The notes under the pieces were generated by a model that saw only the letters and a program-made list of their open reading frames with translations, was not told the origin of the DNA and made no database searches. A DNA stretch of 64,000 nt, from assembly GCA_001661515.1 (NCBI GenBank), contig LUVW01000003.1, positions 186,001 to 250,000 of the forward strand. Direction: 5' to 3'. Positions 1-64,000 of this stretch are shown in pieces. How positions within the stretch are numbered: position 1 is the first letter of the stretch; each line of letters begins with the position of its first letter. The DNA comes from Capniomyces stellatus (lineage: Eukaryota; Kickxellomycota; Harpellomycetes; Harpellales; Legeriomycetaceae). The position numbers and the translations under genes are program-made.

Positions 1-520
1 TTGTCTCCTGTTTTAGTCTTGCTTATTTTAATTGCCTTGCTTTTTGAAGGAACTGCTAGTCTCAGCAGCGCAATATCGTTCTAAAGATTCAGCAACCACA
101 TACCAACAAAATGATGAAAATGATTGCAAGTCTATCTAGTGGGGTTCACAGAAATTATTCTGCTTCCGAGCCTTAATCAGTATTTTAAATTTTACTTACG
201 TCCATAGTTTTCTTGTTGAATTCCTTGTGGATCACCACTTTGTCTACTTTGGCACCCACGGCTTTAAAATACGTTGTCCCTGTCGATACTTTGATATCTG
301 TTGTGTTGGTATTTTGCACGCAGACGGCAGACGTAACAAGCCAACTATTGCTGATTAATGTCGCACCGCAAACTTGTTTGGTTTTATAATTAATAAGATA
401 TGCAGCAAAAGGGTAATTTGCGATGATTCCTCTGGAGCCGCCGATAATTCGCTTGGTTAGTCTCTCAGGTAGTGCTACGACGGAACCTATTACCAACAAT
501 GTGATCCCGACTATTTTCAT
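1..520 (-). CDS. Trypsin-like (S1) serine protease homologue, 5' part, catalytic His lost
   Basis: Two exons are visible on the minus strand, 520-200 and 80-1, joined in phase 0 across a 119-bp intron (GTAAGT...TTTAG, 81-199). The gene runs off the left edge. The start (ATG at 520) is followed by a hydrophobic signal peptide (about residues 1-17), a dibasic stretch and the chymotrypsin-fold activation site R|IIGG. The CGATLIS strand and NDIALLRL, which carries the catalytic Asp, are present. The position that should be TAAHC reads TSAVC, so the charge-relay His is Val. The Ser region lies outside the window. Family knowledge: S1 proteases are secreted endopeptidases and homologues without His are usually non-catalytic. 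I infer a secreted pseudo-protease, unless the gene is decaying. Downstream residues cannot be seen. Confidence 0.87.
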
Positions 521-2467
521 CGCTACTAGGTTATGTTATAATGATAACACGCTAATACGTCAATAAGGTGTAATGGTAATGTGATGTTATGAAGAATAAG
601 ATGCAATGACAATGTGTTGTTATGAAGGATAAGGTGTAATGACAATTTGCTTATGTGACAATTTGCTAGTATGACAGTGTGCTATTTTGTTAATACTTCA
701 AGTGAGTTAGAGTTGTTAATGTATTTTTTTTGGTTGAATTTCAAGTTTTTCTATTTTATCGAGTTGTTGTAAAAAAAATAACTTTGCTAATTTCCAAGAC
801 TGCTATGTTGATTGAATATTAGTTTTTGCAACTAGTTAAAAGTGCGCTTTGCTATTCCAGGCTGACTATACTCTTTAAACAGTACTGCTTGTTATAGCTA
901 GATAATACGCATTTAAAAGGCAGAGACATAATGATAGGAAGGAGTAGGGTGGTTTGTTTAGCCACCACCACTTTATTTTTGTGTTTTATTGATACAATCA
1001 TTAGATACTTTATATAGTAAAGTACAAACCAGTCCAAAGCCTGTGTTTATAATTAGTAAATTTAATGGCTTTGCTTTTGCCGTTTACTATTGCTGAAAAG
1101 GTTGGAGTTGATAAATGCTAAATTTTGAGACTTGGCAATGTAATTTGATGGAAAGCCACCAACTGTTTATGCATGTTGGATTTATAACCTAATCATAAAG
1201 CTTGAAAATGAAGTAGTCAAATATGATTTAAAAGTGTGGTTTGGCTTGATCTTATAAACTTATGGATACTATATGGGGTGCTGATGCATTGGGTGTTAGG
1301 GCTGCCGGGGTTAGGACTCGCTTAGTAGAATTTGAGTCGAGGCAAAGGTGCTGATATTTTTGTCTTGGGCTTTAAACGCTCAACAGGAAAAACATCCAGC
1401 AAAATTATTTATTAGGTTGGTTCATAGCCAATGGCTGGTCAGCTAGGTTTCAAAATTATACTTTTCAAAGTTTACTTTGACTACTTAACTCATATATACT
1501 AAGAACTTTAAACCTAATACTATCAATATAGAACCAATTGTATGGGGTCTATTTGACTATGCGCCATTCCTTAGTTCAAAACTTTTGTCGAACTATCGAC
1601 CGTGTACCTCGGCGGCTTTGCTTCATAAGTTCTGGTGTTTGACATACCCAATGGAGTGAGGATATCAACGGGGTGTAGAGGGCGGTATCATAATTAGGCA
1701 AAACTATGGGTTAACCTCGTGTTGTATTTATGTTATACCCTTCGATATATCCATCCTCAGCGCGTGGAGCTAGTACAATGAAGACTTTGGCTTCTTAATA
1801 ATCATTTATTTTATTTATTTTATTATTTTTTTGCCAGCTATAATTAAAAGGAAGCATGCTAATTTATCAGGTCGTGTAATTTAGCGTTGAGTTTAAAGGC
1901 CCACTCTCGTTTTACGCCTTGGAAGAGAAAGCGTAAACAAATTCTTTCAATTCAAGAAAAGGATTTCACGAAACACGCTGATATTACTGGACATAATTAA
2001 AATAGTGCAAATTTGGTTTATGAAATAACCAGCTTGAACACAGTAGCTATTTGCTGTAAATAGATAGGGAAAAGTATCAAAAACCAAGATTTTGTTTGAA
2101 TGTAGTATCAAGTTTTTTACTTTTATTGAAATACAATTCCGAGTTTTTATTTACTGTTTATTTAGCCCATTAGCTGCAAACATGGAATGTAGAATTTAAT
2201 TTAAAAAGCTGGTGTAAAAGTTAAATAGCAATTCAAATTCTAACATCAAAAATCATTGACTTGGGCTATACTAATCCACGCCACCATCATTACCACTAAT
2301 ATTATTACCACCACCATTATTGCCACTGCTATTATTTTTAAACCGAGCCATAATTTAATCCCGTCATTACACGATTTTTGATTATAGCTGTGTTGGACTG
2401 ATTTGGGATCCAAAGTACTGTTTTGAGGTTACGAGAAATTGATTCGGGCTAATCTGTTTTGTAAGCC
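521..2467. other. Intergenic, 1.95 kb
   Basis: AT-rich spacer between two divergently read genes. It holds a 33-bp tandem repeat (562-650) and a GC-richer patch at about 1250-1790. That patch has short, stop-interrupted, protein-like frames on the minus strand and may be a decayed mobile-element or gene remnant. No gene can be supported. Confidence 0.6.
562..650. repeat. 33-bp tandem repeat, about 2.7 copies
   Basis: Units begin at 562, 595 and 628 and share the pattern ATAAGRTGYAATGRYAATGT followed by GTTATGAAG. The third unit is partial and drifts into related ACAATTTGC motifs. The array lies 5' of the protease homologue. Confidence 0.8.
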
Positions 2468-5400
2468 ATGGAGCAGGCTAATCAAATTGATTCAAAGAAA
2501 CCTAGCAGCAAAATGAAAGCAGTCGGAACTAAGCGAAAAGTCAAAGAGATCGACAACGTAGAAAGTGCAGATATTAAAACAAAAAAACACACAAAGATAA
2601 CCGAATTTTGGAATAAGGATGGCAATCTAGGCTACGAAAGTGTTATTCCAGAATCTAAACCAGATACTCTTGGCCAACAAAATAAAAGCAAAAAGATAAA
2701 ACTTGAGCAAACCGACGCTCTGCGAAATGAAAGTACTGTGGTGCAGACAATGGGTCTCGATTTTGCGAGTTCTACACCAGCGATCGTCTTATCGCCCAAG
2801 AACGCACACGATTGCACAGAGGCTAAAAGTGACATGGACAAAAAAACAAAGGCTAAAAGCACGCAGGAAAAAAAGAAAAAGACGTTAATCGGTGGCTTGG
2901 ACAAGACAAAAGGGTCTTGTAAGAAATTGCACTTGAAAATCAAGAATAAAAGGGCAACTAAAATAAATGGGATTGTAGAAGGGGTATTAAAAGGCAAAGT
3001 TCGGAGAAAAAAAAAGGACAAGGTAGAAAACAAGAGTAAAAACAAAAAAGACAATAAAAAGATAGAAAATTGTTCGAATACAGACACAAAAACAGCGAAC
3101 AGTACAAGTGCGAACACGGATAGAGATGCAGATATAATAGTAAAGACAGAGGCAATCGCAGTTGCAAAAACACCGGAAGAAAATACCAAACTTGGGCCAA
3201 GGTTAAAGCCATTAAAGGGATTTGTCGATGATACACCGAGTCTGACCGAAAATAAAATGAAATACCAATTAGTGAAGCTCAGAAGAACGCGACTCAAGTT
3301 GCAATCAGAAAACAAAGCGAATATCAAGCCAATAACACACAGCGAAACCAAAGCCAAGGAGGAACCTAATATTGGCCTGGAGGACTCTTCCAAAATAAGC
3401 GCGAAAACCGTTGATTCGTTTATTTACCTGATAATCAAGAGACTTATTGAGGATAGCAAAGGGGGGGACGAAAAGGTAAGCGGTTTGGTCTTCATATTGG
3501 AAAGCGAATGTTGGATTATACATGTATAGATATATATGATTTGTGTCATTTTTATTCTTCTTTCCAGGAAATGGGCGATTCAGATATTTGCCAAAAGTCA
3601 ACTAAATAGTTAGATAAAAAAAAAGATAAAAAAAAGCAAAACAAATACTAACCAAAACCAAAAACCGACTGTAGTCCATTATACCCGAGCTGAAGAGCGT
3701 CAAGGGATTCAAGTTGAGGGATAGGAAAGAGCTGATGCCGTTGTATAAACCAATTTGGGCGCTGGAGTACCGAGTTAAAAGAATATGGGCGGACTTGTGG
3801 GATATCAACAAGCTCAATCCGTTCTTTACTCACAAGCAGCTGGCTGCAAGATTGACAGAAAAGCACGGGGTAAAGTTGAGCGTCAACGTAGTCGAAATGA
3901 TCCTAGGAGAGTGTTTAGATAGAGGCGATAGGGAGATGGCAAACCTGTTGCAGGATGCACGATTTGAGCTTGCGTCATCGATGTACAGTTTGCTTGTGAA
4001 CAAAAAGAAGCAGAACCCCAACTATCAAACATCAGACCTAGTGCTATGGGTTGACGAGGTTTTTGGAGTGAAGTTAGGCGAGAGAGATCTGACAAAGTTG
4101 CTTCAAAAGCCCACCTACTCGCTTAGATTTGGCAAGATGTCCGAAAACCAAGGAATGCGCCAGGAAGAGGCAGAGCATACATTTGTTGATGACGCCCTGT
4201 ACGAATGGTACCTGTTGAACCAGGATAAATATAGGTGGAGCAACAGTTTGCTAAAAGCCAAGGCGTCAAGTATGATTAAAATAGGCTTTCCCACAAAGGA
4301 AGTTGTATATAGCGTTTCCGACGAGTGGATAGCCTCGTTTAGAGAGGCATACGGCATAACTAGCTTGAACGACTCGAATGTTAGCCCAGTAGTGACGATT
4401 GACTCGCCAAGAAGATTTGTTGAGAGTATCCAGCACGAGTTGAAAAATTACGACCTTAAAGATGTGTACAATGTCTGCGAGGATGGGCTTTATTATAGAA
4501 TGAGTTTTGACGGGTTGAATACACGGTTGGAGAAGAGGAGCAACGGCAAGCTGGCGCTCATGGCCTGTGTCAATGGCGATGGGTCTGATAAAGTTCCGCT
4601 TTGGATAGTGGGGTGCTCAGTAAACGTGCCAGGGCTAACCACGGATGACCTGGGCAAGCTGAACGTCCATTACTCTTTAAGCTCGTTGGGGAAAATAAGG
4701 GCGGCACTGTTTGTCAAGTGGATAAAGTGGTTTGACGATAGAAATCATGGTCGCTGTGTGTTGTTGATACTGCGCAAGTATCCTGTCCATGTTGAGCATT
4801 TTGGCTTTAAGCTGCAGAACACAAGGCTTGTATATGTTCCCGACAGCCAAACAAATGTCAAGGAGCCATTAAGCGGAGGGATTATGCGTATTTTACGAGT
4901 TCAATACCGTTTGATGCAGCTGAGCCATACTTCAAGCAACTCCCAATTGCTTGACCCTAGCTGTGCTGAAGTAAACTTGGGAACTGCCATTCGGATGCTT
5001 TCGGAAGCTTGGAACTACTCGGTACCGGTTGATCTGATCCAATGCTGTTTCAGGGATTTCTACATTGCTCTTGGCGCTGCCCCTCCAGTGGTTTTAAACA
5101 CTAATGAAATCCACAAGTACGAACTGAACCAGCTCAAAAATCTGCGGTTGCAGGCTTTGGGTTTTGGCTTTGTAAAACCGCATTTATTTTGGCGTTTCTT
5201 AAGTTATCCAAGGGAAAACGATCCCATTAGTATGTGTGATGATAATGACCTAATCAACATGGCAGAAGACGATGCGCTGGTCATTGAGGACGAAATGCTT
5301 CGTAACGCTGGCAACCCCATTTCCCAAATCGAGCAAGGCGGCTCCAACAGCAATCTATGTATTTTGAATAAACATCCAAACTATCCCATTTGCTACGATG

Positions 5401-5942
5401 ACAATGCTTACCCCACCAAGTCTGACCTGCTCAGACTTGTCGATCATGACACCAAGACCGCCGCTGAGTCTAGAACCGACTCTAGCGCAAGCTTTGCCTT
5501 TTCGCTGGACCACAGCAGTTTCAATAGCCCAAGAGATAGTGTCAATAGCTACGAGAATACCAGCTCCAATTACCTAAAAAAGGTAGACTCGGCGATATCC
5601 ACACCCGACTCAATCGCAACCTTGATAGGTAGCTACAGCGGATCCTCAGAGCCTAACTCTGAATTTGTCTCGCCGTCTGTTTTCACCTCAAATTCTAAAC
5701 ATCCTTTAAACGGCGTATTCGAGTTTTCAGCAAGCCTGATTCCCATTTCTGATCCACTAGCCGACATTCCAAACCACGACTTTCCTACAACCCCCGAAAA
5801 GATCACTCCAAATTCGCCACATCCTTGCTCACCCGTCCGTTCAGTGGAAGTGTCTCCTACCACCACAGGCTTAAACTCGAAAAAGTGTGTAAATAAATTG
5901 AAGCTCATTGTCAGCGATATGTCACCTACTTTAAACATCTAG
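2468..5942 (+). CDS. CENP-B/pogo-like protein: domesticated DDE transposase with degenerate catalytic site
   Basis: Exons 2468-3475 and 3675-5942 join in phase 0 (intron 199 bp, GTAAGC, branch TACTAAC at 3646-3652, acceptor CTGTAG), giving about 1091 aa. Residues 1-336 are Lys-rich and disordered. The rest follows the pogo/Tigger/CENP-B layout: helical DNA-binding segments, then a Tc5-type HTH (DDALYEWYL ... SDEWIASFREAYGI), then a DDE fold recognisable from VYNV-EDGLYYRM, NGDGSDKVPLWIVG, ALFVKWIKWFDD, NTRLVYVPDSQTN and an AW...CFRDF tail. The three catalytic acids are replaced: Cys at about 604, Arg at about 703, Ser at about 736. The last ~200 residues are a Ser-rich tail. Family knowledge: domesticated pogo transposases such as fission yeast Abp1/Cbh proteins bind centromeric and repeat DNA. 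A host DNA-binding role is inferred. The long intact frame argues against a dead transposon. Confidence 0.88.
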
Positions 5943-6769
5943 CTTGAGCCAAAAATTAACTCTACAACAACGTATCATCAACTACCCATCCTAAATAACC
6001 ACGGCACTCTACATCTACGTCTATCACAACTCGGTTTAATCACATAAATTTATCTATTTCCATTTCATCCTCACTCACTTTTCCACTTTTATAATTGTTT
6101 TTGTCTTACCGGGTTATACTGGCTTTATTAAGGTGATCTAATTCTTGTATAGTATTTGCATTTACACCTTTCTTGGCTGTTGACCCAATTCCTGTTTATA
6201 CGCCTCGTTTTCTAAACTGCACCTTTGACTCGTTTGCTTGTTTATATTTATTTGTTATTTATGTGGTTTATTGGCAACAGAATCAACACAACAAAACTTA
6301 CAATATTAAACAATACTATAAAACATTGTGCTATTTTGATATGTTAAATGACTCTACTAACCAACACCCCTTCGATCAATTAGATCGTCCGTATCCGATG
6401 GGCATTGGCTCAGGGAGATTGGTGCTACTTTAAGCCTGGATAGGATCAGGTGGTGAGGGTTTGTAAGTCAGTAATGTTATAATGGCTATAGGTGCCGATG
6501 TACCTTTCTTACTGGTTTCTCATTTAATCCTGATGTATCGAGTACTGATATTTTTTTTCCGATGTTCAAATAATATGGTGAGCTTATTTAATAATGAATC
6601 TAATTAAAACGCAAAATAAAAATAAAAATAAAATAATAATAAATAGCACAAAGTGATATAAAATTTTGGCTTAGTCAGCCTAGTACTGAAAACCCAAAAG
6701 CCGAGTGTGACTCAAGTAATTGGCTATGTAGTTGCGATACAGATACAGCTTTATATGGGGTAGGCCAAC
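5943..6769. other. Intergenic with one copy of a dispersed repeat
   Basis: AT-rich space between the 3' ends of two convergent genes. Its middle is occupied by repeat copy A (6265-6558). An 86-codon open frame at 6173-6433 overlaps that repeat, starts at TTG and shows no protein features, so it is not called. Confidence 0.6.
6265..6558 (+). repeat. Dispersed repeat, copy A (inverted partner at 17255-17450)
   Basis: From GGTTTATTGGCAACA to GTACTGATATTTTTTTT this region matches the reverse complement of 17255-17450 with scattered substitutions and small gaps. Copy A carries about 109 extra bases (roughly 6387-6495) between TTCGATCAATTAGATC and CGATGTACC, which are contiguous in copy B. The end is a T run. 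No coding capacity is evident. Confidence 0.85.
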
Positions 6770-9700
6770 CTATTTTTTAAACAGTTTAAAGAACCCGCCT
6801 CCTTTAATACTACTTTTCTTGCTTTTCTTTATGTCTTTTGGAGGCGGCACGTAAAGCAGGTTTGCTTCGCGGATCTCACCGGCGTTCCCTGACTGCAAGA
6901 CACTGGTACTTTTAGCGCTTGTATCGATTAGGCCGTAGTTATTTACAATTTCGACATTCATTTCTGCGTTTTCTTTATCTTCTTCCGGCTCGACCTCGTC
7001 GCTATGCACGCCCATTTTAAAGAAATTAAATTTCTTGAATTTCATACTTCCCCGCTTATTAATCGAGCCCTTTTTACTCAAGACACCCATATTTGGTGAG
7101 AGTGTATTGCTCTGAACTACGTTGCTTTGGTTATTATCAGTATTTTCATCGATAATTCCATTTTCATAAATAGCACTTTGTTTGCTGCTACTTTTTTTCT
7201 TCAGTAATTTACTTCCGATCCTACTTTTACGGCTTGGATCACTGTGTACGTCCAACCCATTCTCAGTATTCCCTACTCTGATTTCTGTGAATGCCCCACC
7301 TGACGATCCTGGCAGCTTTTCCTCTTTGCCATTCATTGTGTCAATATCTGATAACATCGAGTAAATATACCCCTTCTCAACCGCAACCTCTTTTTCAGGA
7401 TCTAACATATTGTATTGCCATTCATCATTTATTTTATTCATCAAAAAGTCAGTTTCCCAAACCTTTTCTCCATTTATTTATTTTTTCAATTCAGCAAGTC
7501 AGACACACATTTTCCACATCTCTTACACTCAAACCAATTACAATTATAAATATATATTTTCTGCCTACTTACCATTAATACTCTGCACATCCGACATAAT
7601 GGATGCTGACCTATCAAAGTCCCTACTTATTTGTTCAAATAGCCCTCCAAACTCGTCCCCGGGCTCAATAACTATTTCAGGGTTTTCTGTTGTATTTGCC
7701 TGTTCCGCATCATTATCTCTGTATTTTTCTTTTGAATCAAATACTTTACTCTTGTTCCCAATAGTGAATGCAGCTTTGCCGTTATTTGTATTAACATCAC
7801 TAGTGCCATTACTAGCATTGGCCTCACTGGCTACATTGGCTTCGCTGGTTTTGTTGCTGTTTGCCACCCCTTTATTATCGATACCACCATTGACTATTCC
7901 TATGGTGTCGATTGTGTTTTTGGGTTGATCATTGTCAAAATCTTCTATTTTGATTACTGGTTCTACCAATTTTGATTTCCTCGATTTGGCACTTTCAAAA
8001 GACTTTCTCTTATCTTCTTCCACTTCTTTGTTCAGTTCCTTGAGCTCAGCCGACTTTTCGACGTCTATTTCCTTTGGTGGAATTGCTTCACCGATGTTTT
8101 CATTATCATCTAGCATACTTTCTCTCTTGTTTTTTGACTCTTCATCGCTACTTTTGATTATCGAGCCAGAATTTCTGTTATAGGTTTTTTCTAAACCATC
8201 ATCGTCATGAATTCCATTTTTAGCTATCCCCGACTCTTGGGTTTCTTCTGCTGTTTTGTCAGCTACATTTCCATCCTCAATAACAGGTGCTGAGCTGTTA
8301 TTGTCGTTATTTTCTATTGACTCCTTGTTGCTAGCGTTGATGTAGCTTGTTCTATTCGAGTAAATAGTCGCGCCCCGCATGACGCTGTTTGTGGATTTGA
8401 CTATCCTTCCGCTTACCCTTTTGCTAGAATCTTTTCCTTTGCTATCCAAACCAAACTTCTTGACTACATCGTCCTGGCCAACCTCCAGATCATCTATCCA
8501 TTTAGTTCTTTCAATCAATGCCTGTCGCTTTTTAAGTATTTCTTCATTAAGAATAAACTGGTAGTTCCCCCTATCCTTGGCCATAGACAATTTTCTTTCA
8601 GGATCACCCAATCCGTTGTCACCTCCATCGACCGACTCAATTGACATATACGAGTACACTGAGGCCCTCTTTTTTGAGGTTTCTACTTTAGTAGGATCGT
8701 TTTTTTTGAAATATTCATCTCGCTGTCTTTCGGAAAAAAACACTCTTCCTTTGGTTTCGTTTCCTACTTCCAAATTGTAAAAATCAGGCTCAAACGGAGC
8801 TTTGACATCCTTTTTCAACAACTTTTGGCTTGCTTCGCTATCCACGCCAACACTATTTTGCACAGTGCCGCTGGTAATAGGTGGTGGTAGATAACTATTT
8901 CTTCTTGCTGGCGGCCCAACTGCTATTCCATCGTCCTGAGTTTCGCTTACTCCAATGGCCAGAAGCTCAAACAAATTGTTCATTTGCTCTTCCCTAACAT
9001 TCACACTCTCATTTTTTGATTCCTCTGCTTGCAAAAGCATCTTTTCTTGCCTATCAGCCATCTCGGTCTCAATCACTTCTTTCAGAGTCGTTTTTGGATT
9101 TGCCAAAGCGTTCATTTCACGCAGAAACGGCAGCTTGTAGGCGTTTTTGTTGCCGCCACCGCTATTCTTTGCATTTCTGCTGAATACATTTAATGTGTCT
9201 GGTTTGTTTAGATCTTTATGATCACTGGGTTTAACCTCCTTAAAAAAGTTGTTGAAATCAAGAACCTCGCCTTCATTTCCCCCCCCACCTTCACCCTGCC
9301 CACTACCATCACCCTCACCCTCGCCCTCGACATTCTCAGTCTCCGTGTCTCCGCTTAATAGCTCAGCCAAATCAAAAAGCTTGTTTGGCTTTTTCGCTTT
9401 TCTAGGCTCCTCTTTGCTGGCCTTTTTGTCCTTTCTTTCTAACCCAAAATCTTCAAAAATACCAATCTTACTTTTTCTGTTGCTCTTTATTTTCATGTTG
9501 GATTTATACCCAGCACCCATCAAAGCCTTTCCTTCAACATCCCCGCTCCAAAGCGCTTTGGAGTATACCGTTGAGGAAGAGTTCATTTCTTCATCAGATT
9601 CAAATTCTCCAATTTCACTTATTATATTCGAGATATCAAAGCCTACTCTTTCTGCCTTTATTTTTAACTCAGGTGTTCCCTTTTCGACTGCTCTGATTTC

Positions 9701-10180
9701 ATCTTCGCCTTCCGTGTACGATATAAAAGATGCCACCGAACCATAGCGCTCGTGCTTATCTTTAAACATTCCCTTCAATTTTATCGATGCGCTGTCATTA
9801 TCGTATTTGGCGCCTCCCGACTTAAAATATTTTGTGGACTGCATGTAGCTTTTGTTGCTGCTACTGGTATCGGTCTTTTTAAGCCCCATTTTTGGGCTAC
9901 TATTGCCGACGTCGCCACTGTTTCCTAGTATCTTTCCAATGTAATCGCTAGCCTGCTGCTTAATAATGTCAGACTTCCCAGCCTCAACCTTTATCTTGCT
10001 ATATCCTGCCTTTCTTTGCTGTTCAAGCCCGCCCGCTTTGCTATTTTCACTTTCTTTGACATACTTCATCAACTTGGGATTCCCCAAGACATGAGAAATG
10101 TTTTTCTTGCTTGATTTCTCAACTTTTTTCTTTGGATTGTCAATTATGATCAAGTCCTCAAAATATCTCGGCTCTGCCAT
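6770..10180 (-). CDS. Large low-complexity protein of unknown function
   Basis: Exons 10180-7573 and 7467-6770 join in phase 1 (intron 105 bp, GTAAGT ... TGGAG acceptor), giving about 1101 aa. The open frame extends upstream of 10180, but the ATG there (MAEPRYFEDLIIIDNPKKK) is preferred because the upstream part starts at a non-ATG codon and reads like untranslated sequence. The protein is rich in Lys, Ser, Glu, Asp, Asn and Gly, with acidic runs, a Gly/Glu stretch (EGEGEGDGSGQGEGGGG) and several RRNSYLPPP or KRASVYSY-like sites that resemble basophilic kinase targets. The C-terminus is very basic and ends FFKLFKK. No known domain is recognised. It is probably a largely disordered phosphoprotein, perhaps membrane- or cytoskeleton-associated; that role is a guess. 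The acceptor is weaker than others in the window. Confidence 0.72.
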
Positions 10181-12468
10181 GTTATCAAAATAAAATAAAA
10201 GTACTAATCGCCTGCAGCTACTTTTGTATATAAATAAAAGTATACCAACTACTAAAACCTCGGTTGAATATGTAAACAATTAGTCAAGCAGTTTGTTTTA
10301 CTCGTTTGGGTATTTTCGATATATTACGCCTTCAACGATTTTGCTCTTCAAAATGCCTGCACAGTATTAAGTTTGGGTTATTTGCTGCTATTTCACCTCC
10401 GTCTTCTTGATAATGATAAAACAATATACTATCAATTAAAGTGTTCAATTTTATATATTACTTTGCTCAAAAGTTGGTTAAAAGGGCATATGGCTATTGT
10501 ATCACTTTACATAGCTGTTTATGCTTCTTTTTTTTTTTTTTTTACAGAAAAACAAATAAAATAGTAAATGTTTTTTTTTTGTTAGTAAACCGTCAGATTA
10601 ATCACTAATATTGCTTATGCCTGACTGCATCTGTTTATCTTGTTGCTTTAATTTATATGTTTCTCAGTATACATCTATAGAAGTTATGTGTATCGTGTAT
10701 GACTTTTGTACACATTTAATTTAGCTTTTGGTTCTGAAATAGCCATTTGGCTGGTTAAAGTTTTATTTTTGTTATTTTATTTACCAAACAAGAAAAGAAA
10801 AAGTTGAGCATTTTTAGCGTTGGAAGCGTATAGGAATTAGACTTGAGAAAACACCCCCATTCATATAGCTGTTTTATTTTTATAGCAAGTATTCCCACAA
10901 CCGTTTTGTAGGTGCATAAAAGCTGGCACAAACTTTTTTTTGGATTTAATAATGTCATAACCGTGTATCTTGAACATTTTACATCCGCTTTATTGGAAAA
11001 CTACTTTGGTTACTTGCATTTAATTTGCTACCAACTTGATTTCTTGTATTTGTCTTATACGATATATTGTATATTTTATTTGTCAACTTTTGGTTTGCTT
11101 TAAGGAATTACAAAATTTAGAAATCAATTTTACTTACTTCGGCTTGGCTCATTTGCCAACCAAGACAAATAAAAGCAATTACATGCAGTAGATTATTGGT
11201 TTATTGATCTATTTTTTTTTTTTATCGAGTTGTTTTTTTTTTTTGAGTTTATTTTCTATAACTCATGTTCCTACTATACGCACTTGTATGAAGAGAAACA
11301 AAACTCCTATACTTTTTTTTTGAATCAGACGGCTTGATGATGGTGTATCTTTTTTTTTTTTTACGTTATTCTGTTTTGCACTGTAAAACGATATATACAC
11401 ATACCCACCCTGTACTAACCAAAAGCATAAAAAGTAAACAATGAAAGCTTGCGTCAAAAAAAAAAAAATAACACACACACAAACACACAAACACATTTTC
11501 AATAAATAAGTAAATAAATTTGTAGGAGGTCGAAGTCAACCTTGAAAGCTCTCCAACGGGGTTTTGGCTTGATTATTGTGGACTTTGACTATAGTTTGCA
11601 GCTTGGACTTCTGAATCATTAGCAGTAGCTTTCCCAGCTCTTTCGCTTTCCCCAGTTGGATGTGATGTGTAATGTGGTTTTCGTTTCAACCCCCCCAATG
11701 CTTTGCCCTGGACATTAACTTTGCTATTTGTTAGTTGGCTTTACCTTGCTGCTGTGGTTTTTCAGGATCAATTAGGTTCAAAATGATAGCTATTATTGAA
11801 AATTGTCATTGATTGGTGGTAATGTGACGAAACGTAGCATTGCAAAACTACGACTACAAAATTAAAACTAAAATGTAAAAAACATTGTTGTGGTGATAAT
11901 CCAAAGAATTTCCCGTTTGGTGAAACAAAGTTTTGGGGAAGAAAGTGAAATTAAGAATAAAAAAGTTGGAAAGTTCAGAGTCTATCGTTTTAAGAATCCA
12001 TCGTTTTAAGAGTCCAATTGGGGTAATTGAATTGGGTGGAAAGCAAAAAAAAAAAAGTAAAACCAATTATTTCAAAAGAGCAAATAAATCAGAAAAAGAA
12101 AGTGAAAATAAAGTAGGGGAAATGAAAAGGAAGAAAGGGAAGAGAAAGGGGGAAGAAAGGAAAGAGGAGCAGCAATACAGCTTTATAAGTTTGCAAAAAC
12201 TTGTGCTTTGGTTTTCAGTCTAATAGTAAATGGTCATTATTTTTAAAAATAAAATCAAACAATAGCTGGTGATACTCACTACACTGGCAATTGTATAGTG
12301 CTAAAACATTTGAATAGAGAAATCTGAACTCTAGCCAAATATCGTTGGCAGCATTTGACAATTTGTAATTTAGCAAAAGGCGCACTAAAACAGATATTGT
12401 AAGCATTTAATGAAAATAGTGAAATAAAGGGTGTAACTGTTTGTATATTTAGTGGGAACAAGACTGTA
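10181..12468. other. Intergenic, 2.3 kb, between divergent genes
   Basis: Promoter-side spacer for both the 6770-10180 gene (-) and COP1 (+). It contains many T and A homopolymers, a 17-bp direct duplication (TCGTTTTAAGARTCCA) at about 11983-12014 and a purine-rich tract at 12070-12180 on the plus strand. A GC-richer island at about 11575-11780 has long open frames on the minus strand and splice-like signals. Two frames compete there and neither was recognised, so no gene is called. Confidence 0.5.
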
Positions 12469-15400
12469 ATGGAGGGCGAGAGAGATGGCTTGTTTGAAAA
12501 GGCAGGGGGGAACGTGAGTTTAGCAAAAAGAATTGAAGGTCAAAACAATGAAAACGCGGCAAACAACACGGCCGCAAGTATAGAGAGCGTAAATGCGGGC
12601 AAAGACAGAGCAGCGAATAATGATAGTGGTACCAGGCAAGGAGCGACAGGATGCTCCCAAACAACGTTGTTTGATTCAATGGATATGGTACAGGAGGAAA
12701 GTAGTGCCAGCAAGGAAGATGCAGCTGGTAAACGTGGTATATACATGAATAAAACCAAGTCTAGCGTATCTTTGGAATCTATTGAGACCGGGGCTTCTGA
12801 AAACGAGTTGATGGAGGATGCGATAGATCATAGTGGGAATGGAACTGTGGGGGGCAGTAATATGAACTCGAATGCTCTGAAACATTTGTTTCCAAGCACA
12901 GACTTTGACAAGAGTAGCAGTGTTAGCGCCAGCGTCGGAGCCAGTGCCAGTGCCAGCAAGCCCAAGGTAGAAACGTATAAGCGAGCAAAGTTGATTGAAA
13001 GGGAATTTAAACAAACAAACAGGAAAATGGTAAACACGGGCACTGGAAAGTCAACACTAGAGGAGGCTTGGGATATGGAAAACTGCGCTGAACTAAAAGA
13101 AGAGAATATAGAAGGGCCAAAGAGCGGCGAAGGGGAGGAAGAATCGAGTCAAAAGATGAGCAAAAGTGGGGAGGCAAAAGAGCCTGAAGTGCAGACATGC
13201 GGAATAGTGATAGACAACGGGGATAAAGGTGAAGGCATTGAGGCTGGAGACAAAAGACAACGCGGTTCATTGTTGGAATACAGTGATAAACAAGAAGTGG
13301 GGATTTCTAAAAAAGATTTAGAGAGCCGTGCCTGCGAAAGCTCAGTGATTGAACCTGTGAAGTATTTGGCTGAGGAAAAAGATAATGTTGGAGGAAAAGA
13401 TGTAAAGATAGAGGAGGTATGTTCTTCAAGTTCGCAAATAGAGGAAACACCGCCTAGGCCGTATCGATCATACGCACCAAGCCCAGTCAGCGTTAAAGCA
13501 TTAAGAACGCCACGGAGACAAGAGAGCGGGGGAGACGAGACAAAAAGGGCACATAACACATTGCAAGGCGGAAGCAACTTGAACTTGACGGTTTCTGGGC
13601 TGACTTTTGGGGGGATTGGCGAGGGCTACACGCTAAGGGCAGCAGCGCTAAATACCGTTGATATGGGGATTGATGCGATGAAGCTTGGTCGGCCGAATCA
13701 TCTTGGAGAAGATAGAATTTTAGAAGGCGCGATAAACCGATTGTATAGTAGTGAAAAGTATGGAGATATCGGCTTGGGTGCTGCTTCTGGCAAAAATGCT
13801 CAAAGAAACGAGGAAACGAGTAAAAACGGAAGCACGGAGCAAGTGGCGGGGAATTCAGCAGGAGTGAGTGGCAGCACTAGCAGCAACATTAATTCCAGGA
13901 AGAGCGGCGTTCCAGAGCCAGAGGTTATGGTCGAGTCAGAAAATATGCCTAGAGAAGATACAGGGGTGAGGCCAAGTTTAGAGGCAGACCACGCAGAACC
14001 AGGGGGTTTTACTGCTCTGGGGATAAGCTCGGGTTCAGGTTCAGGTTCAGGTTCAGGTTCAGGTTCAGGGGTGTTTCTGCAAAATGAGATTTTAAAGAGG
14101 AAACATGCACGCACAATTAGCTCTGAGAATTTTGTGGTTCGTGATGAAATGACAGGCAAGTCTAGAGCTGGATATAACGAAAGGACTGACCCGAGATCGA
14201 GTCTTGCAAATTGGGCGATGAAAAGAATTAAGCTCAGAGAATCAAAGTCGCCAGGACTGAATGTTGGGTATGAGAATGTAGGTCAGCAGTCAGGCGCAGA
14301 GAATTGGCCAAAGAGAAAAACAGAGTCAAGCAGAGACAATGTCCACCAAGAGTCTTTTCAAGAAAACGAGGCAGGGCAAAACTCAGCCGGGCTGGAGTGT
14401 AGAACGGATAGACCAAGCGGGGTTGGCAATAGAAAAGAGATTTGGGGCCATGGCGATGTTGAGATTGTTGATGAGGAGAATGAAAAAGACACGCAAACCA
14501 GTCATCTGGCTAATTTTTTGAGTGGGTTAAACGAAGGCGAGATTACTGGTCAGTTCGATATTGCGAACAATCCAGGATCGGGTTCAGGGTCAAAGGCTGC
14601 TGAGTGTGATACAGAGAGCACAAATGACGATCTGACATGTACAATCTGCTTGGATTTGATTTCAGAGGCCTTTATGACATCATGTGGTCACTCGTTTTGG
14701 TAAGCAATTTATTTTCAATAAAATAGACAGTTTATTATATAAGACATAGAAAAGTGGGCAGTTGTCTATTATTGGCAGTTGTTGGTTTGATTTGACTTCA
14801 TTTGATTTGACTTGATTTGACTTGATTTGACTTGACTTGACTTGGTTTGACTTGGTTTGAACAATAGTTTCCTGTGTATAAAGCAACACCTAAAATACAA
14901 CAAAAGGTGTCCAACATGCAGTACAGAAATAAGTACAAAGCAGATATTTCCGAACTTTGCGCTGAACAAAATACTTGAGCAGTCGGAGATAATCCGGTCT
15001 TTGCAAAAGTTGAAATCAAGCAACAGCGTCAATGGGTCGGAGCTGATACAAAGTGTCCAGAATGTGCTTTCGTCAAACTCGGTGATGAACAAGACGGATG
15101 TAGAGAAGCTGCTGGATATTATTGGAGCCAAGTGGAGAGAGATGGATAGTCAGTCAACACAACTGCAGTCGCGGCTAATGAGGTATTTTTTGAGGCTACT
15201 GCACAAGTCGAAGCAAAGAGAGCTGCAAACGGTCAACATGGAGCTGAGATGTGTAGATAACGACCTGCAATCCTTGATTTCGGGAAACCCAGTATCAGGA
15301 GACAATGGCCAAGGCGACGTGGCTCAAGTACCTGCAACAATGGTAATAGGGGCTGCTGATGTAGGGCCCAAGTCTGCTGATGACTGCGGGGTTGGGCTGA

Positions 15401-16903
15401 CTGAACTGCAGAAACAGCGGGTAATTGACCACTTTTCCGATCTGGAAGCCCTGTACTTTGACTCCAGAAGGCAGTCCCACGACGCCAAAAGCCCAGAAAA
15501 CTTGGTCTCGCTGCCCAAAACACTGATGCAGGTGGCTCGGTATAGGAAGTTTAGTCCCGATGCCACATTTCGGTATGGTGACGGGTCGACTTCATCAGCA
15601 ATTGTGGCAAGCATTGAGTTTGACAAGGACGACGAAATGTTTGCTGTTGCAGGGGTTACTCGCAAAATCAAAATATACGACTACCAACAGGTTACCAAGC
15701 AGGCAAGACACTGGGCCACTGCAGCTGCCTATAAGAAAAGCAGGCTCAAGTGGCTGAAAAACTCCCAGGACTTGATTGAACAAAGCTCATCTGTCTTTGA
15801 AAACAACGACTGGAGTTCGTTTAGCGACTCGCTGGACACCGAACTGCCGACAGCGCCGTACCCTAACAGCATTGGTGCCAGCCTGGAGGACTTTTCATGC
15901 TTTGGCCCCGTTACCAATGCCGGCACTAGTATGAATACAAATACAAATACAAATGGGAGTACCAGCTACAACTGTGGCGAAAACCTAAATTTCAACCAGG
16001 TGATTCCTATTTGCCCCTCCATCGAGATTGTTAACCGATTCAAGATCAGCTGCTTATCGTACAACCCAGTCAAAAAAAATCAGCTCTCGTGTTCAGACTA
16101 CGAGGGCATTGTTACTCTATGGGACACCAGTGTAGGAACCTCAACGATGCAGTACTGTGAACATGAGAAAAGAACCTGGTCTGTTGACTTTTCCACTGTC
16201 GATCCCACTAGGCTATGCAGCGGTAGTGATGATGGCCGCGTTAAGCTTTGGTCCACCAACAGCAGGTCCTCTGTGCTAACTATCGAGGGCAAGGCAAATG
16301 TGTGCTGCGTTAGATTCAGTCCTTCGGACAGTAATTTGATGGTTTTTGGCAGTGCAGGTAAAAATAGCACGACTTTTATTATTATCAGCACAAATGTTAT
16401 TGTCATTGTTATTGTTATTAATATCGTTATTATACTTTTTAGATCACAATATACACTGCTATGACTTCAGACAACCGAGAACACCCCTCCATATTCTCGC
16501 TGGCCATAAAAAGGCTGTTTCTTATGTGCGGTTTCTTTCAAATGACCAGATTGTCTCAGCTTCCACCGACAACAGTCTGAAGCTGTGGGACCTGAACAGC
16601 CAGTCCTGTTTAAGAACGTTTGAGGGCCATTCCAATGAAAAGAACTTTGTTGGTTTGGCAACCTCAAGCACCAACGGATGGATTTCTTGCGGAAGCGAAA
16701 ACAACACTGTTTACACCTACAACAGCTCGCTATCAAACCCTGTCTTAAAGTACCAATTTAGGAACCAGAACAATTTATCAGGTGAAGAGGTTGCTGACAA
16801 GGATTCAAGCTCGTTTGTGAGTGCTGTTTGCTGGAAGCGGAACTCTAACACCATGATTTCTGCGAATAGCCAGGGGATAATACGGATTTTGAACTTGAAT
16901 TGA
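12469..16903 (+). CDS. COP1: COP1-type RING/WD40 E3 ubiquitin ligase
   Basis: Exons 12469-14699, 14868-16357 and 16443-16903 (introns 168 and 85 bp) encode about 1393 aa. The first intron splits the RING: exon 1 ends CTICLDLISEAFMTSCGHSF and exon 2 supplies C..CIKQHL...CPTC, restoring a C3HC4 finger at about 722-765. A coiled coil follows (about 835-905), then a seven-bladed WD40 domain from about 985. The last blades carry the COP1 signature: GSADHNIHCYD across intron 2, GHKKAVSYVRF, SASTDNSLKLWDL, NEKNFVGLATS and CGSENNTVY. COP1 ubiquitinates targets with VP motifs bound by the WD40 top. Oddities: about 700 disordered residues precede the RING (plant and animal COP1 are about 650-730 aa in total), including an SG dipeptide run. 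COP1 is missing from the model yeasts. Confidence 0.95.
14033..14068 (+). repeat. Hexanucleotide microsatellite in COP1 (Ser-Gly run)
   Basis: In-frame GGTTCA units give alternating Ser and Gly in the disordered N-terminal region of the COP1 homologue. Confidence 0.9.
14785..14860 (+). repeat. Pentamer array filling COP1 intron 1
   Basis: Repeats of TTGAC, TTGAT and TTGGT occupy nearly half of intron 1, between the donor at 14700 and the acceptor ending at 14867. Several units resemble branch-point sequences. Confidence 0.85.
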
Positions 16904-17028
16904 TCTTCTTTCTTGTGTATAGTCGCTGACCAAACAACAAATATTATATATCTCCACCAAATCGGACCCTCACACATGCACGCACACTCATCAAACGAGG
17001 TATGATATGGGTCTAGCCGAGTTTTTCT

Positions 17029-17093
17029 GCCGATTCTTTTTTTTTTTTTTTTGCCTTGTTNNTTTTTTTTTTTTTTTTGCCTTGTTTTTACCA
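17029..17093. other. Assembly gap (NN) flanked by duplicated sequence
   Basis: Two N bases at 17061-17062 sit between two copies of T16 followed by GCCTTGTT. The identical flanks suggest that two contig ends overlap and were not merged. Confidence 0.85.
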
Positions 17094-17254
17094 GCCACGT
17101 ATATATTATTTCTAAACTCCATACTCCATTCATTATCTTTCAAAGTATTATATTTATATATCATTGTAATATTTTATCCATTTTTGTTAAATTTCCAAAA
17201 GGAGCGGCGGTTTGGAAGATAATTCCAGGACCCCTCCTAAAAAAAAAAAATTCT

Positions 17255-17450
17255 AAAAAAAAATATCAGTACTCGATACATCAGGATTAAGTGAGAAACT
17301 AGTAAGAATGGTACATCGGATCTAATTGATCGAAGGGCTGTTGGCTAGTAGATTCATTTAACATATCAAAATAGCAATGTTTTATAGTATTTTTATGGTA
17401 TTATTTGATATTTTATGTTTTTGTTGTGTTGATATTGTTGCCAATAAACC
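17255..17450 (-). repeat. Dispersed repeat, copy B (inverted partner at 6265-6558)
   Basis: Read on the minus strand it matches 6265-6558 (+), starting GGTTTATTGGCAACA and ending GTACTGATATTTTTTTTT. It lacks the ~109-bp internal block of copy A. Beyond the T run the copies differ. Confidence 0.85.
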
Positions 17451-17998
17451 AAATCAAATCACATAGAGTAAATGAAAAGAAAAAAAGAAAAAAAACACAT
17501 ACATCAAATCAAATTTTACTCGATGTTCAAAACTGTTCGTTTTCCTTTTTTACTATTAAAAGTTCGTGTGCAAGTATGATTAATTTACTATTTATTTTGC
17601 TACCTATTTGATACATCGGTTTACTGCTTTGAATTTATTTGGTGTTTAATTTTTTATTGATGGGTTTTTTTTAATATAAATATAAACATATAAAGTGGAC
17701 GAGTTCGACAAGTTTGTCTATTAAAACATTAAAATACAAAGCGAAAAACTTGATAAAAATGAAAAGTGGTGGTGGGGATGAAAAGGTGAGAGGAAGTGAC
17801 AAGGGGGGGGGGGTTGGATAAATTATCCACTTATATGGGTATGTCATTTAGAATGTTTGATGTTAAGGGCAAGTTGTTTTTGGGGCTAGCCGATACATAC
17901 CACAATTACACTGCCAAACACAAACCCCTCGACCATGTTTTTTTTCCCCTTTTTTTTCGTGATAATATCAATCATTTGATACTATCAAAATCCGGATT

Positions 17999-19017
17999 TT
18001 ATCTACAAATTATATCCCCAGTCTTTGCATTTATACACTCGTCCATATCTACTTCGCTCGGTACATTTGCCCAGAATAAAACGGAATTGCCTAATCAGTG
18101 TCAAAACATCCAAAAAGTAGAAGAAAAGATTGGCTTTAAATATAAAAAAAATCAAACTATATACATTATCAAAAATATGAATGATATCAATATAACTGTA
18201 TGTGCGTGTATACTATATGTGGACTTGAGAGTCTGTATTTACCTGCAGAATCCTTTTGTTCAAAGGCCTTGACGCTCTCGGTTAAAAACATCCAAAAATG
18301 GCCATTGTTGCATGCTTTTAGACATTCAAAGCATGGTTGAGTTATATGGTATCCGATTTCATTTCCGCTATTACACAAGTACATTTATCATTTATCATTT
18401 ACCGTTAATATTGTTTTCTTTCAACTTGTATTTTTACTACTTAGTTAAAATGATACCAATCAATATATTGTAGCTTACCACCCCAGACACGCAATGTTCC
18501 TTATTTTGCATCGACATGACCGTGTTGTATAATCAGGTCCTATTAGTTGGATTCGACTAGAATGCATAAAACCAACAACCATGTTAACAACCACATCACA
18601 TACAGGCATTTACATATCGAAAATGCTTTATTTAAGCATCAGAGTGTTTTTAAACTCGCGCTGTCCTCTTTTTTTTCTTTCTTCTACACTTTTTACTTTA
18701 TAATTTCATTTTTTTTTGTACTTCTTCTACTTACTTCATAGGTGGCATATCCGTAGAAAATAACTCGACCCGGTTATCAGCCAACAATAGCGCCTGTTTA
18801 AATAATTATTTATTTTCTATTAGTATACACACTAGTTATACTCGACTGGTAATGGTTATATGCTCAGCTATCAAGATATACGTGTGAGTATGCTCAGTTT
18901 AAATCTTACTCTCATTCCCCGGCTGCAGACATTGTTGCTGCAGTAACTGCAAAACAACTTGCATACTGTTTTTGTTCTGAACTGAGGGTTGAATGTATTT
19001 GAGTAAGTTTGGTGCAT
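17999..19017 (-). CDS. FAM72: FAM72 family protein, five small exons
   Basis: Exons 19017-18910, 18793-18735, 18556-18479, 18367-18243 and 18090-17999 sum to 462 nt with consistent phases, giving 153 aa. All four introns (111-178 bp) begin GT and end AG. The product matches FAM72 along its length: a Cys-rich start (CKLFCSYC ... CSRGMR), LLLADNRVELFSTDMPP, CRCKIRNIACLGCGN..GYH, and PCFECLKACNNGHFWMF, then VLFWANVPSE. Human FAM72A is about 149 aa, so this looks full length. The paired CxxC motifs suggest a zinc-binding fold. Family knowledge: vertebrate FAM72A binds the uracil-DNA glycosylase UNG2 and promotes its degradation, tilting uracil repair toward mutation; no function is established here in fungi. 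It converges with COP1. No ORF longer than 65 codons marks this gene. Confidence 0.94.
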
Positions 19018-20136
19018 CTTGCTGATTATCAATTCCTTTTGCTTAGTTTCTTTTTCTTTCTTGTGATTTGCTTAAAAGAAAAAAAAACTAATTATTCTCT
19101 CTTCAGCCTCTCCAGTTTGAAACTTGATATTTCTGTTTTCCTGTTTGTTTTTTCTTTAGGCTTGTCGATTGTTTACTTTGCTATTGTAAAATATTAACTT
19201 TATTTTACAATCCTAGAAAGATAATATACACCCACGTACAATTACTCTTCTTTTGTCGATATATAAATATATATATGTGGTTGCTAGCTTGGTGCTGCTT
19301 GAAATATAACCAACCGTATATCTTTTATGATTACACAATATGCTTTTTTTGCAGTTCGTAAAACGTATGTAATTTCGACGTATGAACAAAAAAAAAGTTG
19401 ATAGTAAAAGTAAAGAATGGATGATAATAATAAAAAAGAAATACTGACAGCTCTATTTGAACTGATAAATGTATAATCTTTTGATCAAACTGATGCTATT
19501 TTGTTTGTTTTTGTATGGATACCTGCTTTGCTATTATTTATTGTATTTTTCCTACTATCGCTTTTCTTTATTTGATTGATGTTGATATGCCTCTTAAAAA
19601 CTTGTTGCTGTTGTTGAATGCTGATTTAATGAATGTGCTCTGTCAGTACACTTGAGATTAAAACAAAAGTGGGAATAAATGATGTGATATATAAACAATA
19701 GTAATAAACCTAATAATTAAAAGAGCCTACTTTCAACAAATATTTATGGTCATTTATATATTAAAGATGCGTGCTGTTGAATCGAATGAGAAAGTGTGAT
19801 ATATGGTACTCTTATTATTTTTGTTTGTATATTAATTAATTTGTATTATATTGTTGACAGCCATGTATACTTGTAATTAATTTCAAATGCTACAATACGC
19901 TGTGACTAGCAAAAAGTTGGAGATGTTGATATGGATTTGTTTTTATTTAAAATTAATCAATTTGCAAGTGTATTTGACAATTTTGATATATTACCACTTA
20001 TAGCCACACTGAATTGTTTATTTTTTTTTAAAAAAAAAATCTAATCAGCAAACATTTATTTGGACATCAAGCCCATTTGAATCAGCCTTAGACCAATACA
20101 TATCGAATGTGGTGCCGCTAGCTTATGACACAACTC

Positions 20137-20188
20137 GGGATAGTTTGGATGCATAAACATTTTTTTTATGCGTGGCAATAACTATCCC
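20137..20188. repeat. Imperfect inverted repeat (hairpin)
   Basis: GGGATAGTT..ATGCATAAA is mirrored by TTTATGCGT..AACTATCCC across a short T-rich loop. Arms are about 21-24 nt with a mismatch bulge. It could be a small foldback element or an RNA hairpin. Confidence 0.65.
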
Positions 20189-20570
20189 ATTAGAAAAGTT
20201 GCAATGTTGTAAAGTGTCCTATACATATTCAAAAATATATACCATGTTTAAATAAAGTGTTCATGTGCCCAAAATTGTTTTTGTCACTTTACTTGAAAAT
20301 TACACACGTTTTTAATAAGTTCTTGATTTTTTAATAAGCTCTTGGTTGTTTATTAAGCTCAAACTGTTTATTAAATTTGAATGGCTTAAATTTAAAAGAT
20401 AAACCACATCACAATTCAGATGCTTAAGGGAAGTAGAGATTACAAGTTCCTGTGTTTAATTTAAACTCTTGGCAGGTATCACTTATTAATGTTTATTAAA
20501 AATCGCTTTACTACTTTCATCGAAATGCTTTAAAAAAGCTCGATAATCCACACAAACAAAAACAATAAAT

Positions 20571-20690
20571 ATAATCAAAAATAAATAAAATTAATAATAA
20601 ATAAAATCAAAAATAAATAAATAAAATCAATAAATAAATAAGTAAAATCAATAATAAATAAAATCAATAATAAGTAAAAATAGATAAATT
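20571..20690 (+). repeat. AT-rich simple-sequence array
   Basis: Irregular repeats of AATAAATAAAATC and ATAATAAATAAAATC type with small variations; low complexity. Confidence 0.8.
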
Positions 20691-22863
20691 AATCGTTTAA
20701 TTTAACACTTTAAACTGATTCCGTGTGGTAACGCCTCACCCCTTCCCCTCCCCTCATGACATAGCTATACAGCTTATATATAATCGCTATATCATTCATG
20801 TAACTAAATGTGCATATGGTACCTGTAAACCCTGTTATCTCGATGTATCAATGTGATGTGATATTTAATACTAATGATTATATAACTCGGTTTTCATATT
20901 ATTGCTAGATCAGAATTACTTGGTTACACCTCCAACTTGGGTGTTGAACTAATTTAACATGGAAAAAAATATATGTTTAAATACATCGATATGATGGTTA
21001 ACTTATTTTGGATTGCATATATACTTGAAAGCCAAAGTAAATAAACAATGTGTTAATAACTGAACCTTGTGATTACTAATCAAGAAAAAGGCTTGCAGTA
21101 GAAAACAGCCAGTTGTCTATATTGGCACTATAAATAGTATATATTGTAAAATACTTTACGCTGAGTACTGTATTATATACACCAACGTATACTAAAATAG
21201 TGCTTTAGCTTGTGTCATACAAACACGCTTGTTGGCATACTCGATATCTTTTAAGCTTGGAATGGTTTTACGTCTACTACAATGGGCACCAGTTATACTT
21301 TGGCTGTGGGATCGGTTTGTCCACTAATTTTGCATCTCAATGAAAGGTAGACTTGGCCAACACACCAAGTCGGCGTATAAAAATGACTGTTTGTGATCCA
21401 GCATCAAGATCATTGTGCATATATGTCTATTTATATCTACACAACAGCAGCCAAGGCTGACGATTGCAACTTTATTTTATTTTACATTCTATATCCTGTA
21501 GTCAATGATTTTGTTATCTCACAGCAACATGCCTAGTTAAAAGCATTATTACACACAAATGACACCAAATTATACTTTTTAAGCATTTACTCCAAGCGAG
21601 AGCATCTAGGTTAAATTTATCCAACTTTCAATTTACCTGAATTGCAAAAGCTCTTAAATAGATTAAAAATGAAAAATCTAATAAAAAAAAGTGTATTAAA
21701 AACCCTAACCACGAATAAAGCTGAATAGACGAAATTCTTTGATCACTGTTTTGGAGCAAGCCTGAGGCATCAATGCAAAGATTAATGCTTTTTTATCCAT
21801 CTAATCAAAGTCAGGAATTCCGCATATAATATATTAGGCCAAAACATCACACAATGGTTTCATTGGACTTGGATGCCTCACAGCTCAATTTTCTCGTATT
21901 ATCAATATGTTAAATATCATATGCACACCACTCATATATATTACCACTTTATCTACATGCTGATAAGGTTAGTACCACTTGGAATTTTTTTTTTTGACTA
22001 AGGAAAAAAAAAAGGAACAAACAAGTACACTAAAGAATGACCAAATAACTTGACTGAAAAATACGTAGCTTTATTGGCCATAAAAATATACCGTGATCCG
22101 TTTCAGGAGGGTATAAATCACACTTGGTCACATTTAGATCACATATACAGCTTATACCTCATTACTGAACGCCAGATACTAGTTTTTTATAAAAAAGGTG
22201 CGCTCGTGTCAGTGCTGAATATGATCATTATGAGGGGTGTTATTTCTGAATCAATCGCCAAATTGCTGAAAGGTTATTCAGTAGATGTGCTGATAATCCA
22301 GTGATGTATATTTTTTAATTTGTGTTGGTGTTACAATGCACAGGGTTACTGTATCACACCACATACAACTTACAACTAGTATATACTCGAAAATTAAGTG
22401 GATAGAAAAGTAAGTAGATTGGAAAGTAATAATCAAACATATTTGCTATTGCCCTTTCTCTTATTTAAATTAAAACAAAAACCAAGGTTAAGCCCATTTG
22501 CATCAAATGTACTAAAAGCACAGCAAACGTTCAAAGCATCAAAGTGTGTTATACAACCATATGTCACAATTGTATTGAGAAGTATGACCCATGCCCATAC
22601 GCTCAATCATAACAAGATACCTGTATATAAAACTTGAAGCAAATATAACACTTATAACCATCTATTATTCCAACCATGATTTAATAGACCCTTGACGCCG
22701 TTTAGCTATGGTATACAACGCTTGGCTTAGAATACATTTGACTAAATAAATGAAGGGGCTGGCTCATATCTGATATTTTGGTGTTTATTAATAAATAAAC
22801 AAATAAACTTGGGTATTTTCTATCAAAAAAAGCTACTGCTACTCAGCCCTACTAATAATAAGC

Positions 22864-22886
22864 GGGGGGAGGAGGGGAGGGGGGGA
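22864..22886 (+). repeat. G-rich tract, possible G-quadruplex
   Basis: G6-A-GGA-G4-A-G7 gives several G3+ runs separated by one to three bases, satisfying a G4 pattern. A C-rich block follows about 75 bp downstream. Confidence 0.55.
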
Positions 22887-23760
22887 GCAAGGCTGTATTG
22901 CTTTATTATTTTTATTTAGCCAGATAAAAAATATAGAATTGTGAGCCTATTAGTAGCTCCCACCCCCCCCACCATTCATTTATTTAAATAAGGATGTTTA
23001 TAGGTGTGGTAGTGGTCAGAGTAAATTGAATTCAGTAAATAATGCTTTTTTTAACAAATTATATTGTGTGTGGGGATGGAGTTAGGGTGGGGATATCAAT
23101 TAACACAATGACGAATGTATTTGTATTAACCGCTTTAATAATCGCGTGTAAATATTGATGCGGTAAATAAAACACTTGGGAGTTGATCCGCATTGTAAGT
23201 AGTACAAAGCTATTATACCAAACTCTGGTTAGACGCCGAGACAGAGGAAGGGTTTTTCTGATATCCATTTCCCAAGTAAGCCCTGAATTGTGTGGCTACC
23301 ATTAAAAGAAAACAAATTAGTAAACAAGACTTGGCAATATACCGCCATTAAAAAGGCCGCGGCATTGAACAGAGAAACCACCGATAAAAGACTACATTTC
23401 TCTGCTGAAAGAGCACCACTCATATGACCAATTTACTTTTGAAGGATTGGAATAATAGTTGGGTTTAGAATCAGGGATAACTTTGTTGGCGATGTTGAAA
23501 GCAGTGTGTAAAAATAATAAGAAAGTTCTATAATTAGCACCAGAAACCAATAATTAAAACCAAAAAAAACAAGATGTTTACAAAGAACTGAAGGAACGAT
23601 GAGCAACGTGTTTTTGTAGATTGACTTAATAGACTGCTTAAATTAAAAAAACGATATGACAATAAAACATAATAGAATGAAGACCATCACTTTATATTCA
23701 ATGTATCCTCCTTTACAACAAAGTCAAAAAAAAACTGGATAGCCAATTTCACGTCAAAAT

Positions 23761-24105
23761 ATGCAGTTAAAAGTAAAAATTCCACCAAAACCACCAAAAC
23801 CATCAAACTCCGTAGCGAAAAGCGTCAAAAGCATCGAGGCGGCATCTCTGGTAGGACAGATAGCTATTGCGGTACTGTCAACGGTTTACATCCTTGGGCT
23901 ATTTGCGTTATTCTATGGAATTGTTGTGAGTCTGTTTTTTGTGACCTTTCTTGATGCCAAAGGAGTTCTGTACTTGATAAAGAAACTGTGGATATCAGGT
24001 ACAATAGGATGTCTGTTTTCAAACTATACCATCAACTACACGTTTAAAGGGTATGTATTTTACCCCAGCAACAAGAGAAAGTATAAACTGCGGTTCAGTC
24101 AGTAA
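23761..24105 (+). CDS. Small putative membrane protein, unknown
   Basis: A 114-codon frame with an ATG start. The N-terminus is basic and Pro-rich (KIPPKPPKPS). Two hydrophobic spans follow (about residues 29-60, LVGQIAIAVLSTVYILGLF onward, and about 78-95), then a basic tail (KRKYKLRF). The first span is long enough for one or two passes. I recognise no family. Ten-odd codons of composition unlike the AT-rich surroundings and the clean hydropathy pattern favour a real gene, but it may have further exons or be spurious. It lies head-on to the kinase gene's 3' end. Confidence 0.5.
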   Translation: MQLKVKIPPKPPKPSNSVAKSVKSIEAASLVGQIAIAVLSTVYILGLFALFYGIVVSLFFVTFLDAKGVLYLIKKLWISGTIGCLFSNYTINYTFKGYVFYPSNKRKYKLRFSQ

Positions 24106-24586
24106 ACTCAACATGCTGTAGCAAAAAGCAAACTAACAAGGCTTCAGTTTGAGTAAACGGAAACCTAGCTCAAAAAACCAAAACCAAAACCAAAACCAAA
24201 AAAAGATGTCGACTATAAAAGACAATATAGATTGAATGCAAGTGGTGTCGACTAAAAGTAATGTTATTGTTTGATACTCTGGAGTATGAGGTATGTGTGT
24301 TTACCAAGCATTATTAACTGGTGAGAGCTATACCGTAAAGTTGTTCAACTATCAAGTATTATCAACAAACTAAAAGTAATTTTTTGAATAAACTTCTGGT
24401 TTATAGCTGGCATTTCAACCAAGTAGAACTAAGCATTTTGCACAGACATACAACTACAACACGTGTTGGTATATAAACGCATCAAGACCATGGCCGCCAG
24501 AGGAGACTTTGTGTGTATGTGTGTAACAAAAACAAGACTTGTTTTAATTTACAGGATTTGATTAAGCATAAAGCAATTAGAATAAA
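24106..24586. other. Intergenic between convergent genes
   Basis: AT-rich, with an ACCAAA hexamer run at about 24173-24200. Nothing else seen. Confidence 0.7.
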
Positions 24587-26240
24587 TCAATTGAAGATCA
24601 CAAAATCAGTCGACTTTGGGCGGTTTTTAATAATAAACTTAGAGTTCAAATCGTCATTTTGCTGAATTCTTAAAAAGGCATGATCAAGATCAGATTCTAT
24701 ATTTATCGTCAGTTCATTCAAAGGAAAACGGTTAGTTGCCAAGAACGCAACTTTTTCAAATCGAGACCCAAAACAGATTGACATCGTAGCAAAAACAAAC
24801 CTACCTAGGCCCGTGGAGACATGGCGTTCAGCCAGTCTTTTTTTCAGCAGCACGGAATCTTTAGGATCGATCAGAATGGTGACATTCCATACACCAAGCA
24901 AGTCTGACCACGGTGTAATATTGTCAATGCAAGTGTACAGGCCCTCTACTATAACAATTTTGTGGCTAAAAGAATCAAGAAAAAAAATGGAGAAAAGAAA
25001 TGAGTGTCAGACAAGGTGTTAGAATGTGCGGCGTGACAGTAGTCCCAAATCCAAATGGCTGCAAGCAGAGAGAGATATGTAAAATGACTAAAAAAATAAA
25101 GTGCAATCAAATATTACTCGGGTAGTATAAGTATAGAATCTGGCTCAGGGTCGCCGATGGAATGGTCAAACATTGGGGCTGAGATAGTAGAGCCCAGTTT
25201 TAATCGGCTAGCATTTTTTACAAATTCGACAAACCCTAATGTATATATTTACAATTTATCAAAAAGATTAAACAATTCAAGTCAGGGAAAATAAACCAAA
25301 TGTATAAAAGTATAGATATATATATAATGGTTGTCTACCATCACCATCGAATGTCCAATGGGAGCCACGACGTTTGTGCGCTTCTTTGGGATTCTACAGA
25401 TGTACAGTATAGTAACCGAGTTTAATGGGTTTTAAAACTGTCAGGTAGAAGTTATTGGATTTTAAAGTTAGAATAAGACGAGAAGCCCGGCAAGGCTGGT
25501 GAAATGGGTACAAAGCAAATTGCCTAAAGCAAGCAAGAGAGGGACTGAGGATAAAGTATCGGTTTGTAGGATAGCATGACGGTTGCTTACAGGCAGATTG
25601 TCGAGTTGTGATTTTGTTAGGTGGAACCCATCCATTGGCAAACAAACACAGCCTAAAATCGAGTAGTATGCTGCTATTAATACGAATGGCGAATGCCAAA
25701 ACAAGCAAACAAAAATAATTCAATAGCGGCACTTTTTCAGAGAACTGGGATTTTGACGTTACAGTTGGTTTTCGCTAGAGAGTTTATCAGTTCGACTAGC
25801 TGACCGGATATTCGGGATTTCCCTGAACCAGCAACGCCTTAAAAAGTAGCAAATGCACACCAAATAAAACAACGGAAATAAAAAAAATGAAAAAATAACA
25901 ACGTAACTTGTAAGAAACAAGCATCAAAAGTAGGTCGATTTCGTTAGTTCAAAAGCAAAAAAAGAGGATCCCAAAATAGCATACTCTTACCTGAAACCCC
26001 AACAAACAACCGCGTGTCATTACAGCCACTGATATGATAACAGTCAGACGGTGGAGTTTTTTTTGTTTTTTTTAAAAATGTTGTAGTTTTGTTCGTTTCT
26101 TGGTTTGTTTTGTTTTTGGATTGACATTAAAACAAAAGTGGAAGCAAAATAAAAAAAAGGAATTAGACTTACTTTGAAAAAGTTTCGAGTAGCAGCTGAG
26201 CAAGAGTACCCAAGTTTGTGTCGGAATCAAACGTTTTCAT
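24587..26240 (-). CDS. P-loop kinase of the uridine kinase/phosphoribulokinase superfamily (YFH7/YggC-like), eight exons
   Basis: Exons 26240-26173, 26028-25991, 25837-25763, 25652-25591, 25393-25339, 25235-25118, 24965-24805 and 24696-24587 total 687 nt (228 aa), with phases that fit at all seven junctions and GT/AG ends. The assembled protein carries the family signatures in order: Walker A FVGVSGVAGSGKS split by an intron, LPMDGFHLTKSQLDNLP, PKEAHKRRGSHWTFDGDG, APMFDHSIGDPEPDSI, HKIVIVEGLYTC, ILIDPKDSVLLKKRLAERH and QNDDLNSKFI. Yeast Yfh7 and bacterial YggC share PMDGFH, RRG..TFD, FDHa..DP and VEG. The length is close to the bacterial form and shorter than Yfh7. Expected chemistry is ATP-dependent phosphorylation of a small metabolite; the substrate is unknown. 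The exons are short for so small a protein and are invisible as long ORFs except the last two. Confidence 0.9.
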
Positions 26241-26671
26241 GCTTATTGAGCCAAAAAATAAAAAAAGAAGAAAAGGATCAGTTTATACTGTCCTGAGGAT
26301 TGTTGGGATGTTCTGTTTAATTCTGTTTAGTTTTCGAATGGTCTTTAAAATTGTGAAATTAAAAAGCGAAACTGGCTAGAACAAGAAAAAAAAAGGGGGG
26401 GGGGGGCAAGCAAGCAATAAACTGCGTTGGTGTTGTGTTTAAAATATTACGTTTGTTTGGCTAGCTAAAAATACTAGAAAAAGAGTAAAACCCGAAAAAT
26501 AATGAGATAGGAATAATAAATAAATAAAAGGCAGTGAAATTAAATAAGAAAAGAAAACAAGAAAGAAGAAAAAGAAAAACAGATTTGGTGGTTCTGGAAA
26601 AGAAAGTCCAAACAAGATAGCGTTAACTATAATTTTTTTTTAAAAAAAAAGAAAAAAAAAGCCAAGCTTTG
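26241..26671. other. Intergenic
   Basis: Purine-rich and AT-rich 430-bp spacer between the start of the kinase gene and the stop of CPA2 (both minus strand). It holds a G11 run at about 26397-26407. It is presumably the kinase promoter plus the CPA2 3' region. Confidence 0.65.
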
Positions 26672-29600
26672 TTACTTTCTACCATCAAGATACTCTCTCC
26701 AGCTCTTTACTGGCAAAGGAGTTGGCGAGTTGATCATATCAGCAGGTAAATTAGCGAGGCAATCGATAAGCAAGCTGGCGCATCGTTGGTCATTGACCAG
26801 TGGTACGTCAAAGTCAACGGCCATTCTTCTCATGGCATAGCCGGTGTTGCTCTTGGACATTGGCTTGTGCTTGGCCAAGTTGAAGACGATGCCTAGGTTT
26901 GACGATTTGGCAACGGGGAACAAGGACTTTTTGTCGTTGTAGGGATACTGAACCATGGTAGAGTTTCCAGGGCCAACAAAGTTTTGGACAATTGAGTGAG
27001 ACTCTTTGTTGTCGGTTATGACTTTGTAGCCAGCATTAGCAAAGAATTTAGAGATTTTCTCAACAATGCTCAAGTCAGTCAGGTCGTCAAAGCCAATCAG
27101 GACAGACGAGTTCTTCTTGGGCAATCGGAAGCCAATTGTGGACAGCAGACCAAGCAGGTATGCCTCCTCGACGGTATGGCCTAAACACGCAACCTCACCG
27201 GTACTTGCCATCTCGACACCCAAGAATGGATCAGCGCCAGCCAACCGGGTCCAGCTGAACTGGGGAACCTTTGTTGCTACGTAGCCCCAATCCTTTGATG
27301 ACTTCATCAAGTCGACAGGCTCAGGGACATCCTGGTTGATCATGGACTTGGTTGCGACCTCGATAAAGTTGACATTTGTTGCTTTTGAAACAAACGGCAG
27401 CGACCGGGAAGCTCGCAGGTTGCACTCGATAACCTTGAGTAGCGGCTCGGCGTTTTCCTGGGGCTGCAGAATAATCTGCATGTTAAATGGCCCTGAGATT
27501 TCAAATGCGGAGGCGACCTTGTTTCCTATTTCCTTGATTCTCTCCATTACGTTTTCTGAAACCGTAACTGGTGGCAGAACCAATGTTGCATCCCCAGAGT
27601 GGACACCAGCATCCTCGACGTGCTCACTGATGGCGTGAACCAGCATTTTTCCGTTGTGGGCAACCGCATCGATGTCCAGCTCACGGGCGTTGAGAATAAA
27701 CTTGGTCATGACAACAGGGTGCAATGGCGAAACCGAAGCAGCCAGAGCCAAGAATCTGTGCAGAGTTTGTGCGTCATAAGCCACATTCATAGCTGCACCA
27801 CTCAGCACGTACGATGGTCTAACCAACACTGGGTACCCGACTTGCCCTGCAAACTCCATCGCCTCGTCATAGCTTCTCAGCTCCTTCCAAGCCGGCTGGT
27901 CAACACCGATTTTGTCAAGAATTGTTGAAAATCTGTGTCGGTCTTCTGCAGCGTCAATCATTTCGGGGCTGGTTCCAACAACCTTCACGTTGTCTTGATG
28001 CAGTTTCAGTGCAATGTTCTGTGGCAGCTGTCCCCCAACACTAACAAGTGCGCCTGATGCGTTCTCCAGCTCGTAGATATCCTTGACTCTTTCAAGCGAC
28101 AGTTCGTCAAAGTACAACCGATCGCATTCATCGAAATCTGTGCTTACTGTCTCTGGGTTGTAGTTCACCATGATTGTCTTGTGGCCCAGCTTGCGCAGTG
28201 TTCTGGCCGCCGATACTCCACACCAATCAAACTCAACCGACGAACCAATTCTGTACACCCCTGACCCAAGTACCATGTACCCCTTGTCTTCAAAAGTTAC
28301 GTCGTTGGTCGATGCGTTGTACGTTGTGTACAGATAGTTTGTTGGTGCTGGGAACTCTCCAGCCAAGGTATCGATTCTCTTGACAAATGGCTTGATTCCC
28401 ATCTCCAGCCTTCTCTTTCGAACTTGGTCCTCCGTGTAGCTAACCTCTGCACCATCCCCGCCGTCAGCTGAGGTTTTGGAGAGAAGCTTTGATATCTGCA
28501 CATCCGAAAATCCGTCTCTTTTGGCAACCTCCATAAGCGTGGCTGAGATGGTGTCCAGGTTGGTGTTTTGGTCTCCCAACGCATTGTGTGTTTTAAGAAT
28601 CTTCTCCAGCTTTTGCAGGAACCAGTTGTCAATCGCGGTCAACCGGTGAATACGTTCAATGCTGTACCCCCTATCAATCATAGCATGGGCAATGTAAAAC
28701 AGCCGTCTGTCTGTTGCGTTTTGCAACTCATAGTCCAGCTCTGCCTCTGAGGCTGGCTTGCAGTCATTTAAGGAGTCAAACCCAACAAACGATGGGTCAA
28801 CTTGCCTAATCGCCTTTTGCAGACTCTCTTCAAACGTCCTGCCAATCGCCATTACCTCCCCAACACTCTTCATGCTGCTTCCAATCAGCCTTGACACGTG
28901 GTTGAACTTTGACAAGTCCCAACGCGGAATCTTTGTCACAATGTAGTCCAAACTTGGCTCAAAACACGCCGTGGTTGTTGTGGTTACACTGTTCTGCAGC
29001 TCGGGAAGCGTCCATCCCAGCGCTATTTTGGCCGCTACAAACGCCAGTGGGTATCCAGTAGCTTTGCTCGCAAGCGCCGACGATCTTGACAACCGCGCGT
29101 TCATCTCAATTACGCAGTACTCCATCGACTTTGGATTCAGTGCGTACTGGACATTGCATTCTCCAACAACCCCCATGTGTCGCACTATTTTTATTGCTGC
29201 TGTTCTGAGCATGTGGTACTCTGCATCAGTAAGCGTCTGACTAGGTGCAACCACAATCGAATCTCCAGTGTGAACTCCCAATGGATCAAAGTTCTCCATA
29301 TTGCACACTGTCACGCAGTTGTCGGCTGCATCTCTAACCACCTCGTACTCAATTTCTTTCCATCCCTTCATCGATTTTTCAACCAGAATCTGTGGCGATA
29401 GCGACAAACTCTGATTACTTAGCTGTCTCAACTCCTGCTCAGTTTCTGCAAACCCTGATCCCAGCCCTCCTAAAGCATACGCTGATCGCACAATCACCGG
29501 ATACCCAATCTCTCTCGCAGCCTTTAGTGCATCTTCGACCGTGTTCACTGCTGTGGACACTGCTACCGGAATGTCAATCGACTTTAATGCCTGCGCAAAC

Positions 29601-30355
29601 AAGTCACGATCCTCGCTCAGCTCCAGTGTTCTGATCGATGTTCCCAGAACTTTGACATTATACTTGCTAAACACTCCCATCTTCTCCAACTGCACTCCAC
29701 AATTCAACGCCGTCTGTCCACCAAATGCCAGCATTATTCCGTCTGGTCTTTCCTTTTCAATCACCTTTTCTAAATACGACGCTGTTACTGGAACAAAGTA
29801 CACCGAATCCGCCAACTCGTGCGAGGTTTGCACTGTTGCAATATTTGGGTTCACAAGTATGGTCTCTATCTTTGACTGCTTCAGCGCCTTGATCGCCTGA
29901 CTCCCAGAGTAATCAAATTCTCCAGCTTGTCCAATCGTCAAACCACCACTCCCAACAATCAGCACTTTCTTCACATCCACTTTATTTATTGGATCTCCAA
30001 CTATCTCTGTGTCAATTCCTGCCTCCTTAACCGTGCTTGCTGTATAATGCACAGCTGCCCCGCTAAATCCACGTCTACCTACATAGATACTACTTGGATT
30101 TGTTTTGGCTTTGCTCGATTTAATTGGCGATTCCCAACTGTTTTGTACAGATCGACTATATGTTTTGCTCTTGTTTACTTTGCTGACAAAAGTATGGAAT
30201 GAGCTGGTTGCATTCTTGTTACTCTCACCTCGCGCATTTCCTAGATTTTGCGCATTCAGTCTCTGAACACACGATTGCACACCGATAACATTTTGTTTGA
30301 TCGATTGTCTGCTCGATACTCGAAGCAAACTTGCCTTGCTTATTGTAGAGTACAT
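26672..30355 (-). CDS. CPA2: Carbamoyl-phosphate synthase, arginine-specific, large chain (mitochondrial)
   Basis: A single intronless frame of 1227 aa starting at ATG 30355. The large subunit makes carbamoyl phosphate from ammonia supplied by the small (glutaminase) chain, bicarbonate and two ATP. The first ~115 residues are rich in Ser, Arg and Lys and nearly free of acids, a typical mitochondrial presequence. The duplicated synthetase halves begin at VLIVGSGGLTIGQAGEFDYS and VLGSGVYRIGSSVEFDWCG, each followed by an ATP-grasp domain; a C-terminal MGS-like regulatory domain ends the protein. No glutaminase or aspartate transcarbamylase part is fused, so this is the arginine-pathway enzyme and not the URA2/CAD pyrimidine enzyme. 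A presequence of this length argues for mitochondrial import; S. cerevisiae Cpa2 is cytosolic. Confidence 0.97.
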   Translation of the reverse strand: MYSTISKASLLRVSSRQSIKQNVIGVQSCVQRLNAQNLGNARGESNKNATSSFHTFVSKVNKSKTYSRSVQNSWESPIKSSKAKTNPSSIYVGRRGFSGAAVHYTASTVKEAGIDTEIVGDPINKVDVKKVLIVGSGGLTIGQAGEFDYSGSQAIKALKQSKIETILVNPNIATVQTSHELADSVYFVPVTASYLEKVIEKERPDGIMLAFGGQTALNCGVQLEKMGVFSKYNVKVLGTSIRTLELSEDRDLFAQALKSIDIPVAVSTAVNTVEDALKAAREIGYPVIVRSAYALGGLGSGFAETEQELRQLSNQSLSLSPQILVEKSMKGWKEIEYEVVRDAADNCVTVCNMENFDPLGVHTGDSIVVAPSQTLTDAEYHMLRTAAIKIVRHMGVVGECNVQYALNPKSMEYCVIEMNARLSRSSALASKATGYPLAFVAAKIALGWTLPELQNSVTTTTTACFEPSLDYIVTKIPRWDLSKFNHVSRLIGSSMKSVGEVMAIGRTFEESLQKAIRQVDPSFVGFDSLNDCKPASEAELDYELQNATDRRLFYIAHAMIDRGYSIERIHRLTAIDNWFLQKLEKILKTHNALGDQNTNLDTISATLMEVAKRDGFSDVQISKLLSKTSADGGDGAEVSYTEDQVRKRRLEMGIKPFVKRIDTLAGEFPAPTNYLYTTYNASTNDVTFEDKGYMVLGSGVYRIGSSVEFDWCGVSAARTLRKLGHKTIMVNYNPETVSTDFDECDRLYFDELSLERVKDIYELENASGALVSVGGQLPQNIALKLHQDNVKVVGTSPEMIDAAEDRHRFSTILDKIGVDQPAWKELRSYDEAMEFAGQVGYPVLVRPSYVLSGAAMNVAYDAQTLHRFLALAASVSPLHPVVMTKFILNARELDIDAVAHNGKMLVHAISEHVEDAGVHSGDATLVLPPVTVSENVMERIKEIGNKVASAFEISGPFNMQIILQPQENAEPLLKVIECNLRASRSLPFVSKATNVNFIEVATKSMINQDVPEPVDLMKSSKDWGYVATKVPQFSWTRLAGADPFLGVEMASTGEVACLGHTVEEAYLLGLLSTIGFRLPKKNSSVLIGFDDLTDLSIVEKISKFFANAGYKVITDNKESHSIVQNFVGPGNSTMVQYPYNDKKSLFPVAKSSNLGIVFNLAKHKPMSKSNTGYAMRRMAVDFDVPLVNDQRCASLLIDCLANLPADMINSPTPLPVKSWREYLDGRK

Positions 30356-31492
30356 TATAGCTTCTTTATTGGTACTTTTACGGCTACCTTTTCTTTAAAC
30401 TAGTAATTGTATTTTTATTTTATTTTTGTGAATGTTTGTTCCTACTGCAAACTAAAACCAGTAATCTAATTACCACCTCACTTTTTTTTTTATTGAAATA
30501 CTACCTCACTTTTTTATTATTTCTTTTTCCTTTCTTTATTGCCTTTTTATTTTATTGTTCTACTTTTACTTTATTTCTTGTTTTCAACATAACCTTAACT
30601 TTGTTCCTTTTGAATCTAAATCTAAATAATTTTTATTTCATTTTTTTTTATTGACAAAATTGACATTGATCTTTTACTTTTTTTTTTGTATGAAAAAAAA
30701 ACCCTGAATAAAAATCAAATTCTGGATTCCACACATTTGTTTTTTTTTCACTAACAATAAAAATAAAAATAAACTCGTAATAACAACAGCACCTTTCAGA
30801 AAAAAGAGTATTTCAAAAGTCTCGTTCTAATATTTCATTGGGTAGCGGTTTGATTTTTGGTTGACCAAATCTTGCTGATTAAAAATGTTTTAGTCAATTG
30901 AATCGTCTGAACCTGGTTTATCTAATTTGAAATCTGCCTTCCTATTCTGTTGATTTTTTCAACTACAAATATAGCTTTATCGCGTTATCTGTTAATTAAC
31001 TTTAGCCCTGTCAGATTATCCAGATCTTTATAATGACTCTTTTCAAACAAAAATTTGTAAACATGCTGTCATAACCTTCAGCCTTTATCTTGCTTTTTTT
31101 TTTCTTTCAAACATTTTCCAACCAAACCGTTATTGCTTTTTACCGCCTTTTATTTGAAAAAGGATATCAGGCAGCCAAATTGGTAATTGCTCAGATAAAA
31201 ACGAAAACTTTTTCAAGTTCGATTTACTGAAATGACATGCAATAAATCTTTAAACATTGCTGACTACTGATCAGATCAAAAGCAAAAAAAAAAAATAACA
31301 GTAATAGTAATGGTAATAGTAATAGTAATTATAACTGTTAGTGGTTTGACGCCAATAACGAGCCGCACTAGCAAGTCACTTGATGAAAAATCGTTTTACC
31401 GTGACCATTACACGGACTTTATAAGAATAAATTTGGCCAAGCCGGCTTGTATTTACAGCTAAAACTTGTAACTAAAACAACTAGCTCACATT
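30356..31492. other. Intergenic, 1.1 kb
   Basis: T-rich promoter side of CPA2, then AT-rich sequence with a GTAATA trinucleotide-type repeat at about 31298-31330. No gene was seen. Confidence 0.65.
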
Positions 31493-34400
31493 CTATTTTT
31501 TAAACTGGGCTTTTGGAAATAGCCGAGGTGTGGATGGAGTGACTAGCTTCGGAATACCACCATCGCCAAACTTCCCTCCCCCAGCTTGACTGGTTGGATT
31601 CAGAAAGCCTCGGTATGAGCGTGAGCCATATCTATTCAGTAGTCCAACTGACCGTGTAATTCTAGGTGTGTAAACTGGCATTTGGGATGGGCTGCCAGAG
31701 CTCGAAACTACTGAAGAACGCTGCAAATCCACTCCCTTGCCAATGTCTGAACTTTCGCCAATGTGGAACCTCTGTCTAGTCGGGGTGGAAAATCCTTGCG
31801 TGCCATAGCCATCACATCCAAAACTGCCAGACCTCAACTTTCCCAAGGCCCCCGGCTCCTCGCTACCCATCACAGACGCCCTAAACTCGCCAACCCTTGC
31901 GTTCAGTGCAGCCCTGGGCTCAGTCATAGACACTCTATCAGTGTGCCTTGATCTTTTTTGGCTAGACGCCTCCGGGTAATAGAATCCGCTATTCCCGTGC
32001 TTCCTATCTGGAAGTGGAGTTACTGCCCCAAGTGGGCTATTGAAATGACTGCTTCCTCTAGCACTTTTTGCACCCAAATCTCTGATATATCGTTCCATTT
32101 TCTGCACTTTTAGCATCAAGTCCGAGTTCTGTGCACTCAGCTTGGAATTCTCGGACCTCAAGTCGTCATTTTCAACCACCATTAGCTCAAAAGTATCCTT
32201 GTAATCGTCACATTCTGCCTTCAAGTGCTGTATCTTTGTGTTGGCCTCAGCCAAAACCGCTTTGGAGTTAGAGTACGAGTTGCGCATAAACTCAAGCTCC
32301 GAGTTCACTACCTGCATGTCAATTCCACAAGAGCTGCTATTTCCATTTGGTCCACAAATGCTGTCGTTCTTGGTCGTTTCAGTAACTCTCTCGCCTCTAG
32401 ACGCACTCTCCGGTGGTTGGCAAGGTGTTATTTCGGACACCTCAACAAAAAGATTGTACCTTCCAACTAAATCCGCATAGTCTGAAATTGCATACCCCTT
32501 ACTGCTTATGATACGGGTTGCTGATTCCAAATCGGAAATCAACCTTTCCACCTTTCCCGCCACTTGGTCTATCGAGATGACTATCTCATTGGTTTGTGGT
32601 GTGCTAAGCCGCTCTGAGAACAAAAAGTTGTGAACAGGCCCAGTGCCATGCTCAGTGTCATGCTTAGTGCTATGCCCAATATCAGTATGCATGGCCATTG
32701 AACTTGATTCAACCCCTATAGAGTGCGACGATTTTTTGCTATTATGGCTGCCCCCTAAACAGCCTGGTTGTGGCAATACCCCTTCGTCCACCAACACATC
32801 TGTTACAGCACCGCTTTCGGCTGCAAATTTTTCGCTTGCAGACTCCACGTTTTCAACACGAACCTCTCCAGGCCTAATTTCTAGCTTGTTTGACTGGGTA
32901 AAGTCTACTAGCAAAACCTCGTGTCCACCAGGCTTGTCATCTTCTATGCTAAAACTTGCAACTGGACGTTTATCCATAAATGCCTGAGGCTTAGACTCAT
33001 CATCAGTAACATCATAGCAAACGACGTTATCTCCTCCCTCCTTCCTGTCTCCACCACCACTATTTACATAAACCTCCTCCACCTCGCCATCATCGTCAAT
33101 TTCATCACTCTCAATTTCATCGTCATCGTCAATTTCATCATCTTCATCGTCAATCACATCATTGTCATCGTCGTCATTGTCATCATCACCCTCAACTTCA
33201 TCGTCATCGTTTTCAAGTTCATCTTCGATTTCATCACCATCTTCAATCCCATTAAACTCACCCTCCGCACCTTCACTTAGCTCGTCGTCAGTATAAATCT
33301 CCTCAACTCCCCGAACCTCTATTTTGTTTCGGTTTATCTCTAGATACTCTTCCTGTTTTCGTTTTTGGTCATCCATCTCATCGTAGCTATAATTAGATAC
33401 AAGCTCGTCCTCCGAGTCGTCATAGGAAACGTCACCATCAGTTGAAGATCCCAGCTCAATCACCTCGCTAGCATTTACACCTGCCTCTACATCGCTAGAT
33501 TCCTCTGTTGTATCTACTCCCTCCTCACCATCTGACCCCTCCTCACCATCTGACCCCTCCTCGCCATCTGACCCCTCCTCATTACCTGGCCCCTTCTCGC
33601 TACCTGGCCCTTCTTCGCTGTTTCTTTCATTGATCAAGTTATAGTTGTTTTTGCTGCTTGTAACATCACCAACCTGATCGTTATAAGCACCATTATGAGT
33701 CGTATAAGCTGTACCTACACTTTGGCCCAGCTCAAGCCCTGAAGCTTCATCAAAGCCGAAACCATATCCAAATTGAACGTCTGAGGCTTCGCCAAACTCG
33801 TTTCTCGCTCCTACTCCCATAGCGTTGTTCCTGCTAGCTTCTCTATTCTTTTCTATTTCAATAGCTTCTAGTACTGCGTGGGTCTGAGCCCAAGTTTGTT
33901 GATTTACACTCATATACATCAACCCGTTGCTCTGTGCCCCAACATCGTATAATCCCTCATCCTGGTGCTCGTAACTGTCATTAGACCCAACATCAACTGC
34001 CTCTTCGCCAGAGTACTCCCCCTCCGAATACTCATCCCCATATTCACTCTCACCCTCGCTATAAATATCAATTCCTTGCTCTTTTTCTAATATTTCCGCT
34101 GCTTCTCCTTTTGCTTCTATTCCTTCGTTTATCTCCGGCTCCAATGCACCAGCCTCGCGCTGCTCTAAATCGCAAATATCTATTTCTGGCGTATCTACAA
34201 ACCCGTCCATTGCGCTTTCTACTTTTGATTGTGTGCCATAACTTTTGCTATTCTCTACTTTGCTTAGATCCTGATTTACATTCCCAACTGAACCGCGTAC
34301 ATTATTTCTCTCGCTTTTTGTTAGCTCGAATTGTTCCAAGCCTCTAGTTTCAAACCCGTTGTTCATTTTTATTATATCTTCTACTATATAGTCAAGTTCT

Positions 34401-34852
34401 GCCCCTTTCTCGGAACTATCACCCACTGTTTGAACTTTCTTTAGATTCTCTTCACTTATAATTTCCGTTGCACCATTCCTTTCGCTTCCTCTCATCAAAA
34501 GCCCTGTTTTCGGATTTACGCCTTCATTTTCTAACTTGTAATTGTTTAATTTCTCATCCCCCGTTACTGCAGAATAAACCGACTCACTTATATGATTATC
34601 TTGCCCGGGCCTATCTTCTAAAAGTTATCAAAAGTTGACATTAGTAATCACATGATCAGCGCCGCTATATTTTTTGAAATTCAACCCATTTATTTATGTT
34701 GCCTAAAGCCATTCAATAAAATAAATTCAGTACAGCTTGTCCATCCAAATACCTTCTAAAGCGCTCTTGTAAAACCCCACGCGTTCCTCTAAGGAAATAT
34801 CCGTGTCTTTTATGCCACTTTGGATAATTTTGCCTTCTATTATCGATCCCAT
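31493..34852 (-). CDS. Acidic coiled-coil protein, unknown function
   Basis: Exons 34852-34753 and 34617-31493 join in phase 1 (intron 135 bp, GTATTT...TTTTAG), giving about 1074 aa. The short first exon starts MGSIIEGKIIQSGIKDTD. The main frame stays open upstream of its first ATG up to the acceptor, which is why I add the exon. The first half is strongly acidic (Glu, Asp, Gly, Ser), including SDGEEG repeats and a long Asp/Glu run. Around residues 790-900 a heptad-rich stretch (NTKIQHLKAE ... LMLKVQKMERYIRDL) predicts a coiled coil. The C-terminal ~150 residues are Ser, Arg and Pro rich, with several S/TP sites, resembling a phosphorylated tail. I do not recognise the family. A structural or scaffold role at the cytoskeleton or cell cortex is possible but unsupported. 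The first exon rests on splice signals and open frame only. Confidence 0.75.
33508..33600 (-). repeat. 18-bp minisatellite, SDGEEG coding
   Basis: Tandem near-identical units CTCCTCACCATCTGACCC (plus strand) encode repeated Ser-Asp-Gly-Glu-Glu-Gly, drifting to NEEGPGSEKGPG-like units, in the acidic protein. Confidence 0.85.
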
Positions 34853-37219
34853 CACCTCACCTTTGGTATTTGGTACCTTTAGGCAGTGATATATTTATGT
34901 TTGATCCTCGGATGTGTTTTTGATTGAAAATCTATTGTGTTAATCGATCAATCACAGCTATGTTTCGTTTTATTTAAAGTAAAAGCAAAATTTGCAAAAC
35001 GATCTCAATACAAGCTAAAATAAAACAGCAAAACGTCCTTTAAATTCGCCACTTGTTTAATTTTTCTTTTTTTACTTGAAATACTTGTTTAACCTTTCAT
35101 TCGCTCTATTTTTGCTTCATAATAGCTCGTTTTTCGTTTTAGACTTTTCTTGATTTGACTGTTTGGCGTTTATTTTCGTGTTTTCTCTAATTTGAATTAT
35201 TACTGGATAAATGTCTTGATTTTTCCCTTTTTTTTTGTTGAAATTCAACTGCATTCTTATTCTTATACTTCCAGGTGCTCTTCTTGTATTTTCAACTGCC
35301 CTTTTTATACCTCCAGTTGCTCTTCTTATATTTTCAACTACTTTGACCGGAGGGAATCGTTTTTTAATTTTACCTTTGAAAGTACTAGTTTAATACGGAT
35401 TAAGCCCCGCCTAAACCCATATTTACTTAGCAAATATCAATTCTAACCCAACCGCTTTTAGGCTGACGCACATATCTGACCTATATTTATCTTATATTTG
35501 GCCGAATATTTCTCAAGGTGGTGAATAGTTAGGCACAACAATCACAACATGGCGCCTCTAAACATGTATGTCAGCCGGCTTTGTTTTCTGCTTTGTTACC
35601 ATTGTTTTGTTTTTTGTTTTTAGTTGAAATTTACTTTATTCATCTGCGCACTGTTTTGTTCCGCTTTATTTTGTGATTCAACTCAACAATCCATTGTTGT
35701 AATTTAGTTGGCATAACGCAAACATCAACTTATATTCACAAATTAACCAAAATACGTTTCATAACACAATTTTGGTTTTGGATGCCAATTGTTCAAGGAT
35801 TATTGCTGTGATTTGAACAGTGTCCAAGGTCTCGCACATGATTTCTGTCTGCATTCTTAACTACGGGGAAAGTGTTTTTTTTTACCAAAACAAGAATAGC
35901 CCTAGACTAGCGCACTAAACGAATTTCGAATATCTTTGGTACCCAACACGATGTGCGCAGAATGTCAAAATGCGCAAATTTGGCTGGATGTTTATAATAC
36001 TAAACCTTCTTATCATCAATAAGCGTAAAGTAAAATCATATTGGTTCTTGCACATTTTTTTTCACTTCTCTCTCCCCCCACCCTATTTTATAACACGCTT
36101 GGGGGTGTTGGACCAGATAAGCTGTATTTGCTGTGTTGGTAAATGAACTTAGCAGTTTCAAGACGTCTTATTCGAGTAAATTGGGTTGGCATTAACGAAG
36201 GTGGATCAAAGACCAAGCTTATCAAGTATGCAAATCATAGGAGCTGCATAGTTTGTTTAGGTCTTGAGTCTAGGCGTTAATTAATTTTTGTTCAAACGAA
36301 AGCAAATAGAGTTTATTATCCAAGGCGATAGATACCATTCAGAAATCCTTCATTCAATCTACCCCGATTATAACATTGGTGTTCTAAGTCTTATGCATTA
36401 TACCAACCTTCGAGTTCTGTTAATTTAATATTAGTGCTTTCCAGCTAAACTCCACTATAAAAAAAAACTTTAATTGTGTTTGGTCCAGTCCCCAATGTGA
36501 CTACTATTATCATGTTGATAAATCAATTTGGGTGCCTCAAACCCTTGATTACAATTAGATAATGTTGGTCACAAACTGACCACAATAGTGGTTTCCCAAC
36601 TATGGGGTTAGAACAACACTTTTCACGTTGAGAATTCTTGAGAAAATAAATTACATTTGCTGAATGAGGGTAACTTTTTAAAGCTTATTTTTCTTCCATT
36701 TTTCAAGTTTCTTTTTTTTATTTTATCGAAATGTTTTTTTTATTTTTGTACCAAGCCAGTTGACATTTTTTCTTAGAGTTTTTACTTATTGTCTTTGTTT
36801 TTATTAGATTTTGATTCAATTGTCTTTGCAGCATTCAAGATACTAATTCCTAAAACAATAATCGACAATATTTCACCTAGTGCAATGCTCTACAATTGAA
36901 ACTATAACGCTTTACTTTAGCGCTGTTGGTTATAGCAAAAAATAAATATATATAACGATGTTTGAGCTAAAGCAATTGAGACAAAAAAAAACTCCTAAAG
37001 AGCATATACATACAAATACCTGGATATTTCAACATTTGTTAAACTGTGTTCGTATTTATTCTTAACAAGCCGCAACACCTATTCTGCAAGACCAAATCCA
37101 TTTATCCCATCGCCACACATTCGCCTATTCATTGAAAGAAACAGACCGACTGGTATACATATCTACATTTATATAGAAGTTAGCAAAAGTACATTACTTG
37201 AATAGCAAATCCAAATACC
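34853..37219. other. Intergenic, 2.4 kb, between divergent genes
   Basis: AT-rich. A ~39-bp direct duplication (CTCCAGKTGCTCTTCTTRTA type) lies at about 35268-35345. A 45-codon ATG frame at 36143-36280 (+) reads MNLAVSRRLIRVNWVGI and onward with unusually GC-rich codons; it may be a microprotein or a gene remnant. Nothing else was recognised. Confidence 0.5.
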
Positions 37220-38673
37220 ATGAAACACGGTAAAAAAAACGAAAAAGAATGTGCAGGTGAGCAAAACTACCAATCGCACCAGCTAGAAATAATGAGCAAA
37301 GAGAGCAACAGCACCTTATCTTGCCACGAATACACCAGTGATAAGCTAGTGTTTGATTCGGAAGGGAATAGGGCCAACGTCACAGACAGCAAATCAAGGC
37401 TTGAAGCGAACGAATGGTATAAAGACCCATTCTACATCGACGAAGAGTATTACTTATCTAAAATCAACACCAAAATCAAACCATTACCACCCAAAAAAAA
37501 AGAATGGAGCTTCAAAGCCTTCTTCAACTTTATAACTTTTAGAAAGACAAAGCTGAGCACATACAAAAAATGGTCCCCTGTACTTATCTATGTTTTAATG
37601 TCGATCGTGCTTTTATCGCTCGTAATCATTTTCAAAGGTCAGATAGTAAAGGCTGCCACCGACTTGTCGTCGTGGTTTATTAAAGCAGGAATTTGGTAAG
37701 AGTCTGATGATTATTATTTTGTAATATTCAGCCTTATGCGTATATTTAATCGAAGAACACAAATTATGCCGGCTTGGGCCTACGCACTTGCCACCAGTCT
37801 GTTATTAACTCCATTTTTTTTAATATTATCATTTGGATACCAACGTCAAAACTAATTTTATTACTGAACTTGTAGGGGGTATCTTTTGTATATTTTTATT
37901 GTCTTCATTCTATGTTTCCCCCCAATGCATGGGTATGGAAAAGTGGTGCTGTTTTCGGGTTTTATTTTCGGGTTCCCAAACGGGTTTATCCCAGTGTTTA
38001 TTGGCGGGCTACTGGGCGGAATATGCTGTTTTGAGGTTGGAAAAAGGGTCAGTAAAGATTACATCTTGGGTCTCTTGAGCTCTAGTAAAAATCTTAGCAC
38101 TTTTGTTAAGATTATTGAGAAAAAAGGTTTTGGGGTAAGTTATAAGCAGCTACACATTTATATATTTCGGTTAATTGCTCCAACTATGTATACATACATA
38201 CATACATACATACATACATACATGCATATATATATGTATATTTGCTTTGACTGCGGAACTAAAACAGATGATGTATCGCATTGTAGCTACTTTTGCTTTT
38301 CAGGCTGGCGCCATACCCTTTTACCATCACAAACATCATCCTGAGCTCAACCAGAATAACACTTTTAGATTACACGCTTGCCACAGCGCTATCGCTTTTA
38401 AAGTTACTGATCCATGTATACTTGGGCTCAACTATAAAAAACATTGCCGATGTGTTCAAATACAAAAGTGAACATCCAAATGAGTCAGACTCGGATTTAA
38501 AACCCAAGGGCCACGCAAGTCTAAAAACTGAGGTCATTGTTCTTGTCTGCACAATCTTGCTTGGAATTGTAACTTTTGTGTATATATACTATCTAATCAA
38601 CAGAGAAATAAAAAAGGAGCTAATTGAAGAAGAGCTTGAAGAGGCGCAGCACAACAAGTTGGACCAGCAATAA
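37220..38673 (+). CDS. TVP38: Golgi membrane protein of the TVP38/TMEM64 (VTT domain) family
   Basis: Exons 37220-37695, 37876-38134 and 38287-38673 (introns 180 and 152 bp) encode about 373 aa. After a charged cytosolic N-terminus (~120 aa) there is a first membrane span (LIYVLMSIVLLSLVIIF). Exon 2 has the VTT core FPPMHGYGKVVLFSGFIFGF and GFIPVFIGGLLGG. Exon 3 continues LLLLFRLAPYPFTITN and LIHVYLGSTIKNI, then a last span and an acidic tail. The exon 3 acceptor (TTGTAG, 38281-38286) is chosen because it alone keeps RLAPYPF in frame with phase 0. Family knowledge: Tvp38 resides in Golgi/tubular membranes, and VTT-domain relatives (VMP1, TMEM41B) are lipid scramblases. The length fits yeast Tvp38 (337 aa). 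Confidence 0.93.
38189..38226 (+). repeat. (CATA)n microsatellite in TVP38 intron 2
   Basis: About nine tetranucleotide units, followed by an AT dinucleotide stretch, inside the intron 38135-38286. Confidence 0.9.
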
Positions 38674-39169
38674 GTCTCAGCACGCTTTAGTTTTAAATAT
38701 AGCTTTACCGTAGAAATCAAGTTTTTGCTAATATTCGTAATTTATTTTTTATTTTTATCAACTTACACAATTTAGCTTAATATAAAAGAAGAAAAAAAAA
38801 TATAAAAAAAACTCTTTTGACTACAATATCATTTTGGTCGGTTATTCGATTAATGCCTAAAACTGCCGCCAAAGACCCTGCAGTGCAAGTTGATACGTGG
38901 GTATATACATCCAGTGTAGTTGGTTGGTATACCAACAGTCAGTTTCAGGTGTTTGACTACACAACAATGAAGTTTTAAGCATTTGATTTAGGACCAAATA
39001 TGTGATATACAGAATAATTATCAATAGAGCAATGTAATGGATAACTGTTGTATAAATAAATAAAAAGTCTATTAGCCACACAAGTTCATGCTGCTCATTG
39101 CGCTGTGCTAATCACTGAAGTTCTTGAAAAGTGCAAAGGCGAATATTTGTGAAAATTGAACGATATTTC
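38674..39169. other. Intergenic between convergent genes
   Basis: AT-rich 3' spacer; nothing recognised. Confidence 0.7.
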
Positions 39170-41282
39170 TTAGTCTAGCATAGATGTAGGATTCAGCTTT
39201 ATTATAGCGTCTGCTGGCAGCCCGCCAAATGAGTCTAGGCCACATTTGGCTCTGATTCTGATATATTTCAACCGGGTCCACTTTTGTAGACCAAATGTGG
39301 CATAAACAACACTCTCGGTAAACCCATTGATGTCCATCAGATCTAAGATCTCTAGGTTAGGCAATAATTCGGGTTTTAGGCATCTCAAAAACTCGTCGTT
39401 CAGCCGCATGCAACTCCAAGCTCTTAGCTCACGTAGATTAGTTACGCGCTTTATCAGCAGCGCCATGCTCGTCGAGCTAACCATACAGCCTCCCACATCC
39501 AGAACTCTTAGTCGTGTAGACAGGTGGGCTTCTAGCGCATATATAGTTTGGTCACTGATGTTTGTAGCTCGAAGCTGTAGTTCCTCCAGATAAGGACAGT
39601 TCTCAATTATTGGTATCAGATCAGCGTCTCTAAGCTCCACCCTATTGGTGACATTGAGGGATCTAAGATTGGGCAGGCTTGATGAAACGAGATTCATTGC
39701 CTCAAGATCCCACATTATAAAGTCGGTTAGGTTCAGATGTGTTAGGTTTGGATAAGTTGAAAACAGGCTTTGCAACAGCTCAATTCGGCGACTGTGGCTG
39801 GTTATGCCATTTGGATTTAGGATGGTCAACTCGGTTACTAGCGGGCAGTAACTTTCCATAAATTGCTGTAGCCGATTGATTGTTCCGCTTGAGACTTCCG
39901 AAGTCCTATTGGGGTATAGCGGGAGATTCCTTGAGCTGCTACCAAATGACGAACCACCAATAGGCGTTTGAGGAGCACTTTGCGAAGATTCAGAGTCTCC
40001 ACCAAGCATATTACCAACACCAGGAGTTCCAGGAATAGGCACAGCTACCACAGGTGGTAAACCATGAGTTAATGATAACGACGGTGTCCTATTGGTATTG
40101 CCAATATTGCTAGTATTGGTATTGGTATTGGTATTGGTATTGGTATTGGTATTGGTATTGGTATTGGTATTGGTATTGGTGTTGGTATTGGTATTGGTGT
40201 TGTCAATATTGTTGGTCCTGGTGTTGGTATTAGTGTTGGTGCTATTATTTTGTAAATTCATATCCGATTGACCGGTAACTAATGTGCCATCGGTAGAGTC
40301 AAGCGACGCACGGGTTTGGTTTGAGATTTGTAAAGCTAGCGAAGAAATGGTACTATTTCGGTTGGTGTTGGAAATATAGTTGGAGTTGAAATCAGGTATT
40401 GCGTTGCTCCTGGTATCGGGCGGCGATAGCTCTAGATCGGATGTGTAGCTTGTATATGGAAAAGCAAAAACACCGTGTTGGCTGCGCTCTTTGCTTTCTA
40501 CTTTGCCACGAGCACTGGTACTGGCAAAACTATAAACCGGGGTCTCTTCTTCGACTCTTTTATCATGTACATCTGGGTACTGCTCTCTGCTCTTGTTTTT
40601 GTGGCTATAGGCGTGGCTGTGGTATTTGACTCCGCTTAGGCCGACAGGGGCTTGACCGCTTGATGACGACGATAAACAAAATGACGAGCTTCGAGGGGAG
40701 TGGTGTATTGAACATGACGCGCTCGATGTAGACCCTGATCTAGACAAAGGCTTTGGGATCGTCCACGAGGGGTCTTCTCTTGATGAGCTTACAACAGGAA
40801 TACTTTGGTTTCCTGCTGGTAAGGTGGATACTGTAAGGATTTCTATCGGTGGTACAATCAACGCCTTCTTTACGTGTCTGCCATGGGACATCAATATGCT
40901 CCTCATTGCCGCAAGCCGTCTTTTGTCCAAGGGAAATATCATACGCTTCCAAAGATGCCTAGAGGCTGCTGCCTTCCACTGATGACAAACCAGACTCACG
41001 CTTTTCAAGTCTTTGGGTGTTAGGTAGGAAAATATAGTGCCCAAGACATCTGATGGCATAGAGCCAAAGGATGTCATGGCCGATTGCATTGATGAAATCG
41101 AGTATGTCCGGGATGTTCGGTACTTATCGAATCCAAATGGGCCAGAAAATACCTCAGTTAGCGATGGCAAAAAGCCGGCATAGTTCATTTTATTCAAATT
41201 CGCACTGTCCGAAAAATCGCCAGTTGACTCTGAATGCTTGAATTTCGAGTTGGAATCCATTTCGATAAAAGACCTGTTATTC

Positions 41283-41338
<56 letters not shown>

Positions 41339-41548
41339 ATTTTCATTTTTCTTTTCGTTTCTCTTTTCGTATTTCATTTCATTATTAGGGTGCTCTGATT
41401 TCATGCCGTTTTTCTTAATCCCTTGGGGTGCTGGCTGCTTTGAAGGCTCGGCATTCATTGAATCTAATGCATTGGTTATTCCCTTTATTTCCTCATCTTT
41501 ATTCAAGCCAGCGTTTATAAACTCTGCCTTTGTCTCTTCACTTTCCAT
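39170..41548 (-). CDS. F-box and leucine-rich-repeat protein
   Basis: A single frame of 792 aa with ATG at 41548. An F-box lies at about residues 165-210 (MPSDVLGTIFSYLTPKDLKS ... CHQWKA...LWKRM), the part that would bind Skp1 in an SCF ubiquitin ligase. The last ~220 residues form leucine-rich repeats (LTELTILNPNG, LTHLNLTDF, LRSLNVTNR, LEELQLRATN, LRVLDVGGC, LRELRAWSC, LEILDLMDI), the substrate-binding part in FBXL proteins. Between them is a ~330-residue disordered insert with a long Asn-Thr dipeptide run; near the N-terminus there is a Glu-Asn dipeptide run. Ortholog identity (for example Grr1) is not claimed, as there are too few repeats. The target is unknown. Confidence 0.92.
40114..40205 (-). 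repeat. Hexanucleotide microsatellite, Asn-Thr coding
   Basis: ATTGGT units (plus strand), about 14 with a few GTTGGT variants, encode an NT dipeptide run inside the F-box/LRR gene. Confidence 0.95.
41284..41343 (-). repeat. Hexanucleotide microsatellite, Glu-Asn coding
   Basis: GTTTTC units (plus strand), about nine nearly perfect, encode an EN dipeptide run near the N-terminus of the F-box/LRR protein. Confidence 0.95.
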
Positions 41549-41675
41549 TTACAGCTGTTTGGCCGAGTTCCAGCGTCTCTTACTTTGTTTGCCTTTGTTT
41601 TATTTATTTTAAAAAAGCTTTGCTTTGCTTTATTCTGTATTGATTGTTGTTTTATTATATATTATCGTGAGCTGA

Positions 41676-41909
41676 TTATTGTTGAATGGTGGCGTCTTTA
41701 ACTTTAATACCGTTGCCACTAATATTAACATGGAACTCTAGCTTATTGCGGCCTTTTGTTTTTATGTTATTGCCGTGTTGTTTTTTGGTTTTGGCTTGGC
41801 TAATTACAATGTAGCTCAAGAGAATAGGCGCTAAGTTTCTAATTGAAATCCCACCTTGATTGACAGGAATTATCAACCTACTTTCCACCATTAAAGAAGC
41901 TTGAACCAT
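41676..41909 (-). CDS. Small hypothetical protein (77 aa), tentative
   Basis: An ATG-initiated frame upstream of, and in the same orientation as, the F-box gene, only 127 bp from its start. It begins MVQASLMVESRLIIPVNQGG and ends with a mixed polar stretch. No family is recognised. Codon composition is less AT-biased than the surrounding spacer. It could be a first exon of something longer, an upstream ORF region, or chance. Confidence 0.35.
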   Translation of the reverse strand: MVQASLMVESRLIIPVNQGGISIRNLAPILLSYIVISQAKTKKQHGNNIKTKGRNKLEFHVNISGNGIKVKDATIQQ

Positions 41910-42400
41910 TGCTTTTTTTTCCTCTTCATAAATTCAAGTTCAATCGGCTTTTTCTGTAAGCCAACAAATGCAAGCTTTCGTTGTTTGTTGTTCGTTTTAC
42001 CACCTTCAAACTACTATTATGGCCATTGTTGTCGCCACCCCGGTTCTGTTTAGGCGGTACTGCATTCCAAGAACAAACCAGAGAATATAGTGTCACAATA
42101 TATGTATTGACAAAACAAAAAAAAGCACGTAAAAAGTGTCCAAGGTACTAGGTAAAATAAAAACAAAAGTAGAGTAAACGTCTAAAGAGTTATGTAATTA
42201 CAAATGGTCTTCAAAAATCAACAACTGTGTTGTTGCGGTTGTCGTTTCTTTGAACAAATATTAGCTGTTCGCTCCATCAAGTATCAACAGTTCATATTGC
42301 TAAATATCAGCTTCATTATCAAATATCAACTACTTCAGTAAGAGCAGAGTTTGCCGATTCAATGCCCGGTAAGATATATTTGCACAAGCGATGCGGGCGT
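41910..42400. other. Intergenic
   Basis: AT-rich sequence downstream of the methyltransferase gene; nothing recognised. Confidence 0.65.
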
Positions 42401-43441
42401 CTATTTCTCTTTATATAGCAATAGCAGCGGCCGTTTAAAGCCGTTGGGTTTCTTGGTCTGAACGTCTAGCTCTCCGCACTTGGAAAACCCAACTTTGTCG
42501 ACTAGAAACTGCTGGAATTGATCTGGCATAAGCTTGATGTTGCTGTAGTTTCTCTTCATGTCCTCATTTATTTTACTCCTTTTATAGTATCCCGACCATG
42601 GCTGAGGCTCTAGAATAAAATAGCCACCCTTTCTCAGCTTGCTAAAAACCTTTTCAAAAAATGCAACTATCCCTTCATCTCCATGGTTTAAGTGTATCCA
42701 TTTGGTTATGCTTAGCGCCAATATAATGTCGTAGCCATCGCCATCTAGCCACTCGGTATCATCGTTGACCCAATCCGAGGCAAAGAAAAACACCTTTTCA
42801 GCCAACTTTAAAGGCACAGCTGCTACGCTGGCTGCTTTACAGGAATCGTGTTTAGCTTCTGTTTCCAAAGCAGCTACTGCTAAATCGCTCTCAATTTCAT
42901 CTTTTAGCAATGTGCATCCTTGGCCACCACTGTCTGCGCTATTCTTAAGCCGGTGTGGCTTGCATGGTATAGTGCCGAATAGGACCGGCATGGAGACGGG
43001 AAAGTAATTTAGCTTGTACGGCACCCCTACCTCTACCTCCGCCTGCTCATGCTCATGCTCATGCTCATGCTTACCTTCTTTCTGATTTATCGGCTCATTG
43101 TTCTTTTGTAGCGAGTTTATGAAAAACAGATTCTGGCGTGCAGTTCGGATTAACTTTTGATCAATATCCACACCAACGATTCTGTGCAGATCTCTTCTCT
43201 TTGCTAATTCGATTGTTACTATCCCGGTGTTGCAGCCTATATCAAGACAGCTCGAGCCAGAAAATATGCTTGTTGGAATTGCTGCCAATCTAGGATCGTT
43301 AGACCAGTCTCCAGGATTTCTATAGCCGTAGTAGTTTGGATAGTTTCCGTGATTTAGCTTGGTGTTTTCAACTTCTTTGTACTCATTTTCAGTATACTCA
43401 TACTCGGCTTCTTGACTATCCTTTCCTTGTTTTCTTTTCAT
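42401..43441 (-). CDS. bmc1: Bin3/MePCE-type RNA 5'-phosphate methyltransferase
   Basis: A single frame of 346 aa with ATG at 43441. SAM-binding motif I is SCLDIGCNTGIVTIELAKR (about 63-82), followed by VGVDIDQKLI. The C-terminal half has the Bin3 signatures LSITKWIHLNHGDEG and GGYFILEPQPWSGYYKR, and a late Phe-Lys-Arg-Pro segment (NGFKRPLLLLYK). The preceding NPGDWSNDPRL segment matches the family's start. Bin3/MePCE enzymes put a methyl on the gamma-phosphate of 7SK or U6 RNA, and in fission yeast Bmc1 is a telomerase RNA component. Between motif I and the active site there is a lineage-specific insert with a Glu-His run and Cys-rich loops. The RNA target in this fungus is unknown. Confidence 0.95.
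   Translation of the reverse strand: MKRKQGKDSQEAEYEYTENEYKEVENTKLNHGNYPNYYGYRNPGDWSNDPRLAAIPTSIFSGSSCLDIGCNTGIVTIELAKRRDLHRIVGVDIDQKLIRTARQNLFFINSLQKNNEPINQKEGKHEHEHEHEQAEVEVGVPYKLNYFPVSMPVLFGTIPCKPHRLKNSADSGGQGCTLLKDEIESDLAVAALETEAKHDSCKAASVAAVPLKLAEKVFFFASDWVNDDTEWLDGDGYDIILALSITKWIHLNHGDEGIVAFFEKVFSKLRKGGYFILEPQPWSGYYKRSKINEDMKRNYSNIKLMPDQFQQFLVDKVGFSKCGELDVQTKKPNGFKRPLLLLYKEK
43036..43067 (-). repeat. Hexanucleotide microsatellite, Glu-His coding
   Basis: Four to five CTCATG units (plus strand) encode an EH run in the insert of the Bin3/MePCE protein. Confidence 0.9.
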
Positions 43442-45166
43442 TTAAAATCTAAAAAAGAACAGGAGAATGAAGAATGAATAACTGGGAATAAGGAATAAGG
43501 AATTAGGAATAAGAGGACTATGCGGCAATTAATAGAGTGGTTAACCAGGGACTATTCGAGTTTGATTGCTGAGCCCTGAAAGGTGGATGATACTAGTTGA
43601 AAATTACAATCAGTTTTATGTTTGGCGTTTAAAAAGGCCAGCTATTTTCAATAAAAAAAATATAAAATGGCTGGCTATTTGCTTCTTTTTTTGTTGTTGG
43701 ATTAATATAGTTTTTTGAACAAGTAGTGTCACTTTTAAAGTTGGTTAGTAGAGGGAAGAAAGATGTTCTAGCCAGTGGAATTCTGCAAAAAGGCAAGTTT
43801 TAGTTTAATTTTAAAACGAATAATTGAGCAAAGGAAAAAAATGAGTCAAAGCAAAAGGTTTTTTTTAACTGCTGATGAAGTATTTGTTGAGAATGTATAA
43901 AGCTCGTATTTGATGAGTTCTGTTGCGTTCAATTGGTCTATCTACAAACGGGTTTTATTGGCAGCTTGGAGCTGGGAGATGGTGAAGAAGCTAGGATAAA
44001 GAGACGGCGATTAATTGTTGGCTGTTTATAAATAGAACACAAAGCAAGGTGATTGGGAAGTTAAGGTTTGTTTTTCGAGTTTTGTTCGAGCTTCGTTTTG
44101 GGACTTTGTATGAAAGTAACCTTTTATTACAGTGGTGAAACAATTAACCAGCATCATCAGTTGAGTAGATTTGGTTAATTTAGTGGTGATTGAGTAGCAG
44201 ACGTTTATTGGACGCAAAGCAACTTGGATTGCAAAATCTAGAGCAAAGCAAATAAAGAGATGATAAGTTTGATGTGATAGTTGCGTAAATGCTCTTTTTC
44301 AAAACTGCGAGAATTAACTTGGCGAATTGAAAGCCTATGACACTCAGGTGTTTTCGATTGAAATTGGCATCAAGAAAAGAAAAACATTGTGAAATCTATT
44401 TTGTTTTGCTAAGCTTAATCCAGATTACTCCAACATTTAGTTTTGAAATTGCTGCTACTTTTTATTTATTTATTATTCAAAATGATTACTTTTACAAAAT
44501 GCTAAGTGTTGAAATTAAGGCGATTGTTTCATAAGTTTTAGTTTTAGAAATTTGCTTGGTTGTTTTAAACTACAATGGAGCGGAAGCGTAAATAAAAAGC
44601 TAGATTTAAATACCTGCAGAGGATTGTCGATTAAAAATAAATGATCAAAACAGTTTAGAAGGAAGAAAATAAACCAGTTTGTTAGTAAAAGTTTAATCCC
44701 AAAATTAACCACCTCAAGATAATACCAATTAAACGTAAAGCAGAATATTCAGTCAAACCAACAAAACTGAATAATAATAAATACAACATTGGTGCCAATG
44801 GCATAAAAACGCAACGGTATTTAATGCAGTTTCACCCCCCAGTTATAAAAAAAATATACCTAATTTAAAACATTACTTGCGAAATTACACTTTAATAGCG
44901 ACTGCTAGCACACGTTTCAAGTCTACAGTCCCAAGAAGCATTGCAGCAGAGCCAAGCAGAGCCAAACAGAGTACCTGTGGGTAGAACAGTTTCATTAACT
45001 GCCAGACAGCACTCAAATCTAAATATAAGGGAGGAAACTAAAGCGAAGCGCGTTTATCAAAATCAGACCAAAGGTCTACGTTTTAATAGTCAAAAGCCCC
45101 CCCCCCCCTCCCCACAGATCTGAAATCAGCAGGATCTGAAGAGAGCTTTCAAATAGCAGTTTAGCC
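43442..45166. other. Intergenic, 1.7 kb, between divergent genes
   Basis: Promoter side of both the methyltransferase (-) and WDR48 (+) genes. It contains AGGAATAAGGAATTAGG-like repeats at about 43484-43515 and, just 5' of WDR48, CAGAGCCAA repeats (~44946-44972) and a C10 tract near 45101. No gene was seen. Confidence 0.6.
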
Positions 45167-48100
45167 ATGTCTATCCCCTTTGTACACTACGCAAGCACCA
45201 AGGGCTACAACCAACAGCCATCAAAACCAAGTCGGTACCAGTATGATTATAGCGTGGAAGAGTCGGTGAGTTTTCAGACTACGCCTGAAGCAGTTTCAGC
45301 ACCCAAGACAACAGCCAGAAGTATTTCGTACATTATCCCGCTAGAAAGCGAGCTTGAGCTATTGGCAGCTGAAAACAAAAGCAAAAATGGCGCTAAAATT
45401 CAGGGCAAGGATGGTTCTAGTAATAAAACTAAGAAAAGTGCTTTGAATGGACACGTGCTAGGAGTAAACGGTATTGAAGTGTGCGAGAGTTCAGGGCTTA
45501 TAGACTTGGCGGCACAGAAATTTGGCAAGAAAATTAACAGTTACAACTTGGAAAAGCTAATGTACACTGGTGGCCGCGATGGAGTGGTAAAGCTTTGGGG
45601 CTTAGGTACAGATGATGAAAAGCGCAAGGAAACTGAGCTTTTGAGTTCATCCGTGCACCATTCAGATTGGATAAATAGCGTTGTGTCGATAAACTCTGGT
45701 CAATCTATTGTTACTGGGTCTTCAGATTTGTCAATAAAAATCTGGTCGCCTTTTGGTGAAGGTGCTGGCAATGTAGAGACTGTTGGGACTCATGAGGATT
45801 TTGTAAAAGCACTAGGGTACTGTGCTGGTTCTAAAAAATTGATTAGCGGTGGTTTAGACTCGAGAATTAGTGTTTGGGATATAGACCAAGCAAGAACACT
45901 AGGCAATAGCTCTGGAGGGCTAAAGACAGCTCAGTCGGTATACTCACTAGATTGTAACGATAGTGGGTCGGTGGTCGCATACGGCAGCACTGATAAGGTT
46001 GTTGGGCTGTGGGACATCAGAACAGAAGCGAACACAGGAGTGTTGATTGGGCACACAGACCACGTAAACAGTGTATTATTATCTAAAGAGGGCGACTTGC
46101 TGCTTACTGGGTCCTCAGATAAAACCGTAAAGCTGTGGTCACTACGAACAAAAAGATGCATGGCTACATATTCTCCCCATAGCTCATCGGTTTGGTCGTT
46201 GAGTTCCAATGACTCGCAATTAAAAACGTTTTATTCAGGAGATAGAGACGGATATGTAATCAAGACAAACTGTTACGAGGACATTGAGATGGATATAAGC
46301 GTGGTGGTTGGAAAGGAAAAGTATGGTGTTTTGCAGATTACCCCTGAAAGAGAAGGGAATTGCGTTTGGACGGCAACGAATGGGCCAGAATTGAACTGCT
46401 GGGTAAGTGGTCTTGATAAATAGAGATATTAATTTATGGAAAGCGCAGCTTTGGAAAAGTCTTGTTTGACAGCACCCAGATAAACCTAGCCAATTGAATC
46501 AGTGCTAATAATAACTCTGTTTAAACATGCATGGATTAGGCTGATGCCAAAAAAGAAGACTTTGACATAAGGCTGGAAGTGGCTCGCAAGGAAATAAAGT
46601 GCAACGAGGCAAATGGGTTCCTGAAAGCAGATATTGTTGACAAGTCTAGATTCAGCGAAGTATTGAATGTGTCGGAGACGGCAGATGACTGCTTGTCTAA
46701 CTCACAGACAATACAGACACATAGTTTAAATGGCTCTGGTACAGAAATGCAGCAGCAGGAAAAGGCTGAAGGCGCAGAGGAAAACGGGGGCCAAAAACTG
46801 CTGATGTCAATTTCTGGACCTGCAGGATTGCGCAAGTTTGTTATGCTTCAGAACAAAAGACAGGTTTTGGCGATCAACTCGAACGGAGACATTTCACACT
46901 GGGATTTGATACTGGCAAGATGCATAAAGGTGTTTGGCAAGGAATGGGGGGGAGACATAGAGTCGATTGCGGATACGCTGAACACGCCAATCCAAAATGT
47001 TCCTATGTGGTGCACGGTTGACACAAGAGTGGGGAGGCTGTGTGTAAACATCAACATGATGAAGCACATGGATGCAGAGGTGTATGTCGACCAGCTGGAG
47101 GATATGGATGCCGAGGTCCGAAACCATTTGTTGAGAAGTGGATGCGAGCGCATGTACGTTGCGCCGTGGATGGTCAAGTGTCTGCTAAACAGCTACAAAG
47201 TGGCCTTGCTGGAACGAGGCCTACTCCAAAGAGACGAGGCAGTTTCAGTGTGTGAATGGGTGCAAAGTAATGTCACTGGCGCAAAAGAAAATTTGTGCGA
47301 CATTATGGCTGAGCACACCGGGTCAACTGTGCCAGAGTTTCTGTTTGACTATTCTGTAGACCTGTACTCGGTGCAGACAGAAGCACAGACAGCAAACAAC
47401 TTGGCATTTGTTGAGCAGAATAAGCTTAAGCTCCGCAACGGGAGTGGGCCGCCTGAGGCAAAAAGCGGGAGCAAGCTAATGGACAAGCTTAATCCGTTTA
47501 AAAGCAAAAAGACCAAAACACCAGCAAGTGCCCAGACATTGTCGAAAAACGCGAATGGCGAAACTGAACAGCAAAACGGCGTTGGCTTGGACGGGTCAAG
47601 CACCGATAATTCTGCGTCTAATCTAAAGCTGGACTATAAAAACCTATCGGATTTGGCTCCAATCGAACGCGTGATAAGAATTCTTCAAGAGCCGCTTGAT
47701 CGGAAAGTCACGCTGACAAACAAAAACATCGAGTTGTACCCTGTTCACGATCTGCCTCCAGGTATCGATCTGGTGTTGTACGAAAAAGATTCGGCCTCGG
47801 TTGTTTCCAAGTGCATATACATGTCCAAGATCTCTAAAGTCGTCTCGGAAACCCCCACATTTGCTCGCCACATTGTGTCAGACAGCCCAATCATGACGCT
47901 GGAGATCAACCTTCCCTACTGGACACACGACGTACTAGTTCATAACCGTCTTCCCTACAACTTCACGCTTCCTCCCAAGCTGACCTTTGCGTTGAAACCA
48001 TACATCACTTCTGAATACCAGATGCTGTCTCTTGATGCCCAGTACAACCGCCTAGCGTCCCACCAAATGCTAAGAGTTCTGAAAGTGTCTGAGTATGTTT

Positions 48101-49068
48101 CAGAATGCTTGGATCTGCAGCTTCCGCCTCCTGTGTACGTCACTGCTTTGGTCCGTGATCTGAATAGAGCACTGGCTTTGGCTCAGGAAGTCACCACGCC
48201 TAGACCTGGCCCAGACGAGTCAGCAGATCCTGGTGAAAATTTCAAGTGCTACTGGGAGATTCTACTAGAGAGGCTAGGTGAGCCTATCCCTAACGAGGAG
48301 AGAGTAGCTCTGCGCCAGCTCAGCAAACTGCCTATTGATCTAATCCCATACACCTTGGCCTCTATTCTGGCTGATTTCAACTACAAGCTTCCCGACTTGT
48401 ACGAGGCTTCCACAAACGTCAACAGCGATCTGGACAACACTGTAGCTACAGCCGGGTCATCTACCAGCTCTGAATTGGAATCTAATATCAACACACAAGC
48501 CGTTGCTGGCTCAGACAAGAACCTAACTCCCAGAAATACTGCCACCAACATCAACATGAGTACCAACATGAATTCCAACCCTAAAAAGGAATATTATGAT
48601 TTGAATTCAAAGTTTGGTTATGATGCTTTAACTAACGGGTCTTCAACTGCCAAAGACCGATACCAGTCGCCTAAGTTGAACCCCAAGGAGTCTACAACTA
48701 CTATCCCCAACTCCGGCGTTGCCAACACCAATCTGCCAGCGTCAAAAGCCCAGCCCCAAACCAGTGCAAATAGCACAGTTGCTCCAGGCTCGGCTGATGT
48801 TGGGAACAAAGTATCCTCCAGCCTTCTACACAAGGATTCAGCCAAAATCTCCAGCGAGCTGCCACCTACCCCAGGCTCTGGAAACTCTTATAGGTTTGCA
48901 TACCTTTGGGTTGATGTAATATGCAAGGACCATGTTGTTGATGTCTTGGCCACTCTTTCTGCCGTCAAATCTACTATTTGGAAGTCATCTCAAGATATGT
49001 TGCTCAACTACAAATGGAAGTCATTTATTACTGATAGAGCTCGCCGCAAAGGCGATTTACCTAAATAA
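45167..49068 (+). CDS. WDR48: WD-repeat protein 48 homologue (UAF1/Duf1), deubiquitinase cofactor
   Basis: Exons 45167-46402 and 46540-49068 join in phase 0 (intron 137 bp), giving about 1254 aa. The N-terminus has the ISYIIP segment and seven WD blades: YTGGRDGVVKLWGL, HHSDWINSVV, TGSSDLSIKIW, SGGLDSRISVWDI, GSTDKVVGLWDIR, GHTDHVNSVLL and TGSSDKTVKLWSL. The C-terminal part keeps LWVDVICKDH...LSAVKSTIWKSS.DMLLNYK, the DUF3337 region of WDR48, which has a ubiquitin-like fold. WDR48 binds and activates USP1, USP12 and USP46 deubiquitinases (Duf1/Bun107 in yeasts). Disordered inserts rich in Asn, Ser and Thr make it nearly twice the human length (677 aa). The first WD propeller is interrupted by a Lys-rich loop. 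Confidence 0.94.
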
Positions 49069-50104
49069 CCACTCTAACATCTATTATATTATTATTGCTA
49101 TATTGTTATAATTTCACCTCCTGTCCTTTATTTATTGTTATTTATGTTTAACATTTTCTTTACTCAATAACATACATTCTTTATTTATAAAATTTTATTT
49201 ATTTTATAACTGTGGTTTATTGATGGTTTTTTACTAGTCCTGCTTTTTTCATTGCTAGTATTATGGCCAAGACAGTGTGTTGGTATGTTAGCTTAAAGTC
49301 TATGACTGCAATATACTTGGCTCGAGTAAAGTCTGCCCAGGCCTAACTGTCTTTACTGTTAGCGTAGTAACCAGATTTAGTCGTTACTAACAAGAATTTG
49401 GTTGCTTTGATATATTTGCATATATATTAATTGAACGATTAATCAAGTAAAATCAATACTGATTAGCCATTTCTAGCCAATAATCAACAGTTTTATTACC
49501 AGAAATAACTCAAATTCGCTTCTTTCGACAAATTTGAATTAATGTAAACACAGCTGACAAGTAAAAATCAAGGACAATTTTCAATAAATAAATAAAAATC
49601 AAGGACAACTGAAATTAAATTATTTGTGTAATTGAGAGTTGAAAATTTATGATCAACTAAGACCAAGTGTAAACAAAGAATAAACAACTGATTAACAAAA
49701 ACAAGACAAAACAAAAAACCTCCCCAGAGCAGTATACAAATCCAAATTTATGTTTACGGCCAAATATTGAACAAAGTCAAGCATCAAAGTTAGTCAAACC
49801 TGATAATTTGCAAAAAATTCTGCTCATACTTTCTTCTCTTATTTCTACATTTAATGTTTAAAAGTCGAGTTATATAGTACTATATTTTAAATAAGGGAAA
49901 GGAAAAGCACACATTGACACAAACACAACCCAGTTTGCTTTGAAAGAGTAGCATTTTGAGCTTTATTTTAAAAAATAAATAATATATATAGTAACACATT
50001 TTATAAATAGAAAAGAACAAACAAATATCTGGTATCAACTAACCTGATTACCCAAACACAAATAATAAGAAAATACACTTTGCAGTAAAAAGTAATAAAG
50101 GAGT
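49069..50104. other. Intergenic, 1.0 kb
   Basis: AT-rich region between the WDR48 stop and the MCM6 start. It contains a direct repeat of AATAAAAATCAAGGACAA at about 49560-49608. No MluI-type cell-cycle box was noticed near MCM6. Confidence 0.6.
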
Positions 50105-53026
50105 ATGTCTAGGGAAACTCAGGATAGTGCTTTCCCATCCAGCATGGGAGAGGATAATATGTTTGGGCAAGGGACACAGCTGACTAGCAGTGGGTTGGCA
50201 CCACCACCGACATCGAATCTGCTTGAATTTCTGAGCTCCACTTCCAACGTTTTGGGGACTGATGAGCCAAGGGGAGGAAACACAAATGGAAATGAAGTTG
50301 GCCAAGGCGATATAAACACACAAGGGAGCATGCAAACATCAACAAATGAGGCCACTATAGGTGAGGTGCAAGCTGATCGTTCACGGAGATTAAAGGCGGG
50401 GCTAAAGCAGCCAGATTACCAGGCAAAAATTAAGGATGAAGCAGCAGAAAAAATCAGGGAAACTTTTGAAGGGTTTTTGGAAAGCTTTACTGGCCACAAG
50501 GATGTTTCGGTTGAACAAAAATTTGCTAACAAGGACGAGCTTAAAGGTCCTGATGCCAACTTGAGAGCCAGATACTACAAACACCCATATATGCTGCAGT
50601 TGATCGAAAACCACTTGAATGAGAGCAGCACGATATTTGTAAGATACCAAGATGTGTTTGAATACGAAGAGATGCTTGCCACGTACATCAGCGACAACTA
50701 TTACAGACTTGAGAGGTATCTCAACGAGGCAGCACGGCGTGTGTATGATCGGTTATATAGAAGAACAAGCAACGAGATAGCAGGGCTGTCTGGGATCAGC
50801 AAAGAGGCATCGATTGTGGTGGTGTCTATTTTTGGACTTCCTGGAGTCCATCGCGTCCGTGAGCTCAGGACAAAGCAGATAGGCAGGCTAGTTTCAGTGG
50901 TTGGTACGGTTACACGAACAAGCGAGGTTCGCCCAGAGTTGATTTTAGGGTCATTTTCTTGTGGGCTGTGTCAGTCAGTGGTTTCAAATGTTGCACAGCA
51001 GTTCAAGTATACCGAGCCAACAATCTGTCCAAGGCCGCAATGCCAGAACCGAGGCTTGTGGAAGCTAATAACTGAGCAAAGCGTGTTTGCAGATTGGCAA
51101 AGAATTAGGGTTCAGGAAAAGGCTAACGAAATTCCGCCAGGGGCGGTTCCAAGAACCATGGACGTGATTTTGAGGTACGAAATGGTTGAGAGCGTGAAGC
51201 CAGGAGATTCTGCGGTTTTCACGGGAAGTCTGGTGGCAGTTCCTGATGTTGGACAGCTGGGGGTTGGAAACTCTGTAGAAACACGGCGGGGCAATGAGGC
51301 TGGTGAAGGGATTGGGGGGCTGAAGGCGCTTGGGGCACGTGAGCTTAGCTACAAAATGTCATTTTTGGGCATCCACACTGCTGTTGAGGGGGGAGGGACA
51401 AACAAGTATGGACAGAGCGTTGAGTCAAGCGAGGAGGAGCTGACTGTTGAGGAAAGGGAGGAGATTCTTGAAATGGCTGCAATGAAGAACACCATCTACA
51501 ACAAGCTGGTTCAGTCGATTGCACCTACAGTGTTTGGTCATGAGGAGGTTAAGCGTGGGGTTTTGCTGCAGATGATGGGTGGAGTGCACAAACGTACATC
51601 GGAGGGAATCAAGCTTCGTGGAGACATCAACGTCTGCGTAGTGGGAGACCCGTCTACCGCCAAGTCGCAGTTTTTAAAGTACGTTTCTACGTTTATGCCG
51701 CGTGCCATTTTCACATCAGGAAAAGGATCCTCTGCGGCTGGTTTGACAGCTAGCGTGGTTAAAGATGAGGAAACTGGCGAGTTTACTATTGAGGCTGGAG
51801 CGCTGATGCTGGCGGATCACGGAATCTGCTGTATTGACGAATTTGACAAAATGGACCTGGCTGACCAAGTTGCGATCCACGAAGCAATGGAGCAGCAGAC
51901 GATTTCCATTGCCAAGGCTGGTCTTTACGCGTCATTGAATGCCCGAACTTCGATATTGGCAGCAGCCAATCCTGTTGGTGGGCGATATGACCGTAGACTG
52001 ACGCTGAGACAAAACATTGCTATGAGTGCGCCGATTATGTCGAGATTTGACCTGTTCTTTATTGTCCTTGATGATGCAAACGAGACTACAGACTACAATA
52101 CAGCTAGACACATTGTCTCGGTCCATCAGTTACGCGACGAGGCTATTGATCCGCCATACAGCCCAGCCCAGCTCCGTAGATACATCAGGTATGCACGAAC
52201 AATCAGCCCCAAGATCTCCCCGGAGGCAGGCCGTTTGCTGTGGGAATCTTACCGCAATCTGCGGCAGGAAGATGCAGGTGGCAGTGGAAACTCAGAGTCC
52301 TACCGAATCACAGTAAGACAACTGGAGTCTTTAATTCGTTTGAGCGAAGCGATGGCAAGGGTTTACTGCGAGGATGAGATCATGCCTAGACACGTTAGAG
52401 AAGCAGTAAGACTACTGAGAAGGTCGGTTATCCACATTGAGATGGATGACATTGAAATGCCTGAAGAGTTTGAGCAAGCCGGACAGACCAAGAGCGACTT
52501 GTCGGCTGCCAAACAACAGCAGGATATGCTCGACGGAACCAAGGAGTCAAGCGCTGATGTAGACTCGCTGATGACCTCAACAAACACTGAAAACCCTGCG
52601 TCGCGTAAAAAAATCACTATTAGACGTGAAGATTTCGACCGCGTTAGGTCAATGGTTATATTTAAGCTTCGGCAGACCGAGGACCTTATTGAGGCAGCAA
52701 ATAGCAGGAGTAAATCCGAGCAGAGCCATGGTGAAAGTGTTGGTGAAAACCTGGGAATGCGTATGTCTGACTTGGTTGACTGGTATTTAAGCCAACGTGA
52801 AGATTATCTGCAGACTGAAGAGGACTTCAACCGCGAAATGATGCTTGTAAAAGCTGTACTGAGGTACCTTGTTGATGTTGATGGGTCAGTGATTACCTTA
52901 AGAGCTCCTACCAACGATTTGAAGTCTATTGATGGCATGGATCAGGATGACTCGGTTGACATCAACGAAGGCTATGGCAAAGAAAACCCCATACTTATTC
53001 TACATCCTAACTTTAGCATCGAGTAA
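50105..53026 (+). CDS. MCM6: DNA replication licensing factor MCM6
   Basis: A single frame of 973 aa. MCM6 is one of six ATPase subunits of the Mcm2-7 replicative helicase. An ~80-residue disordered tail precedes the MCM N-terminal domain (IFVRYQDVFEYEE). The zinc finger CGLC...CPRPQC sits in the OB domain, where GLPGVHRVRELRTKQIG and FKYTEPTICPRPQCQNR single out MCM6. The AAA+ core has Walker A GDPSTAKSQF (about 514-523), Walker B CCIDEFDKMD (about 575-584) and the arginine finger SRFDLFF (about 643-649). The C-terminal winged-helix region is present (VRSMVIFKLRQTEDL ... LVDWYLSQRED). The length matches yeast Mcm6 (1017 aa). All catalytic motifs are intact. Confidence 0.98.
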   Translation: MSRETQDSAFPSSMGEDNMFGQGTQLTSSGLAPPPTSNLLEFLSSTSNVLGTDEPRGGNTNGNEVGQGDINTQGSMQTSTNEATIGEVQADRSRRLKAGLKQPDYQAKIKDEAAEKIRETFEGFLESFTGHKDVSVEQKFANKDELKGPDANLRARYYKHPYMLQLIENHLNESSTIFVRYQDVFEYEEMLATYISDNYYRLERYLNEAARRVYDRLYRRTSNEIAGLSGISKEASIVVVSIFGLPGVHRVRELRTKQIGRLVSVVGTVTRTSEVRPELILGSFSCGLCQSVVSNVAQQFKYTEPTICPRPQCQNRGLWKLITEQSVFADWQRIRVQEKANEIPPGAVPRTMDVILRYEMVESVKPGDSAVFTGSLVAVPDVGQLGVGNSVETRRGNEAGEGIGGLKALGARELSYKMSFLGIHTAVEGGGTNKYGQSVESSEEELTVEEREEILEMAAMKNTIYNKLVQSIAPTVFGHEEVKRGVLLQMMGGVHKRTSEGIKLRGDINVCVVGDPSTAKSQFLKYVSTFMPRAIFTSGKGSSAAGLTASVVKDEETGEFTIEAGALMLADHGICCIDEFDKMDLADQVAIHEAMEQQTISIAKAGLYASLNARTSILAAANPVGGRYDRRLTLRQNIAMSAPIMSRFDLFFIVLDDANETTDYNTARHIVSVHQLRDEAIDPPYSPAQLRRYIRYARTISPKISPEAGRLLWESYRNLRQEDAGGSGNSESYRITVRQLESLIRLSEAMARVYCEDEIMPRHVREAVRLLRRSVIHIEMDDIEMPEEFEQAGQTKSDLSAAKQQQDMLDGTKESSADVDSLMTSTNTENPASRKKITIRREDFDRVRSMVIFKLRQTEDLIEAANSRSKSEQSHGESVGENLGMRMSDLVDWYLSQREDYLQTEEDFNREMMLVKAVLRYLVDVDGSVITLRAPTNDLKSIDGMDQDDSVDINEGYGKENPILILHPNFSIE

Positions 53027-54499
53027 CACTGCACTTTTATTAGCTTTAACATGCTTCCCTTTCCATCCGTTTTATTCTAGTTTACTTTTTACTTTTTACT
53101 TTTTAATTTTCCTTTTCTTGTCTTGTTTAGCCTTCACTCTTATTGATTTTCAGCCTTATGCTTTTTTGCTTTGATAACATTTATACACTTTACTTTATCT
53201 TTACCTAATTTAGCTTTTGCTATATACAGCTAAGCAAAATAAAATACTTGAACATTCACAATTCAATTCCTCACGGCTGTAGCTCGGACTATTAGCCGAA
53301 AATTTTTGGTTTTCTAAAACAAGAAAGTTGCAAAGACAGCACAACGCTCTTTTAAAACACCATTGGACGGGTGAAAATATCTAGCGAAATGAGAAAATAT
53401 GCTGAAAATTAGTAATTTTTTAAATTGTTGGAGATATTTTGTGTCGCCAAAAAGCATTTCTAGCTCTTTTTTTAGCCATAATAGTAAAATCCGGTGGCAT
53501 TTTGGATTGCCTTTATTCGAATAAGACTCGAATAAAGCTACATTACTTGATTATATTGCCTATTTCGTAAAAGCACAAAAATAAATACAAATAGTACCGC
53601 CAGCCAAAATGGAAACCAAACAGTGAAAATTTACCACCAAGAACGAGCAAATAAACACATCGTTGTTATGTGGTTTTTAGTAGTAGGAACCCAAAAAGTC
53701 AAGCTGAGACTTTTCTTTTTTTCCTCTATTTCGATTTACTTTTTTTTTTAACTTTACTTTTAAATTTTACACACTTTTAACTTTTACTCGCTTTACTTTA
53801 TTGAGTATCACCTTCCTTTTGCTCATCTAATTGTTTTTGACTTGTTAAGCGTAGCAGAGTAAGAATCTGCTGAAAGTTGAGGCTAATTTATTACAAAAGC
53901 TTTGCAAATATAGTCGCAATTTTCTAATCCATCTCTAAAGATACGTGTTTGGTTTTTTTTTTTCTTTGTTATTTCAAGATCTATGAAAATGTTAGCTGCT
54001 GAGTAAACTATTAATATCTTTTTAGTAAATTCACTTTTAATTTTTCAATCCACAAACCCCATTAATTTTTTTGCTTTGGGCATCAGCGGAAGTAGATAAT
54101 GTTTCAAATAAATCAACTAATTCAGTTAAAACTTTGGAATCATGACGATTTTATTGGCTGCAAAGTCAAGTTGATTGTAACATTATAAGAATATATAATA
54201 ATACACAAATCATTAGGCTGTATTGTTGAGGGAGTTGAATTTGAAGTAAACGGCGTTGGGTTATGTATTTTCCTCCAAAATACAGTTTCATTTTATTCTA
54301 TTTTTACTGATAGTTTCCTTTTTTTTTTGTTTGTTTCCTGATTAGTATTTATACTTTAAATTATCTTTTTGTGCTCTCGGCCATTCAGGTTTTTTCTTTT
54401 TCAAATTAGCTTGGCCAAAGAATTTACTTTTGTTTCTGCTTTGTGTTGGAGCCTGTAATTGCAATTTTAATTGTAATCGCATCGAAACAAAGAGGCAGA
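53027..54499. other. Intergenic, 1.5 kb
   Basis: AT-rich sequence with TTTACTTTT runs after MCM6. No gene was recognised. Confidence 0.6.
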
Positions 54500-55990
54500 A
54501 TGGAGTGGACAGAGCAGAGAATGGATAACAACGATGATCCAGCCAGAAACTGGACTAGACAAACAAGAAGGAACAGCATGTTCTCGACAGCCTCGGCCTC
54601 GGCTTCAGAGACTGTAACAAAGTGTAATCGATCGTATTCCGACAGCAGAATCTCAATTGCATCCTCACTACCATCAGAATTACCTTCGTATTCATGGCAA
54701 AATGCACCGTTGCGGGTTTTGGCTATGATAAAGCGCCGGCAACTTGCTATTATGAACACATTAGCCCCACTGGCACCAATGGCAGCAAACCTACAAAATC
54801 TGGCTTTTGGGACTCCTTTGACTAGCGAAAGCAGACGAAACACTACCGATTTTGGTGCCCATACCAACAACAGCAACAGCAACAATACTGCCGACGTATC
54901 CATTGACGTAGCAGAGCAGGCTGCCCAGATAAATTCTGACCCAATAGAAGTAATCACCCGCAAAGATTCCATTCAAACCATGTCGCCGCCAATAAATAAC
55001 AATGACAATAACAATAAAGGCGAAGGCGATGGCGATATTAACAAGATTGCTACTCATGACTATGAGTCATATGAAAAGCGAACATCTGCTCTTGAAAGAC
55101 AAATACACACTTTTAAACACGAAAGCGCACCTACTCAGCCCAAATACAAAAACACGCTTAATTATTCTCAAGTTCCGCAGTACGCGGTTGAGGAATACGT
55201 ATTGGATGGATACAGACCCATCAACAATAGCTACAAACTTTGCTTCCAGTCCGCGCTTAAAATCCACAACGAAACAGGAAACATTTGGACCCATTTGATA
55301 GGTACCGCTCTTGTCCTCATTTTGATACCTATAAACATCTTCTACACGTTTCCCTTCCTAGAACAGTCAACAGGAAAAAAGCTAACCGCCTCGATGCAAG
55401 CTGTTATGTATCTGTATCTGTTTTCAGCTTGCTTTTGTCTAATTTTCTCCTCTGCTTTCCATTCGCTCATCTGCCACTCAGAAACAGTATATAACAGATT
55501 CCTGAAATGCGACTTTTTAGGAATTATACTCCTGATAGTCGGTTCATTTATCCCTATATTCTACTATGGCTTTAATAAGATCGAAAAATACCTGATTGGC
55601 TTTCTGGCAATGATAGCAACTCTGGGTTTAATTGCAGCAATCGTTGTTAAATACTGCAAGCTCCATTTGAGCTCAATGAGATGGCTTCGCCCGACTATAT
55701 TTGTCACGCTATCTTTATCAAGCGTTATCCCCATATCAGTCACGGTATCCAATTACGGCTACTACGCCACGAGCAAGTGGTTGTCGCTAAATCTCTACTA
55801 CTTGATGGGAAGTGTGTACATTATTGGGACTCTGTTTTATTCTTTCCGAATCCCCGAGCGATGGTTCCCCGGAAAGTTTGATATTTGGGGCCACTCGCAT
55901 CAAACATTCCATACATTTGTGGTTATTGCTATATTCTTCCACTATGCTGGCGTAGTCGATGCTCTTAACCATTTGCTAGAAAGATCCTGA
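54500..55990 (+). CDS. PAQR family (AdipoR/Izh-like) seven-transmembrane protein
   Basis: 496 aa from ATG 54500; the frame is open 5' to this, but only a TTG lies there. The first ~220 residues are polar and disordered. The core begins YVLDGYRPINNSYKLCF and continues ALKIHNETGNIWTHLIG, the class signature. Further motifs are SSAFHSLICHSE, CDFLGIILLIVGS and PERWFPGKFDIWGHSHQTFH, which carry the conserved His and Asp residues that bind zinc in AdipoR structures. Seven hydrophobic spans can be counted. Family knowledge: AdipoR/Izh proteins act as ceramidases and influence lipid and zinc homeostasis. The N-terminal disordered extension is unusual, as yeast Izh1-3 lack a long one. Confidence 0.95.
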   Translation: MEWTEQRMDNNDDPARNWTRQTRRNSMFSTASASASETVTKCNRSYSDSRISIASSLPSELPSYSWQNAPLRVLAMIKRRQLAIMNTLAPLAPMAANLQNLAFGTPLTSESRRNTTDFGAHTNNSNSNNTADVSIDVAEQAAQINSDPIEVITRKDSIQTMSPPINNNDNNNKGEGDGDINKIATHDYESYEKRTSALERQIHTFKHESAPTQPKYKNTLNYSQVPQYAVEEYVLDGYRPINNSYKLCFQSALKIHNETGNIWTHLIGTALVLILIPINIFYTFPFLEQSTGKKLTASMQAVMYLYLFSACFCLIFSSAFHSLICHSETVYNRFLKCDFLGIILLIVGSFIPIFYYGFNKIEKYLIGFLAMIATLGLIAAIVVKYCKLHLSSMRWLRPTIFVTLSLSSVIPISVTVSNYGYYATSKWLSLNLYYLMGSVYIIGTLFYSFRIPERWFPGKFDIWGHSHQTFHTFVVIAIFFHYAGVVDALNHLLERS

Positions 55991-56617
55991 CTGGTCTGTT
56001 TTTTGTCCTTTCCTCCCCCTACTCACAGGCTTCATCAAAGCTACTAGCTATTTACTTTACTTTAGAATAGTAGATAAAATCCAAGACATATTCCCTGTAT
56101 ACCATAACTATACTTATTCATTTACTTACTTCACAACTATTTTTACTTTCAATCTTATTAAACTTTTAATTTGTTTTTGTTTTTGTTTTTAAATTTACAA
56201 TATCTGTATAACACCACCCTTTAAGGCGATACTGTGCTGAAGATTACTTGATTTTTAATAGCATTTTAAATTGAAAAGTACAAACACAACAAATTTTGAA
56301 AAAAATAATTATATAAAGTTAAGCTCCACGACTGAAATAAACGCACAGCTTTGGGTATATTTTTAAATAAATCACGTATTAGAATATACAATACACAAAA
56401 CACTACTCACTCGTCAACTCAGCAGAGCAAAGCATAACAGAGAATAACAGAGAATAACAGAGCAGAATGGTACTACATCTGCGTCGAGTAAACACTAATG
56501 TAGAGCCAAAATAGCTTCAAATTTCATCAAACTTATTCCAGTAGCAACCATACACCGCCTTTTAGTTGTGTATAAACCAAGACTGATGCTGGTTATTTGG
56601 ATGGCCAAAGCTCCTGG
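55991..56617. other. Intergenic between convergent genes
   Basis: AT-rich. Three tandem CAGAGAATAA units lie at about 56438-56463. Nothing else seen. Confidence 0.7.
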
Positions 56618-58507
56618 CTAGTTTTTTGCTTTTCTTTTGAATATGAACCTTTTATCAAAAATATCTTTAAATGACTGTTTTTTGGAAATGACCTTTTCGC
56701 CAATGTTAAATAGTGTTTTTTTCTTTTTAACCACAGGCGAACGGTTTTCAGTTGGTTTTTTAAAAAAGTTGTGCTTTTTTCCGTTGTTCAAAGATGTGCT
56801 TGAATCTGCTGCATCCCCAAGTTGGTTTGCCAGCTTGCTCTTGGTATAGACTGGTGTTTTGGAATCTACAGGATCGTTCACATGAAACAGCATTGAACTA
56901 TTCTTTTTGATGTAGAAAGTTGCTGAACGCACTAGGTCTGAAACACTCTTTTGCTTGTTGATCCCATATTTGTTTTTTTTGTATAGATCTAAAATATCTT
57001 GCTTCGAGTTGTTTCTTGTTGACTGCCCACTATTATTATCAAAATATACTTCTAAATCGTTTTCAATAAAACTATCTCCCGGCCTTCCCAATCTCTCCGG
57101 TCTATCAACTTTTTTATGTCTTTCAAGTTTTTTAGGTTTTTCAAGTCTGCTGATTTTTATCTGTCTTTGTTTTTTTTCAAGACTCAGTTTTCCATCAAGA
57201 CTCTGTTCTCCATCAAGACTCTGTTTTCCATCAAGACTCTGTTTTCTATCAAGGCTTTTCTTTTCTTCAAGACTTTGCTTTTCCTCAAGACTCTGCTTTT
57301 CCTCAAGGCTTTGTTGGTACTCGGACACCAGTCCGATCTTACTGTAGATTCCGGCATTTGCTTCTTTTAAACCATAGCCGTCTTTGCTAGAGAAATTCAA
57401 CGAGTTTTGATGCTTTATATACACATTATCCTCGTCGTGTAGTTTATTATAACTGTCAGTCCGGATGTTTTTTGCTCTGCACGAACTTTGGCTGGCTTTG
57501 TTGATTATTCTTCTTTGTAGTGTGTACTGCGATGTGTTATCGTCTGACATGAAATCCCCGCTCATGTTTTCTGTTGATCTGTACTCGATATCTGAAAAAT
57601 TTATTTCTATATTATCTGCCAGAGATTGTAGACAAATGTCATCGTCCAGAAACTCTGTATTTTCATAAATTCTACTATTGAAACTGTTGGCATCGGTTTT
57701 TACTTCATCTTTTTCTTCGCTGATTCTTTTCAATGTCTCAGATTGGTTGTTGTTGGTGGGTTTGTTGTGGAAATTGTTGGTTGCTCTGTCTGAATCTCTA
57801 AATGTATTTGGTATGCTTGGCACAGGCGGTGCAAAGTCAAACGAGGCGCTATTAGAGTCAACACTTCTTGAATTTGTTGAGCTGGCAGAATCTCTGATTT
57901 CCGTGCCTCTGAGCGAATTTAGCGTTGCGCCTGAACTTGAGTTGGACCTATTTCTGCTCATTCGTTTACTCTGAACATTTTCAGCATGGAATTTCGTGCC
58001 AAACGAGGTTGAGGGAGACCAGTTGTAACGGGTGTCCTTTTTTGTGCTTGTGCTGTTAAGACCACGTAAGCTGCTTGACGATCTTTTGAGCATAAGCCCA
58101 ACAACAGGCGATTTGACACTATTGCTTGCATATTCTTCGTATATCTCGCTGCCACAGAGCTTGCTAATCAAGTATTGATCTTGAAACGTTGAGCTGACAG
58201 ACTCTAGTCTTCTTGGGTTGGTGTTATATAGCGTCTTTTTAATTGCTCTGCGTGGATCCTCATCCACAAAGTGCTTATCAGTCCTGGAGACTGGTGTTAG
58301 ATAATCATCACTGCCTACTCTTAGCATATCTGTGCTATGCTCGCTGATTGAGTATTGGCTTAAACTGTCGGAATCCTCGCTATATCTTTGGTTTACATAC
58401 ACGTCTATGGGTGGTGAAGGAAAAAAGCTGGCTTGTACCATCGCCGAGTCCCCATAATCTGACTCGACAGAGCTACCGAGCTCTATAAAATCTGATTTGC
58501 CCTTCAT
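56618..58507 (-). CDS. Ser-rich low-complexity protein, unknown function
   Basis: A single frame of 629 aa with ATG at 58507. It is rich in Ser, Asn, Asp and Lys. Scattered short motifs look like phosphorylation sites. A minisatellite-encoded block of QSLEEK/QSLDGK hexapeptides (about residues 400-445) is followed by an RLEKPKKLERHKK basic run. The C-terminal ~60 residues are strongly basic with repeated FK and FFKK segments (FKDIFDKRFIFKRKAKN), a possible membrane- or nucleic-acid-binding tail. No domain is recognised. Long intact frame and end-to-end composition support a real gene; a role cannot be assigned. Confidence 0.72.
   Translation of the reverse strand: MKGKSDFIELGSSVESDYGDSAMVQASFFPSPPIDVYVNQRYSEDSDSLSQYSISEHSTDMLRVGSDDYLTPVSRTDKHFVDEDPRRAIKKTLYNTNPRRLESVSSTFQDQYLISKLCGSEIYEEYASNSVKSPVVGLMLKRSSSSLRGLNSTSTKKDTRYNWSPSTSFGTKFHAENVQSKRMSRNRSNSSSGATLNSLRGTEIRDSASSTNSRSVDSNSASFDFAPPVPSIPNTFRDSDRATNNFHNKPTNNNQSETLKRISEEKDEVKTDANSFNSRIYENTEFLDDDICLQSLADNIEINFSDIEYRSTENMSGDFMSDDNTSQYTLQRRIINKASQSSCRAKNIRTDSYNKLHDEDNVYIKHQNSLNFSSKDGYGLKEANAGIYSKIGLVSEYQQSLEEKQSLEEKQSLEEKKSLDRKQSLDGKQSLDGEQSLDGKLSLEKKQRQIKISRLEKPKKLERHKKVDRPERLGRPGDSFIENDLEVYFDNNSGQSTRNNSKQDILDLYKKNKYGINKQKSVSDLVRSATFYIKKNSSMLFHVNDPVDSKTPVYTKSKLANQLGDAADSSTSLNNGKKHNFFKKPTENRSPVVKKKKTLFNIGEKVISKKQSFKDIFDKRFIFKRKAKN
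57180..57318 (-). repeat. 18-bp minisatellite, hexapeptide coding
   Basis: About eight units of TCMTCAAGACTCTGYTTT type (plus strand) encode K/E-Q/K-S-L-E/D-E/G repeats; units differ mainly at the Glu-Glu versus Asp-Gly positions. Confidence 0.9.
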
Positions 58508-60554
58508 ACTAGTTACTGACAGGCTTGATTTATCTTTTTTTCTTTGGTCTGATAAGGTGTTCTTATTTTCCTTTTTGCCTTATTCAATCTTGCAGACTTT
58601 ATCAAAAGGTGACTTCTAAATCAAAACATTGAAAGATTGGAATAAAGATACTCGTGAGCCTAGCTTGGCAGTGCAAACAAAAAGTAATAAATAAATGAAA
58701 AAAAATAAAAACTGTATCTGATTAACTGTAAACTCGCCAAAAAAAAAACAACAACAACAAAAAAACTCCAACTAATACATGGCAGGCTGGTTCAGTGACA
58801 TGTTAAAGTCAAGTAATGTGCTGTACGTTGACATGTAGCTTTCGATTTTTGGGGAAACGTTTAATCAAAAATCAGCTAAAAGGACAAATTGTGGAACAAG
58901 TATGGGGAGAGGGGGATGCATAACAAAAAAAAAAGTTTATTCTGGTGCTGTGTTTATGATATCCATACAATTTGATGGTATAAAGCTTTATCGATTGTCG
59001 TATTGTTGTGTTGGTTTCATGAATACTATAAATTGATGAGTTAAAGAATGTTTCATTTTATTTTTTGTTTGGCCAAATATAAGATTTGTATGTGTTTGAC
59101 TCTAAAAAACGTTTTACGTTTTGATTATTGAGACAAACGGATAGCAGTAAATCAGAACACAGCCATTAACTACACTAGAAACCAAACAATTAGTATTAAA
59201 ATCGATACATAAAATAATACGCAACAGCTTATTTGAAACAATACTCTGTGACGCATTTCCAAAAGTGCCACTGAGCAATGTATTACAAGATTGATAACAT
59301 TAGCATTATTCACTTGGTGAGGTGAGGGGGGGGGGTGCTAATATATTTAACCACCATCTGGTGCTTTAAAATAACGTTGCTGGTTTAGTTGCTTTTTGGC
59401 AGTGCTTGTAAAAAATAAATCAAAATACATCAACATACTTGCTGCTTGGTGTTTGGTGTTTGATATCTGGTTGATGCTATTTAAAATTAATGGAATATTT
59501 TTGCTGTTGTTTACGTTTTAACTGGATTTGGAGAGTCAATATCCATTCATTGGCAGGATCGCAATAAATAAATATACTTGGGACCCACAAGCCGGTTGTT
59601 TTTGGAGACGAAAGGTTTTGACAAACAACCTTGTTAGCCGGTTTATAGTCTTAGTCATCGGATAAATAACGGTGTTATTAAAAGGCTGGATTTTAAACTA
59701 CACACATGGAATTTGCGTAGTTGGAGAAATAGTGAGTGAAAAGTGAAGAGCGAGTTGTCGAACACTTGGTTAAAACTGATGTGGTTATTAGTGAGGCGAA
59801 ACTCCAACAGAATGCCAAACTGTACAACTCAAGTACAGGGTGAGTCAATTTGATGCAGTTTTGGGAAGGGCGTATCACAGAAAAGAAGTGTTGGGGAACA
59901 AAAAAAAAGAAAATTAGACAAAAAGGAAGACAATAGTTTACAAGAAGACAATCTAGTTGACCAAGTTTGATTCGCCGAATTGGAAATAGGTTCTCTTGGT
60001 AAATGAAAAGAAATTACCAAACCAAATCAGAGACAAGCTGGATAATAGTATGCCTGCAAATCCCAAGACTTACGGATGAATTTGCGATAGCTAATTTACA
60101 CTCGCAAATGAAAAACGAAAGCATGTAATGAAATCAGTGATTAAAATCACAGTGTTTACATAAAATCTACGTTGAGAATAGGAGCAAACTATAAATACGT
60201 TTTGAGACTGGTAAAGTAGTAGTGTAAAAAAGTGAACAAAATTGACATTATCAAAGTGTTATTCTAGTGGTTTTCGTGCTGTTTTTTTTTAAAGAATTTA
60301 CTTTTTATTGTAAATACAGGCATTGTTGTTGCAAAGGCATTTTGTTTAAGTACAAAAACCAAGTGCGTAAATATATAGCACACTTGACCTGGATAAAAGT
60401 AAAGTAAAAAGAGAGAAAGAAAGTATTAAAAAAGGAAAGAAAGCAGAGAAAGCAGCAACAGACAGGGTAGATTGGCAGTCGTTCGAGTGATAGATTGGGA
60501 TTTGGTTGCTATAATATATATTTAGCCTTGAGAAAATTTCGAGAAAAGCCAAAG
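58508..60554. other. Intergenic, 2.0 kb, possibly hiding a small spliced gene
   Basis: AT-rich with A tracts and a G10 run near 59327. Two coding-like pieces are on the plus strand: an ATG frame at 58779 (MAGWFSDMLKS, followed by GTAATG) and about 59755-59839, which reads VVEHLVKTDVVISEAKLQQN and ends at a strong GTGAGT donor. Their connection and family are unknown, so no CDS is called. Confidence 0.4.
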
Positions 60555-63500
60555 ATGAAAAATCCAAGGAACTCGGACAAAGAAATCATCAGAGGCAGCA
60601 AAATGGAGTACAAGGAGACATGTCGGGGGGTATGGAAGGACACAATCGAAGGAGAAATAGACAAAGTTGTTATGGAGATGAGAAGAAATGTCAGATGGAT
60701 GACTTTGGCGGAACAGGAGGGGATAGGGTCTTTATGTGTGGGTGGTAGTTCGTTTCCGCAGCTTGGCCAAAAGAGGGATAAAAGGTGGGTTATGGAACCG
60801 TACGAATCGGGTTTGGCGTTGAACGTTTCAGTGAGCAAAGCTAAAGAGGATGGAATTGAGAATGGAATTGGAAAGAAGAGCGAAGGGGAGGAGGGGGAAG
60901 GGGAGGAAGGGGAAGTCGAAGAGGAGGAGGGGATGAGAGAGTTGGGAGAGATAATGGGAAATGGGCCAAGGAACTCGATTGAGCTTGAAGAAAGGGAAAC
61001 ACGTGACTTGCAAACTTTTGGAAAGATAGGGGTGAGTTTGGGACTGACGGCGTTCACTCTTGGGGAAGAGTACGGAGAGGAGTATAGGGATAGCATGGAG
61101 AACAAAGTGGAAATAGGATTGCTCCAGGGATTTTTGATTTTGAAAAAGAAGATAAAAGCAGCACAGGATAAGAGTAGTTTGAGTGTCCACGAGATATTGA
61201 CGCCATTTTTAGCGATAGTTAGTAGCGGAAACACAACGGGGCCGATAACAAGGGCAGCCCTGGAGAGTATCCAGAATCTATTCAAGCTGGGAATTGTTGA
61301 CTTTGGCAGCGAGATTGGATTGAGAACGTTGGCAGATTTGAGCTCGGCAGTCACGCATTGTAGATTTGAAGCTACAGACACAACAATGGACGAAACGGTG
61401 CTGCTTCAAATCCTGGAAGTACTGAGGATTATAATTACGTCAAAACACGGTAGACTGCTGACGGATGCGGCGGTCTGTGAGATGCTTGAAACAGTTTTGA
61501 GCATGGCTTGCCAAATGAGGCTTAGTGGTAAGTGGACTTAGGTTGTAGGGAGTTGGTTGAAGTTGTAACCGTAATTGTAATTGATTCTACATGTTACAAG
61601 CAATAATCAAAAAGCAAAAAAGCAAAAAGCTGGGAATGTTTGAGGATTATGTATATGTATAAACAAATGGTTAATTTGATGGTGAAAATGGAATATAGAG
61701 ATACTGAGGAGGTCGTCGGAACTGACGTTGGTGGATTTGGTGGGCGAGATTTTTGAGCGATTGAATGAGTTGGAAAGAGAAAACAAGGTGGACACAAGCA
61801 GCATAGACATTGAGGAGCTCAAGGAAAGGGGGTATAGTGCGTACGGATTTGCATCGGCACACGAGCTGTTAAGAGTGCTAGTGATGCTCACTAACCCGCA
61901 GAATCTCCAGTATACGGACACGATGAGAAGCTTGGCGCTTAGGGCGTTGCATACGGTGGTGCAGATATCGGGAACGACAATAGCAAAGTATGCAGAGCTA
62001 AGGGGCCTGGTTCTGAATGAGCTTTGCCATAGCTTGTTGTTGATAACAGGAGGGAACAATTTGATTTTGTTGTTTCCAGCATTGAGGCTGCTTCAGGAGG
62101 TGGTGTTGACGCATGGGGAGTACAGCAAAACACAGTTGGAGCTATTTCTGTGCCAGGTGTCGGGCCGAGTAATGACACCTGCAACAGATAACTACAATGA
62201 GGATGGCGGCGGTGATGATGTGGAGGGAGGGAACAACGCAACGCTGGAAAAACAGTCTGCGGCAGCATTGCCGAGAAAGCCGAGCTTGGTAGCGGAAACA
62301 GACGATGCGGCTGAGGCAGGAGTAGGTGCAACGCAGAGAATGCGGAAGGGGAGCAACAGAAGAAGTGTGCTAGCAAAGGATGGTACAGCAGGCCCAGAAC
62401 ATGATGTAGGGTTTGTAACCTCAGTGGAGCCACTGGCATCAAACGCAGCACCCAACCATGCACAAGAGGTGGATCTGTATAAGCACATGAGTATGCGGCC
62501 AGGAGTTAGAGGAGCTGTTGCAGTAGGCGAGGTCCGAAGAGTTCTATTGGAGGGGCTGCATAGAACGTTGACCATGAGTCCCACAATGATACCTTGTTTG
62601 TGGGCCAATTACGACTGTGACTTGCAGCGGGGCAACCTGTATGACTTTATGATTTCGTTCATCACTATGGTAAGCCAAATCTACTAGCAATGTACAACCA
62701 TAAATACCGCATTGTGTTGTACTTTGTTTAATAGTATTTTATATATTAGTTACTAATAGTATTAATGTTATGTTGGTGTTAAATAGAAATCAGTACCTTG
62801 GCCAGGAACAAGACTTGAGATTGAATCGCCAGCATACTTGGATATTCTGCTACACCATATCCACAACACAGCGGCTAGAGCAGGGGTCAAACCACCTTCA
62901 AAGGGATGGGCCAAGCTTGTTGGGCAGATCGACTACGACGATAGTAAAGCGGATAGTGATTTGAATAAGACTGCTGAAGGTCAAGCTGATGGTGATGGTG
63001 ATAGTGATGACAAGATGGATGTAGAAATAGAGGTTTTACTAGAAAAGAGGCAAAGAAAAGACGCAATGATGAGGGCAGCAATCCAGTTTAACGAAAAAGC
63101 GACTAAGGGGATCCAGTACCTGCAAAAGACGGGATTTTTGCCATCGGACAGCAGCACAGAAATGATATTCAAGCTGGTGCAGTTTCTAAGAACCACGCCG
63201 GCACTGAATAAGAAGCTGGTTGGGGAGTACTTGTCGAAGCCGTCAAGCTCGGAGGTTCTGCATGCGTATCTTCGGCAGTTTGAATTTAAGGGTAAGCGGC
63301 TTGACGAGGCGATCAGGATGCTGCTGGGGACATTTAGGCTGCCTGGGGAGTCGCAGCAGATAGAGCGGATAATGGAGGCGTTTTCAGCAGCATACTTTTC
63401 AAGCGAGCCAGTGGACATTGCGTCTAAAGATGCAGCGTTTGTGCTATCATTTGCGGTGATTATGCTGAACACTGATCTGCACAACCCACAGGTCAAGTCG

Positions 63501-64000
63501 AGAATGCAGGTGGAGCACTTTTCAAAGAACCTGCGAGGAGTTAATGACAGCCAGGACTTTTCGCCAAAGTTTCTAGGAGAAATATACACAGCGATCCAGA
63601 AAAGAGAAATTGTTTTCCCAGAAGAGCACGAGGGAGAGGCTGGGTTTGAGTATGCTTGGAAGGAAATGGTTTCAAAGGAAGGCGAGGCTTACTCAAAGGA
63701 CGGAGAGGCCTACACAGACAGCAGTACAGCTGTTGATGGTGCAGGCTGCGAGCCGTGGATAGAGGCCAAGGGGCTGTCAAAACACGACCGCAATCTGTTT
63801 GCAGCTACGTGGCCACGGCTGCTACAGGCTCTGACCCGCACCATTGTGCACTGCAGCAACGACCACGTTCTGCGTCTGGCGCTGTCGGGGATCTACTCGC
63901 TATTAGGCACCGCAGCGCAGTATGGCCTGGTGGCGTGTGTCGACGAGGTTCTTTACTACCTGGCACAGATAAGCGGGGTTCTTGGGCCACTGACGCTGGA
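60555..64000 (+). CDS. GEA: Gea/GBF1-type Sec7 Arf guanine-nucleotide exchange factor, 5' part
   Basis: Exons 60555-61527, 61699-62669 and 62787-64000 (introns 171 and 117 bp) encode over 1050 aa, cut by the window end. The DCB domain includes MRRNVRW and ILEVLRIIITSKHGRLLTDA; intron 1 splits MRLS-E-ILRRSSELTLVDLV, where GBF1 reads RLSELLRKSAEHTLVDM. The HUS domain follows. The Sec7 domain starts at about residue 740 (IQFNEKATKGIQYLQKTGFL) and keeps the catalytic glutamate loop (TFRLPGESQQI) and FAVIMLNTDLHNPQVK. Gea/GBF1 proteins load GTP on Arf1 at the cis-Golgi for COPI coat assembly and are brefeldin A targets. Two disordered loops are rich in Glu and Gly. A second ATG at 60603 could be used. 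The HDS domains lie beyond the window. Confidence 0.95.

Follow-up and report, generated by a model that had tools for sequence, protein, structure and literature searches.

Most of what is known about FAM72A concerns UNG2, a DNA-repair enzyme that it helps to destroy, together with antibody diversification and cancer; its structure with muskelin and UNG2 is reportedly the subject of a 2024 paper by Barbulescu. PMC12223117 describes human FAM72A as a bridge between UNG2 and muskelin (MKLN1), which belongs to the CTLH E3 ligase, and finds that all human FAM72 paralogues bind MKLN1, whereas only FAM72A binds UNG2 robustly. The latter statement conflicts with the binding of FAM72B to UNG reported in PMC11377751, which also describes FAM72 oligomers, binding to RPA and recruitment to chromatin. 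A preprint refers to a published cryo-EM structure in which the FAM72A C terminus (-CIR) is accommodated by the muskelin kelch repeats, and the authors of the preprint remark that -CIR is not closely similar to the -PER degron motif of ZMYND19 (PMC12871134). The same preprint maps degron-pocket residues for that -PER motif: single changes had a limited effect, that of W291 being partial, but human muskelin lost its activity when the W291 change was combined with one at Y346 or R517 (PMC12871134). YPEL5, for its part, is described as binding WDR26, with an N terminus that is a degron mimic, and FAM72A and YPEL5/Moh1 have been proposed in a review to be members of what may be a family of CTLH receptors (both in PMC12687426).

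We compared with these systems a locus in a window of 64,000 nucleotides (i.e., the whole stretch of Capniomyces stellatus DNA that was analyzed), for which an initial annotation had proposed a FAM72 gene in an apparent gene desert. A splice model of the window yielded five exons on the minus strand, from 19017 to 17999, separated by four introns that are all of the GT...AG type and have consistent phases (Table 1). The joined exons contain no internal stop and encode a product of 153 aa in which the motifs RGMR, LFSTDMPP and CNNGHFWMF are all present, so the exons, coordinates, length and motifs originally put forward were all recovered. When a profile built from 26 other FAM72 members was compared with the six-frame, stop-to-stop pieces of the window, exons 4, 3, 1 and 2 were each matched singly, in collinear order and on one strand; since base shuffling of the window, done five times, gave no match better than E 0.86, the exon set is more than chance. 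Exon 5 was not significant by itself, and its prediction is supported by splice phase and by similarity to relatives, the joined protein being 79% identical to FAM72 of Smittium angustum over 121 residues (residues 37 to 153) and aligned with it through the last residue. An alternative last acceptor, giving an exon from 18133 and a protein of 166 aa, was rejected in favor of 18090 to 17999, which fits both the phase and the S. angustum alignment. An ORF of 158 aa on the plus strand (17796 to 18272), which overlaps exon 5 and some of exon 4 in antisense, is presumably spurious. These comparisons confirm a genuine FAM72 gene with predicted junctions. Because the open frames containing exons 1 and 4 comprise just 66 and 65 codons and the ORF list of the window has a single ORF of at least 150 aa between 16904 and 26671, annotation based on ORFs only would miss the gene, as had been anticipated.

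Table 1. Predicted exons and introns of the FAM72 gene in the window (E values refer to the profile of 26 other FAM72 members)
Feature	Position	Strand	Length (nt)	Content	Basis
FAM72 exon 1	18910..19017	-	108	ATG; residues 1-36, end ...CSRGMR	splice model; own-frame profile match, E 2.4e-10
FAM72 exon 2	18735..18793	-	59	ALLLADNRVELFSTDMPPM..	splice model; profile match, E 2e-7
FAM72 exon 3	18479..18556	-	78	..RIQLIGPDYTTRSCRCKIRNIACLG..	splice model; profile match, E 8.6e-11
FAM72 exon 4	18243..18367	-	125	..GNEIGYHITQPCFECLKACNNGHFWMFL..	splice model; profile match, E 1.8e-23; best match in PF14976 genome search
FAM72 exon 5	17999..18090	-	92, including stop	..NSVLFWANVPSEVDMDECINAKTGDIICR	phase and acceptor; alone, E 2.3; joined, reaches last residue of S. 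angustum FAM72
FAM72 intron 1	18794..18909	-	116	GT-AG	splice model
FAM72 intron 2	18557..18734	-	178	GT-AG	splice model
FAM72 intron 3	18368..18478	-	111	GT-AG	splice model
FAM72 intron 4	18091..18242	-	152	GT-AG	splice model

Elsewhere in the window, open frames with MDGFHLTKSQLDNL at 25719 to 24590 on the minus strand suggest another multi-exon gene; the motif in these frames is presumably that of a P-loop nucleoside or YFH7-like kinase. Given this candidate, the apparent gene desert may partly consist of intron-rich genes. Carbamoyl-phosphate synthase large-chain domains lie in one open frame of 1227 aa (26672 to 30355, minus strand), and a DDE_1 transposase domain, with a subthreshold match to a Tc5-type DNA-binding domain, is located at 3714 to 5942 on the plus strand. 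Scans of the window with Rfam and for tRNAs (the latter using the bacterial code) found nothing.

Against Pfam family PF14976, the window protein scored 183.8 bits (cut-off, 27) over profile positions 2 to 132 of 145, in line with the homology that had been proposed. Homologues (n = 42) were collected with a 166-aa alternative model as the query, to which the coverage figures are relative and which shares its first 124 residues with the 153-aa protein; the closest FAM72 proteins among the matches listed belong to Kickxellales and Harpellales. In alignment A1, consisting of 41 rows (the window protein and 40 of the 42 homologues), eight positions of cysteine and histidine (C70, C72, C79, C82, C94, C97, C101 and H105) were invariant, as were S49-T50-D51 and N102-N103-G104. 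A PDB sequence search with the 166-aa model found no relative at E <= 1. Judged by its sequence, the window protein is a true FAM72 relative and represents the canonical FAM72 gene of its fungus. A diverged FAM72-like paralogue is located on contig C16 of the same assembly (minus strand, start codon at 820371, extending to about 817575), where a 195-aa piece from the first three exons scored 77.2 bits against PF14976. This paralogue has kept FSTDLPP and has a different stretch in place of CNNGHFWMF; its open frame of 754 codons includes a long tail rich in Gln and Ser and does not end in -CR.

The suggestion that FAM72 lies hidden in fungi holds for this gene, which escapes ORF-only annotation, but not for the family. 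The 42 homologues listed cover 30 different fungi identified by name (counting Rozella), and many of the fungal proteins are already labelled FAM72 by NCBI or UniRef; FAM72 is thus already annotated in many early-diverging fungi, and its presence in fungi is not new. Neither Dikarya nor Mucoromycota occur among the 42, an absence that is weak evidence because the list contains only two named animals (Glandiceps and Rhinoderma). Literature searches combining FAM72 with fungi or chytrid returned, judged by titles and the beginnings of abstracts, no study of fungal FAM72. What the locus adds is its context, with muskelin and without a detected UNG, a setting in which the original function of FAM72 can be tested directly.

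Both muskelin and a CTLH core are encoded in the assembly that carries FAM72 (24,510,316 bases in 59 contigs). The muskelin gene, on contig C38 (18004 to 13541, minus strand), has 7 exons and encodes 1275 aa, the first 704 of which matched muskelin chain 8ttq_A with 424.9 bits; its nearest muskelin among the matches listed is that of S. angustum. Together with the closest FAM72 proteins, this match places the fungus most likely within Kickxellomycotina, perhaps close to Harpellales. The protein is longer than the 755-aa chain 8ttq_A and contains extended low-complexity segments, some inside the kelch region and some behind it. Human muskelin residues W291, Y346 and R517 correspond here to W336, Y391 and R637 (R637 was placed by the multiple alignment, since the pairwise match in that part is not significant by itself). 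From a list of 117 muskelin matches, P0159 was omitted as not being a muskelin, and addition of the C38 protein brought the alignment to 117 sequences; among these, the three pocket columns contained W in 114, Y in 94 and F in 20, and R in 108, respectively. The assembly search further revealed genes for a LisH-CTLH protein (contig C3), a protein with CTLH and a RING-type finger (C4) and a SPRY-LisH-CTLH protein (C22), whose domain architectures would make them TWA1, MAEA or RMND5, and RanBP9, respectively. Additional CTLH matches were found on C2 and, weakly, on C12.

The tail that would meet this pocket reads -ICR in the window protein and -CIR in human FAM72A. A C-terminal arginine is present in 33 of the 42 homologues and a Cys-Arg end in 26; the nine without the arginine comprise four labelled partial and five that are not (P0011, P0014, P0029, P0034 and P0038). 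Because all nine were omitted from alignment A2, which served for the structure model described below, the invariant terminal arginine in A2 is no extra support. In sequence, the -ICR end, the Arg-ended homologues and the conserved muskelin residues would be compatible with a tail that fits the kelch pocket.

We consider it probable that the window FAM72 serves as a substrate receptor for the GID/CTLH E3 ubiquitin ligase in its muskelin form, with a client that is not UNG. Its -ICR tail would plug the kelch propeller of the fungus's own muskelin, and the folded domain would present the client for ubiquitination by the muskelin-CTLH ligase; we infer the FAM72-muskelin interaction, the ubiquitination of a client and the client being other than UNG. 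We lean towards placing the feature common to animals and this fungus at the E3 ligase (tail, fold and muskelin) rather than at UNG, which fits the observation that MKLN1 is bound by all human paralogues and UNG2, robustly, by FAM72A only. The capture of UNG looks separable from muskelin binding, and FAM72 in fungi may target something else.

The initial annotation had taken a fungal copy to imply an older role in the control of UNG. This did not find support: exon-by-exon searches of this one assembly revealed no gene of the UNG/UDG superfamily, and thus no UNG client, while muskelin and CTLH genes were found. The PF03167 profile gave no UDG candidates and TIGR00628 no UNG candidates, the GQDPYH codon pattern had no match, and neither yeast Ung1 nor a Lipomyces UNG, used as queries, matched the assembly at E <= 10. 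Three matches to QAHGL-FS, with one mismatch allowed, were rejected; two are copies of one sequence, and they have in-frame stops and lack the flanking UNG motifs. On contig C7, one and the same 23-base sequence occurs in an identical translated context at 606808 and 625759 on opposite strands, which suggests an inverted duplication with copies about 19 kb apart. In a protein search with yeast Ung1, the organism-named entries among the best 120 of 7999 scored were all from genera that we take to be ascomycetes, a list that says nothing on UNG in Kickxellomycotina.

We hold it unlikely that the fungal FAM72 regulates a uracil-DNA glycosylase, as its mammalian counterpart does, and that the gene for UNG was missed because it is cut by introns or falls in an assembly gap. 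In favor of this reading, the protein belongs to the same family and the mechanism in mammals is established (PMC12223117). Exon-by-exon searches can indeed miss short exons, as illustrated by FAM72 exons 1 and 5, which were not reported separately in the PF14976 genome search, and the same could apply to an UNG gene that consists of numerous tiny exons or lies in a gap. The controls for the two profiles (PF03167 positive in 13 of 14 genomes, TIGR00628 in 6 of 14) were all prokaryotes and hence do not test intron-cut genes, and the dUTPase and two HhH-GPD genes found in the assembly, each in one long open frame, are easier controls. However, the intron-cut muskelin and CTLH genes were detected as well, and a frog FAM72 query found the window gene via exon 4 alone (52% identity over 48 residues, E 1.1e-13; second piece, E 0.118); together with the empty profile, pattern and query searches, these recoveries argue against a missed UNG. 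A tryptophan of the window protein, W130, could also be cited in favor of UNG control, since it presumably sits at the place of human W125, one of five positions that differ among the human paralogues. W125 is deemed important for UNG2 binding in one modelling study (PMC8616359). Such a tryptophan is not kept family-wide, however: a crude pattern, some of whose misses are truncated sequences, found it in 26 of the 42 homologues, and it is absent from the near relative S. angustum.

The FAM72 product is predicted to adopt a Yippee/CULT fold, on the basis of a model built not for the window protein but for its Kickxella alabastrina relative P0003, with the 26 sequences of alignment A2. The model has a mean pLDDT of 76.5 and eight beta strands, with values below 50 for residues 139 to 153. 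Of 378 PDB matches listed by Foldseek, 11 had E <= 0.001, namely, seven Mis18 Yippee domains, YPEL5 on WDR26 (8qbn_Y), chains Y of 9rsd and 9rsc (which belong to CTLH-receptor complexes) and cereblon (8rqc_D); TM values by query length were around 0.5. The top two matches were to Mis18, and the best PDB matches were Schizosaccharomyces pombe Mis18 and YPEL5 in the WDR26-CTLH complex, with cereblon lower, so that the modelled relative resembles all three. FAM72 presumably binds zinc.

The Mis18 matches at the top of the list, as well as the oligomers, RPA binding and chromatin recruitment described in PMC11377751, would agree with FAM72 working mainly outside the CTLH ligase, e.g., in chromatin or the response to replication stress, through RPA binding or a Mis18-like assembly. 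We regard this as more improbable still, because the resemblance to Mis18 is one of fold, at 9 to 11% identity, and because the C-terminal arginine of 33 homologues, whose docking site in muskelin has been described, would be left unexplained. Finally, the weak match of exon 5 alone would suit a decayed or chance assembly of exons with no working gene, a notion whose chances are negligible in view of the canonical, in-phase junctions without an internal stop, the score against PF14976 and the identity to the S. angustum protein up to its last residue.

Returning to a muskelin-CTLH receptor with a client other than UNG, we tentatively sketch a history that is somewhat more open to doubt than the proposed activity itself. 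FAM72 might have originated before the split of animals and fungi, recruiting a client other than UNG to the muskelin-CTLH ligase; this fungus would have kept the module while UNG was lost, the degradation of UNG2 in vertebrate B cells would be a later recruitment, and the fungal client would be a conserved CTLH substrate. In PMC3797097, muskelin is described as an opisthokont innovation that is restricted to opisthokonts. Such a restriction would fit an origin of the FAM72-muskelin pair before that split. The muskelin list, however, includes a Muskelin_N protein (P0158) from Kipferlia bialata, which we take not to be an opisthokont and which speaks against a strict reading. Ten of the 30 named fungi with FAM72 also occur by name in the muskelin list. 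Muskelin is present as well in fungi without a FAM72 among the 42 homologues (Mucor, Pneumocystis, Tilletiaria, Sphaerobolus and Phakopsora; both lists were word-filtered), indicating that the two are not tightly co-inherited. A fungus in which FAM72, muskelin and the CTLH ligase occur without a detectable UNG would amount to a natural separation of the two partners, which makes the original client of FAM72 testable and predicts a new CTLH substrate.

Among the described systems, the Yippee/CULT domains of Mis18 and cereblon have the fold in common with the FAM72 model but differ in sequence (9 to 17% identity among 50 of the listed matches) and belong to other complexes. YPEL5 (yeast Moh1), the WDR26-CTLH partner, is like FAM72 in predicted fold (8qbn_Y, E 8e-5) and, like human FAM72A, is associated with a CTLH complex but is only 13% identical. 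The likeness to vertebrate FAM72A (PF14976) extends to homology over most of the length, the conserved cysteine pairs, the LFSTD-PP and CNNGHFWMF motifs and the C-terminal arginine, with 47% identity to frog FAM72A over 129 residues; in contrast to the vertebrate protein, the window FAM72 shares its genome with muskelin but with no detected UNG, and a diverged, long paralogue is also there. Closest are the FAM72 proteins of other Kickxellomycotina (Kickxella, Linderina, Martensiomyces, Coemansia and Smittium), often 153 aa long with a -CR end, which show 69 to 83% identity over the aligned part in the homologue search and 57 to 70% in alignment A1 and from which the window protein differs by sequence divergence only.
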